Assembly (NCBI GenBank): GCA_000467715.1
Contig: AJFK01000462.1
Span: 156,790 to 220,789 of the forward strand
DNA: 64,000 bases
Direction: 5' to 3'
DNA from: Hysterium pulicare CBS 123377
Taxonomy: Eukaryota > Ascomycota > Dothideomycetes > Hysteriales > Hysteriaceae
Shown one piece after another: positions 1 to 64,000 of the stretch. How positions within the stretch are numbered: position 1 is the stretch's first letter; each line of letters opens with the position of its first letter. Position numbers and translations under genes: made by a program. The notes under the pieces were generated by a model. That model saw only the letters and a program-made list of their open reading frames with translations. It had not been told where the DNA came from and ran no database searches.

Positions 1-27
1 GGTGATGATTCCTAACGCTTAAGCAGC

Positions 28-3000
28 TTAGAAACCGGGCGTCATGGAACCAATTGGAGGAAACGATCTAGCTCCAAAGCCAGTGGTAGCAGGCACACTG
101 TGGCCCGGAAGAGGGCTACCAATTTCACCGAGGGCCGTGGTTGGGCCTCCGCTCTCCTCGAACTTGATGGCATAGTGACCCGGAGTAGAGCTAAACTCCT
201 TGTAGTTCAGAGTGCCGCCCCCATTGGACGAGTCGCCGAATATATCACAGGCTTCTATGATATCTTCAACCTTGATTTGGGGATCCGCAGGCGTTCGCAC
301 GGCTTCTAGCTGGTGGAATACATCATTAATATCATAGTAACCATCTGGACTGCTATGCCGGCTGGCAAGAGCTTTGCAAGCTTGGCAGACAAGTCGGCGA
401 ACGGAGACAACTCGTGGCTTTTCTAAGAGTTGGCGATTTCCCATCATCGAGAACGGGTTGTTGAACATCCCAGACGTTGGAGAATTGCCCCAACCAGGAG
501 CACCGGGCATGGGAAATGGCATTGGAGGTGTAGTCCAAGCGCTGCCGCCATTGCTTGAGCTACCGAATGGCGCATATGAGTCTGTCCTGGGCTGACCGAT
601 TCCCTCTGGAAAGTTGAATCCCATGTGAGCATTTCTCGGCATTCCCCCGGCTTGTAGGCTTGTCCTACGCGCTTCTGCTCCAGATTGAAAGTCTGGTACG
701 TCATCCGCATCGTCAAGCAGAGCCTTACTACCTAGGTGATTCGCAAGTTCATCAACATCAGAGCCTGGAGGTCTCTTATTTTCTTCGTGAGGCTTGACGC
801 TTGACGGTCGCTGAATGGGCGCTGGCCTTGCAATCGGTTGGGCTTGAGGGGCAGCAAGTGGCTGTTCGACATTTGCTTTGTCAAAAGAGGCCGAGGGCTG
901 TCTAGAATGGGCCGGCATACCCATTCCGAAGCCGGGTATTGCATTTGTTGCTCCCATTCCAGGCAGAGACGGAAACCCAGGCGGTCCGTTCATGGGTCCA
1001 AAGCCACCACGGCCCAGAGGGGGCATACCTGGAGCTGGTGGTTGCATACCAGGTGGAGGAAATTGACGAGACTGGAAACTAGGCTGTGGAGGAAACATCG
1101 GATCATGACTCAGAGAAGCACGGGGCCCCATCATTGAAGGCATCATTGTACCCGGAACTTGCGGAAATCCGTTGAACCCTGGCGGGATATTACCCAAGCC
1201 ATGTGGCATACCCTGAGGGGGCTGCATCGGAGGCAAAGGAGATGAGGGTTGTGGATGGTGGAGCGTAGTCGGTTGTTGCAGGTTCAGGGGCTTGGTAAGG
1301 ATTGCCTTGGGAGCAATTGGATTCTGCGATTGTGAGCCCACGTTGCTTGGAGACATGGATTTACTCGTCCCGGGTGCCACTTGAGGTGTCCTAGGAGATG
1401 ATCCATGCGAGCCTTGTTGAGAGCTTTGTCGCGGACGGTTGGGAGTGGGTGCCTTCGGAATGGTAGGCGTAGCTACTTGAACGTGGGGTGAAGGGAAACC
1501 AGTCGATGACGGTTGTTTTAGGAGACCAGGGGGTAAAGCAACAGCAACCGGTTGCGATGCCTTCTTCGTAATGGCACTTTGGGCGCCTGCAGGTGTTGGT
1601 TCATCTTTACGAGAACGTTCCTTTTCAGCTTTGACCTTTGCCTCACGCTCCCGTCTCTCCCTATCTTCCAGGGCTTTCTTCTCCCGAGCTTCTCTCTCCT
1701 TGGCTTCACGCTCCTCGCGCTCCTTTTTCTTCGTTTCTTCACGGACTCTCTTCTCTTGAGCTTTCTGCTCCCGTACCTTACGCTCTGCCTCCTGCTGTCG
1801 GTCGCGTTCTTCTTGTTGCCGCTTCAGTCGTTCGACCTCCTTTCGTTGCTTTTCCTCTTCTTGAGCTTTGCGTTCGGCATCCTTCTTCTTTCGCTGCTCT
1901 TCTTTCTTCCGCCGTTGCTCCTCTTGCCTTTTCTCCTCAGCTGCTTTTATTGCAGCCTCCTCTGCAGCCTTGTCGGCATCTTTGCGGGCCTTCTCTTCAG
2001 CTTTGGCTTGTTTCTGCTTCTCTTTCTTTTCCTTTCGCTTCTGGGCCTCTTTGGCCTTCTTGGCCTCTCGTTGAACATCCATTCGCGATTCCTCTTCCAA
2101 CTCTTCCAAGAGTTTCGCTTGACGTTCTGCAGCGACCTTTTCTCGATAGGCGGTAAGCACCCTCTGTTCGAACATTCGTGCGGCAAAAATTTGAAACATT
2201 CGTCTACCTTCTTCCATTCGCTGTTCCTCTGTCATAGTGTCCTGATAGTTTTGTAAGTAGAAAATATCAAGATCCATCATGAAAAACATACACCTTCATC
2301 GTCTTCATCGTCCTCGTACTCCTCTTCATCGTCGTAGTCATCCTCTTCTTCATCGTCGTACTCATCTTCATCAGGTGGCGCACCGTGACTATGACCACTG
2401 TGAGCCTTCGAGTACATACTCGGAATAGATAGACCGGCTGCGGCGTACTGTGCCTCCTCTTCCCGCTGCATTCGACGCTCTGCCAACTGCTCCATCATTT
2501 CAATAAACTTCTTTCCGTCATTTTTGAGCAAATCATCCGCAACGGTCAGAATGCCGCCTGTTACACGCGTTAGCAATACGCCAGTTGTAAATTCAAGGTT
2601 GGATGCTCGCCACCTTTAACGGTCAGACTATTGCCGAAATTGAAGAAGTCGGTAGCCGCGCCGCGGGGTAGCTCCATGGGCTCATCCTCGCTGATGTCGT
2701 CGTCTTCATCGTAGTCGTCCTCTTCACTGTAATCTTCCTCGTCGCCCTCTTCATCCTCTTCCTCGTCAGATTCGTCGTCTGCTATTTCTCGTATTCTGGA
2801 TGGGTGTTGGGCACTCATCATATGAGGCATGCGGTCTGGAGGTAACCTGCTGGACATTGGGTGAGCATAGCGGCTTGGGGGAGGTAGCATGGGTCCTCCA
2901 TCTTGTTGATGGTTGGCATACTGCTCTAGCTCCTCATAGTATGCATCATATAGAACTTCCAGCTCCTCCTCAATGGCTGTTCGCTTCCGGCCACACACTG

Positions 3001-3715
3001 TACAGCTACAAGAGTGCTTCTGTTGCTCCTTCATCTTCCGTAGAACAGCCTCTTTTTCGATCTTGACTAAGGACTTGCGCTCATCCTCCCCAAGAGAGAG
3101 CCAAAACTCTTTTATTCTCTCTCGTTCTTCCGAGGTGGACGTGTTCCATATACGGTCTTTGCCCTTGCTTCGAGTGGGCGCATTAATCGACGCTTGTGCA
3201 GGTGGCGGAGGCGGAGGGGGAAGGGCATGAGACATAGGATGAGATAGACCACTAGCAGTCTCGTACGGGGGTTTCTGAGCGCCAGGAGCCACCTTCTTTT
3301 TCTTTTTCGACTTTTTACCGGTACCAATATTTTCTGACAGAGCCGAGTACCCGGCTGGATAGTGTCCGTTTGTACCGTAAGCATGGCCATAGTTTTGCCC
3401 ATCATCATCTGAAAAGTAATCTCCTTCGGCAGGTTCAAACTGATCTGGGTCGTCGAAGTCGGGGTCCACATAAGTAGAGGGATGTTGTCCTGGACGTGTA
3501 GGTTTCTGGTTTGTCAGGACCTGGCCTTCTGGCAGATGCCCATTTCGTGCGGTTGGAGTCTGGTTCTGAGCTTGCTCAGCGGCCTGCCGAGCAGCTTGCT
3601 TCTCTCGCCGCTTTTGTTTCTTCCGATTCACGCCAACAGGCGCAGGAGGGAGTCCGCCAGTGACGCCATTTGTCGATGCAGCTGCGGCTGTCTGGCCTTT
3701 CGTACCTTGAGCCAT
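28..3715 (-). CDS. NST1: Stress response protein Nst1
   Basis: The model has three exons: 3715-2614, 2557-2292 and 2241-28. The introns are 56 nt (donor GTGGCG, branch TGCTAAC) and 50 nt (donor GTATGT). The predicted protein is 1193 aa. It carries the features of the fungal Nst1 family, a negative regulator of salt tolerance. These are a basic N-terminal patch (about 31-48), a long Asp/Glu tract (about 310-350) and a conserved block rich in [20 protein letters not shown] at the start of exon 3. A roughly 200-residue Lys/Glu/Arg coiled coil follows, then a Pro/Met/Gly-rich low-complexity tail. The exon joins restore the family sequence across both junctions, which supports the splice choices. 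It is divergent from RHO2, with 875 bp between start codons. The molecular activity of Nst1 is poorly known; identity is confident. Confidence 0.93.
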
Positions 3716-4590
3716 GGGAACGATTGACTCGATCGATCTAACAGTATCGATAGAATGTTAGCCAGAGGTCCAGGGCAGAGTGGACGTGTTGGGAATCTAT
3801 AGCGGGGCATCCAAGGTGAAGGCAGGTTCGGGAAAGCCTATTACGCACTTTCAAGGCAATCAAAGCAGGCTCGTTCGGGCTCAACGTCGTAGACGGAGCG
3901 AGAGGAGGCTGCTGATATGATTGTAATAGGTGGAACAGTTGTCGGTGTGGTGGTGTTGGGCTCGCCCTTGGTGTTTTGTAGTGAAGAGGGTCGCGAAGAC
4001 AAATCGGCGTCGATGGTCACGTGCATGTGCCAAGACCGACCTGGGCGCAGCAGCGTCGACGCTTGAATTGAGACACTCCATTGACTTCGCACTCTTCGAC
4101 CTTGCAAACATTCACTGCAGCACAATTTTCCGCCACCTTGCCACATTCTCAGCTTCGAAGACTCTCCCCTAACCTCTTGTTCACTCGAGCCTCAGCTGTG
4201 CTCTCTATCGATAACGCTCCACCGGCTCATCGCCTCTCCGAACCAGCGCACCGCACAACTCCTTCACCCAACGCGAGCACGATACATCCAGATCGGTAGC
4301 TTGATATCCATAGACGTGTCGTTCAGCTCTGGAGTTTTCACACATCAAAGAGCCCCCTCCAACTATTACATCTTCCCATAACGCAGCCGACTTAGTCGTC
4401 CTCCCTACGAACGAAAGCAATTGCTTCACGGAGACATACTTCGGGAGTTCAAAGGCACATACAGGATCAAAGGGGGTAGTGCAACACTCTTTTGTCGCTG
4501 GCTCTACACGCTTGGACAGCCTCCGACAACCCCTTCGAGATTATCTGTTGTATACTCTCACCAGCGGCTTCATCCCGGCATCTTCTAGCA
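3716..4590. promoter_or_regulatory. Shared 5' region between NST1 and RHO2
   Basis: This is an 875-bp stretch between two divergently transcribed start codons. It holds no convincing reading frame. The part nearest RHO2 (about 4080-4590) is pyrimidine-leaning and probably its leader. I see no recognisable operator. Confidence 0.4.
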
Positions 4591-5724
4591 ATGGCACAGA
4601 ATGGAGAGCCAGTGATGCGAAGGTATGTCACTTGGTTCACTAATAAATGTGCTGTTATCCATTTATTTGGAATGCTTTACCCAATTTGCTTGTCATGATT
4701 ACGATTGTTTGCTGCTCTTTCAATTCTTCTCTATATGCTGGCATTTTTACGATTACCTCTATCTTTACCCATCTCTAAAATCTGTACTCGTTGGACGTAT
4801 TTTTCCGAGATGGTAAGGTATTGTTTGCTCAAAATATTGAATCCCCAACCACCCCAGACGACCTGCGATAACCTGCATTGGTGTTCCCGATCCGAAGTCA
4901 CCCATGTCTAAAAATAGGCTATACGGCATGGCCACCCTAGCAATTATTTTATCGTCTCGGATGAGGCTCCTGCTCTTTTGGGTTTTTTTCATGCAAAGTC
5001 GCGACCACTCTGCAACCGTCTCGGGTTTTCCTATTCTTGCTAGCTACTCCCATGCTACGATCGCCGTTGTGCAACCAGCTGACCAAGATTTGTCTACAGG
5101 AAATTGGTTATTATCGGCGATGGTGCTTGCGGCAAGACGAGCCTTCTGAGTGTTTTCACGTTAGGATATTTCCCTACGGTATGTCGCTCGGCTTAGACTG
5201 CTTTCTACGAGTAGCTCCCTAACGTCTCAAACCAGCGCTATGTCCCGACCGTTTTCGAGAATTACGTCACAGACTGCAGGGTCGATGGAAAATCGGTGCA
5301 GCTAGCTCTATGGGATACCGCAGGACAAGAGGACTACGAAAGACTACGACCGCTCGCATACTCGAAGGCTCACGTTATCCTAATCGGTTTCTCCGTCGAC
5401 TCTCCTGACTCCCTGGAGAATGTGAAGCACAAGTGGGCCGAAGAGGCACGTGAGCGATGCCCAGGCGTCCCCATCATCCTAGTCGGCCTGAAAAAGGATC
5501 TGCGGGATGATCCCTTGGCCCAGGAAGAAATGCGGAAGAAGTCTTTAAAGTTTACCACCACCAAGGCGGGGAATGATATGAAAGAAGAGATCGGCGCTCG
5601 AAAATACCTCGAGTGCTCCTCACTAACGGGCGATGGAGTGGACGACGTCTTCGAGGCAGCAACACGCGCCGCCCTGCTATCGGTCGATAAGACCGAGAAT
5701 GGTGGATGCTGTATTATCCTATGA
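4591..5724 (+). CDS. RHO2: Rho-family small GTPase, Rho2 type
   Basis: The exons are 4591-4622, 5100-5178 and 5236-5724, giving 199 aa. Rho2 is a membrane-bound molecular switch that promotes alpha-glucan synthesis and cell-integrity signalling in fungi. The protein has a P-loop GDGACGKT (17-24), the switch I region [13 protein letters not shown], and switch [10 protein letters not shown] with Gln68. It also has the G4-like motif VGLKKDL, the G5-like motif ECSSLTG, and a C-terminal CAAX box CIIL (Cys196). The X residue is Leu, so geranylgeranylation is expected, and Cys195 could be palmitoylated. The closest family pattern is Rho2 rather than Rho1 ([22 protein letters not shown]). The first exon encodes only about 11 residues and is followed by a 477-nt intron, long for this window. 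The second intron is 57 nt. Confidence 0.93.
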
Positions 5725-6300
5725 TTTTGCCCCAACCCTTTTCCATTTTTTAAAGCATTGGGTGGTGTTCCAGGTCCTTGTTACTGCTTTACCAGCCGGC
5801 GTCGCTGAGCGGATCTTGCATGCTTTCTTGTCTCCCGTCGAAAAGCTTTCGTTTTTTGGAACTGGCTTTAAGGTGATTATCACCTAGCACGCCAGTTGAG
5901 GGGGTTTCTGGGTGTACAATCCATTTTATTTTGAGGAAGCATATTCTGGAGGTATGTTCAGAATAGGTCCGGATTAATGATGATGATGGCTATATCATCT
6001 TACGCTCATTTTTTAGAACTGTATCTTTCTTTTGGGCCGCCGAGAGGGCTTTTATCAGATAAGCTCTGTTTCTCGAGGGAGCAGTAACCATAGCGACACA
6101 CCTTCCAAGCTAATACTAAGCCAACGCCGTTTGAGAGCGGCCAATGGTTTATATGCCTTCTCTTTCTCCTCAGTAATGTTTCTCGAGAACTATGTTACAA
6201 TGGGTTTATCCCGTCACCAATGCTTATTATGTCCATGCTCAAGAAAGTATTCATACATTCGCCCAGAACTTCTCCCAAGGCTTTACCCATGCTTCATGAG
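5725..6300. other. Intergenic, RHO2 3' side
   Basis: This stretch lies between the RHO2 stop codon and the mL40 stop codon, which converge. It is moderately AT-rich and contains no supported gene. It probably carries both 3' untranslated regions. Confidence 0.5.
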
Positions 6301-6992
6301 CTACCTCTTCCAAGCGTGATTCCACCCCTCCCTACTCGGAAACTCCGTCTGTGCTCTTGCATACTCAATGGGCACACTATTCCATACACCCTTCTTCTCC
6401 ATTGCAACGCGATATAGTCTCCCCACATTCTTGCCCCCACTACCCAACTCCCCAGGATCAGCGCCTTGGCCACCAGCCAACGCCTCCGGCATTGCCATGC
6501 CGTTCTCATCCATCAGACGAAGAGTTTCGCATGCCGACCGCATCGACATATATTGGCGCTCGAGCTCCAGCTCTTGGGACCGGCGAAGTTTGCGAAGGTA
6601 GAGGAGCCATGCGCGGTGGATGGTCCAGTGGCGGAGGGAGCGTGTGCGAGAGAAGAGGAGGGGCCGGGGCGTTTTGGCGTGGGAAAGATGGTAGCGGATT
6701 TGTGCTATTGAAGATAAGTTTTAGCACGCTGTATAACTGATAGGAGTCGTCCATTTGGGGAATGTTGTAGAAAGAACATACTTATCCTCGCATCCCCCTT
6801 GACTTCTTGCCTTCGTCTTTTCAACAATGGTGCTGTCGATGTGAAGGATGCGGAATCAGAAGGTTTTGATATTGAGGATATTCGGGGGTGAGGGAGCGCA
6901 TTTCGCACGAGGGTGTTTTGCCGAAAAGCTGGCGGTGACTGTGTGGGACGGAACGTCGACCGAAAGGTTAGAAGTCGGATTGAAGGCTTCAT
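6301..6992 (-). CDS. Mitochondrial large-subunit ribosomal protein mL40 (MRPL28 family)
   Basis: Two exons, 6992-6782 and 6704-6301, are separated by a 77-nt intron (donor GTATGT, acceptor AATAG). The protein is 204 aa. The N-terminus is rich in Arg/Ser/Thr and lacks acidic residues, as expected for a mitochondrial targeting sequence. The core contains KGDARITQIRYHL, then PRPLLFSRTRSLRHWTIHRAW. A basic helical segment follows, then a C-terminal block ending PIEYARAQTEFPSREGWNH. This arrangement fits the fungal MRP-L28/mL40 family, a component of the mitochondrial 54S subunit. The family call is from remembered sequence pattern, so another mitoribosomal protein is possible. The gene is divergent from phosphoacetylglucosamine mutase and convergent with RHO2. 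Confidence 0.75.
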
Positions 6993-7861
6993 GCTGGGAT
7001 TGAGGTGGTATTGATAGTTGTGAGATGAGGACTTCGATGTTGAATGAAGTTCTGAGGGATTCTTGAGGTTGCTAGTCGTTTGCGAAAGCGGTCTAAACTA
7101 TATGCACGTGACTCGGCACATCACTCTTTTGTTAAAGGTTCTTTGCTCCCCTTGGATAACTTACTAAGGAATGGAGGGTTATATTATGTCCTTGGAAGCC
7201 TAGAGCTTATATGAGGCTCTTTTTTTCCTATGATCGTACTGCGCAAGGTACTCCATAGCCATACAAATTCGTAGCTAGCTACAATTCTCATGAAACAAAC
7301 TTCATTGTGATGCAGAAAGTTCCAGCACACAGTATCAAGGTAGTTTGTCCTAGTCGTAGTTCAAGAATCAAAGTACTGAGCACAATTAGGAGGCATTTGT
7401 TGAGTATTGCTTGTTTTGCATTATCTAGTTGGATTCTGTATAGTTTAAGGAGGAATATTATTCTGGATGTCGAGAGCAATCGTCTACAAATCTATTCTGT
7501 CAGGCATTCCTCAATTAGCTTACCTTTGAGAACCTGCTGCTGGATGTCCTCCGAGCTCTTCAAAGGCATTCGGTCTTGAGTTGTGCTGCGACGCCTTTGT
7601 AGCTAGGTGCAAAAGGGGTTTGGCGTAGGATTCGATGTGACAGCCTGTCGGTTCCTGGAATTCGGTGAGGCTCTGCACTCCACATGGCCAGCAAACATCC
7701 CACTTCGTTAGCACCAAAACCTTGGAAGCTGATTGAATCTCACTCTCTCAGCCGCAGCTTCAGCCCACATAAGTAGTCGCCGTTCCTAGAGTACAATTTC
7801 CTTTCTTCGATACACTTTACTCTCTTCTTTTGGTACAAACAATTCCTTTTCTACTGCCAAA
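6993..7861. promoter_or_regulatory. Divergent promoter region, mL40 / PAGM
   Basis: This 869-bp gap separates two divergent start codons. It shows no supported coding region. A pyrimidine-rich stretch (about 7795-7855) immediately precedes the PAGM start and is likely its leader. Confidence 0.4.
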
Positions 7862-9796
7862 ATGTCTCACACCGAGGCGATTAAAGCGGCCAGCAGCAAA
7901 CACCCACCAGCTGCTGGAACCACCTACCAGTATGGCACGGCTGGAGTGAGTTTATTTGCTTCCCCATCGAGTCGCCATATACTGACCAGAGACCCTGGTA
8001 GTTCCGCATGAAAGCGTAAGGCTTCTTCGGAGCACCATCATCCCGGGACTCCTTGATCTATGGTACATGATGCTAATTGTCACAGCGAGCTCCTGGATTC
8101 AGTAGTCTTTCGATGCGGCCTAATCGCTTCTCTACGTTCCCGCAGCCTCGGCGGTAAATGGATCGGTGTCATGATAACTGCGTCTCACAATCCTCCGGAA
8201 GATAATGGGGTGAAATTAGTAGAACCATTGGTTCGTCCGTATTTGAAGATAGGTTGGGGGATTACTGACGTAGCTGGCAGGGAAACATGCTTGCTGTACG
8301 AGACTCCTACGACACATAAACCCCTGGAATAGGAATTAAATTGGCGCTAATTCCCTCATGTAGGAGGAGTGGGAAGTATTATCTACCGAGTTAGCTAATA
8401 AAGCTACCGATGACGAGGTTGCGGAGTATTATCACTCCCTAGCCTCTAAATATAAGATCGATACAAACTCTCCTGCACGGGTTGTCATTGGTCGAGATAC
8501 CCGTGCATCAGGGTCTCGACTCCTCGCCTGCACTCTTGACGGGCTCAAAGCTGCGAGTGTTGAATATAAAGACTACGGCTTCTTGACTACGCCGCAACTT
8601 CATTATATGGTCAGATGCTTAAACACCGAAGGGACCTCTGAGGCTTATGGCGTTCCCACGGAGAAAGGGTACTATGAAAAGTTAGCAGGAGCATTCAAGC
8701 GTGCCTTGAATGGCAAGAAAGCCAATGGCAGCTTGACAGTCGATTGCGCCAACGGCGTCGGTGGGCCGAAATTGACAGAGCTGGTCAAATATCTGCCTCC
8801 CAAGGATCAGGGCCTCGAGATCTTTGTCGTTAATGACAATGTCGTCAAGCCAGAGAGCTTAAATGTGGAGGTATGGAAAGTCCACTTCACCATCGCCCAA
8901 CCCCTTAATCGAATAAAGCTAAACACTTGACTATTTAGTGCGGTGCCGATTATGTCAAGACAGGCCAGAAGGCTCCTCCATCTTCCAAAGCTGGACCCAA
9001 TGATCGTTGCTGCTCTCTTGACGGAGACGCTGATCGTATCGTGTACTACTTCAAAGACAGCGGCAATGCCTTCCACCTCTTGGACGGCGACCGTATTGCC
9101 ACCCTGGCTGCTTCATTCCTTGGTGATCTCGTCCGTCAATCTGGACTCGCTGACTCGATCAAGATCGGTGTAGTGCAAACAGCTTATGCCAACGGTGCTA
9201 GTACGGATTACATAGCGCAGAACCTTAAGCTTGGCACCGTCTGTACCCCTACGGGAGTCAAGTATTTACACCACGCCGCAGAAAAGATGAACATTGGGGC
9301 TTATTTCGAAGCTAATGGCCACGGTACCGTTGTTTTCTCCGTTGAAACTCTCGACACTATTGCCAAGCATGAACCTCAGTCACCAGCACAACTCACCGCC
9401 CTAGAGTCACTTCGCGCCCTTGTCGACCTCATCAATCAAGCTGTTGGAGATGCGTTGTCCGACATGCTCCTCGTCGAGGTTATTCTAGCCCACAAAGGTT
9501 GGGGTCCGCAAGAGTGGTTGGCAACTTATTCCGATCTACCCAATCGTTTGCTCAAGGTAAAGGTAGCTGATCGCCGTGCTTTCAAAACCACCGATGCGGA
9601 ACGTAGATTGTTGGAGCCGAAAGGCATTCAACCTAAGATTGACGAGGAGGTCAAGAAGGTGCGGCGAGGGAGGGCATTTGCGCGAGCTAGTGGTACCGAG
9701 GATGCTGTCCGCGTATATGCTGAGGCTGCCACCAGGGTCGAGGCGGATGATCTTGCCAGTAGGGTGGCTAAGATCGTTGAGACGGAGGCTGCATGA
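7862..9796 (+). CDS. PCM1: Phosphoacetylglucosamine mutase
   Basis: The enzyme interconverts GlcNAc-6-P and GlcNAc-1-P on the path to UDP-GlcNAc, needed for chitin, N-glycans and GPI anchors. There are six exons: 7862-7945, 8002-8015, 8086-8230, 8281-8295, 8364-8870 and 8939-9796, giving 540 aa, the usual length. The phosphoserine loop TASHNPP carries Ser66. The metal loop is DGDADR (Asp283, 285, 287). A sugar-binding motif FEANGHGT and the C-terminal phosphate site [15 protein letters not shown] are both intact. Exons 2 and 4 are only 14 and 15 nt long. They encode residues (FRMKA, GNMLA) that the family conserves, and each flanking intron has a branch-like CTAAT or CTGAC. The intron 3 donor is the unusual GTTCGT. 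Identity is very secure. Confidence 0.95.
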
Positions 9797-11985
9797 ATGT
9801 AAGGAGGTCCCTGCAGCGGGTCTGGTATCTAGCCAGCGCTGTGGAGAACGCCACGATACGACTGACGAAAATTGGGTATGTGCATAAAAAGAGCCCGGAA
9901 GGCGCTCTGCCTCATAGACAGAGGCCAAATCGGCGTTGTATGTATACAAAATCCTTGTCACTTCTCGATAGGTTGTTGTTACTTATGTGATCGCCGGCTG
10001 TTGCTGTGACTAACCGCACTCGAGTTGCTTTTCTAAAAAATCACGGTAATTCCTTCCGCGTCCTTCAGCTACCTAACGCCAATAGCGTCCATATATCCCG
10101 CCGTTTGCATTAGAGATTTTTTACACCGTTGCTCTATCTTGTAATTAGTCAAGGTCTCTTTCAAGTTCTCTGCTCTGCCAATATGGCAGCACCGGCTCAC
10201 ATTTTGACTACGGCCTTGTCCCCCTTTCCTTTGACTCCTTCTCCAGAAGAGAAGAAGGGAGCGTCTCTTTTACGAAGCTCGGCATACATCAAGGAAGAAC
10301 CAAGGGGCTTGAATGGAATGAATGCAGCTATTTGTCTCATATCTGTGCCTCAACTTCTCTCATGTCCCACGGCGTTAACATCTAACATCCAACGACTATA
10401 GCTCTCTGCACTACCTCTAACAACTGTACTACCCATAAACCTCACTGCTATTGAAGTTGGAGTAAGTATGAACTTCGCGTCTTTAAATTTTAGCCCCTGA
10501 CTGCGAGCTCAGAAGAGCTATGGACACTTGACTTACTTCAAGACAGCTCCGCCTAGCTTGGACGGAGCGCCACGAATGCCAAACTTGGTACAGCAAGCAT
10601 ATTTCGGCGATGTTACTGACGGATTTGCACACCCAGACATGGACGCCTATCTTGTAGAACGCTCTTCGAAACATCAGGGTTCTTAATATGGCGATAACGA
10701 CCTAGACCACTCCTCTGTTGCGGTTGAGTCTGTCAAACGCAGAGAAATTTACCTGTTCCAGACATCAATTTAGCTGATTGAATGGTGGACCACGACTCTC
10801 GAAAGTGTAAGGTACAGTGGTGGTTCTCATGATTGATAGATTACAATTGACATTGAGACTGCTCTCAATAAACGACTTTATTTGGTGGATGCTACTAGTC
10901 ATCCACTCCGAAGGGAGGTGTGAGACATGAGAGAACTGATCTTGATAAGGCATCTGATCAAATATAAGATGATGTCTAACATAAGTCCTGCATGCTTTCA
11001 ACATTCCACAGCACGTGTTCGACTCATGAGACCTGACAAACCTTGGGAACTGAAAAGAGAGTATGATGTTACTTGACAATCACGAAGCCTCACACATCAG
11101 GAAACGCAGAGATGGAGGACTTTTTATTAAGAAAAATCCCGATAATACATATATACTCAATGGAGGACGTAACGACGAGGCTCGCAGTGTTTCAAGTCAC
11201 CTCTCGTCTCATCCAATCGTAAGCGCCTACACGTACTCTCTGAAGCGGCATACATGTGACTTATAAACGCCGAGGTATTTAGTTTCAAAAATATTCAGCA
11301 AGGAATGCAGTTCACAACGGTAAACGCGCAAGGCCACTTAAGCAGCTAGTATTTGTACGAGGTAGCATCGCGACCTGTTGACTTTACGAGGAAGGCCCAT
11401 AAAATTCGAGAATTTAGTACGGGAACCTAGCCCTCTCAGGCCCTAGTAGCAGCGTTTGCCACTGGCCTATTGAGTGCGAGAAGCGCTTGATGATGTTGAC
11501 AAGTTGGCGGTTAGCGGAGGGCATGCCGGGAGTGAAGTTTGAAGGGAGTGAAGGGGGTGAAGGGACCCTAAAAATACTTCGTTGACGCCGTTTCAAGCTG
11601 TCGAAACTTTCTGGTGACGCGCAGCCATTCAGCTCCTTAGATTCCCTTGGTCCGTGCCACCGGGCGTTATCCTTTGTCCCAACGCGACCCTCAAAGATCA
11701 ATTCACTTCCACCACAGGACCAACAAAGCTTTCCGTACCATTCCTCTTTGTTTCTTTCTTCTTTCTTCTTTCTTTCGTCTACAGTCTTTAATCTTCTTTT
11801 CGCAGAGCTGTTGTTTATGGATTAAACGCAGCTTTACATCGCATTCATCCCATGTACATGAATCCCTAAATCCTACATCCCTCGTTCCCACCACACGCAC
11901 GAGATCTGTTCAAGTGCTCCACGCAACCTTGTGAACCTTAGAAGACCTACGAAGACCTCCTCTTATTACACGGTCACTCGTTACA
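9797..11985. other. Intergenic region, no supported gene
   Basis: This 2.2-kb stretch has only short, codon-poor reading frames. An ATG at 10183 begins about 70 plausible codons, but I cannot link them to a family or a clean exon chain. The end (about 11750-11790) is a strong TTTC/CTTT pyrimidine tract just upstream of the channel gene, typical of a fungal core promoter or leader. Confidence 0.45.
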
Positions 11986-14900
11986 ATGTCCCCCAACCCA
12001 GCTACACCAATATTTCCCCGAGAAACGAGCACAACAGACGAGTTCTTGAAGCTTGTGTCGGATCCGTTTTCAAGCGCCGTACGTGAAGTCTCCTAAAGCT
12101 TTCGAGGGTGTAAACGCACCACTGACAGTATATAGTTACAAGCCAATTCCGTTCTCGTCGCCCTTGGAACCTCTTTAGGATTAACGGCAGCTGTCGCTGT
12201 GCTCTTCTGTATCCTTCGGCCTTGGAACACAGTCGTATACGCACCGAGACTACGCCATGCAGATCAAAAACATGCTCCCCCGCCGCTAGGAAAAGGCCTA
12301 TTTTCTTGGGTCAAGCCCATCCTCACTACCAAAGAGGATGTTCTGGTCGAGATGATTGGTCTAGACGCTACCATCTTCCTCCGCTTCACAAAGATGATTC
12401 GGAATATCTTCCTCCTCCTCTCCATCATCGGCTGCGCGATCTTAATACCTATAAATGTAGCTAAGGGACATGATCAGTACAAGCAATGGACAAACGTGAG
12501 CGGATTAATGAAGATGACCCCCCAGTATCTGTATGGCGGCGTATTCTGGGCCTTTGTCGGATGCGCTTACGCCTTCGATATCGTCATTTGTTACTTCCTG
12601 TGGAGGAACTATCGAGCCGTTCTAAGACTGAGAAGACGGTACCTTGATAGCCCAGAGTATCAGAATAGTCTGCATTCGAGGACATTAATGGTAAGTGACT
12701 TTAAACTCGAGTGTACATTGCACTCTATTTCTCATTTATGTTGCCCGCTGTTGAAAATGCCTCCCTTCGTGGCATTGGAAAACTTATGTCTGACGTGCAT
12801 TAGATTACCGATATACCAAAGAGTCTTCGAAGTGACGAGGGTATCGCCAAGATCACTGACGACTTGAAAACTACGCCAGAGGTCCCTCGAGCATCAGTTG
12901 GCCGAAATGTTAAGGATATCCCTGATTTGATTGAGGAGCATGAGGCTGCTGTTGTTGCTCTCGAGAAAGTCTTGTCCAAATATCTGAAGAACCCAAATAA
13001 ACTACCCGCAAAACGACCAACTTGCAAGCCTTCGAAAAAGGATGCAGAATATACCGACAAGAACCAACAAGTCGACGCGATTGACTATCTCACCACTCGT
13101 ATTGAGAGGTTGGAAAGGCAGATCCGAGAGGTTCGGGAGACTGTAGATAAGCGCGACGCTATGCCATACGGCTTTGCCAGTTATGAAAGCATCAGTTCTG
13201 CACACAGCGTCGCGTATGTTGGCAGGAATAAGCATCCTCAAGGGACCACGGTCAGATTGGCTCCAAGGCCGAATGATATGATCTGGAAAAATCTACCATT
13301 AGATCCGAAGACCCGACGTTGGCGATGGTTTGTCAATAACCTATGGATTACACTGCTCACCCTTCTTTGGATCGTTCCTAATGCGCTAATCGCGGTCTTT
13401 CTCACCAACTTGAGCAATTTGGGCCTTGTCTGGCCAACGTTCCAGACCCAGCTGGAAAGAAATAAAAACCTCTGGACCGTGGTTCAAGGTGTGGCTTCAC
13501 CTGCTGTTACCTCCCTATTCTACTACTTTCTACCTATCTTCTTCCGGCGACTTTCGATCAAGGCAGGAGACATTACCAAGACTTCCCGGGAGAGGCACGT
13601 AATTCACCAGCTTTTCTCATTCTTCATTTTCAACAACCTCATCGCTTTCTCGCTCTTCTCCGCTCTTTGGAGCTGGATTGCGACCATTGTTGCCGAGACC
13701 CATGATGACAAAAAACCTTTTATGCAAGCAGTCAAGGACCATGATATATCGCTCACCATCATGCTCGCCCTTTGCAAAGTCTCGCCATTCTGGATTTCCT
13801 GGCTCCTTCAACGTAATCTTGGCGCTGCAATCGATTTAGCTCAAGTGACAAATCTTGCTTGGGGTTCCTTCTCCCGGAAATTCCTCAGTCCGACTCCTCG
13901 CGAGCTGATCAAACTGACTGCACCTCCTCCGTTTGATTACGCAAGCTACTACAACTACTTCTTGTTTTACTCGACCGTCACTCTATCTTTCGCAACACTA
14001 CAACCAGTGGTACTACTTGTTACTGCATTCTACTTCTTGATTGATTCGTACTGGAAGAAGTATCTTTTAATGTGAGTAAATACGCTCCTTAGTCCTTCCC
14101 ACTTATGCAATTCTATGCTAACGTCTGTAGGTACGTTTTCGTCACAAAAACCGAGTCAGGAGGTTTATTTTGGCGCGTTCTCTTCAACCGAGTTCTGGTT
14201 GGAACCTTTATTTCAAACCTCGTTATCGCTCTTATGGTTGGTGCTCGAGGAGGCGCCGAGCACAAATGGGGAATGCTCGCAGCTATGATCCCTCTACCTC
14301 TACTGCTTATCGGTTTCAAAATCTACTGCACGAATGCGTTCGATGCCTCCATCAAGTACTACACAAAGGGTGAAACGAAAGGTCCCGAAGCCGCGATCTC
14401 TATCTCAAAGGAATCGCGTCGTCGTGACCGAGTAGGTGTTCGCTTCGGCCATCCAGCGCTGTACCAGAAATTAACAGTACCAATGGTTCACGAGAAGTCG
14501 AAACACTTACTCGCCGAAATCTATCGTGGAAGACTTGATGCTGATTTCGAAAATGGCGCGTCAGGCTACAGCGATGTTTATTCCATGAAGCGGATGAGCG
14601 CCAAGACACCCGGCAAAGCCGCTACCTCGACCGCGCCGTTCGAAATTGTGTCCGAGGAAAAGTTGGATTTCGAGAACTTCAAGGATCGCCCGGAGTTTAG
14701 GAATGAATTTGGTGGCGAGGGCGAGATGTACGGCAGACCTGGTGATCATGTTCGTCCTGGCACGCCAGGTTCGTTCATGACGAGCAATGCTAGCGAGCGC
14801 GGTCGATCCTCATCGAGGGATTCTGAGCGTACGTTTGCTGATGACGCCCAGGGTGTTACGTATCCAGCCGGTTACCATAGCACTCCTTCTGCATTGCGAG

Positions 14901-15112
14901 AGTACAGTCCAAGCCCCGAGGGCCGAAAGTATGGTGGTGCGGATATGACTCTCTCACGAACAGAGAGCAACCCTTACCAATTGAGGGACGAGACGACGCT
15001 GTTACACGGTGCCGCGCCGATGGGTAGTGGGACCCCGAGAATGGAATATCAGGCTTACACGCCTGAAGGCCAAGGGGCCCAGGGAGGTTATTTCCCAGGA
15101 GGGAGATTCTAA
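11986..15112 (+). CDS. CSC1: CSC1/OSCA-type osmosensitive calcium-permeable channel (DUF221)
   Basis: Four exons, 11986-12078, 12136-12690, 12804-14071 and 14131-15112, give 965 aa. The family (CSC1/Phm7/Rsn1, related to OSCA/TMEM63) forms stress-gated cation channels in membranes. Three N-terminal membrane segments (about 38-58, 118-138, 165-188) come first. A cytosolic loop of roughly 200 residues (217-390) follows, with YTDKNQQVDAIDYLTTRIE and APRPNDMIWKNLPLD, the family signature before the 7TM region. The channel domain runs from about 390 to 735. The C-terminal tail of roughly 230 residues is hydrophilic, Ser/Gly/Pro-rich and likely cytosolic. Exon joins all keep frame. It converges with the PWWP-BTB gene. 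Confidence 0.9.
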
Positions 15113-15687
15113 GGACCAAACGAGTTTCCTTGAGTCAATGCATTTTTCTGTTTTGTCTAGTCGACGACATTAGAAGCATGGGTATCATTAGATGGGCGTT
15201 GTCAGTTTCTTTTCCTGCGATGTACTTAATTGAGATACCACCATGTTATCGCTTTCCTGAGCTTCCGCTTCGAAGCGATTCACTTATCTTTGCATTGGGA
15301 TGGCGTATGGAAGCACTCTTCAGCTATGTGCCTGGGATAGGCCGTTTCGATTTCAAAATGAAAAGTATATTGCTTTACCATGATCTCTTGCCTCAACTCA
15401 TACATCTTCTCTATATAAGGCCTGTGCTTTGGTATTAGAAGTCGGAGATGATCTTCATCGAGGTTGAAGTCTTGGATTGCCTAGATTCTAGAACGGGCGG
15501 CGGGAAGGACTTCCTGCAATAAGCACTGGCATGCAATGTTTGTCGGCAGAAGATAGGAATTTGTTAGCTTGCTTGGATATCCGTAGTTGTCGAGAAGATG
15601 TGAAAAAGCCCTAACGCCCCGTTGGAAAGTATATGATGGCCTTGCACCGAACTAGAATAACGCTGGATATGTCAAGAATGGAATGAA

Positions 15688-15735
15688 TACTGGAGACTCC
15701 GCTTACTGGAGACTCCGCTTACTGGAGACTCCGCT
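15688..15735. repeat. Perfect 16-bp tandem repeat, three copies
   Basis: The unit TACTGGAGACTCCGCT occurs three times without a mismatch, followed by a partial copy (TACTG). It lies in the 1-kb gap downstream of the channel gene. The rest of that gap (15113-16129) shows no supported gene. Confidence 0.9.
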
Positions 15736-16129
15736 TACTGTAACCACTTTGCTTCCCCCAAACTCCAGAGTTCCGTTGATTGCTGCGACTGCAGCGCGCT
15801 TGTAACAGCTTCAGAATCAGAGACGACAATGATCATCCATGCCGGGGTTCATTGTTGCCATTTTGGAACGAGAAAAAAACATCAAAAGAGAGCTCCATAG
15901 AAAGTAATTGAGAAAAGAAAGTGCAAGTAAACTGTCGCAAGGCAAAACAAATCAGATGAAGGGAATCAAACCACCGAAGAGAGTATACTGAAAATGCAAC
16001 TTAGAGATAAACCATACAAATCCCTCTTGTTCCTCCTGCATGTAGCTAGCATGGCAATCTCGCCCATTCTTCTGTCCTAGTCTCCAAACCGGCTTGGAAA
16101 AGTCTAAGACCCTACGATTAATTGGTCTC

Positions 16130-17558
16130 TTAGTGGTCAATAAGGCCACCTTCAACTTCGGTGACTTCGTTCAGCAATTGTGAGTAGACTTGTTTCGCAA
16201 GTGCTGGATACTCTTTCATCCGCTGCGTGAGGGTTGTCGGATGAATTTCGATTAAATCCCAGAACTTATCCGCGACGAATCGCGCAAGTATTTGTCGAAA
16301 AACGGGACCGGTGTTAGTCATCGCATCTACTATTTTAAAAGCGGTCTGCGAAAAAGTCACGCCTGTGAAGAAAAAGATCTCGGCGCAGGCCTCAAGAGGC
16401 CACGGTTCTAATGAGAGTAGTTTTCCAAGTATGGCCTCCATCAGGTCAAACATGCCCATCACCTCAGCCACTTCCCAAGTCTTGGCGCACTCTGCGATTA
16501 TCAATTGTTTCTCGCGTGCCGGTAGGTTCTTCGCATTTTGTCTGGGAATGCGGCGACCAAAGTGGCCATCTTCAGCGGCCAAATATTCGGCAACGAATCG
16601 AAAACTCTCCGGGTCTAGCTTTATGAATGAAGGTCTTCGCATAAGAGGACCGAACTTTGGGTGGGCAGGATCTAGGATGTTTTTGAAGTACTCGCGCTTT
16701 ACCACGGCATCAAGTGGTACCACGAATCGTTCCTTTTCTTTTCCGATGATGAAAGTAACTAAGTCTTTGTGGATACTATTGGGCTCAATGTTAGCTCTAT
16801 GTCACATTTCTAGGACCTCGAGGAACATACATCAGATCTTCTTCCTGGGAAGGTTCGGTTATTGGAGATGTAACTCGTCTGTCGGTGGAATTTTCTGAGG
16901 GTTTGGGAGTGGAATTTTCTTCATGTGAGTTGTCGCTTAAGGAACTGGGCGGGGACTGAAGGGATGGTTGAACTGCATTCTGCTCGACCCCATCCCGCTG
17001 GCGCAGGGAAAACAATATGGGTGAGTCAAGTCTGCGGCGCTTTTGAAAACTTTTCTTCATCCGGCCATGCTTTGGGGACAGCCTAGTTTCCAGGTCATTT
17101 TCAGCACCGTCAAGCATTCGTTTTGACCCTTTGAACTGGGGTTGGCCCTGCAAGTCCACTTTACGAGCGTCTAGACGAGCTTTCCAGTACTGTAGATCTG
17201 GATATGGATTTTCGGCATTGTGAACAGCCATGTACGCAGCGTATAGTTCCTGATTTGTAGTCCTTAGTTCCGGGTCGAAGACTGGCGTACAGTCGAACGG
17301 CTGAAGCTCCCCAGAAGCGGACCAAACGCTGAGAACACATTAATCCAAGGAAATATACGTGAATGAATGGAGGGTACGAAAGACTTACAATTCCAATGTG
17401 TGAATGAGTAGTAAGGGTAGATAAAAACCATTGGGTCGGGCAGAAAATACATCTCTCGGTAGCATATGATCCGAGAAAACAACTGCAGGCCATAGCTGCT
17501 GTGAGATCTCAACTAGCACATATTGGCCACGCTCATATCCGCCTGAACCAGGTGCCAT
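16130..17558 (-). CDS. PWWP-domain protein with a C-terminal BTB/POZ-like domain
   Basis: I reconstruct three exons, 17558-17389, 17328-16831 and 16775-16130, with introns of 60 and 55 nt, giving 437 aa. Residues 8-75 look like a PWWP domain: GQYVLVEISQQLWPAVVF, then an aromatic patch (FSARPNGFYLPLLLIHTLEF) and VWSASGELQPF. PWWP domains bind methylated histone tails and DNA. The middle (about 115-215) is basic and Ser/Pro-rich, and probably disordered. From about 223 the chain resembles a fungal BTB/POZ fold (IIHKDLVTFIIGKEKERFVV and FIKLDPESFRFVAEYL), followed by a helical C-terminus. BTB domains mediate dimerisation or Cullin-3 binding. A nuclear chromatin-linked role is inferred. The first exon rests on my splice reading. 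Confidence 0.7.
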
Positions 17559-18508
17559 GGCGAATGAACGACTGCTCTCTGTGATAATTGGGATGTAAGC
17601 TGAGATGCGATTGTAAGTACGAGCGAAGAGTTCAAGTGGATAGGAACATGAAATGAAGTAAGCTTAGAAGAGATCCACAGATGTTGAGTTGGTAAAAGAA
17701 GTTGTTCTCTGCTGTGTAAGTCCGATCAATGCAAGTGAAGAAGCAAGATAAGTTGAAGGGTAAATCTTGAGAGATGTTAGTGATATGACCTCGACTGAGT
17801 TCGGACTTGTGATATGGTGTCTAATAGTTGAAGAGGCGATAGAAATTAATTGTAAGGTCGAGAGCAGAGCGCTCCTGTGAAGGAACTGTGATCAAGAAGT
17901 CGTGCTAAATCGAGCATGAAAGGAATTGCAGTAGGGGTTGAAAGTGGTAGTGAAGCTGCTCCACTTGGTTGAAGCTTGAGTATACGTTGGATTAGTTTTG
18001 GAGTAAGTCAATTGGCTATTGGAACTCTGAGACTTCATGATACAAAGTGAGGCAAGCGTGGTGTGTTGGTAGTTGATATTGCACTTGATAGCAGATATCT
18101 GAACGTAAAGCCAAAGAGTCGATAAGAGCGATGTATTCTCGTTCTGCCATCTTGTCAGAGTAAGTCTAGACAAACCGAAATGAAGACAGATTGTGGCCCA
18201 CTGTTGAGAAGCGTTGCGTGGTTCATCAAGAATTTGTGTAAGGGCGATACTCCAAAACATCTAGCTCTAGATCGGAGCTTTCCCGAGATTTCCGTGCATC
18301 ACGTGACACGCGTTTGTCACAAGTGGCTTCATCTTCCCAAAGCTTCACGAGCTCCAAAAGCTTCACAAGGGCACGACCAGATCTTCCGCGACACCTCCAG
18401 ACCTTTCCGCTGTATATCTAAAACTCCCCCGGACTCCGGCACTGAGTGCCAAACCTTCGTCCTCCTCAACCCTTCATAACTTCCTAAAACTTCCCACCAC
18501 CACCCACG
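17559..18508. promoter_or_regulatory. Divergent intergenic region, PWWP-BTB / SEC11
   Basis: This 950-bp gap lies between divergent start codons. It has no supported coding region. The segment just before SEC11 (about 18380-18508) is C/T-rich and probably its leader. Confidence 0.4.
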
Positions 18509-19147
18509 ATGCTCGGTCTCGGAAATATGCAGCCACGGCAAATAGCCACGCAAGTCCTCAATTTCGCTCTAGTTCTTTCCACGGCCTTCATGCTATGGAA
18601 AGGTCTCTCAGTCGCCACGGATTCACCATCACCGATCGTCGTCGTGCTCTCTGGGTCCATGGAGCCGGCCTTCCAGCGTGGAGACTTACTATTTCTATGG
18701 AATCGAGGGCAGGATACGCAGGTTGGGGAGATTGTGGTGTATAACGTCAAGGGGAAGGATATTCCGATTGTGCATAGGGTTGTGAGGAGGTATGGAGGAG
18801 GGTAAGCGCACTTTTTCCATCTGTGGAGGACGCACGCCATCCCCATAGGAGAGATGCCTCAAGAAATTTGTACTGCTCTACTCCTTGAATAGATGCTAAT
18901 TTAATGTGCGTTGAATAGCAAAACCCCCTTGCGCCTTCTGACCAAAGGTGACAACAACGCCGCCGACGACACAGAGCTCTACGCCCAAGGCCAAAGCTTC
19001 CTCAACCGCAAAGAAGACGTCATCGGCAGCGTGGTTGGCTATGTTCCTTTCGTGGGCTACGTGACGATACTACTGAGTGAGTATCCCTGGCTAAAACAGG
19101 CCATGCTGGGTATAATGGGCTTAATGGTGGTGCTGCAGCGGGAATGA
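18509..19147 (+). CDS. SEC11: Signal peptidase complex catalytic subunit Sec11
   Basis: Two exons, 18509-18801 and 18919-19147, with a 117-nt intron, give 173 aa, close to the family norm. Sec11 is the ER serine protease that removes signal peptides from secretory proteins. An N-terminal membrane anchor (about 14-33) precedes the catalytic motif [12 protein letters not shown] with Ser50. The other catalytic residues expected for the eukaryotic S26 family are His89 (IPIVHR) and Asp109 (LTKGDNN). The conserved GYVPFVGY motif and a C-terminal hydrophobic segment ([12 protein letters not shown]) follow. The split glycine codon at the intron keeps the conserved [14 protein letters not shown] sequence intact. 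Confidence 0.95.
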
Positions 19148-19474
19148 AAACGGCAGTATTGGGACTTTATGGCTGGACAATTGCAGCTACAGGAGAAAGG
19201 GGGATATAGTTGGCGCAAATATTGAGCGCTGAGAATAGGGCGTCGTGATGAAAGGCCCGCTGGCATAAAATTATAGTGGTAAGGTCATTGCGCCTTCACG
19301 GAGTTCAGGCCGCACTACGTGCTATGATATCCAAAAAGAGTACAAGAGCTACTCTTTCTATCAAATCAATCTGCATATACCTCTGCGAAGTTTAGATTTC
19401 GTACAGTCACCGGTCTCTTCTCTTATGCAACTTCCCACCTCACTCAGCCTTGCCGTGTCATGCGGTATCCAAGC

Positions 19475-19480
19475 AAAAAA
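19475..19480 (-). terminator. Probable RNA polymerase III terminator of tRNA-Gly
   Basis: Six consecutive T on the minus strand begin 10 nt beyond the discriminator base at 19490. This is the usual position and form of a Pol III terminator. Confidence 0.7.
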
Positions 19481-19489
19481 GACGATCAA

Positions 19490-19644
19490 TGCGGACAGAG
19501 AGGTTCGAACTAAAGCTTGATTAGTTGTTGGAGTCAAGAAAAGAAGTGGGTGAACCAACCTCCCGACCCCTGCCTTTTCAGTATTCTTCAAATAGTATAA
19601 TTTGTACTGGGAAGGCAGTATCCTAACCACTGGACCATGCCCGC
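19490..19644 (-). tRNA. tRNA-Gly (anticodon CCC) with two insertions
   Basis: Read on the minus strand, all cloverleaf parts are present. The acceptor stem GCGGGCA (19644-19638) pairs with TGTCCGC (19497-19491), with one G-U. The D stem is GTCC/GGAT. The anticodon stem is CTGCC (19618-19614) with GGCAG (19574-19570), and the loop is TT-CCC-A. The variable loop is GGGTC. The T stem GGGAG (19564-19560) pairs with CTCTC (19502-19498). The T loop TTCGAAC is at 19509-19503, and 19490 is an A at the discriminator position. A 32-nt intron (19607-19576) follows base 37. It can form the expected helix with the anticodon loop (CAGTA/TACTG). A second 50-nt insertion (19559-19510) separates the T stem from the T loop. 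A run of six T (19480-19475) fits a Pol III terminator. Confidence 0.75.
19510..19559 (-). other. 50-nt GT-AG insertion in the T arm of tRNA-Gly(CCC)
   Basis: On the minus strand the insertion begins GTTGGT, ends CTTTAG, and carries ACTAATC about 10-16 nt before the AG. These are the marks of a short fungal spliceosomal intron. It falls exactly between tRNA bases 53 and 54. A one-frame alternative with a duplicated AG at both ends is equally consistent. Its last G, joined to TTCGAACC, also completes a B-box-like GTTCGAACC in the genomic DNA. Confidence 0.6.
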
Positions 19645-20427
19645 TACTTCATGACGAAGAAGGGGCGTAATATCATAGATAAAGGTAAAAAGGAGGTGTA
19701 GAACACAAAGGAACGCTGCAGGTTGTTCATATGACAATGTGGCTGTAGTGGGTAAGGAGTTACGGGAAAGGGCGGGACAGCGCAGTAGGGTAATGCAGGT
19801 AGGCGTCGGAAGAGAATTTGCGGTCAGGGTAAAGCGGTATGGGATGAAATGTGTGGATAGGGTGAGGAAAAGTGATAAGACCATAGTGAGGAATAGGGAA
19901 GGTCGGAAACAGTTGTCAAAATACGGTCATGAATCCTGCCTTCGAAAGGTTGGATTATATATTGAAGCAGAAGTAGTAGACACAACAACGGGCTGTAGTC
20001 ACTGCGGGTAATTGATCACGAGGAGAATAGAGGCAGGACGAGTCTGAGCGCAGGGGGATTGCGATACTGTAGATAGCTAGTATACATAAGAGGAACCATG
20101 AGACCAATAGAAGCAATGCCGAGCCCATCACCTAGTCCATGATGTTGTGCGTCTGGTATGAAGCAGACGCAGGAAGCATTGCAACGAGCTCCGCCTGCAC
20201 ACTCCACAGTAGAGACACTCGTTTGTGGGGGAATACCTCCAGTGGAGAGGAAAGGAAAAGCAAGAAAAGGAAACCGATCCCAATACCCCAGGTCCCCCAT
20301 TGCACCACACCATCACCGACCCAGATCATAAGTTAAGTCCACCAGACACAGACGGAGAAAGTCAGAGGTGGATGATAGACAAGCAGGCGAATAGCACAAC
20401 GCAAGAACGAGCTGGCTCTCGCAGAGT
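19645..20427. other. Intergenic, no supported gene
   Basis: This gap lies between the tRNA 5' end and the NHP6 stop codon. It has only short overlapping frames without family resemblance. It probably includes the NHP6 3' untranslated region. Confidence 0.4.
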
Positions 20428-20917
20428 CTACTCGTCTTCCTCGTCATCTTCATCGCCACCCTGTGTTCGGTTAGCTGCTGCAATAATCAATTTCTTCTCC
20501 AATTCGAGCAAGACTTACGGCTGCGTATGTGGCCTTCTCTTCTTCGTAGCGCTTCTTGTCAGCAGCAGCTTTAGCCTCATAGGGAGTGCGCTGCTTCTCA
20601 GACAGGGCCTTCCACTTCTCGCCAAGCATCTTGCCAACCTCGCCTAGAACGCTAAGTTAGTCAAGCATGAGAGAATGAGCTCCGAAGTAACCTACCGAAC
20701 TTGATGCCTGGGTTGTCTTCGCGGACCTTGTCACGCTGCTCATTGGCGAAGAACATGTACGCCGAGAGACCGCGCTTGGGTGCGTTGGGGTCTGAGATAG
20801 GATGTTAGCGGAGCGTGCACGTGCAAACATGGAGTTGATGAAGTTACCCTTCTTCTTCTTTCCAGTGTCGGCCTTAGCGACCTTGGACTTGCGGGTGGTG
20901 GTCTTTTCCTTAGGCAT
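20428..20917 (-). CDS. NHP6: Non-histone chromosomal protein Nhp6 (HMG box)
   Basis: Four exons, 20917-20848, 20791-20696, 20643-20519 and 20460-20428, give 107 aa. Nhp6 bends DNA, assists FACT in nucleosome reorganisation and acts in the nucleus. A basic N-terminal arm ([20 protein letters not shown]) leads into one HMG box (about 24-95). The box carries [40 protein letters not shown] and [20 protein letters not shown]. The short acidic tail [10 protein letters not shown] is encoded by a 33-nt last exon. The introns (56, 52 and 58 nt) all have GT-AG ends. An acidic tail is absent from yeast Nhp6 but common in filamentous ascomycete homologues. Confidence 0.94.
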
Positions 20918-22910
20918 TTTTGGTTGAGATCAAGTAGGCTTGAACGAAGACGTTAGCTTGAAGCGGAGTTGATAGCGTGAGGTGGGTGTAAGCAGTACTC
21001 GCGAGATGCGTTGAGGTTGCGAATGAGATGAGCGAAAGGGTGGAAGACGGTGGGTTTATGAGAGGCAGAGGAAGATTCACGCGACGTCGACCGAAGGTTA
21101 CCAAGAGCCTTGTAGTTGGCAGGCGCTGTGACGCGCAACATCTCCGACTGCCATTTTGAGGTCGGTCGCAAAACAACAACAACGCAATCAAATGAAGCGG
21201 TTTGTGCAGGCAAATAAAGCTAGACTCACTAAGATGAAGACGGCGGTGAAAGAAATCAGTGCGACTTCCTTATATGCGACTGTGGTTTGGTCAGTTGTGT
21301 GTTGTTTATTGCTAGAGGGCGCGATTGACGACGAGGTCAAAAGGCGATTGCGACGGTGAAGCATTGCAAAAGATGACGAAACAGAGGATTTCATCGCGTA
21401 GAGAACGGGAAAAAAACGCGTTTTGGAATGTGGTGTTGTGGGTTGAGTGCATATCTGCTGGAGGGAGATATCGAAGGGACCAAGCGAAGAAGCTTACCAG
21501 TTTGTTTTGCCTTGGGCTCAGTATGAGGAGGATTTTGTATGAAGGAAAAGAGGAGAGGGACTCGCTGAGAGACTGACGGACGGACACACCATTAAGCTAC
21601 TGCCAGGTGCGGGCAGGATGCTGCACGTGACATGACAACCAAGACTAAAGAATGGGCCAAGGCTTGTTGACCAAAGCCCAAAGCCGGGCAGCAGTGAAGG
21701 GCACCTCTGCCTTTCAGCCCGCCGCATCCACAGTTGCGCTCATCCTCAGCCTTTTTCCAATCCATCAAAGAGTAGAGACTCTCCATGTACTGCTCTCTGG
21801 GTAGCCTCCAAGAAGGTACCTTCCTATGTAGCTTCCACCACGCCCAGATTATCTATGTAGACTGGTGCGACCGGAGTGGGCACGAGCAGCACGCGCACCA
21901 CAGCGCATGCGATCTGGTCCGCTTTGTTTCATGGAAACAATTAGAAGAGCACTCTTTGCGAGATGATGTGCAGCCTGTCTTCTCCATCAACAAAGCAGTA
22001 GATGTTTCTGATTCCCTCCTGCTGCGCTTTTTCACGAGTGCAGCCTCTGCCCACCTCGCCCACCCATTGTTGTGGTCGGAGTTGGGCTAGCGGCACGTAG
22101 CAGCGACACTCTGATACAGCGACACGCATTCCTGGTTCCTGGTCTCGCGCGGCATTATATTGTACACTTGCTAATCCTGTTCCGCCATTCGCTCCTAGGG
22201 GAGATTGCCCTGGAAACAAGTTATCTTCCTACCGGGCTGGCTGAAAGCAGCGTACCCCTCACAATACACACATCCACATACAATGGCAACCTTTTGCAGT
22301 CCCCCCCCTGCAGCATGTTTCGACATTTGGAGGCACTGTAAAGTTTTCTCAGCCGTGAGCAAATCCTACATCAGATGGATGCCTTGTATCCAGACTGTCT
22401 CGGTGAGGGGGGCTCGCACTGCGGGTAAAGAAGGCTAGGTGCTTAGGTACCTACGTAGCTGGCACGTACTGCGGGTGTGCCGTACCTACCTAGGTGCCTT
22501 TATGTAAGCTTGAGACCGCTAAAGAAACCTGGAATTCAAGGCCAGCAAGGCCTCGTTATTAATGGAAAGTATCAGGACGCATTAACTACAATAGTATGCA
22601 GGGTTTCAGCAATGGTTGTATTTAGTCAAGATATTTTGTCCGAGATCACCCTAATCCTGAACATTTTTACTGCAGCCTCCTTTAGCTCCTATAAAACCCT
22701 AGAACTCAATTACAGAGAAGATTCTATTTCTCAACACGCGCTTTAATATAGAAGATTAACTACACTGTGGTGCTATCTTTTGGCTGTAGTATCCGCACAC
22801 CGCATTGCTCGGTTCTGGGGTTGGGTGATTATCAACTCGTCATGCCTTACTCAGCGAGGCCCCTCAATATTTGAGTTCCGGACCAAGATTGCATATGCAT
22901 TCCCAAGCTT
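20918..22910. other. Gene-poor region upstream of NHP6
   Basis: This 2-kb stretch has no supported gene. The first few hundred bases are presumably the NHP6 promoter. From about 22540 to 22770 the sequence becomes AT-rich with scattered stops, like an old mutated insertion. I cannot name the element. Confidence 0.4.
22444..22488. repeat. Nested inverted repeat
   Basis: The outer arms TAGGTAC and GTACCTA (22444-22450 and 22482-22488) enclose inner arms GGCAC (22461-22465) and GTGCC (22477-22481). The whole could form a cruciform. It sits in a stretch rich in ACCTA/TAGGT words. Confidence 0.6.
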
Positions 22911-23563
22911 CTATGAGGGTAGATCAATAATACTCCCCAACAAATTATAATACATCGATTGCGTTGCAGCTGGAAGGGAAGCGGCCAGTAAATAACAAAA
23001 GCTCCACCACATAAGCGCGTCATCCTCTGAAACCTTATCCGTACGTAGATACTCTTTCATCTTAGAAAAGGTCATTCCATGCGTATGACTTGCGCTCGCA
23101 CCGTATATTTGGCGAGGCGGTCTCCAGCTCTGCGAGTTTTGAAAGCTAATCGGTCAATATCACTACGGTCGGTTGTCAGAAATAGTTGGATCGGAATGAC
23201 AAGATTGTTAATGTCGATACTGTGGTCTACCGTTGTAGATAGGATCTCCTCTCCAGAATGGTAATCGCGGATAGATATTTCGGTGATGATAGGAAAGTAT
23301 GGTGATATAAGACTGATGGATTCGGTATCGACAATGAAAAGCCTTGAATTTGAATTTCTGGCAAGCTGTCGCAGCTTTTGGAGTTGAGCTGTCCATCCAT
23401 TATTTGAAGGGCGGCGAAACTTGACGTCGTTGAGAGAGAGCACAAAGTCGAGGCTTGCAGCAGCTTGAGTTGCCCGGTGTGTTGAGTTTGCAAATCTGAC
23501 TGCTTCCTGGTGGTGGTATTTGCAGTAGCGTGGACCATCGACAGGAGGTAGAGTGCAATTCAA
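22911..23563 (-). pseudogene. Broken exonuclease-like (DEDD, RNase H-fold) gene
   Basis: From 23563 to about 23080 one frame reads as coding. It begins with a small Cys/His segment (CTLPPVDGPRYCKYHHQEA), then an RNase H-like strand with an acidic pair (RLFIVDTES), then SIRDYHSGEEIL. This is the pattern of DEDD-type 3'-5' exonuclease domains seen in expanded Leotiomycete families. That frame stops at 23072, but a second frame continues with THGMTFSKMKEYL and DDALMWWSF, which is typical downstream sequence of such domains, and ends at 22911. The frame change has no intron-like boundaries, so a frameshift is the simplest explanation. No in-frame ATG lies upstream before a stop. Family assignment is by pattern only. 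Confidence 0.5.
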
Positions 23564-23640
23564 AAAACATTAAGCACGTTCGTATTCCATCAGCCGGGAG
23601 TGATAAAAAAGATGACAGATCAAGATTGATATTAAGTCTA

Positions 23641-23959
23641 CAGCCAACGGCCCTTTCTACCTTTCACTCAACCACCTCCCAATCCGTGCATACAGTTTCG
23701 GCCAGTGGGAGTGAGCTCTGGGGCTTTCTGGTCGCCATACGGACCCCAATTGGGCTCTGGGAACGGACCACAACGTGCTGCGCCTCCGTTCGGCCAAGGC
23801 TCTCCTTCCTCATACCCTCCTGTCTCGAGTCCCGACCCCCCGCAATGTTCTCAGACTGCAAGCGCCCCATCTCAGGGCAGTACTCCCTTCACAGCTGCTC
23901 CCGGACCCCAAACGAACCCTGGATCCGGACCACAACGTACCACACGCATAGGCAGGTAA
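23641..23959 (+). other. Pro/Gly/Ser-rich open segment, possible exon or fragment
   Basis: The plus strand keeps an open frame rich in Pro, Gly, Gln and Ser. It has a repeated GPQ spacing (GPQLGSGNGPQ and GPQTNPGSGPQ). It lacks an ATG and follows an AG at 23642, so it could be an internal exon. The opposite strand is also open here (23810-24442, 211 codons from an ATG), with a stretch reading DFESVVVGLVPSDNLG. I recognise neither product. Low-complexity composition alone could explain one of the frames. Confidence 0.25.
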
Positions 23960-24501
23960 GTCGGCGATATCCCGTTTGTTGGGCGGAGCTTGTCCTTGAA
24001 ATGAGAATGTATGTGGAGAAAATGAGCTGAACGGCTGTTTCGGAAGACCTGTTGTCCATATAGTCGGATTGCCATATTCAAGAAGCATATCAGCTACCAG
24101 GTCAAGTCTTGAGAATCGCTTCCATGAGAACATCCAATGTGAAATACCAAGGTTGTCCGATGGTACAAGCCCCACAACTACAGACTCAAAGTCTCGATTG
24201 AGGTACCACAAATGTTGGTACCTCTTTCTTAATGGGAGGGTCCTGCCAAAAGGCAAAATTACTGCGTCGGAGACAAGGATAACTGGGTTGTTTCGGAATT
24301 GGTTGGTAAAAGTTGTAAAATATTGTCCATAGGTATTCTGAGTTTCGGATGGTCTTGCTCTTAAATCTAGGCGGTAGTCCTTTCGGTGAGCCTCGTATGC
24401 TGAGAAGTAATGGGATAGATATAGACAAATACCAAATGGCAAATCATCTCCATCGACAAGTCAAAGTAGAGCAATAGTCTGAGCCAGCTGATGAGCTGTC
24501 G

Positions 24502-24649
24502 TAAGATCCCCAGTAGCTGAGCACGCGTGGTCATAGGTAAGATCTCCGGTAGCTGGGCGCGCGTGGTGATGAGCTGCTGTGGGCTCTCCAGTAGCTGGGC
24601 GTGCATTGTCAGAGGTAAGATCTCTAGTAGCTGAGTGCGCTTGGTCTGC
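24502..24649. repeat. Degenerate minisatellite, about four units
   Basis: Imperfect units of 36-42 bp follow the pattern TAAGATCTCCAGTAGCTGGG, then CGCGCGTGGTCA and a short spacer. Starts are near 24502, 24538, 24580 and 24616. The period is a multiple of three, so the minus strand reads as repeated TTRAQLL-like residues. Confidence 0.7.
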
Positions 24650-25339
24650 TCAAGGCCTCGATGACGGCGCTACCAAGGTCTTGAATGATGGCGTGTCATA
24701 ATATGAAGAGGGAAGTAATTATGGAGCTCAGACATCCCACCTATGGCGCCACTGAGCCGTTGAGTATTGGCGTATCTTGACATGAAAAGGGAAACAACAA
24801 CGAAGCTCAAGCGCCAATCAGAGCCCATGACGGCGCCGCTGTCTAGGAGAAAAGAAACATGTGCTGATGCCTCTTAACTCTCCTTTAGATCTTGTGCGGG
24901 CTTTGTATACCTATTCACCTTTTGCATGGGCTTCATGATGGCAACTGGCTTTGATGACTGTTACGGGGTCCAAATGGAGTTCATAGACTCCTAGCACCGG
25001 AGTTGATGGGGACAGACAGAGCCAGCGGTAATAACTTCTACTTCTTGAACTTCTACTCTGATGTTTTGTTGCTCTTCTCCTACAGATCCCGTCGCCGTTT
25101 CATTGGCCAAATTGCTATTCGTAGCTGGAACTCCTATTCCTGTAGCTGAGTTTGGATATAGCCCTCTGACACGTTCCTGGCCGGATTCATGGTCTTTTGT
25201 TGATAGATATACTCTCCAAGTAGCTCCTAGTAAGACTTAGCGATCAAATTTGACCCTGTGGATTCTGGATTACCTCAAAATCACAGATGGAGGTTGGCAG
25301 GGGTAGATTAGAGCAGCCATGTGCATGACATACAAGGGC
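24650..25339. other. Intergenic, no supported gene
   Basis: This stretch lies between the minisatellite and the CENP-H stop codon. It shows no recognisable coding sequence. Confidence 0.4.
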
Positions 25340-26192
25340 TCATCCAATCTCCTCTTCGTCGTCCATTACTAACTCTCTTAAAAACTGATCGCTTGTCCAG
25401 TTGATCCCACTCCCAACGACCATACCAGAGATGATACTCTTCATAATTTTGTACTGTCTCCGAGACAGTGCCACCCGTTTTTCCAGCTCTTGAATTTGAC
25501 TACGAAGCCTGGCATCTTCAACCTCCTCGGCTGACTGGGCTTTCATCTCTTCTGCAAGACCAAGAAGGGTTTGGGCGAGTTTTTTGTTCTTCCCATTTGC
25601 CGCAATGTTCTCTTTTTCAGCGGTCGTCAGGGATTTTAGTGCGGATAACAATTTGGAAGAGAGCGAGCTATGAGCCATAGAGACAACATCACGTTCCGCC
25701 ACCAACGGTGATAACCGCCTACCTAGGTCAGATCTGGAATCTCATGAGAAGGGCTTAGAACATACTGTTCAACGTGACCCTTGTCAGAGCCTCCGTGAAT
25801 GGCTTTAAGGATGGGATGAGTGATCACTACGTTTTGAGTAATTCTGTTCCGCATAAGGTATTCTGCTCTTGCTTCGAGTGCTTCCTGCTCAGCAGAGATC
25901 ACCTGCGCTTCTGAGACATCATCTGATGTAAATACAGACCGCGAGTTCTGGCCTAAACTTGAGTCAATTAAGAATTTTGCCGTGACACATGGACCCAATA
26001 CGTGCCTTTGATTTGTGCTGCTAGTAGTTCGTACTCCAGTTGAAGCTCTTGTTGACGATCATAATGCTCTAGAATTAGTCTCTGTTTCTCAGAGAACGCG
26101 AACGCGTCGCTATTCGGTGTTTGGAGCAAGTCTGCGATGTCTGAGGGTGATGCTTTCCCATCAGCCATAACTGCATCTCTTGAATGTTCCAT
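25340..26192 (-). CDS. CENP-H-family kinetochore protein (Fta3/Mcm16-like)
   Basis: The exons are about 26192-26006, 25952-25766 and 25718-25340, giving 250 aa. The family belongs to the inner-kinetochore CCAN/COMA assembly at centromeres. The protein is mostly helical. It starts with SEKQRLILEHYDRQQELQLE. A middle block YLMRNRITQNVVITHPILKA leads to LSPLVAERDVVSMAHSSLSS. A coiled coil follows, then the C-terminal MKSIISGMVVGSGINW near an acidic end. These match the CENP-H domain pattern. The first intron is odd. Either GC-AG (26005-25953), or GT with an AAG acceptor (26001-25958) that adds two residues. The start at 26192 is preferred over an in-frame ATG at 26405, which would lie only 18 bp from ATG11; 26168 is another candidate. 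Confidence 0.75.
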
Positions 26193-26423
26193 TACGAAGA
26201 AGTTGAGCCCCAAGTCTTCAAGCAATCTGATAGTCAAGTTGGTTGGCGAATCGTGTGAATGAATGCCACTTCGTTCATGTGCGTGGTCCGTGTGAAACAT
26301 CCTGGGGTTTCCTTGGCGATGCGCGAGTTGACGCCTTATGCTCACCTTAATCTCTACAGCAGCTTCCACTCCTCCTGCAAACTGTGAAAGCATGCGACAT
26401 TTCATGCTGGAGGGAATACTCGA
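26193..26423. promoter_or_regulatory. 231-bp bidirectional promoter, CENP-H / ATG11
   Basis: Only 231 bp separate the two divergent start codons. An open frame continuous with the kinetochore gene crosses nearly all of it, so the boundary depends on which ATG is used. Confidence 0.5.
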
Positions 26424-29400
26424 ATGTCACTACAGGTCGTTGTAGCACATACGGGCCAGCGGCTCGACGCCGATCCGATTAACTTCGACTCTGTCGATGC
26501 TTTGAAGTCATGGATCTCCAAAGCTACCCAAATTCCTCTTCAGGATCAGATACTACTGACCACCAGGAGCAAGCATGTAAAACTCCAAGCGCTCTTGACA
26601 GAGGTAATGCTCATCGATTCGATGACTTGTTCGGCTGCTAATAGTCATTATAGAAAGAGATATTCGTATATGATAGAGACCTCTTCAATTTCTCAGCTTC
26701 GCAGTCTCCAATACCTCCCACTCCTTTGCCAGAGCCTTATATCGCCGATGACACTCCAGACACACTTTCAAGTCAAACTGACCTCAAAGCCTGGCAAAAC
26801 TTGTTCAAGGCTCGGCGAGATTGGGCCTTTGCTGTTTTACAGACGGCTCATTCCATGTCCTCGGTCGCACGAAAGCATTTTGAAGACCAGGCTTTAATTG
26901 ATAAAGGTACTCGAATTGCTGTTGGCAACCATGATTCCCATATTAGCAACCTCCAGCGCAAGTCAGAGGAGGCGAGTAGTTGGTTTGAGGGTGTCTCAAA
27001 GGAGATTGATGATAATTTGCGTACTTGGGAACGGGACCTCGCTCAGCTTGCACATATACCCGCAAAGGGGGAGTTTAGGCAGTTCCTGGGGAATGGAAAT
27101 AGGGCGCAACAGAAGGGACATAAGGCCAACCTGAACCAGCCAACGACACTCCAGGATTTCCTCGACGCAGACGGAGTGAAAAAGGCAACAACTACAAGCA
27201 AACGCACGAAAGAATCTCTCAGGAAGCGCTTATCAGGCGTGAGTCCTAAAATCGAGGCGATGATCTCTGACTACAACGAGCTGCTTGGTGGCATTGATGA
27301 AAGCCAGAGCCGATCTCTCCTTAACGACACTGAAGAACCCATGAGGCTGTATAACGAGATCGACGTTGTTGTCAAGAAGGTGGAGTCAGATTATGAGCAT
27401 GTTATTGCTCTTCCTCCAAATCCAAAATCCGTTGCTCAAGTTTCGAAAATGGCGCTTTTACACACACGGAATTATTTACCAGCCATCAAAGAGTACAGTG
27501 TCGAGATGAGTGACCTTGCACGAAAGTCTGTCGAACAGAAAAACGCCTCCGTTCAGCACGCCGTGGACAGTATGCAACGCATTTCAGCCATTCAATCAGA
27601 AATGTCCCACCTGAATAGTGAGTTGGAAAACCTGAACATTCCTTCTGATGGGGTGGAGGCCTTTGAGCTTGTGTCCTTCATCTCCAGGCTTCCGTTCGTT
27701 TATGGGACTCTTCTTGTGGAAGCTTTGCGAAGACACGAATGGGTCGAGAAAATGAAGAAGGACACTTCAGCGTTAGCTGAGGAGATGGCAGGCTTTCAAG
27801 AAGAGGAGGAACGACGAAGAAAGAGGTGGTTGAAACCTATTGGAGATCTTGTCAATGTTGAGGCAGTTTCGGGGAACATGCTCGGTTTCGAAATGAACGT
27901 CCAGGGAGAGAAACAGAATTGGCCAGCAGTAACACGAGAAGACCTACAAGAATACCTGAGTGTCTTGCAAGGCCTGGAAGGGCTTGAGTCGTCCTCGGAA
28001 CCATTGGCTCAAGCCATCAAAGATCTCGACAAGCCTACCAAACAACAAGTAAAACGGGCGAAGAATTTCAAGATGGGCAGTGTACATGAACCTGCATTTG
28101 GAAAAGGTTCACTTATGCTTCGCGGTGATGACGAAGTTCGTGTTCTGAAAGAAGCAAACTCTAAGCTCGAAGAGGACCTTAAGGGCTCAAAGAGCAGGGT
28201 ACGCAAGCTTGAAGATTTATTGCATCGTCAAAGTCATATTGGACGACTGTCTATTGGGAGTGGGTTTCAGCTTCAAGGACCACAAAGTCCAGCAGATCCA
28301 TCCACGCCGGATGTTACTGTTCCCTCTGCGCCATCGCCTCGACCTCAGGATGAACTCTCTCGGAGATCTTCGGTATCTTCGCGGCGTTTCTCTTCCAACC
28401 AAGGCCCAGACGAAAAAGCATTCACCCGTCGCATCTTGAAGTTGGAAGGTGAGCTAGCGGCCGAGAGGGAAGCACGTGCTATTCTGGAGAAGGATGTCCA
28501 ATTGCGGAATGAGGGCGATGCAGACCTCAGGCGCCAGATTGAAGAAGCCAACTTCACTAAGAAAGATCTCATGGCAAATATGGAGGCCAAGCAGAAAGAG
28601 TTTTCGGATGAACGGCGGGCTCTAGAGGAGGAGTTAGCGAACTACAGGAGCAAGATTGAAGATGCTGAGTATGAGCTGGACCAAATTGAAATGAGTCGCG
28701 TTAACGAAAGAACGGGCGCCGACACCAAACTACAAAATATCCAGACTGAGTTAGAGCAAGCCCAATTGCAAGTTCGACACCTCGAATCCCGTCTAGAGAA
28801 ACATCGGGAGCATGAAGCACTCTACCATGAAACAATCACCGCCGCCTTTGGACACTTGTCATCGCAAGAACAAGTACCCGAAGATCTTGTTGAGCTTGTC
28901 TCTCAAATAGAGGGACTGGCTCTACGATCTGTGAACCACATGAAAGACCTGCAACAAGCCGTAGCAATCGCGCAATCTGAGAACGAATCCATAAGGGCTG
29001 AAGCTGAAAAGCAACAAGCAGAGCTTGTTTCGAAAGTCGAAACTCAGGAAGCTGATGCAGCTTCGTTGCGGGAACAACTGCACACCGAAAGGGCTAAAGC
29101 TGCTTCCGTCACAGTGGAGCTTGATGAAGAACGTGAGCATCTTCGAGTCTTGCGGACCAAGTTTGCCGAAGGAGAGACTGGTTCCGAGACTCTTCGAGAA
29201 AGGGTCGCCGAAGAAGAAGCCAAAGTTGGGCGTCTAATGACCCAGCTTGCTGAGTCCAGATCTCATGCAAACAGTCTTGATGTCGAACTCATGAAATTAC
29301 AGAAAAAGTTCTTGAAGCATTCTGAAACGGATGCATCAAGATCGAATCAGAAATCTGTTCGCGCAAAGGAACTGAGCCAGCGACTGTATGCCCATCATGA

Positions 29401-30817
29401 ACGGCTAATGCGTCTCTTGGAAAATCTAGGCTTCGTCGTTACAGTTGAGGATAATGCAATGGTGCTCCAGCGAGCATCCAAAGTCGGGACTAGTACCGTC
29501 CTCAACGATCCAAATGGAACGATGAATCGTAGTGTTACAACACCTTCGCCCACGCCCCTCAGGAAACATCTTGAGGACTACTCGGATCTATCTTTTCTAC
29601 AATGGGCCGAGACAGCTGAGTTAGAAGAAGAGAACCAGCGCTATTATGAGTTCATAAGCAAACTTGACCAATTCAACATCGAAACTTTCTGCGAAGCAGT
29701 ATCGAAACGCATGCGCGATATGGAGCACACTGCTCGAAAATGGCAGAGAGAGGCCCGCACTTATCGAGATAAGGCACATCGTTTCCAGAGCGAAGCGCAC
29801 GAGAAGATCGCCTTCCGCTCGTTCAAAGAAGGTGATCTTGCTCTTTTCTTACCCACGAGAAATCAGGCCACACGGCCATGGGCGGCTTTCAATGTTGGGG
29901 CACCGCACTACTTCCTCCGCGAGCAGGACTCCCATAGGCTGCACGGTAGGGAGTGGCTCGTAGCACGCATATCAAAAGTCGAGGAACGGGTTGTCGATCT
30001 TTCCAAAACACTCGATGGTGGACGCGTCTCCAGCGATGGTCGGTCTATTACTAGCGAAGGCGCGGTATCCTTCGAAGATGACAATCCATTTGAACTCTCG
30101 GACGGTCTCCGCTGGTATTTACTTGATGCAGCAGAAGAGAAACCTGGTGCTCCGTCAACCCCAGGTCTCGGGAAGACTACTGTCGCCAGTGCAAATGTAG
30201 ATGCAAGGGGCAGTATGGGAATGACCAAGAAGTCGAGCTCCAATGACCCAGCTAAGACTCTAGGCAAAAGCCTGGACAGCAGACGTAGCAGCGCTACCTC
30301 GTCTCGCAAAAGCGTTCCCGCAGCCATAACAGGCCAAAGATCAGGCTCAGTAGAAGCAATAGCCGGCGAAACCGGCGAAGGGCCTGCTTCTACTGTAGCT
30401 ACTAGGGGCGCAAGCCCAAGTACTGGTCCAGGACCCTCACACCTGCGCACTGAAACCCAACCGTCGGGGACTACTTCTGCCGTTCCCAATTTACTGGACG
30501 GCACGGACGAGGTTCGAAAAGACCTTCTTTGGGGACCCTAGAATAGGCTGTCCCATACCGGCATTGGATATCTTCGGGCTGACTTGTGTTGATAGGGAGA
30601 GGTGAGGAGCGCTTCGCCTAATAAATCTACTGCTCATGTTGCTACTTCTACTCCTACCTCTACGGCGAATTCGCCTTCGAAATCTGCTATGGTGAGAGCA
30701 AAATCGCCTGCGGCATCGCCGAGTAAGAAAGGTGCGAGAGAAAGGGGAAGGACGGGGATTTGGGATTCGCTTTGGCAGCTAGATATCAGCTATCAAAGTG
30801 GAAAGGCGAAGAAATGA
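26424..30817 (+). CDS. ATG11: Autophagy-related protein 11
   Basis: Three exons, 26424-26603, 26654-30511 and 30596-30817, give 1419 aa. Atg11 is the scaffold of selective autophagy (pexophagy, mitophagy, Cvt-like routes). It links cargo receptors to the Atg1 kinase. The N-terminus (MSLQVVVAHTGQRLDADPIN, then KEIFVYDRDL) forms the ubiquitin-like start of the family. The centre is long coiled coil (about 540-1000). The claw domain (about 1040-1215) contains LSFLQWAETAELEEENQRYY, FKEGDLALFLPTRN, HYFLREQD and DGLRWYLLDAAEE. The disordered tail ends in a conserved-looking IWDSLWQLDISYQSGKAKK. The last donor is GTTCGA, weak, but skipping the intron would end the protein at 30541 without that tail. 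Confidence 0.94.
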
Positions 30818-31270
30818 TAGCAGGGTGTTGGTGCAGTGCTTTTCTTTTGAGGGGTGAACGGCTGTAAGATATTGTTATACCATTTTCTGAGCAGTATATA
30901 CAGTTTATCAGATTGAGTAATATAGCATGAGGTTTAAAGAAGAGTGCTCGAACGCCTAGGGTATAAAGGACGTAAAGTGAATATGATGGTGGATGGCGGC
31001 ACGACGAACAGGGGTTATTCTCGGCAAAAGCTTGAACAGGAGTGAGATCCGCTTTGCTGACTCGAAACAGGAACGATGTGACAAACTGACGGTTATGATG
31101 GCCAACTAAACACAACTAGGAATGTAACACGGTGCTAGCACAATCAAGCGTTGCTACCCCAGATTTTGCAGGACTCAGGCCATTCACCATGTTTAATCGT
31201 GACATGTCCCGCCGCTGTCAAGTTCTATCATCTCCATCGAAGAACGGATTGAACTCTGCTAGAGCCAAAT

Positions 31271-32917
31271 ATGATGGATTTATTAGTGAGACATGTTGGT
31301 GCTCCTGTTAATGTGAGCGTCTCTTGTGTAAGTTCACAGTTTTCAACGTCGACAATCTGGCAATTCTCCAATTTTCTCTCGTTTATAATCTCTCTTCCCA
31401 GTGCCCTCAACTCTCAGACCTCCTAGGTCCCAAAGTTCTCTACCCAAATTCAACCGCCTACAACACAACGCTATCCTCCTACTGGTCCCGACAAGAAGAC
31501 ACTCTGAATCCATTCTGTATTATTGTCCCGGGTGCCACGCAACATGTCTCCGCCGCAGTATCAATTCTCTCCAACAACTCCAACTGTCACTTTGCCATCA
31601 AAGGCCAGACGCATGCTCCAGCTGCGGGCTTTGCGAATATCGGTTCCGGCGTCACGATTGATATGGCTAACATGAACTCCGTTACCCTCAGTGAAGATGG
31701 CAAAATCGCAAGAGTAGGAGCCGGAGCAAAGTGGTTGGATGTATACACCCATCTCGACCCAATGAACCTAACTGTCGCCGGAGGCAGGAATGGCCTCGTG
31801 GGTGTTGGGGGTCTTACGTTAGGCGGAGGGATAAGTTACTTCGGACCTAGAGTCGGGTGGACTTGTGATACGGTCTCAAATTTCGAAGTATTTCTCTCCT
31901 TCCCTACTATCGCACCCCCCAGATCCAAGGGTCTGACTCACAGATTTCGGTAGGTCGTTCTTGCCGGAGGTGAAATTGTCAACGCCAATGCAACGAGCAA
32001 CGCCGACCTCTTCCGCGCTCTGAAAGGTGGTGCTAACAATTTCGGTATCGTGACGCGAATTGACTTTCGTGCTATACCACAAGGCCCCATCGTCGGCGGG
32101 AGTATAGCACACAACATCACTTACGTAGATGCGGTGTTCAAGGCTTTTGCTGATATTGCAGGAGCGAAGGACTATGACCCTTATGCATCGCTAGTCACGG
32201 GTTTGATCTATAGCTCCTCGAGTAAAGCGTGGAGTTTAGGTACAACGGCCATCTATACGAAAGAGGATCTGAAGCCAGAAGTCTATGACGAGCTTCGAAG
32301 TATTCCCACGGTTAAGGATACTCTGAATGTGACGAGACTAGGTGTTTTGGCCAACGAAACTGCCACGGCGCAGACGTATGTCCTTCTCACCTCAACCTCT
32401 TCACAGTTCTTACTTAAGTAACTGATGAAATAGAAATTGGGCTTTCTACACAGCAACCTTCAGCGTCTCTTCAGAACTCCTCAGCAAGCTCTTCCAAGCA
32501 TTCAACGCCACAATCTCCACAACCTCTATCCCAGGCGGCATCAGCTGGAGTATCGCTTTCGAACCGCTCCCGACCAAGTTCACGAAGCATAGCAGCGCCG
32601 CTGGTGGTAACTCTCTCGGCGTTAGCCCCGAAGATGGCAATCTGGTAGTGCTGCTTTTAACACCTATTTGGCCCTCTACGGCTGATAGTCAACTGGTCCG
32701 GCAGACTGCGGGGAAGATGATCGAGGATGCGGAGAGGATAGCGGGAGAGATGGGTCTGTTGAATAACTTCCAGTATCTGAATTATGCGGATCCGAGTCAG
32801 GATCCTATTGCGAGTTACGGGAAGGAGAATGTAGAGGCTTTGAGGAAGGTGAGTAGGAGGGTTGATCCGGGGGGTGTATTTCAGAAACAAGTTCCTGGAG
32901 GGTTTAAGCTCTGGTAA
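31271..32917 (+). CDS. FAD-linked oxidase, berberine-bridge-like
   Basis: Four exons, 31271-31327, 31402-31887, 31954-32375 and 32434-32917, give 482 aa. The family oxidises alcohols or oligosaccharides using covalent FAD, usually outside the cell. The FAD_binding_4 part carries AIKGQTHAPAAGFANIGSGV (the His is a likely flavin attachment site) and GLVGVGGLTLGGGISYFG. The cysteine used for double attachment in some relatives is not evident there. A BBE-type C-terminus with NYADPSQDP and VDPGGVFQKQVPGGFKLW closes the protein. Nine or more N-glycosylation sequons suggest secretion. The best 19-codon first exon does not look like a signal peptide, so the true start may be lost or elsewhere. It converges with the pectinesterase (113 bp). 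Confidence 0.8.
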
Positions 32918-33030
32918 GGCACTTTAATGCGTATGTACATATTCGTTACGTCCAGCAACGAAAAAGTCATCATTGTATATACATTTAGAAACCTAAAAGT
33001 AAGCATGTTTTTTGCCTACGCGATCCACAC

Positions 33031-34191
33031 TCACGCCTCCCGATCAATCCACCCCGTATTCCCCTCCTTCCCACTAAAGGGAAACTGAAACACCTTGTCC
33101 AGCGTACTATACGGCTCATACTGCCCCTCCGTCATCAAAATCGTCACATTCCCCTGCACCCTCCCCGTCCGATTAAACCCCGGCCCAAAGTCCCTAAACT
33201 CCGCCATCGTCGTATTAGAATTGACTCGCGGATCCGTGCTCGACCAATCAATATACCCACTCGGCCTAATACTGTCATCCAAGTCGCAGCTCGCAAAGAT
33301 ACTTCTATGCAGCGCGTTCCACGGTCTGCCCAGCGCACACTTCCCCTGGATGCTGAGGCTCGCATTCGCTTTTTGCACGCGCGAGTCGTGGATGTAGGCG
33401 CCGTATTTGTTGGCGAAGGTCGTGTTGGTGCCTTTCCACGCCGTGATGCCGCCGCCACAGCCGCGCAGCAGCAGGCGCGAGGACTGGATCCAGAGCGTGC
33501 CGAAGCCGTAGAGGAAGTCGGTTTGGCCCGCTACGTCGCAGGCTTTGAAGTACGAGTTCCCCAGCTTGCCGATGTAGATTGTGTCTTGGTAGGAGGCGAG
33601 ACTGCAGGCGTAGAAGCCGGTGTTGGCGTACGAGGTTGAGAGCGCTAGACTGGGGCCCGCGGAGTAGGGGAGATAGGCATTTGTGATGTTGAGATTGTAG
33701 GCGCGGAAGTCGGTGTTGCCGAAGGGCGTGTTGGGCGGTACTGTGTTCCCTGTTGGTCCTGAGCCTGTTAGGCTGGAGTTCAGGGTCGGGGCGATGGTGA
33801 GTGTGCTTGTGAAGGCATTATCTAGCGTTCCGGTGGTGTTGGTTCCCGTTGCTTGGTGCCATAGTACTTCGACTGTGTTGTATGATAGCTCGGTTGGGGA
33901 GCTGGTCACGCCGAGGAGGGTTAGGGGACCGGGACGGGTGATGTTTAGTTGTTCCGTGTAGGTGCCTGGTTGGATGAGGATCGTCTGAGAAGAGTTGTCG
34001 TGTGGAAGGGAGAGAATTGCAGACTGAATTTTCGTAAAGTTCGATGAGGGGCCAACAAGGAGGGTGTTTGGTGGACAGCCGTATAACGGATCGTCTGTCG
34101 GATATTGACAGACGCGGCGATTGGGGAGGTTCAACGAGAGGACGGACGAGGTGAAGAAGAAGAGGAAGGCGCCAATTGGCAGGACTGCCAT
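33031..34191 (-). CDS. Pectin methylesterase (CE8), secreted
   Basis: A single exon encodes 386 aa. The enzyme removes methyl esters from homogalacturonan in plant cell walls, leaving sites for polygalacturonases and pectate lyases. A clear signal peptide (1-20, hydrophobic core IGAFLFFFTSSVLSL) starts the protein. The CE8 active-site set is complete. YQDTIYI provides Gln202 and Asp203, GQTDFLYG provides Gln223 and nucleophile Asp225, and LGRPW provides Arg289 and Trp291. The right-handed beta-helix start PGTYTEQLNI is present. Many N-X-S/T sites fit secretion. The coding region is rich in C and G at third positions compared with neighbours. Assignment is secure. Confidence 0.94.
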   Translation of the reverse strand: MAVLPIGAFLFFFTSSVLSLNLPNRRVCQYPTDDPLYGCPPNTLLVGPSSNFTKIQSAILSLPHDNSSQTILIQPGTYTEQLNITRPGPLTLLGVTSSPTELSYNTVEVLWHQATGTNTTGTLDNAFTSTLTIAPTLNSSLTGSGPTGNTVPPNTPFGNTDFRAYNLNITNAYLPYSAGPSLALSTSYANTGFYACSLASYQDTIYIGKLGNSYFKACDVAGQTDFLYGFGTLWIQSSRLLLRGCGGGITAWKGTNTTFANKYGAYIHDSRVQKANASLSIQGKCALGRPWNALHRSIFASCDLDDSIRPSGYIDWSSTDPRVNSNTTMAEFRDFGPGFNRTGRVQGNVTILMTEGQYEPYSTLDKVFQFPFSGKEGNTGWIDREA

Positions 34192-35114
34192 CTCGAAAAT
34201 GAAGAAGTCGAAGGTGCGGAGAGGACGACATCGAGGAAGCTCGGGCTATTTAATATGCAGGATATTGAGATGCATGCCGCGAACCCGGAAAATTAATGGG
34301 AACCTACGGATCTACACGTGGAAAATATGCAAGGAAGCAATCACGGGCGAAGCGGAAACGTGACGTGAAATGCATCTCCAAAGCTGTTTCCCTTGCTGTG
34401 GAAATTGTCATGACGGTGCAGGTGTGAAGAAGTGGTTTAGCCGATTGCGGGGATGGCAGTAGTACCTGACGATCTGCGATGGGGAAGAATCCACCAATCA
34501 AACGTCAGTTGCGTATACAACGCTCCGTAAGAGACGGTGCGTGTGGGCGGAGGAGACGATGGGCATCGAAGGCGGGTGGCTTCACGAGGTGCGCGCACTG
34601 TGGGATGCAAAGAAGATGAGAGACGAGAGAAAGATCTATTCCGAGCTAATAACATAGCCACATGTTTCTCATCATAACGAGAGTATTAACTGATCCTTGA
34701 TGCGGTGACTATCGGCCATCAGCACGCATGCCCGGTGGGTCGGCCCACATGGCCGGTATGCATGCAGAGCCGTGAACGCGATCTTGTCCGGCCCGATAGC
34801 ACAAGATCTCTTCCACAATAGCAGACCCGAAACCTTAAAACCCAACCCTGATAGAACAAGGTCGCCCATGTTTTCATATCCTTTTGCCAAGTCTTTTGAA
34901 AACGCCGTTGGCTGTTGAGCCCGATTTGGTGACTCCCCTAGTGCGCTCGTAATGCGCTCGTAGTGGGTATCTCCATGGAAAACAAGAAAAATAAAACAGT
35001 AGAAGAATGGAATGCAATAAACATGGTGCAGAGCAATGTTGTCGGCCGTGAATGATGAGTGTAGAGTATGGAGTATGTTCCCCGCTCGCTGGAAACCGAA
35101 GCTTTCGTGCTTCT
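34192..35114. other. Intergenic, no supported gene
   Basis: The region upstream of the pectinesterase and downstream of the Cys-rich gene has open frames. One (34672-35118, minus) overlaps the end of the Cys-rich gene in another frame. None shows family resemblance. Confidence 0.4.
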
Positions 35115-35699
35115 TCATCGGAACAGCCCCAAGGAGAGTTTCTTGGACTGCTTCCTGACCCTTTTCATAAGGCCACCTTTGCCCTCTACTTGACCTCCAG
35201 ACTGAGACCCGGAATCCAGGTCGTCACCAGAGGAATCTTGAGGACTGGATGGTGCACTTCCCACACCAATGGGTTCATCCTCTCCGGTCTTCGACTCCGC
35301 CATCGGCGTCTTTTCGGGTAGGATCCTCAGATATGCATCGACCCTTGCATTCATCGCTTTGTTCTTCTCCGAGGCCATCATTGAGATGCTCGAGCTGCTG
35401 TCCGTCCTGGTCATGCTTCCTCTGCGAGACTCGCGACGGGTTGCATTGAGTGAGAGAGAAGGTGTTCGGGAAAGGCCGCCCACAGAGGGGTTGCGGTCGT
35501 TGCCAACGAGACGATACTCGGAACTGGCAAGGTTCCAGCCGCTGCAGAAGGGACAAAAGTCGCATTTGATTTCCCAGCCGGATAATCCAAGTTTGGTGGG
35601 GCAGTTGGTGAGGTTGGTTGATGGGCTGCAGGAATTGACGAGATGGTACCAACGGTGTCGGCAGGGGAGCATAGAAACGTTGAGCTCAGCGATACACAT
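35115..35699 (-). CDS. Small Cys/His-rich protein of unknown function
   Basis: One exon encodes 194 aa, and I do not recognise a named family. The N-terminal 60 residues hold a Cys/His pattern, CRHRWYHLVNSC, then NCPTKLGL, then KCDFCPFC, which looks like a zinc-binding module. The rest is Ser/Gly/Asp-rich and probably disordered. It includes a run SRTPSLSLNATRRESRRGS that resembles kinase target sites. The C-terminus is basic (MKRVRKQSKKLSLGLFR). Similar short proteins with an N-terminal MC...C.HRW motif occur in many Pezizomycotina as uncharacterised conserved proteins; that statement is from general knowledge. The start at 35699 is an ATG directly before the motif. Confidence 0.6.
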   Translation of the reverse strand: MCIAELNVSMLPCRHRWYHLVNSCSPSTNLTNCPTKLGLSGWEIKCDFCPFCSGWNLASSEYRLVGNDRNPSVGGLSRTPSLSLNATRRESRRGSMTRTDSSSSISMMASEKNKAMNARVDAYLRILPEKTPMAESKTGEDEPIGVGSAPSSPQDSSGDDLDSGSQSGGQVEGKGGLMKRVRKQSKKLSLGLFR

Positions 35700-35828
35700 G
35701 GTTACGGTTGATTACGCCTGCGGGTGGACGTGTTCAAGTAATGAGTGTGCGACGTCGGGCAATAGCTGCTGCCTTGAGGCAGGCTTTTGTAGAAACGATA
35801 TACGTAGTGAATGCCGTGTTGATTGAAT

Positions 35829-35852
35829 AGAGACGGTTTGCCTACCGTCTCT
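35829..35852. repeat. Perfect 8-bp hairpin
   Basis: AGAGACGG and CCGTCTCT flank an 8-nt loop. It lies about 130 bp upstream of the Cys-rich gene start. Confidence 0.6.
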
Positions 35853-35874
35853 TCGAGTAATTTCACGGAGTTTC

Positions 35875-35905
35875 GAGTAGCGAGGTAGCGAGGTAGCGAG
35901 GTAGG
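35875..35905. repeat. GCGAGGTA microsatellite
   Basis: The 8-bp word GCGAGGTA is repeated three times in direct succession, with partial copies at both ends (AGTAGCGAGG and GTAGGTAC). Confidence 0.6.
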
Positions 35906-38900
35906 TACTTTTGGTGAAAGGTCCAGCGCGATGCGTCGGTTCTATGATGTTGGCGGAGAGGATTTGAGCAGGTTGTCAGGTAGATATATCAAGACGTAAT
36001 GACGTTTTTCCGGCGTATGGAGTCCGTTTCCAAGTAGTGGTGTGGAAATGGTTCGATACTAGATGCTGATCCAAACTCTGATTTGGCCGAAACCGTGGTT
36101 TGATGTCGCAAGAGCCTGAGGCTGTGAAACAAGGGTGCCAAGGCTGCGTGTCCTGATAGGTCCAAATTGACAGATATATCGCGTTCCTTCCGCCGATTGT
36201 TCTTTCTGAAGGCCAAACCGGACGGACAAGATAGGGCACGTGCAATGCTAGTACTGTGTTGATTCGAAATGATAAGCAGACGAGGGCGAGCGAGGAAGGA
36301 GTGGGTTTGACTCTGATATAGACTTGATGGTTGGCAAGCAGACAGGGGGGGGCTTACCAACTGAGTCGTTGGATGATGACAGCACATGCAAAGGAATGCT
36401 GCAGACAAACGCACAGAATTACTGCTGCAAAGGTGAGCCGGGAATCTTGGAATGCCATGACGGGCGGCGTCGGGCTCCTTAATAAGAACACGGTGCGGCT
36501 GCGGACGGATCAGGACACTAAAGTGGCAGTTCAGGAGGGTCTGCCTATCCAAACCCAAGAAACAGCTGATGCTTGGTGGTGGAGGAGCGCTTTGGTGTCT
36601 GTGCAGCTTGGCAGTCGGTGGCAGTCTGGCAGCTTGTCGATGAGTCTTGCCCACCATGCTGCCATCTCACTACTGCAGCGCGGCAACACCACGCGAATGC
36701 ACTAGCTACCGCCGCGACCCATGCCTCTGGGTCAGCCAAAGAGGAGCCCACGCAAGCCAAGTCAGAGGCGTCCATCTCACCGCAGAGGTGGCCTTTGTGC
36801 GACCATCAGCATCTTTAGCCTTTGTGCGACGAGCACCATGTTTCCCTCTTTCGCCCTGCCGGGTGGAATAAACGTGGGCTCGCCATTGGCTCTCGCGCCC
36901 CTATCGCTCTCCTCTCTTTCCGTGCGACTCAGGTCGAGGTGACACGGTGTAGATGATGCCCTGACGTCGCCCGAGATGATGAGATTGTTTATTGCCGACT
37001 CTGGGTAAGATGGCTACTCTTTCTTTTCTGGCTAATAGGGGAGCACGGGGGGTTCGGGGATCGACTGGTAGCACCCGAAGCTCAATACCTTGGTCTGCAA
37101 GCGGACGGCCTTGTCAAATTGTCAGGGAGGGGGTGAAAAGGAGACGACTGGAGACAAACGACGCCGTCTGTTTCCACCCGCCTCTCCGTCACCCCGTCCG
37201 CCATGCTTCCTTGTTCCTGTGGAGATGGAGCGTTTAGGGTTGGAAGTCTGGACTGCTGTTTGCGACGTGCAACCTGTCATGGTAGCGAGCTTTGATTCCG
37301 GGTGAACACTGGACCCCCCTGCTGGATATCAAAGTGCGGACATTTTCGATATGAAATCATTACGTGGTTCTTTTCGACTTTTTGCGATTTTCCCTCCTCA
37401 TGACCTGATCTCGCCACAAGGACAGCTTCGCAAGTTTGCGAAAGGCCCATCCTGAATACGGAGAAGGTCATGCGCTTGACTAGCAGAGGAGCTTGGTGGT
37501 TGACTCGGAGAGAAATAAGGGGCCTTTTCTTTTAATCTGACCCCAAAAATATTGCTGCCCGACAACTTTGCCGAAAAAGCAACCAATCTCGCAGCACGGC
37601 ACTTATCAGATTGATACACGGACTTTGATATGAGTAGATACTGTTGTGCAGCAGTTGCGGCTGCGAGCTTACCTCTGTGCGGCGAGGCATGCATAAACAT
37701 GCTTCACCCGTCACATCGCATCATCGCCTCATCTGCAGTCAATCTGCAAATACGCTGCAAGGCAGAATGATAACAGCTAACGCCGACCAATGCTAACTGG
37801 CAGAAAATGTTCAACGTCCCGACACTCGGCGCTCTTTGTACCGACAACATTTTTTCCAACTGAGCCTGCGAGATACCGCCGAAAGTAAGAAGGAAGATTC
37901 CAAAGCATGTGCTAATGCCATGCGTCCCTCACCTCCCTCATCCTTCATGCACCGTAACTGTGCATATACACAGCCTCAGCACCAGACCTCCTATGAGACT
38001 TCCCTAGGACGTTATTTGGCGAACTAAGGTAGCTCCGCCAGCGGCCAAGAACCTCTCCACTTCTTGGCTATCCGCCTTCTAGCCTTGGCCTCACTTCTCG
38101 TCGTGGGTCGTGGTCAACACCATCTCCAGTCTGGCACAAGACGCGTCACACGCCGACATATCGAATCAACAGTCAACGCTCCGAGTGCCAATACCTATCG
38201 ATCGCATTTCCGCTATGACTTGGCATGCCTCAGAAGCCGGGTAGATCAAGCGGGGGCATGCACTCCGCTCTGTACTCCCCGAAATCAAGACCTTAAGCCA
38301 AGAGTTCCAAGCCGACGTGGTCAGCGGAACGCGCCAGTGGCCTATCACAAGTTCAGTCAAGCCTGAAGTTCCGGATTCCAAGTCGGAAGCGGCTCCATGC
38401 CTGCGGCTACTCGAGGCCGGATTCGATAAAGGCTGGCTCGAACACCCAAAGCACTGCTTCAGCCCAGTCATGTCTCTTTCGGGAATCGAACTATTGAGAT
38501 GATGTTGTAACTCATGTCGCGTTAGATGGCATACTTTCAGCGTGATGAGTTGTGTTGTCGATGCTGAAAGCGAATTCAATAGGTCAAAAACTCCGTTCGA
38601 TATCAGACTTGAGGTCCCACAAGTCGCTACCAATCGGTCGGTCACGACACCACTGACATGGCTGGAGCCACCCTCTGGACTCCATCAATATTGGCATCCA
38701 CGTGGAAGTAATTGCCATTGGTATTGCGGATAGGAAGTGGGGGTTACTACCAGTTGCGCACATGTTAGCTCTCATCAAGCACGGAGTCCATTTCAGCTCT
38801 CTTCGTCCTGTCTAGTTACACGACATTCGATCAACTTCGCGCTTCACTGTTTCATTATCTATGAGCTCATATCTTTATGGCCTTTCCTCACGTAACTCTC

Positions 38901-41865
38901 ACTATCACATCATGTAAGTTCTCGAACCTCGCAATGATTCGGTCAAGTCTTGCATGGCGCTGCAAGGTGTTGCAAGGCTGTAGTCAGCAGCCCCTTCCAC
39001 TTACTCTTGCCTTTGCTATGCGGATGTCCTCCACAGTTCTTCCCCGCTTTACGCTGAGCCAAGCACGGTTTCAGCTTTGCTATCCATGGCAATGTCTGGG
39101 CCTTCACGTTCCCCGGAACACTTCTCACACTTTGTCTTCCTATCGCAGCCCCAGCCATGATACCCCTCCAAGAAGTCTGCCCATCACTGTGCCATGGTTG
39201 AGGTTCATTACGTTCGTCCAAAGCCACATTGTGATACGGCGAGCCTGTAATGCAATACTCGGCCCGGAGTTATAAGCTTAGCGCATTTTCAACCTGCAAG
39301 AGTATTATCAAGGAAGATAATTGCGTAGAATATTTGATTTCGCTGCCTTAGCCAATTTTGGACAACATGGGTGATGGAAGCTAATCAACAAAGCCCAGCA
39401 ATAAGGTACTGCTTGCCTGTGCCACGAGGCAAAGATGTCTGCTTGTAAAAGGACTTCCTGTTAGTGCAGCTACACCGTGTTTCCGAGCTACTTGTATAGC
39501 ATATGGCGCGACAGGCTTTCGTATTATTTCGAAGCAAGGCCAAGTCCTTTCCATAGGTATCTTTGTATTTCGTTCAACTGACTAAGCTCATAAGTTAGAG
39601 TGGAGTAAACCATTACTGAGCAACTCGCTTTATGCGAAAGCAAGAGAAAGCCTTCCATGGCTGTAGAAGTAAGTGAAACCCCGTCGTCATTCCTCAGTCT
39701 AGGTCTCCTCGATTAATTCAAACCTCAAAGATAACCGACAACGCCGTTTCCTCAACCAAATCCCAATAGCAAAAAGGACTATCAAACCAGTCGCAAGTCA
39801 AAGGGAGGCTTTAATTCTCCTGCCTTGGTGTACCGACTTCGCAAATTTGCTTCCAGCAATGTCGTTCTCACTAAACCTGCGTCGTCACGCCCCAGCGCTG
39901 ATTCTATCCCTCTGGCTTAGTCGATCGTACCCGTTCCGGAATCTGAAGTCATTTGTGGCACTGCTGTGAGATCCCCTTTGCACTCTCGAATTCTGTTTAG
40001 CACGCTTGGGCTTGTTCTGCCCGCCTCCATCCCTCGGTTGTGTCTCATCACTCCCGTTCTTCGCTCGACTGCGATGATAAGTGACGCTGGTCTTTCCTGA
40101 GGATCGAATTCTACCACTACGAACTGCATTGGCGCCATAAACATCTGAAAAAAGCCCATGACACCCTGGCGATAGCTGCGTGGCCATCTTGGAGGTGTTT
40201 ATAATTGTTCCTAGGTGGAAGGCATTAACAACTCCCTTCGTCATTTGATAAAAATGGTCTAATGAATGAGCTTCATACCTTTACGTTCATGAGATACCGC
40301 TCGAGCGTGTGAGAAATTGAATTTGTCGCTTGAAGCCATTGAGCTTGAGGGGCTTTGATTGGCTGGATTGGATCAGTCGCTAGCTTCTGATTGGTCAAGG
40401 GCGTATTTGCGAACTCAGATGAACGAAATCGACTGTAAGAATTTTTGGAGTCCGAAGGATACGTCCTCTAAGCCGCACAATGCTAACGACGAAAGACTCA
40501 ACAGCAGGCTTTAAGAGCTGATAGCAAGTAAATATTTCCTTCCGGTCGAGTCGAGTCCACTTCGCTTCGAGGATGCCTTGAGAAAAGAGCTCGAAGCTAG
40601 GCTCCCGTGGCCCCCAAACCTGGAATCCAGCGTTTCCTGCCTCGAATCGTGACTTGGGACGAAATGACTGTGCTTCGGGACCACAGTTGACGCGCCATCG
40701 GATTTTTTCATTCGTTCCTGTCGCGACTTACTTATCCACCATGCAGCAAGGGCACGGTTTCCAGCGAGCAGATTCGACGACGGATATGTACGATTGACTC
40801 ACATCTAGAGTCCCGAGTTGCATTGACTTCCCATCGGAGATCGGGCCTTTTGAAATGAGTCGGTAGGTGTTTTGTCAAGCGTGAGGTTGAAGAAGGCTTT
40901 TCATCTCTTTCTTCCTGCGAATCTAATCCAAAAGGAAGAGTCTGCTGCTATCAATTAGTAGTTCTGGATACCAAGGTAAGTACAAAACAACCGTTACTAG
41001 TTTCCATGATACATTTCGATATAAACTATCAAGAACTTCCGATCAGGAATATACATGACTTACGCGTCCCGCTCTTGCAGGTGCCGCATAACATCTAGAT
41101 CTAGGTAGGTCCTGCTCTGTCCAAGCGTTCTTCATCCCCAACCATACCTTCAAACACTTTTGATCACGCAACATCACTATATCGCGTTAATCCGATTACG
41201 AGCATCGCTAAGGACGTTCTGTCTATATACCTCCACCTTCTCTCGGCTGAGAATCCTGAGGTTCCTGGCTGTCGCCATTCATCTGCTTGCGTCGGAGGGT
41301 GTCGAAGTTGACACTTGCACTACAATTAGATGTTGCATTTGCATCATGGCAGTTGGAGGCGCTCTTGTGAGATCTCGTGAATGAGGGCGTGGGAGGCTTG
41401 GAAGTCGCTGTGTCTCGGCCTGCGTGTGAAGCATCAGTAATGCTACTCATGGAAAGGATCCACGACGACAAAGTCGCTGGAAAAGTGTTTTGGTCAAAGA
41501 ATGGCATACTTCTATATCGACTGGGTCCATCGTGTACTGTGAAATCGACGCCCTTGCTATGTGTTGCCATATCTGATCCTTCGAGCGATCTGATTGGGTG
41601 GAGGGTTGAAGTTCTGGACTCTTATTGGACGATCACAAAAGCGACAGCATTCAGCAATTATGGCGAAAGGTATCGATTGAAAAGGGTTTCCAGAACGGAG
41701 AGGATGCTTGCGATGAATTGCGACGGGGAAATACACGTCATGAAGTATTTCTCATCTCTGAGCTACTATCCTACAGAATCACTCCTTCGAATAATTGCGG
41801 CTTGTTTCCTCCCGGATCCTGGCGGCTGCCCACCGAACTTACTGCCTGAAGAACAATAGTGCTAA

Positions 41866-42122
41866 AGAATTATAGCCCTGAAATATTATGGCTTTGAGAG
41901 ATTATAACCATAAATAACTATAGCTCTGAAGCGTTATAGCCCTGAAGACTTATAGCCCTGAAGCATTATGGCCCTGAAGCACTATAGCCTGAAGAACTAT
42001 AGGTAGCCCCAAAGCATTATAGCCCCAAAGTATTATAGCCCCAAAGCATTATAGCCCTAAAGCATTATAGCCCCAAAGCATTAGAGCCCCGAAGCATTAT
42101 AACCCCACAGAATTACGCCCCG
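41866..42122. repeat. 16-bp degenerate minisatellite
   Basis: About 16 copies of a unit near GCATTATAGCCCCAAA run head to tail. Early copies read GCCCTGAA and later ones GCCCCAAA, so two sub-arrays can be told apart, with a GGTAGC interruption near 42002. Several adjacent units differ by one base only. Confidence 0.85.
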
Positions 42123-42968
42123 CATGTAGCTACCCACCAATTGATAGCCACTCCTACTATCAAAACATCGGACAATATAACCGCTATCCTATACTCTGAC
42201 TAGATTCTTACTGTTTAGCCCCTACGAACCACAGCGAGAGTGCCTCTCCGTAGAGGAGCGCACAGAGCTCTCACAGAACCTAGCTTAGCAGGCTTTGTGA
42301 GTCCGGTCAGTGTTGATTCGGACTGCGGCAGGTAGGGATCTGCAAGTGAGGGTAATAATTTCTTCTGTATGTTTGGCAGTATAATGGATGGTGGGGCTTC
42401 TACCCGGTGTTTAGGATCGGTATTCAGGTGGGAAAGGTATATGGTACGGTATACTGATATTGCTGGGAGCTATTTGTTAAGAGTCTACTTTAAGGTTATA
42501 AGAAGATAGTAAATTTTTTATTATAATCTTTTTCCTCTCTACTAAAGATTAGATAGGTGGAACTTAGCTTGCGTCTCATCAACACCACTTAGTGACCACC
42601 ATTCCTTTCCCAACCCATAGATTATTCGTGTTCCGTGACCGTCACTAAAAGAAAAATGAGATGTAGTCCAAAGCACCATGGAGGGATTATATTATATTCT
42701 GTCTAATGGTACATGATGCTGAAAGTAGCAGAAGTACAAGTAGAAGTAATGCAATACCCAGCCTTACCGTACCCAATCCTTTTGTGTCATGATATTCCGA
42801 CTCATAGTTCAGTTTCCTTGATGACTATTCTGCCGACCGTCGCTCTTTTCATAGGATACCCACAATCCCTAGCCTATTACAATCAGTACAGCGTCTAAGT
42901 CATAATATTCGAATCCAAACACGAAAGAGAAGATAAAAGAAATCGACAAGAAAGATCCAAGACCTAGA

Positions 42969-44350
42969 TCAGTCCTTCCTGAAAGGCGGCTTCGATTCAC
43001 TCGCCTTCTCCTTGTCAAAAATCCACACTCCGTTCGTTAACTGAGCGCTGATACTCTCTCCGCATCTCGACGCCAATCTCTCAAACAGCGGGTACTTATC
43101 CGTGCGGCTGAAGAATCTCCTCTCCCACTCCTTCCCCTCCCCTTTCTCCTGCTTCCGCATCTCACGCTGCTTGTTCTCGATGATTGATTTCTCGTAAGAC
43201 GTACGATCCATATCGCCCTTCTGGATCGCTGCCGCGACTTTCTGCCACGCACGACGCGACTCCATTTCATCTTGGTCTTCGATCGGCGCGACGATAAGCG
43301 AAGTCGTTCTCGTGACGGCGGGATCGAATGTATCGACCGTTTTCTTGGTCTTCGCATCGTGGATTGTGAAGGCGCCGGTCCATTGGCCATCGACTGTGTA
43401 GACTAGGTCTTTCTCTTTGTCCGAGGGGTAGAGGCAGGCAGTGAAGCTGTTCTTTTTGCCGGATAGCCAGCCCTTGCCGCTGTAATCGATCTTCGCCGTG
43501 TAGCCGGAGGTTGAGGTTATGTAGGAGCGACCGTTAAGCTCGACGTAAGGGGATCCGGTGATTAGGCCTTCAATGTGGAGGGAGGGGAGGGTGATTAGGT
43601 AGTCTTCATCGAAAGCGTCAATGTGAAGCATTGCGTGGCCAATTTGCTAGGGGTGGAAGCGTTAGAGATGAGTAGAGGGATGTGTGGGGGAACCTATTTT
43701 TTACCTTGACGTTGATGGTGCGGGAGAAGGAAGCCTTCTGTGCGTTGTAGCCTTGTAATCTGACACCGGCCTTGCTGTTCCAGATGCAGTATGCTGTGAC
43801 GGGGGGATGGTGACTTGTCCAGTCAGCATGGGATTGGATCTCCTCGTAGTATAATCTTCATACCTGACTTGCTCGCTCACGAGCTGCGTCTCGCCTGCCT
43901 CATCTTCCCACTTCCCCAAGAACAGCTCGCCCAGGAAAGGATTGAGAGGCTTCTTCTCACTTCCCAGTTTCTCGCTCCTACTAGCATACTGTTGTTTCAA
44001 TGTACTGAGAAACCATTTGAGCACCAGTACAGCTCGCTTCGCAGGATCCTTTTCGGTGGCAGGGGCAGCGAATGTGGCGGGGTGCTCGGCCCAGTATGAG
44101 GAGAACTCGACAAGGGAGGTCGTTGAGAGAATGAAAGGAGGTGCTGTCATAGAAGATAGGTCGCCATTGAATGAAGCAATGGACTGGAGTATAACATTAG
44201 CATGCTGTGTGTTCAAGAGTAGCGACGGCGCCATACTTTAAGGAACGATGTCCACGACCCTTTAGACTGCGGGGGAACCGCTGAGGCTTCGTCCTTTGAG
44301 CTGGTAGGGCTGCCCGTGTCTGGGGTGGTTTTCGACCTTGCGGTAGCCAT
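42969..44350 (-). CDS. KES1: Oxysterol-binding protein, Kes1/Osh4 type
   Basis: Four exons, 44350-44237, 44183-43864, 43813-43705 and 43646-42969, give 406 aa. Kes1-type proteins carry sterol and PI4P between membranes and oppose Golgi PI4P signalling. The lid and core start is [19 protein letters not shown]. The family fingerprint EQVSHHPP (142-149) is rebuilt exactly across intron 2. [20 protein letters not shown] and the C-terminal [11 protein letters not shown] complete the barrel. No PH domain or ankyrin repeats are present, which fits the short Osh4 class. Intron 2 (43863-43814) ends in AAG rather than CAG/TAG, with a good branch GCTGAC. No other acceptor restores the fingerprint. Confidence 0.94.
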
Positions 44351-45388
44351 GATTTCGGTCTGTTATGTCTGAAGCCTTGAGGGAGAAGTAAAAATAAACA
44401 ATAGGTGTGTGACAAGGTAGGCAGAAGAGGAGGCAATGCAACTGTTGAGTGGGGAGTTAAGTTCTCTCCGTGCGTAGCGGTTGCAAGTGTGGCTGAGTGG
44501 TGAACACAGACGTCATTCCAAAAGCAAACCAGTTCGTTCTAGCGCCATCACGGAAGGTAAGACAACCAATCTCGAGGACTACCCGCACCCTGGTCATACG
44601 TCGAACTCATCAGATCCAGGAACGCCTCCTTGTGTCGCTCGCTCTTACGCGTCATGACATTCGAGCTTTTGGAGAAGCTGATTGCCCTTTTGGGTACTCC
44701 GTCGCTAGTTCAGAAACCCGATATTAACCCACATCTAATCAAGTACCAAGAACTCGTTCTGCTCGGATATGGAACTATCAATCCCCTGTCTACCTGTCGC
44801 TATATGACGGCCAAGTACGCGGGAAGTGCATTGGTTTGACTGTGCCATTGAAAGGGACTCGACGAGACTTCTCTGACCGCCTTGGATCTCTTCAGAAAGG
44901 CGAAAATATGTAGCTCAGTTTAGCACTATCTTGTCTGAAAAGGGGTGAAGAGCCAGTGTCGTAGGAGGAAGCCTACACCTCATCTGATGTCCGGTTGGTG
45001 ACTGACTGCTGCTCAAAGACTTCCATTAGTGATAGAGATAAGTTCCGCCGGTGATGGTATGTTCATGTCTGTTAGCCTGATGTCTCTGCCGCGTAGATAA
45101 AAGTTAGAAGAATGCAATTTTAATGACTGCGGTATTCAAGGTTTGGATATTTCACGCTCGTCACATCATAGGCAGGCCTGCCGTGATGCAGAGCTTGAAA
45201 CATGACGAGTCATCAAAGAGCGAGAACTTTCTATTATACTTATATTTACCACGAGCGTGTAGTTCCTGGAGTCTACTCTTTCGCCATTCATATCTCATCT
45301 CATCATCAACAATGAAGCAGCCTCCAAGTTTCACTCGATTAGGCGATCGACTCGCCTGTCATGCACCATTCAGTACTTCCCAATTGCT
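44351..45388. other. Intergenic, no supported gene
   Basis: This lies between the KES1 start and the phosphoglucomutase stop, both minus strand, so it should hold the KES1 promoter and the PGM 3' end. No supported coding sequence is visible. Confidence 0.4.
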
Positions 45389-47348
45389 TTAGGTCTTGAC
45401 GTCGGGCTCAGTGCGGCCAATGAATTCTTGCAGTTTCAAGAGGTTTGTCGCGAGCTGGACGTTGTCTTTCAGGTATTCTTGCGCATCGAGATCGTATGTT
45501 GACTCGTCGGTTTCATGTTTCTCAATGTAGAGACGGATGGTAGCACCACTGCTACCTGTTCCAGATAGGCGAACCACGATTCGGCTTCCATCATCGAACT
45601 TTACAAAGATTCCCTGGTTCTTGCTAACACTACCATCAAGGTCCGTGTAAGAGAAGTCATCCGCTTCCAGAACTTTACGGCCCGAAACAGTTGAGCCGAC
45701 AAATTCGCTCTTCTTGGTGGTGATGAGCTCTTGCATGTGAGCCGTCATCTTGTTGGCGCCTTCGGTCTCGCAACCTTCGTAGTCATAACGAGTGAAGAAG
45801 GTGCGTCCGTAGGTCTTCCAGAAGTCATGTTGGATGGATTTGATGCTGGGCGTGGAACCTGTCTGCTGCCCAACTCCAGCAAGAATGTTGAGCCAAGCAA
45901 CAATAGCCCATAGACCATCTTTCTCACGGATGTGATTGCTTCCAGTACCGAAACTTTCTTCACCGCAAATGTTCATCTTGTCAGCGTCGAAGAGGCCACA
46001 GAAGAACTTCCATCCAGTAGGCACCTCATAGCACTCTACACCTTTCTTTTTTGCAACAAGATCAACAGCTCCTGAGGTTGGCATACTCCTTGCGAGTCCA
46101 TAAATACCTTGCTTCTTAAACCAAGGAATGAGCTCCGCATGATGAGCAATGATGGCCAAGCTGTCGCCCGGCGAGACGAAGCTGTTGGCGCCGTAGATCA
46201 TATTGCGGTCGCCATCGCCATCACTGGCAGCTCCGAAATGAACACCATTCTTATCCACTGCCTCCACTAGGGAATGGGCGTAGACGAGGTTAGGATCCGG
46301 ATGGTGGCCACCAAAGTCGGGTTTTGGAATGCAATTCTGAGTGCTGCCCTTCATGCCAAGTTCCTTCTCGAAGATGTCGATGCCATACGGACCTGTGACG
46401 CCGCTCAAGCCATCGAACAGCACCTTAAAGTCAGAATGTTGTTTGATGAATGATTTGATCAAGTCAAAATCAAAGATGTTCTTAAGCATTTCCATGTAGT
46501 CCTTTGTCGAATGGATGATCTCCACCTCAAGTGGACCATATGTCTTCGTGCCAATTGTGGAGATGTCAATGTCCGGGATGTCGGCGATCTTGTAGGAAGT
46601 GAGAGATTTCGAGGTCTCGAAGATCTTGTTGGTAACGCTCTCGGGGGCAGGAGCGCCATTTGTTAGGTTGTATTTGATACCAAAGTCTTCCGTAGGGCCT
46701 GTGATGTGGAATGTCAGCAACTGATCCTACGGTATAGACGGTAGCAAAGAAGCTATCTTCCCCTTTATAGAGTGTAATTGAGCACTTACCGCCGGGATTG
46801 TGACTCGCAGTCAAGAGGATACCACCAGTTGCCTTTCGTACCCTGATGACATTACTAGCAGCTGGTGTACTCAAAATGCCGTCTTGGCCAATGACAAGCT
46901 TCTTGACCCCATAGGCAGCACCGATTTTGGCGATCAATTGCAGGACCTCTGGGTTCCAGTATCGTCCATCTCCACCAATGACCAAGAAGCTACCTTCTAC
47001 ACCTTCGGGAATGGAGAGGAGAGTACTGGCAACGAAGGCCTCGCTGTAATTCTCCTGCTGGAAAACCTTGACCTTCTTGCGAAGCCCGGAGCTGGTGCGA
47101 AACCAAGAGTCAGCCATGATCTTCTGCCGCAAGCATTGGGACAAGTAGTGAGAGAGGAAGAGCGATTGAGAAGCATGTGACAAAAAATATGGGTGGGTTG
47201 TTAAACTTCATATGTAAATAAAGCCGTAGCAAGGTAATAAAAGCGTCTGTTAAGCTACAGGTAACTCAAACACAGCCAAATATGTATATACTCACGTTCC
47301 GGGTTTCTGGTCCGTAAAGGGTTTCAATGAAACAGTTTTGACGCTCAT
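45389..47348 (-). CDS. PGM2: Phosphoglucomutase
   Basis: Three exons, 47348-47296, 47091-46790 and 46698-45389, give 554 aa, the family length. The enzyme interconverts glucose-1-P and glucose-6-P in the cytosol, linking glycolysis to glycogen, trehalose and UDP-glucose. The first exon restores the conserved start (VSLKPFTDQKPGTSGLRKK) across a 204-nt intron. A nearer ATG at 47115 would miss it. The phosphoserine loop TASHNPGG has Ser114. The metal loop SDGDGDR has Asp278, 280 and 282. The sugar loop CGEESFGTGSNHIREKDG and the phosphate loop RLSGTGSSGATIRLY are intact. It is divergent from the Asteroid-like gene. Confidence 0.96.
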
Positions 47349-48078
47349 TGTGTGACCGGCACGATTGTTTAGGCAGTAGAGCAAAGAGATTGGGCGGAGT
47401 TGAAGCTGTCAACTGTCTTGGGGCTTTGGAGACTTTGAAGTGCACGAAGTGGGGCGTGACGCAATGTGAGATAAGTAAGTAATCGTTGGATTCGGGCTTC
47501 ACTGATGCTGCCATCCAACAACAGATAGGAAATACTTGTCGCTGAGGCTAGATATTTCCCTACAATCACATCGACAAGGCCAAACGGGAGTGTGCGGACA
47601 GCAAAAAGAGTCAGCACGAGGTTGATGCGCAGGCCAGCGTCCAGCGAATGATGGAGGAGGGGCTAGTCAACACTTCTGCAGCTGAGAGCTTCTTCAGCTC
47701 ACCGCAAGATACACAGTTTTCTTCAACATCCACAACAATCCAGCATCGCTAGTCGCTTCTGGTCAAACAGCTCGGATAGGGCTGCTCGGGGCGTTAGCCA
47801 TCCTCGGCAGGAAGTATTGATTCAATATTGACTTCTCAGCCTCGCAAGGGCACCCTCGCAGCTGGCCAGGCGAGCATGCAAATCATTCATCTCAACAATC
47901 CTACCATCTAAAAAATCTCGCAAGGGTCGAGCCACGCCGTACTATACATACGTGCTCTCGAATGATTGGAATACCTGTTGCCTTCAAGCTGCCTCTTTTT
48001 CGTACCGTCGAATCAGCCTTATTCACTCACGCAATTCTCCCTGAGATGAACACCCCTTCTATTCTTTAACCAGCCAAT
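47349..48078. promoter_or_regulatory. Divergent promoter region, PGM2 / Asteroid-like gene
   Basis: This 730-bp gap separates two divergent start codons. I see no gene and no clear regulatory motif. Confidence 0.4.
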
Positions 48079-50132
48079 ATGGGTATTCGGGGGCTTACCG
48101 CCAATCTTGAGCCTTTCACCTCGACGGTTGAATTTGGCGTTGATGGCTCGTCTGGCAAGCGGTCGGCTGTCATCGATGGCCCAGGTCTTGCCTATCACGC
48201 CTTCTCCTTAGCCGTTGACGGAGGCTCTCGGCTTCATATACCTCCTTATCACCTGATCAGAACATCTGCTTTACAGTGGTTATCTCAGCTGGAATCCCAT
48301 GGTGTTCGAATGTAAGTATACCATACATGCCCTCTCTCTCTACAGAACTTCTCTGTAAGCATCGCCCTTCTAGGCTTGGGCTTGCGCAATGAGATGCAAG
48401 CATTCCACGGGTTTCTGCATGTCAAACGAATCTTTAATCAATTAAGCTTCATGTTACTCCAGGGTATTGCGAGCAACTCGGCAACTTTTGTCGCTACTAA
48501 GCCTGGACAACAAGGGCCATCCATATTAAGCCGATCATAAGAGGCTGACCAAACGATAGTGCCAAGATATTCTTCGATGGTTTTCTTCCAGCCTCGAAGA
48601 AAGTCGAAAGATTGTCTAGACTGCAAGGTTCTCTCAAGTCTGTGATCAATTTTAAAGCCAAGTACGACGGAGTTAACTCCAGATATACTGCCTCCAGATA
48701 TACCGGTACCCCCTATTCATCTTCGGAGCTACTCGTTCCCACACCCGCTCGTCTTGGACCTCTTTGCAGTCCATTTCTTGTACCTGCCGTTTTAGAAGCA
48801 CTCCTCACCAGCGATTTTTCAGATACAGTAAGAGTTGTACCTGGTGAAGCTGATGGCTGGTGTGCAGAGTATGCGCGGATCTTCGAAAGTATTGTCTTTA
48901 CTAGCGATTCCGACCTTCTTGTTCATGATCTTGGGCCTCAAGGCATGGCAATTCTTTTCAAAGACCTCCAGCTTTCTACTTCTAGCAGCTCCTTGCCGCC
49001 TCCACTTAGCGCAAAGGTTTACCAACCAGCAGACATCGCTCACCGATTGAAGCTCAATAGCCTTCTCCCATTGGCGCACGCGATTGTGCAGGACCCCTCA
49101 AGGAGCTTTAATGAGAGTCTTCACGCGGCTCGGGCATGCGACATTAAGTCTGGAGAGTATGTCGCATTCATCACCAACTATCGATGCACGTCGAGTGCGC
49201 CTACCTTTGCAACTATTTTTAATCAAAATATTCAACATATCTTGGAGCGTGGCCTTGACCCAAGAGTCTCAGAGCTCGTTCTCCAAGTCTTACCATCTTT
49301 CTTTTCAATATCAAATAGTACCGATACCTTGAACTTTGACATGTATCTTCCTTTTCTCATCGACGACCCCGATCGGTCATCAGCTTGGAATCAGGGTGAC
49401 TACATACGCTTGCTTGGGTACTCAGTCATCACGTCCAGTAAGACTGCGACATACACAGTCACTGAGTTTTTCCGGCGGGGACAAGCAATAACGGGAAAGG
49501 AACGTGAGCTGTACTCTACCCAGGATACTATTGCGGAACTCACTAATCTTACATCCTCACTCCAAGAATGGATGAGCGCTTACGAACATCTTCCAAGCGC
49601 ACAAGCGTGGAGACTGTTTGCAATGCAATCTATTCTTAGTGGGCTTTCTCATAAGCAGATCTCATCCTGCGCGGCGCACACTGGGATACAAAACCTGATA
49701 AACGGTGACGCCGATGGAAAGGGCTGGGACTTTCTCCACTTCTATGCTCAGTTTCAGGCATTTCTTTACTCAATTCGGATTCTCTTCCAAATCACTACTG
49801 TTTTCCTCGTCATTGCAAAATCAAATATTAAGGATGGAGATATCATTGGGGTTGTCTTAGAGCTGCATCGGGCTCTAAGCAGCCTTCCACCAGTTCATGA
49901 ACTTTTCCCACCAGTGCAGCATGAACAGCTCGCTAATAAGGACGACATGCTGCAAGCCACTACAAGGATGTACGCATCGCTTGGTATCGAGGATACAACC
50001 TCCTCCCCGTCAGACACCAAAACGAAGAAGGAGAGAAAGAGAAAGGGGAAAGGGCAGAAGGATGATCAGAAAGAGCAGAGATCTCAGCCCAAGAAGACGT
50101 TAAACATATACAGCATACTCAGCGAAAGCTGA
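48079..50132 (+). CDS. Asteroid/XPG-domain protein (putative flap-type nuclease)
   Basis: Two exons, 48079-48311 and 48560-50132, with a 248-nt intron, give 601 aa. The protein starts MGIRGLTANLEPF like FEN1/XPG nucleases, and belongs by layout to the Asteroid group. Candidate metal-binding acids are in AVIDGPGLAYHAF, KIFFDGFLPASKK, VRVVPGEADGWCAEYA and VFTSDSDLLVHDLG. These match the XPG-N and XPG-I acidic positions, so catalytic activity is plausible. The rest is helical without the usual helix-hairpin-helix signature. The tail is very basic (KKERKRKGKGQKDD), perhaps for nuclear entry or nucleic-acid contact. The function of Asteroid proteins is little known. The splice acceptor at 48559 is the one that keeps frame. 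Confidence 0.75.
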
Positions 50133-50267
50133 GTTGTCTCAGTCGGCCAAGAAGATAGCATAGACAATCGAAATATAGCAAAGCCTTATCCATTCCCCAT
50201 GTTTTGTGATGTGTCACGTCGGACACTCATTCTAATCATCATTAGACTCTTCGAAGCATGTCCCGCT

Positions 50268-50969
50268 TCACATGTTTTCCCTAAACATACTCCTTCGCTC
50301 TGTGGGGCTATTATCTGTGCTGCCCGCGCCCTTGTGTCCTCGTTGCGCTCCATAAGCCTCACCGCTCCGCTCATTACCCATCGGCCTCGGACTCACTCCC
50401 CTCAAACTGGCTGCCTGATCATCTCCAAAGGGATTCGATGCGGCTACCTCATTTGGCCTAGGTCTAGGTCCAGAGCCATGCATCTCCTCATCGTACCTCT
50501 CATCCAACTCTCGTGTCCGACTCCTGCCTCTCTCTTGTTGAGGCGCAATGCCAGGGCTAGGAGCTCCGTACTCGCCGCCTCCATACGCCGTACTTGGCGC
50601 ATGAAGTCCCAATTCCTGCTCCTCGTAATACGCCTCATTCCCCACTCTAGCATCCCACGCCTCATCAGGATCTAGTCGATGTCCGGCGCCGCGTCCTCTC
50701 GCCGCTCCATTGTATCCGGTTGCGTCTTCATAATTGCCCGAGGCATATCTCCTGTTCTTGAACCTGCGGACTTGCGTATCGATCCAGCCACGGATGCCGC
50801 CGGGTGCGGGAGCCGGATAGTTGGGTGCGGATCTCGAGGCGAAAGGGTTCAATGATGGTGGTGGAAGGCCCAGGCGTTTGGCGCGGAGACGTGTCCATAC
50901 AACCCAGCCGCCGACGCCGAGTATGATGGCGAGAATGAGGACGATTACGAAAACGCCCCAGCCGTTCAT
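50268..50969 (-). CDS. Small single-pass membrane protein, unknown
   Basis: One exon encodes 233 aa. A short N-terminus (MNGWG) is followed at once by one hydrophobic segment (about 6-25: VFVIVLILAIILGVGGWVVW) and a positive stop-transfer patch (TRLRAKRLG). The rest, about 200 residues, is hydrophilic, rich in Gly, Pro, Arg, Glu and Ser, and probably cytosolic and disordered. A short tract PSLNPFASRSAPNYPAP is typical of a conserved but unnamed Pezizomycotina family. I see no catalytic motif. Its start codon is convergent to nothing and lies 626 bp from the DAG-kinase-like start, with which it is divergent. Confidence 0.65.
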   Translation of the reverse strand: MNGWGVFVIVLILAIILGVGGWVVWTRLRAKRLGLPPPSLNPFASRSAPNYPAPAPGGIRGWIDTQVRRFKNRRYASGNYEDATGYNGAARGRGAGHRLDPDEAWDARVGNEAYYEEQELGLHAPSTAYGGGEYGAPSPGIAPQQERGRSRTRELDERYDEEMHGSGPRPRPNEVAASNPFGDDQAASLRGVSPRPMGNERSGEAYGAQRGHKGAGSTDNSPTERRSMFRENM

Positions 50970-51594
50970 TGTGGGTGGTTACGATGGTGAGGGTTTGGGC
51001 ATGGGGTACGGCGAAGTGTGGCCGGGGTGAGAGGACTTAATGGACCGTGCCTCAATGAGGATGGAGGCAGTAGTCAGTGAACAGGTGGTGATATTGACGG
51101 TCGCAAAGGCGGGTGTCAGCGATGAGGCTGTGAGAAGTTTGTGGTAGAGTTAGTGTCGTACCGGATGAGCTGGGGAGCTTGGGCTTGCTTAGGGAAAGAT
51201 CCGTTGATGACGGCAGGTGGCAGGGCTGACGGTGCTAAGCTTCTAACCTGGAATGGCCTGGGCGCAGAAGGTAATGCTGGAGAATTACGGAATCATTCGC
51301 CGCAAAAGCCAAGCGGGAAGTGAGAAGGCTTCTTCAGCTCGTATCCTCTGTTCATTGGAGATTCCAAAATAACGGGGTCTATTCACTGACACACAAAGCG
51401 AACGATGTCAGGTGTATTGCCCACAAACCGCTTAGTGCAGGTGGCCTTTTAGTCGACCCCAAGCGAGACCCTGCAACCTAATCGTGAGCGGAAAAGAAAT
51501 CCTGCTGACTACGTACCAAGGCTGGTATCCCAGCAGTCGTTGACGAGCTGCAGAGCCTCCAACATGCTTCAATCCAACTTCGTTGCCCAGCACC

Positions 51595-52992
51595 ATGGCT
51601 ACCGGGCCGTCCAAAGACCCTTTGACACGCCATGTCCGGGAAAACGAATCTTTGTCCTACGTAAGTATTGGCTCCGACTCAACGCTCACACACCGCGATA
51701 GCGAGGGCAATGAGGAAGTGATACATGGAGACAATATCATTGCCGTGGTGCCTGAACCTGATGACGAACTACCACGCAAAATCATATATGCAGTGGATGA
51801 TAAGGAATCCGGAATTCCAGGGGCGCCCCCACAAATCAAATCGTTGATCGCCTCTACTGGCCTTCCGCAAGAGCTTGTGAACCATTACGGACAGGCGTCA
51901 AGCCAGGGCACAAAGCTAGAGACTCATGTCATCGTTTCCACTCTTTCAGGGACTCAGCTCGCCGAAAGGTTCTTCTCTGAGACAGCGAAGGCAGTGTTGG
52001 ATAGTCTCCCGCAATACGAGAAGTATGAAGTACACTACACCAAATCAGCGAGGACTATAACCGATTTGGCAACCTCGCTCTTCTTTCCACGTGCGAATGA
52101 GGGACACAGCCTTCGCATCATTCTGCTGTCCGGAGACGGGGGCCTCATTGACCTCGTAAATGTTTTCTTATCTAATCCTTCATCCGCGAATTTTAAAGCA
52201 CCAGAGGTCGTCATCCTTCCGCTTGGCACAGGCAACGCGCTCGCCCATTCCATTGGTGTGACCAAGGACAACACGTATGGCCTAAGCACGCTCGCACGTG
52301 GCCATCCTCGTCCACTTCCAAGCTTTCAGGTCAAGTTTTCCTCGGGAGCGCGTCTACTTGTCGACGAAGCCAGAGCTGAGGAAGAGATTCCAAAGGATCC
52401 TGAATCCGGAACTCCTATCTTGTATGGGGCAGTTGTCTGTAGCTGGGGTATGCATGCCAGTCTCGTCGGGGACAGCGATACCGCAGAGTACCGCAAACAC
52501 GGCGTGGAAAGGTTTAAAATGGCCGCGACAGAGGCTTTGTTTCCAGCTGACGGATCTCCACCCCATGCTTACAAGGCCAAAGTGTCAACCTTAGACGCTG
52601 AGGGGAGATGGGAAAGCATGCCAAGAGATGAACATATGTATGTCTTAGCCACGCTCGTATCGAACTTGGAAAAGACCTTCACCATTTCACCAGCCTCAAA
52701 GCCTTTGGATGGGCACCTGCGCCTCGTTCATTTCGGTCCTATGCCTTCCGGAAATGAAGTAATGGGAGTCATGGGCCAAGCATACCAAGGCGGAAAGCAT
52801 GTTGATGATCCAGCTGTTGGTTATGTGGACATCGAGGGTATGCGAATTGATTTTGAAGGTAAAGAGAACGATGGCCGTTGGCGACGGATCTGTGTAGATG
52901 GTAAGATTGTGAGAGTCGAAAAGCAGGGTTGGATAGAGTTAAGGAAGGAATCGAGACATGTCTTAGATGTGGTTTGTGATGCTCCAGAATAA
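51595..52992 (+). CDS. Diacylglycerol/sphingosine kinase-like protein
   Basis: One exon encodes 465 aa from an ATG at 51595. The DAGK-catalytic region begins near residue 108 (KLETHVIVSTLSGTQLAERF). It carries the nucleotide-binding loop LLSGDGGLIDLVN (178-189), where most relatives have GGDGT. A second motif PLGTGNALAHS (209-219) is the family glycine-rich loop. The C-terminal part reads GMHASLVGDSD, then LRLVHFGPM and a sphingosine-kinase-like beta sandwich. It should phosphorylate a lipid alcohol (DAG, sphingoid base or ceramide), but the substrate cannot be read from sequence. The N-terminal 100 residues have no recognised domain. The Gly in place of Thr at 183 may change activity. Confidence 0.8.
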   Translation: MATGPSKDPLTRHVRENESLSYVSIGSDSTLTHRDSEGNEEVIHGDNIIAVVPEPDDELPRKIIYAVDDKESGIPGAPPQIKSLIASTGLPQELVNHYGQASSQGTKLETHVIVSTLSGTQLAERFFSETAKAVLDSLPQYEKYEVHYTKSARTITDLATSLFFPRANEGHSLRIILLSGDGGLIDLVNVFLSNPSSANFKAPEVVILPLGTGNALAHSIGVTKDNTYGLSTLARGHPRPLPSFQVKFSSGARLLVDEARAEEEIPKDPESGTPILYGAVVCSWGMHASLVGDSDTAEYRKHGVERFKMAATEALFPADGSPPHAYKAKVSTLDAEGRWESMPRDEHMYVLATLVSNLEKTFTISPASKPLDGHLRLVHFGPMPSGNEVMGVMGQAYQGGKHVDDPAVGYVDIEGMRIDFEGKENDGRWRRICVDGKIVRVEKQGWIELRKESRHVLDVVCDAPE

Positions 52993-53655
52993 GCTGCATC
53001 GCATCTCACTAAACCACTACTCTTTTCGGTAATCGCATTGACTTCAATATATGTACGTTACAGACTGACCTCATGCTCACTTCATCATCAAATCAATAGG
53101 CAAGTCAATCAAAATTATTCCTTCATTTCTCAATTTCTACATATCCGCGCACAGACTTCTCATCTAATCTGCCATTATACCCCGAACACACGTCCTCTCT
53201 CTTTCCATCATCTTCCCCGAACACCCAACACTGATGCCTGGATTACCAGCTACATTTAGTTGATATTCATCAAGCCGCAACCGGAAATCCATTAGACTCT
53301 TAAGGAAAAGTTCGGATCTGCTAAGTTTGAGCTCTGAACTTGGAAGTGCACTGGCTTCGACCGCTTTGCCAATTCCGGTTTAGTGCATGATGTATGGCAT
53401 GTTGGTGTGATGGCCCTGGCGAATCCTCGCCGTTGGTGGGGTGTTTCGGCCTCCCACACAAATACGGAGAGTACTTAAATCCATAGGATTCCCCTAGACT
53501 GTGACTCTCTTTCCCTCTTTCTTTCGCTCCTGTCTGCATTCCGCTGTCGCCTTTTCATTATCGCATTTCGCCCAATTTTCCCAATCCAGATCGTCTCCCA
53601 ATTACCCCTTTTGACCCGGTCCTGATCGTGTCCGTTCCCCCTGAGTTGATTTGTA

Positions 53656-54936
53656 ATGGCCTCCCTTGTCCTCGAGCCCGGTTCCCTCATCCTCGTTACT
53701 GGTGTCAATGGACTCATTGGTAGCCATGTTGCGGATCAACTCCTCGAGCGCCGGTACCGGGTGCGAGGAGTAGTACGCGAGGTAGCAAAGGTGGACTGGC
53801 TCAGCGAAACCTTCTCCGAAAGGCATAAGGATGGGAGCTTTGAGCTTGTTAGCGTTCCGGATATGACTGCGGAAGGGTGCTACGATGAGGCTGTTAGAGG
53901 TAATTCATGTTCTCCCCTCACGAAGACAATCGAAAGACTGGCCGCTGATTGAAAGTTGCACTATTGGAATTCAGGCACAGACGGAGTTATCCACGTTGCA
54001 TCTCCGCTCTCTGGAAAGACACCCGAAGAAATCATCCCAATTGCCATCGCAGGCGCACTCAATGCTCTCAAAGCCGCTGCAAAAGAACCAAGCGTAAAGC
54101 GCGTCGTGATAACGTCTTCTTCCATTGCGGCGACAATGCCGAGAGCAAACGTTGAGTCCTCTATCAACGAGGAGTCTTTCAATGACGAGGCGGTCCAAAA
54201 GGCATGGAAGTTCCCCGAAGGAGAAGACCCAAGCCTTAGAGGTGTATATCTGTATGGCGCCAGTAAGACGCAAGCCGAGAAAGAGTCATGGAGATGGGTC
54301 AGAGAGAACAAACCCAAGTTTGTCTTCAACACCGTGGTGCGTATCAATTCCGACACTTCCCGCAGATAACGCTGGCATAGTGCATCAGGCTCTTTCCAAA
54401 GCTAATGACTTGGCTATGGACGCAGCTACCAAACACAAATCTCGGCCAAGTTCTAAGACCCGACAAGCAAGGTTATCCTTCAACAATTGAATGGGCGAAG
54501 ATGGCGTTCGATGGCGACCATATCAAAGCTCTCGCCGAGAGGATCGCGCCTCGTACGTCTTACTCCTCTCTTTCACTACCTTGTCCCATACAAGCTTCCT
54601 CGCCTTCGCGTTCTCACTAATCACCCATGTTTAGAATGGTACATCGACACAATCGACGACGCCCTTCTCCACGTCGCCGCTCTCATCTACTCCGATGTCG
54701 TCAACGAACGCATCTTCGCCTTCGCAGAGCGCTTCAATTGGAACCAAATAGTGTCTATCTACAAGAAGCTTTACCCGGATAGGAAGTTTGTGGACGATTT
54801 ACCAGATTATGGGAGGGATTTGTGTACGGTGCCGAATGAGCGTGCGCTGGAATTGCTGAAGAGGTGTGGGAGGGAGGGGTGGACGGGGTTGGAGGAGAGC
54901 TTGAGGGTTATGACGAGGCAGTTTATTGAACAGTAG
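53656..54936 (+). CDS. NAD(P)-dependent aldehyde/ketone reductase (DFR-like extended SDR)
   Basis: Four exons, 53656-53899, 53975-54336, 54426-54552 and 54635-54936, give 344 aa. The cofactor motif GVNGLIGSH (16-24) fits GxxGxxG. The active-site set is VITSSS (Ser129-131 region), Tyr175 and Lys179 in YLYGASKTQAEK. This is the dihydroflavonol-4-reductase/Gre2-like group of extended SDRs, which reduce aldehydes and ketones in the cytosol. The conserved VLPNTNLGQVLRP and WYIDTIDDALLHVAALI segments are restored only by the chosen splice sites. The physiological substrate is unknown. A CT-rich leader (about 53510-53640) precedes the start. Confidence 0.88.
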
Positions 54937-55394
54937 GGGAGACGGATGATTGAAAGCAAGATGAGTGGATGATAGATTATCAGTGGGTCCAATCATTATG
55001 CACTACTAGCTTTCCACCCATCATGAATTGTCACTTTTCTACTCTCTTGCTAATGGCTAGGTTAAGCTTGTGGCATAAGACTAAGTGAAGTGCAGGACGG
55101 TTGTGCGCGGTTCGCACGTGAGAGCAAAGTGACGCCGGAGCTTTATTGTTCCTTGGCCTCGAGCCACTTCACCTTGCCGCACATATACAACTCCTTATCA
55201 GAACTCTGCTCAATTTTACCGATCCCCAAAATGGTCAAAGTGGGACAGTCGAAGTTCCGTGGCCCTCTACGCCTCCACCCTCCCTCTCTACCAATCCTCA
55301 TCGCGCCCTCGGAAATGAGAGACAATCTAAAACTGTACGCAAAAATAAAACGAATTATCTATGTATAGAGCGTTGACTAACTCCTCCCTCAAGT

Positions 55395-56087
55395 ATGGAA
55401 GGTCCCGCAATTGAGGTCGTCGTTGGGCCGGACGAACTAAGTTCCTCAACGGCTGGAATGTGGCTGGCGTGGCACCTTCCTAGAGCCATGCTCAGTAAAC
55501 ATTCTGAGTTTTTCCGAGCTGCTTGCGAGCATGGGTTCAAAGAGAGCTGGGATAACTGCGTTTCTCTGCCTGACGATAGGCCCCGAGTCTTCGCGCTTTT
55601 CGTCCAATGGATGTACTACAAGAAATTTATCATCGACGAGCACGGCACGAATGATGAGATACTGGTCGACAGTCTTCTCTTGGAAGCTTGGGTTCTCGGA
55701 GACAAGCTAAGGGCACCAGGGTTCAGAGATTATGCTATGTGCCAACTCTACAACTTGTTCGATCCCACTGAGCTGGAGTCAGTCACAAATTATCAAATTA
55801 CAGCATGGCATATCAAATACTGTTGCGAAAACAGTCAGCCCGGGTCGCACCTTTGGCGGTTTTTCCTCGCTCTACTTGTGGCTTACTGGGATGAAGAGGA
55901 AGAAGTTATCTACATGCCTAAAAGCCAGACGGAAGAGTGGAACCACGTTTGGGACGAGCATCCTGCGATTCGAAACAAGCTTCTGCAATTCCTAGCCAAG
56001 GATAAGGCGACCAGACTAAATTTTCTCAAGCCCGTGGACTACTATATTGGCTCTTGTGCTCTGGATGAGGAAGATTCTGAGGAATAG
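55395..56087 (+). CDS. BTB/POZ-domain protein
   Basis: One exon encodes 230 aa. The N-terminal half is a fungal-type BTB domain: IEVVVGPDE, LPRAMLSKHSEFFRAACEHG, then VSLPDDRPRVFALFVQWMYY and LLLEAWVLGDKL. The C-terminal half is helical with EEWNHVWDEHPAIRNKLLQF and an acidic end. These short BTB proteins are numerous in Leotiomycetes. They are presumed adaptors for protein binding or Cullin-3 ubiquitin ligases; no specific partner can be named. A short upstream frame (55231-55368) could be a leader exon joined with an AAG acceptor, but the ATG at 55395 gives a complete domain, so I start there. Confidence 0.75.
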   Translation: MEGPAIEVVVGPDELSSSTAGMWLAWHLPRAMLSKHSEFFRAACEHGFKESWDNCVSLPDDRPRVFALFVQWMYYKKFIIDEHGTNDEILVDSLLLEAWVLGDKLRAPGFRDYAMCQLYNLFDPTELESVTNYQITAWHIKYCCENSQPGSHLWRFFLALLVAYWDEEEEVIYMPKSQTEEWNHVWDEHPAIRNKLLQFLAKDKATRLNFLKPVDYYIGSCALDEEDSEE

Positions 56088-56909
56088 CATCTAGTCGGGA
56101 AAGAGCCACAAAAGCACGAGTTACGGATCGTCAATGCTTCATATTGGGGATGTTTGATGGCTGAGAATGTTGATTAATGTGGAGCTGAATGAGTGCTCTG
56201 GAGAACCATGTAACTGTATGACTCTATTGTGCTCCTCCTTACCAATGTACTGGAGCAAGAATGGACTAGCGCTTGTCTGAAATAGTGGGACAAGCGGGTC
56301 CACAAAAGTCCGCTCGGCGTTTCGCTTCTTTCCATTCACCTCTTTCTTCCTCACCTTCACTACTATCACCGCTAAAACATTTGTAAACGGTTGTTTCGCC
56401 CATGATGCGTATAAAAATGGCTACTGTGCGGTCTCTTAGCAACCCTAGTCGCTACGATCAAACTCAAGATCTCTACAATGGACAGAGCTCGAACGAGGGT
56501 CTCTGAAATTGTAGCGAAATGTAACCATGCGCGAAGCCTGAGGTTTGCATTCTTCACTCATGAGATAGGCCGTGCAAAAATAGGAGCTTGATGTTTGAAA
56601 TCTTCAACTTAGGATTATGGTCTCTGATCACACCCGCCCCTCTTTCAGCATGCCAGTCACCATTCGCCAAGTATCACCTTCACCTTCACTCCCCATCCTC
56701 ACGTGCATATCACGCTACCAGAATCGCGTGCAATGATATCATGTTTTGTGTGGCCTGATCACTGTTTTTCTTTTCTTACTTCCGCTTACCCTCACTACCC
56801 TCACTGCCTTACCTCTCTCTCTTTCTCTCTTTGACGACTTCCACCTCCACTCTTTTCCTGCCGATTTCCATCTCTCTTTCTGTTCACGGCCTGATGATCT
56901 CGTTCCACG
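56088..56909. promoter_or_regulatory. Intergenic with a CT-rich leader
   Basis: There is no supported gene. The last 150 bp (about 56760-56900) is a strong C/T tract with CTCTCTTT runs, typical of a fungal core promoter and leader before the DUF6604 gene. Confidence 0.5.
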
Positions 56910-59510
56910 ATGGCACTTGGACCGGCGTTGATCGATACTTACAAGCGCTATAAGCGTGGGACGGAGAAGTTCGTCACTTGGCTTGCCGAAACTGCTCGGA
57001 GTACTGGAACAGTCGACGACATTTTCGGAGATCTAAATGGCACCAAGAGGCTGAAGGGCAAGGCTCGGATGGAAGCCAAAAAGCGTGGAAACACAGGTCA
57101 AACCTACCTGATTCCACTCAAGCACTTCCAGCGTCTCGCCAATGCAATTTCATCGGCTAAAAAGCTTGTGGTCCCTCTCAAAGTAATCTTGACTCTTAAA
57201 GATGTTATACAAGCGCGGAAGAGTTGTGCGGAATGGTTCAAAGCGCACCAGAGCGACGGCAACGAATCAGTCCAAGCCCACAACGAAAGCCACCTGCACT
57301 TTATAAGGGTACTTGAGGAGATCTATGGTGTCCTCCAAAAGCGGAATCTGACATGCAAGAACGAGAAAGCTGCTCCAGAATCAGAATCTGTCCATGATAA
57401 AGAAGTGCTTGCAAACATGTTTGAATACTTGGAGGTGGAGGAGCCCTCTGAATGGACTTCGACGGCACCAATGAGCAAGACGTTGGACAGAAAAGCTGAT
57501 ACTTACCAAATTGAAACATGCGAGGAGGATATTGCTTTCGCCGTTTATTGCTTTCTCAAGGACATTACCGACATCCGTCTATTCGTGCGTCACACCTGGA
57601 GGGAATATGCACAGCACCATGTCACATTGACAACAGCTGCTGTCACCATGAACTCTGCTATCGATGTGATTCACAGAATGAATGACGACTTCGTAGTCAA
57701 CTTCCCGCAGTTCGATACTCACGAAAAGATCGTCCAATTTCTATACGGCGGATATTGCGACCCAGATGGTGTTCAAATAAAACCGGAGAGTAACAGCTCA
57801 AGAAGTTACGAGGTCGAGGGCCGCAAGCTACCATCGAAGGTGCTCTTCTGTGATAATACGCATGACTTGCTGAAGACTTTCTTTCTCCGGGACGCCAACA
57901 CTCCGATGTACGACCAGTTACAAGAAGATAAACATTCCGCAGACGAGACAATTATGCTGAAATGCGTTTCGCATCTCGTATTGATGGATGCAGGTAACAA
58001 AACCATGAAAGGAACCTACTTAGAAGATCAAGTTCTGAACGCAGTGTCTATCTTGCGGAAAGATCGGAAGGTGTATACGTGGATCGTTTTTGCAGTCCAG
58101 TTAATGAGGGATACGCGTCGGGAACTCGGTGCGCAACTCATAAGAGGACTCCAAGATTTTCGGGAAACTGGAAGCTGGATTTTGGCCGCGGTAAACGACT
58201 GTTACGATTTTGGTCGCACGAATAAGATCAGCGACTTCTATAAGCTTAACGATACAAACCTTCTCCAGCTCAAGCGACAGATCGAAGGTACAATTCTGTC
58301 AGATGGAATGCAAGAACACCTTGACCAAATGGACCAAGGTCAAGCTCGTCATATCTCATATGGATCTTATTTCCTGTTTACAAACCATCTGATGCTTGCT
58401 GGCCTGTTTCTGCAGGAATCTATGTCTTCGTTTCACAGCCTTGGTATTGTTCTCGGTGGAGATCAACGCGCGATCATGGACACCATTCACATCTACAATG
58501 CTTTGCACTATACTGGTTACCTCCCTGTGGAAGCAAAATGGGCGGATATTGAATATCTGATTGAGGCGCAAGGTCCTACGTGGATGTTCGTGGGAGGCCG
58601 TCCAGATAACATACGTGACTGTTCAAGGCGGCACAGTCTCGCATTTGGAGCCAGCCCCTCCGTTTGGGCTAAGGACAGGAACCAAAAACGCACCCCTATC
58701 AAGAGAAATGGCGAGATGCGCCACAAGGACGGTCGGAAACGTCGATTGAAGTACATATCTGGATACGTCGATCTCTCGAGGACTAGTCAAGGGTTCAGCA
58801 TCGGTTATACAAGAGCTGCAGATGAGGTGGGCTCCATGCTGGAGATGCTTGTAACAAGATTTCTTGATGCAAAAGCCCGCAAGAATATATGCTCTACCGA
58901 ATACGATGGAGAGGACAAACACAAAAAGGTCAACTCAATGACCCAACGGCGGAATCTTACTCCATTGCAAACTTTGACTTTCTTCAAGCAAGCGTTGAAA
59001 CAAGACGAATTTGCTATGCGATTCAATCTGATGGACCTAAACCGGAGGTGCGTGGAGCTCCTTCGTCGAATTCAAGAAACTTGCCTGAGAGATTGTTCGC
59101 CCCAGTTCCCAAGCGACAAATGGGGAGGAGACCGAAGGTTGACTTCAGTTATCTCTAAGCTTTTAGCTTCTGAGGCACAACAACAAGGCGATCCAGACAC
59201 AGCTATGTCAAAGATTTGCCAGCATGTACGTAAGGTCGTCAAACTCGAAGGGAACGTGGAATATATCCAGGCAATCGCTCGCATGGATATCATCAGTGGC
59301 GTGGAAGATCCTAACCATAGGCCCGCTTCACCAGCTTTCAATCAGACTGAGGACGATATATATTTCTCTAAGCAGAACAAGGGCAAATTTATCCTCAAGG
59401 ATGATCTGGAGAAGATGACACTGATTCCACCAACAGGCGAGCCGATAAACCTGGATAGTAGCGGTCTGACGGCGGAGCAGGCAATGGAGCTCACACATAG
59501 ACAAGTTTGA
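56910..59510 (+). CDS. DUF6604-domain protein, function unknown
   Basis: One long exon encodes 866 aa. The first 270 residues match my memory of DUF6604. They begin with PALIDTYKRYKRGTEKFVTW, then LKGKARMEAKKRG and QTYLIPLKHFQRLANAI. A segment near LKVILTLKDVIQARKSCAEW and TCEEDIAFAVYCFLKDI follows. The remaining 600 residues are soluble and mixed helical, with no catalytic motif I recognise. A central basic patch (KDGRKRRLKYISG) could bind nucleic acid. No signal peptide or membrane segment is visible. The family is common in Leotiomycetes and Sordariomycetes. It sits 822 bp downstream of a BTB gene on the same strand. Function is unassigned. Confidence 0.8.
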   Translation: MALGPALIDTYKRYKRGTEKFVTWLAETARSTGTVDDIFGDLNGTKRLKGKARMEAKKRGNTGQTYLIPLKHFQRLANAISSAKKLVVPLKVILTLKDVIQARKSCAEWFKAHQSDGNESVQAHNESHLHFIRVLEEIYGVLQKRNLTCKNEKAAPESESVHDKEVLANMFEYLEVEEPSEWTSTAPMSKTLDRKADTYQIETCEEDIAFAVYCFLKDITDIRLFVRHTWREYAQHHVTLTTAAVTMNSAIDVIHRMNDDFVVNFPQFDTHEKIVQFLYGGYCDPDGVQIKPESNSSRSYEVEGRKLPSKVLFCDNTHDLLKTFFLRDANTPMYDQLQEDKHSADETIMLKCVSHLVLMDAGNKTMKGTYLEDQVLNAVSILRKDRKVYTWIVFAVQLMRDTRRELGAQLIRGLQDFRETGSWILAAVNDCYDFGRTNKISDFYKLNDTNLLQLKRQIEGTILSDGMQEHLDQMDQGQARHISYGSYFLFTNHLMLAGLFLQESMSSFHSLGIVLGGDQRAIMDTIHIYNALHYTGYLPVEAKWADIEYLIEAQGPTWMFVGGRPDNIRDCSRRHSLAFGASPSVWAKDRNQKRTPIKRNGEMRHKDGRKRRLKYISGYVDLSRTSQGFSIGYTRAADEVGSMLEMLVTRFLDAKARKNICSTEYDGEDKHKKVNSMTQRRNLTPLQTLTFFKQALKQDEFAMRFNLMDLNRRCVELLRRIQETCLRDCSPQFPSDKWGGDRRLTSVISKLLASEAQQQGDPDTAMSKICQHVRKVVKLEGNVEYIQAIARMDIISGVEDPNHRPASPAFNQTEDDIYFSKQNKGKFILKDDLEKMTLIPPTGEPINLDSSGLTAEQAMELTHRQV

Positions 59511-60053
59511 CATGGAAGCGTTCTTTTCTGATTGAAATTTCCTTCCATCAATATGCGGATTGTTCTCTTAATCTTTTGGGGACTTTCTTCATCCTATAGC
59601 GCCTCCGTTTTCATATACTGTCTATTCCGCTCCTCCTCGTTTGAGCTTCATCTGACTTTGAGCTCACTCAAGGACCGTGTAGCTAGTATATCGCTTCTGT
59701 TCCCTTAAATTTGTTGATGGATTGGTAAGACGAGTAATTCGATGGCAGTGGTAACATTAGGAAAACGTGTTTATTAAACTTGTCATATAGAAATAAATGG
59801 GTAGGGCATATCTTCAAAGTGTACCACTGATGTTGCATTGCAACCCACTGAGTCGGTTTCACGAAACTAAAATCGCCTAGAGTCATGATGATATCGTCGG
59901 AGATGACCAGATCTAAAATTTGACAACCTATCATGACCCTAACTTAAAGGGTTGAGACATAGTAATAACGTTCCTTCCTGTCCTTCAATATATGATACAA
60001 ATGCGATCGTGGATATATGCAATCTCTTCCTCCTTCGCCCCTGCACAAAACAC
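59511..60053. other. Convergent 3' region, DUF6604 / ISA2
   Basis: This is AT-rich sequence between convergent stop codons. It has no supported gene. Confidence 0.45.
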
Positions 60054-60734
60054 TTATACCTTAATATCAAAACTCGTCCCACACCCACAACTACTCGTAG
60101 CACCCGGAATGCCCGTAACTTTGAACTGGCTCCCAATCAACTCCATAGTATAATCAATCGTGCTTCCCTTCAGTAACTCTAAACTGCTCTCATCAATCAC
60201 CACCTTTGCCCCCTTATCACCCTCAAATACGGTATCCTCCTCTGCTGGCGGCAAATTGGATAAGTCCACTAGGTTCATTAAATACTGGAAGCCGTGACAG
60301 CCCCCCGACTCGACGGTTATGCGGAGGGCAAGGTTGGGGTTGGAGTCGGTCTTGCTGATGGAGGACAGGCGGGAGGAGGCGCGCGGGGAGATAGAAAGGA
60401 GCATGGGATTGCCTTCTTCATCGTTGCGGGGGTTCGTGATTGGGCGGGCTTCAGCGTGTAATGGTGCGGATGTAGAGAGTTGCCGGCGTGACGAAATTGG
60501 TCGCAATTTGTGGGAGGAGAATATTGGCCCCGAGGCGGACGAGAACTTTGGGGGTGTATATCGGGTTGATGGGAGCAGGAAATCTAGGTAAAGAGGCTGT
60601 TGCGCCGTGGCGGGAGTCATGATGAAGGATCGGGATAGCTGAGTGCGGAGGCTTGGCGATGTGGAGCTGGTTCTTCGTGCGGATGCTCTCGCTGCTCGAA
60701 GGCATGAGGCGCACATCGTCGAGGGGGATGCCAT
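60054..60734 (-). CDS. ISA2: Iron-sulfur assembly protein Isa2 (A-type carrier)
   Basis: One exon encodes 226 aa. The first 100 residues are rich in Arg, Ser, Thr and Pro and act as a mitochondrial targeting and linker region. The A-type domain (about 108-226) contains ITVESGGCHGFQYLM with Cys146 and the C-terminal pair SSCGCGTSF with Cys216 and Cys218. These three cysteines bind the iron-sulfur intermediate. Isa1-Isa2 build 4Fe-4S clusters in mitochondria for aconitase, lipoate synthase and biotin synthase. The DYTMELIGSQFKVTG block favours Isa2 over Isa1. It is head-to-head with kynureninase, with 261 bp between starts. Confidence 0.92.
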   Translation of the reverse strand: MASPSTMCASCLRAARASARRTSSTSPSLRTQLSRSFIMTPATAQQPLYLDFLLPSTRYTPPKFSSASGPIFSSHKLRPISSRRQLSTSAPLHAEARPITNPRNDEEGNPMLLSISPRASSRLSSISKTDSNPNLALRITVESGGCHGFQYLMNLVDLSNLPPAEEDTVFEGDKGAKVVIDESSLELLKGSTIDYTMELIGSQFKVTGIPGATSSCGCGTSFDIKV

Positions 60735-60995
60735 GATAGCTTATTGATCTGGCTGTGAGAGGATGTCGGTAGAGGTGGAGGTGTTGAGGTATGACGGATG
60801 TGAATGATAGCCGCGGCCGTTGAATTGTTTCCAAGCAAAGGCGGAGAGGGGCGGCAGTATTTTGTCTTGGCGCTGGACCCTGATCAACGTCCCCGCCATG
60901 ACTCGTACCAATCGTTGATAGCTCCATCCCAATCCAATTCATCAAACCATATCAGGCATCAATTTCTCCACAACACCCTTAAACCTTACTTCACC

Positions 60996-62542
60996 ATGCC
61001 GAGCATAGCGAAGAAATTGTTTGACACCAATGACCCAAGCATTGCGACCGAGGACTTCGCAATCAGGGAGGATGAGAAAGACCCGTTGAGGAAGCTTCGG
61101 GACGAGTTCATTATACCAACAAAGGATGACTTGAAGAATAAGAATCATGGACCGGTTGCACATTCCAAGGGATCGGATGGAATCTCAACAGGCTCAGAAC
61201 CGTCTATCTATCTCTGCGGCAATTCCTTAGGACTTCAACCCCGGCGGACCCGCGACTACATCCATAAGTACCTCGATACCTGGGCCTCGAAGGGTGTATA
61301 TGGGCACTTCAAAGATCTGGACGGTGGCCTGCCGCCTTGGCTACACATTGACGATGCGATTAAAGAGAAAGCAGCAAAGATAGTTGGGGCCTTGCCGAGT
61401 GAGGTTGTGGTGATGGAGACTTTGACAGCGAATCTACATTTACTCATGTCGAGCTTTTATCGCCCGACGAAGGATAGGTATAAGATCATAATAGAAGGGA
61501 AGGCATTTCCTAGTGATCACGTGAGTCATATTTCCTAAACCTTCTCCTTCCCCATCCCTCTTTGATTGTCATATTGACAGGTACCTAGTACGCCGCTCTC
61601 TCCCAGCTCGCCCACCATAGTCTCCCTCCATCCGCACTCGTTCAAGTAACCCCACCATCCCCTTCAAATCCTTATCTCACGACCGAGCACATCCTCAGTA
61701 CGATTTCTTATCACGCCCCTTGCACCGCGCTTGTGCTCCTCCCAGGCATCCAATTCTACACCGGCCAGTACTTCGACATAAATCTGATAACGCGCCACTG
61801 CCACTCGCTGGGCATAACAGTAGGCTGGGATCTCGCACACGCGGTTGGGAATGTACCCCTCAAACTCCACGACTGGAATGTCGACTTCGCTGCTTGGTGT
61901 AACTACAAGTATATGAATGGCGGGCCGGGTGTAATAGGCGGCCTATTTGTGCACGACAAGCATGGCACCGTGGAACCAGTCCCTCTATCGGATGGAACCG
62001 ATGGAAATGCGGCCGAAAGCAAGCGCGAAGAAAAACTAACGTATAGACCCCGACTGAGCGGATGGTGGGGCAGCGACAAATCGAGCAGATTCCGGATGGA
62101 AAACGTCTTTGTACCTATCCCCGGTGCCTCAGGCTTCCAACTCTCGAATCCTAGCGCTCTGGACATGACGGCCGTCATGGCGAGTCTAGACATCTTCTCT
62201 ATGACTTCTATGGAAGCGCTTCGGGAGAAGAGTGAGAGATTGACGGCGTATCTGGAAACGCGATTACTTCAATATCCGGATGAAACTCCGCCATATAGGA
62301 TTATCACGCCTTCTAATCCTTCCGAGCGAGGCGCTCAACTTAGCGTCTTGCTGGATCCTGGACTGTTGGATTCCATCATGGAGGTCCTGGAAGAGGAGGG
62401 CGTCGTGGTTGACGAACGACGACCGGATGTCATTAGAGTTGCGCCGGCGCCGCTTTATAATTCCTTTTTAGACGTACATCGTTTCATAACTGTGTTTCAG
62501 GAGGCTTGTAGGAAGGGTTTGGTCGGGAAAGCGCGTGGATGA
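60996..62542 (+). CDS. BNA5: Kynureninase
   Basis: Two exons, 60996-61520 and 61589-62542, with a 68-nt intron, give 492 aa. The PLP enzyme cleaves kynurenine to anthranilate, or 3-hydroxykynurenine to 3-hydroxyanthranilate, on the way from tryptophan to NAD. Motifs include [20 protein letters not shown] near the start, the cofactor aspartate in [19 protein letters not shown], and the Schiff-base lysine Lys282 in [11 protein letters not shown]. The conserved [16 protein letters not shown] lies downstream. The acceptor at 61588 comes after the GTACCTAG stretch and restores frame as [13 protein letters not shown]. Fungi often have two paralogues, and I cannot tell which this is. Confidence 0.95.
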
Positions 62543-62875
62543 TTGTAGGATATTTGAGAAAGAGATGTGAACATAGTAACTCGTGGAGCATCTGCAAGAG
62601 GGTTTGCTTGGGCTTTTGTTGCCTATGTTTTCATAGAAGTATCTTAATATGAGATATTCGGTAAGAGACGGATGACTGGACGACTTTTTATGACATTTTT
62701 CATTTTATTTAAGACCAACTGTAATATATCATTAGCCAAAGAAAAGCAAATGAAACCGCTAATAAACAACCATTACTCCAATAATGCCATGAAACTCGCA
62801 CCGCTTATCATAACCTACCGTCCATCCTCTTCCCACATCCAACATTGCCCTCTTCACATACCCAACGAACAACAC

Positions 62876-64000
62876 TCACACCGCCGCCTTGATAGCAAAC
62901 CCAAAAAGACTATCCATCTGCACCCACTGCCTCCCATTCCTCTCCAACCACTTCCCGACAACATCCACCACAGTGCCAAACCTCTGTCGATTCACCTCCG
63001 CCAACACCTTAATCTTCTCTTTTTCCTCATCCTCAAGTCGCTTAACCCCTACATCATCCGCCTTACCAACTCTATCAACATCAAACAGAGACCTGAAATA
63101 TAACAACTGATTCCAAAGCTCCTTATCCGAGATCTCGAAGCGCATGCGACCCAGACAGTCCTTTGCCAGACCCTTGGGACCTAAGCAGCGATGACCGTAG
63201 ACCGAGATCTGGCGCGTACGGGCATTGCATTGAGGGTCATCGCAGACCAACCATCCAGCATAGTACCTAGCGACCTGTTGCCTGATCGCAGACTCAACCT
63301 GCGCCACAACGCTCAAAGTCGACAATACCTCTCCACAAGCCGCGTTCGCGCACTTGATACCTTTATGCGTGACGAATGCCGAAGAAGGCGACGAGAGGCC
63401 GGAGAAGGGGAACGTCGAATGGCATTTTCGGCAGCGGAGGTGGAGAGGCGCGCAGTCTTTGAAGCGGACAGAATCCGGGATCTGGGACTCGAGGGGGTGG
63501 ATTTCATTGTCGACGCCGTTTCCGTTCGCGCCCGAGGAGCTGGAAACGCGGTATTTGGAGGTATCCAGACCGAGGCAAGCTGCTAGCATCGTGATGTTTG
63601 TGCCTGAGATGGGCGCGCAGAGACGTTCTACGGGGGGCAGGATCTGCTTGTGGAGGTAGTAATCGATGTCAGGTTTCAACTCCGATCCAGTCTTCAGGAC
63701 TTCGTCGATTGGATAGGCGTTCTTGGCGGCTGATTCTGCTGATCCGGAGGAGGATCCGGTGATGATGAAGGACATGACATCCTTCGCTTTTACGTGCTTG
63801 CCTTTTGCCATGAGTCGGAGCGCTACTTGTACGGAGGGCATAGAGTTGCCGTTCGGGTATTCTTTGGGGTTTTTGCCGAGCTGCGTGAAGATAGTGTATT
63901 TGCGCGTGGGAATGGAGAAGGCGCGCATTTTTTCGGCGAGATCGCGAAGGTAATCGTGGATCTTTTCGACGACGACTTCGGGGGCGGCGCCGCCGGGGGG
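62876..64000 (-). CDS. POL1: DNA polymerase alpha catalytic subunit, C-terminal part (cut by window end)
   Basis: The visible 374 codons are the C-terminus; the gene continues past 64000. The polymerase thumb end is shown by RAFSIPTRKYTIFTQLGKNP and SVQVALRLMAKG. YPIDEVLKTGSELKPDIDYY and QILPPVERLCAPI are typical of Pol alpha. The C-terminal metal modules follow. One is CRKC with CANAAC. The other is CDDPQC with CLGPKGLAKDC. They bind the B subunit Pol12. The enzyme synthesises the DNA part of primers with primase. It converges with kynureninase (333 bp between stops). The open frame reaches the very end of the window. Confidence 0.9.
   Translation of the reverse strand, partial: PPGGAAPEVVVEKIHDYLRDLAEKMRAFSIPTRKYTIFTQLGKNPKEYPNGNSMPSVQVALRLMAKGKHVKAKDVMSFIITGSSSGSAESAAKNAYPIDEVLKTGSELKPDIDYYLHKQILPPVERLCAPISGTNITMLAACLGLDTSKYRVSSSSGANGNGVDNEIHPLESQIPDSVRFKDCAPLHLRCRKCHSTFPFSGLSSPSSAFVTHKGIKCANAACGEVLSTLSVVAQVESAIRQQVARYYAGWLVCDDPQCNARTRQISVYGHRCLGPKGLAKDCLGRMRFEISDKELWNQLLYFRSLFDVDRVGKADDVGVKRLEDEEKEKIKVLAEVNRQRFGTVVDVVGKWLERNGRQWVQMDSLFGFAIKAAV

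Follow-up and report, generated by a model that had tools for sequence, protein, structure and literature searches.

The tRNA gene described here, on the minus strand of a 64,000-nucleotide stretch of DNA (the window), is split by two insertions, one at the usual site of tRNA introns and one in the T arm. The question raised by this locus is what the T-arm insertion is. A preliminary description of the sequence had offered three readings, namely a spliceosomal-type intron in a Pol III gene, a non-canonical tRNA intron, or a recent insertion that killed the copy. As argued below, the sequence favors a spliceosomal-type element among these three.

Anatomy and identity of the tRNA gene

The locus can be divided as follows.

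19490-19644, minus strand: 155-nt tRNA gene, most likely Gly(CCC), split by two insertions
19608-19644, minus strand: exon 1, tRNA nt 1-37 (acceptor 5' strand, D arm, 5' half of the anticodon arm, anticodon CCC)
19576-19607, minus strand: intron 1, 32 nt, at 37/38, presumably cut by the tRNA splicing endonuclease (TSEN)
19560-19575, minus strand: exon 2, tRNA nt 38-53 (3' half of the anticodon arm, variable loop, T stem 5' strand)
19510-19559, minus strand: intron 2, 50 nt, GT...AG, at 53/54
19490-19509, minus strand: exon 3, tRNA nt 54-73 (T loop TTCGAAC, 3' strands of T stem and acceptor, discriminator A)

The complete minus-strand cloverleaf claimed in the preliminary description is borne out. 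Removal of both insertions leaves 37+16+20 = 73 nt in which each of the 21 stem pairs is of a standard type, with G-U at 5-68, 10-25, and 50-64, while 100,000 shuffles of the 73-mer gave a mean of 8.7 pairs and a maximum of 18. The T loop TTCGAAC is intact and no decay is seen in the tRNA body. The shorter insertion, 32 nt (19607-19576), lies as claimed at 37/38, the canonical position of tRNA introns (PMC4090602).

The anticodon call depends on which cut of intron 1 is chosen, as there are two possible cuts that each leave a 7-nt anticodon loop. Cutting at 37/38 (19607-19576) gives TTCCCAA and hence Gly(CCC), and cutting at 32/33 gives TTGAAAA and Phe(GAA). Because 37/38 is the canonical position, and because the tRNA body is Gly-like, we favor Gly(CCC) over Phe(GAA) and conclude that the locus is most likely a tRNA-Gly(CCC) gene. 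The same ambiguity was met by ARAGORN. Among four versions of the locus, it called Gly(CCC) only for the one lacking both insertions, and the version from which just intron 2 had been taken out was called Phe(GAA), with an intron at 32/33, when introns were permitted.

In the raw window ARAGORN found no tRNA, whether introns were allowed or not, and an Rfam scan of the whole window at the gathering score returned no RNA match. The Rfam tRNA model RF00005, applied to the unedited locus, gave an end-to-end match of 28.8 bits (E = 3.7e-4 in a 351-base search), which is 0.2 bits below its gathering cut-off of 29 bits. In the alignment, 35 residues of the anticodon loop and 57 of the T loop are passed over, where the model has 3 and 7 positions, so that RF00005 recovers from unedited DNA the same two-insertion architecture that had been proposed from inspection. 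With lowered thresholds, ARAGORN reported on the unedited DNA a Gly(UCC) tRNA with one 83-nt intron plus two undetermined tRNAs, and after removal of intron 2 a Pyl-like tRNA; all were poorly paired and were taken as noise.

Placement and splice signals of intron 2

The position of the T-arm insertion was determined by a placement scan, where intron 1 was taken out and every 50-nt deletion starting after nt 43 and leaving 73 nt was scored for 7 acceptor pairs, 5 T-stem pairs and the loop TTCGA. Only 51/52, 52/53, and 53/54, which are equivalent, reach 17/17, and the next best placement scores 16. The three cannot be told apart because there is an AG at both ends of the insertion. The earlier claim of a 50-nt insertion (19559-19510) exactly between nt 53 and 54 therefore fits the structure, but so do the other two placements, and it is only at 53/54 that intron 2 reads GT...AG. 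A scan of ARAGORN calls over deletions of 40-60 nt, also with intron 1 removed, had been dropped as unspecific, since 270 of 2583 deletions gave a tRNA call (the first 60 of the 270 calls were all Gly(CCC)). ARAGORN accepts large variable loops, and the strict 73-nt count was used instead.

Read at 53/54, intron 2 is GTTGGTTCACCCACTTCTTTTCTTGACTCCAACAACTAATCAAGCTTTAG. The GT start, the AG end and the ACTAATC upstream of it are all present where they had been described, and we assign the splice signals as follows, the donor being compared with the U1 consensus.

19554-19559, minus strand: 5' splice site GAG/GTTGGT, 6 Watson-Crick and 1 G-U match to U1
19520-19525, minus strand: branch site ACTAAT (fits RCTRAY), its A at 19521 being the presumed branch point, 11 nt from the 3' end of the intron
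19510-19512, minus strand: 3' splice site TAG

For the branch motif RCTRAY a range of 6-36 nt from the 3' end has been given (PMC5832005), and the branch site of intron 2 has this form and lies within this range. A search for an introner-like element found no similar copy of intron 2 in the 64 kb window, the longest match being 11 nt.

Intron 2 compared with introns of the window and with chance

As a reference set we used 15 introns in ten genes of the window, delimited by continuity of the reading frame and ranked with a generic fungal consensus, a ranking that makes the set lean toward consensus introns. For FAD2, KYN, and ATG11 the second-ranked candidate was taken, and for OSBP a single candidate was replaced by two introns, in each case from the reading frame and the protein sequence expected; a junction in NST had no candidate and was left out of the set. 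Three of the ten genes have Pfam support (RSN1_TM; PGM_PMM_I with AMG1_II, the latter just under the cut-off; ATG11), and the names SEC11, NHP6, kynureninase, phosphoglucomutase, OSBP, and FAD oxidase are our presumptions from the sequences.

In most respects intron 2 falls inside the range of these introns. Its 50 nt compare with 50-117 nt (two of the 15 are also 50 nt), its branch distance of 11 nt with 8-19 nt (10 of the 15 fit RCTRAY), and its pyrimidine fraction ahead of the branch region, 0.75, with 0.44-0.78. Its TAG acceptor is the one used by 11 introns of the set, the remainder being three CAG and one AAG, and its 6 Watson-Crick and 1 G-U pairs to U1 compare with 5-7 Watson-Crick pairs. 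The donor is less typical, as all 15 reference donors are GTR and none has the T at +3 that is found in GTTGGT of intron 2. The total intron score of 13.1 bits lies at the low edge of the 13.0-22.3 bits obtained for the 15 introns in leave-one-out scoring, and it is the second lowest when all are ranked together.

These signals bear on the possibility that the gene was killed by a random insertion of 50 nt whose GT...AG ends and branch-like motif arose by chance. We placed every 50-mer of the window, from both strands, at the site of intron 2, allowing all equivalent placements, which is a fair control because the insertion is defined by the tRNA structure and not by GT-AG. Among 127,900 50-mers there were 975 that read GT...AG, 52 that also had RCTRAY in range, and 34 that reached the score of intron 2, a count that includes real introns and intron 2 itself. 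Mononucleotide shuffles reached the score in 32 of 200,000 cases, and GT...AG 50-mers of the window did so in 22 of 472. The chance figures should be read with the qualification that the locus is one pick from a scan of many windows. The insertion is more intron-like than expected by chance, and its length too is one used by introns of the window. A 2-bp target duplication left by a random insertion could account for the AG at both ends, but given the rarity of equally intron-like 50-mers we consider such an insertion improbable.

Candidate Pol III signals and genomic setting

Three candidate elements of a Pol III gene were assigned to the locus, the two boxes being compared with their consensus sequences.

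19627-19637, minus strand: A box TGGTCCAGTGG, 0 mismatches to the loose consensus TRGYNNANNNG
19501-19511, minus strand: B box AGTTCGAACCT, 3 mismatches to the full consensus
19480-19475, minus strand: T6 run, probable Pol III terminator, starting 10 nt past the tRNA 3' end

Since G53 is supplied by the last base of intron 2, nothing interrupts the B-box core GTTCGAACC in the DNA. Three mismatches to the full B box are no better than background, as such a match is found at 197 sites on this strand and, besides this B box, three times within the 381 bases examined. The core by itself is found 4 times on this strand and 5 times on the opposite one. The spacing between the A and B boxes is 115 bp, which is long. 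The T6 run that had been noted 10 nt past the 3' end was found at 19480-19475; T6 runs start at 12 places on that strand of the 64 kb, giving a chance of about 0.2% for one within 12 nt, and within the transcript no T run exceeds T4.

Gene content and the style of the introns suggest that the DNA comes from a filamentous ascomycete. The locus is intergenic and is flanked by SEC11 on the plus strand (about 18509-19147) and NHP6 on the minus strand (about 20917-20428). The SEC11-like gene, presumably for a signal peptidase subunit, has one 117-nt intron, and the NHP6-like gene, presumably for an HMG-box protein, has three. Elsewhere in the window, a frame that we take to be pectin methylesterase-like (33031-34245, minus strand) adjoins a gene that we take to be FAD-linked oxidase-like (31312-32917, plus strand).

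Scans of viral and genome contig collections with the tRNA pattern gave 0 matches each, and a scan of viral contigs for NHP6 gave 2 pattern matches, none of which was confirmed. For SEC11, the genome contigs yielded 15 loci on archaeal or bacterial contigs with 26-36% identity; none was fungal and they were not used.

Predicted folds and competing readings

The predicted fold of the precursor draws the branch site into a pairing with the 3' splice site region and leaves none of the three donor G bases unpaired. The former pairing can be seen in 19526-19508 (AACTAA...TTAGTT) as a 6-bp hairpin in which the branch site faces the 3' splice site together with the two bases that begin exon 3. In addition, the first bases of intron 2, GTT (19559-19557), are complementary to AAC of the T loop (19505-19503), so that the T stem could reach 8 bp in the precursor; this extension is read from the sequence and is absent from the predicted fold. 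For the spliced 73-mer, the proper T stem has a probability of 0.03 in the predicted fold, and the cloverleaf lies 2.8 kcal/mol above the predicted optimum.

The strongest rival to a functional gene is a dead copy bearing a real intron. Here an mRNA-type intron would have been inserted, the Pol III transcript would stay unspliced, and the locus would be a recent pseudogene while other tRNA-Gly genes serve the cell. Such a history would agree with the atypical +3 position of the donor and its partial pairing in the predicted fold. It would also agree with what is described for short insertions in the D and T arms of eukaryotic tRNA genes. Mostly these affect a single gene where many synonymous ones exist, and they are presumed to indicate pseudogenes (PMC4090602). 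Against it speak the undecayed tRNA body with 21/21 pairs and an intact T loop, the presence of an A box, a B-box core, and a T6 run, and the fact that donor, branch site, and acceptor of intron 2 are all still recognizable. On balance we regard the dead copy as rather unlikely.

As the remaining alternative, intron 2 could be another tRNA intron, of a non-canonical kind, that TSEN and tRNA ligase remove. GT-AG ends and a branch site are not expected of such an intron, and eukaryotic TSEN measures from the folded tRNA body, which this insertion disrupts. We also looked for a bulge-helix-bulge and found none above chance for intron 2, as 13,818 of 18,272 random inserts score as well, though the test is powerless, since the canonical intron 1 fails too (10,711 of 18,278), and it was dropped as evidence. 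The position is in favor of this reading to the extent that 53/54 is known in archaea, T-arm introns in nucleomorphs, and non-canonical introns in a red alga (PMC4090602). Taken together, we find an endonuclease-type intron very improbable. The three readings of the preliminary description thus come apart in part only, with the splice signals favoring the spliceosomal type and no positive sign of the endonuclease type having appeared in a test without power.

A possible route to the mature tRNA

In the explanation that we prefer, a tRNA gene transcribed by Pol III has, beside an ordinary intron at 37/38, a GT-AG intron of the mRNA type that the spliceosome removes, and on the sequence evidence we rate the prospects of its being right as even. 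The 32-nt intron 1 would be an ordinary tRNA intron handled by TSEN and tRNA ligase. The 50-nt intron 2 would be an mRNA-type intron gained by the tRNA gene and removed by the spliceosome like the intron in the Pol III-made U6 of fission yeast. TFIIIC could still bind, with the boxes 115 bp apart, since an intron ending in G keeps the B-box core contiguous.

In the precursor, intron 2 would hold the T stem and T loop apart, so that the tRNA elbow could not form. The expected order would be splicing by the spliceosome, then folding of the tRNA, and then TSEN cleavage at 37/38. That two splicing machines are needed in sequence, the spliceosome on the T-arm intron and only then TSEN and ligase at 37/38, we propose somewhat more tentatively than the explanation itself. 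The anatomy, the promoter-like and terminator-like signals, and an intron-likeness beyond chance are seen in the sequence itself; transcription of the locus, its splicing, the order of the steps, and the function of a mature tRNA are what we infer.

In weighing the different readings we relied chiefly on the tRNA body and on the signals of the intron. A number of points count against the preferred explanation, namely the T at +3 of the donor, the low-edge intron score, the pairing of the splice signals in the precursor, the background-level B box, the long A-B spacing, the T-stem probability of 0.03, the 2.8 kcal/mol by which the cloverleaf misses the predicted optimum, and the view that arm insertions in eukaryotic tRNA genes indicate pseudogenes (PMC4090602).

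Significance

We know of mRNA-type introns in Pol III genes and of none in a tRNA gene. If intron 2 is truly spliced out, the mRNA splicing machinery helps to make a tRNA, which would mean that pre-tRNAs made by Pol III can be substrates of the spliceosome and that the supply of this tRNA depends on mRNA splicing. The tRNA would also join the short list of structured RNAs with spliceosomal introns, and the locus would offer a natural case for studying the gain of an intron within an internal promoter. It would further imply that tRNA finders can miss such genes, as ARAGORN and Rfam at the gathering score both missed this one.

Comparison with known systems

Eukaryotic tRNA genes have been described as limited to one intron (PMC8450103), and a 2026 review classes tRNA splicing as spliceosome-independent (PMC13149111). 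In the open-licence literature, none of the matches listed names a spliceosomal intron in a nuclear tRNA gene, and the account of non-canonical introns in PMC4090602 names neither a nuclear fungal case nor GT-AG signals.

Several systems share the site or the kind of insertion. Archaea carry additional tRNA introns, with 53/54 among the positions used, that are excised by an endonuclease via their structure (PMC4090602). A cryptophyte nucleomorph has T-arm introns of a few nt, for which the review gives the mode of excision as unknown, and the non-canonical tRNA introns of red algae are ascribed to the endonuclease (PMC4090602). Eukaryotic tRNA pseudogenes with insertions in their arms likewise have a T-arm insertion in one gene copy; the present locus differs from them by its undecayed body and by an insertion with ordered splice signals.

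Bearing on the preferred explanation are the introns of small structured RNAs, where U3 and U6 are described as the only ones known to be often interrupted by introns (PMC5832005). The fungal U3 snoRNA introns are normal spliceosomal introns in a small structured RNA and are found in the vast majority of the Pezizomycotina analyzed (PMC5832005). Here the RNA and the insertion site are different, and the donor is less typical than the U3 donor consensus GTRWGT (PMC5832005).

The other precedent is given by the introns of fungal U6 snRNA genes. They are GT-AG-type introns in a structured RNA made by Pol III, removed by the spliceosome in S. pombe (PMC8917221), as is predicted for intron 2 of this locus, and the precedent is apt because polymerase and kingdom are the same. 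While splicing is established for U6 in S. pombe, that of intron 2 is deduced from its signals. The host here is moreover a tRNA that also carries a canonical tRNA intron, and intron 2 lies between T stem and T loop, right beside the B box.
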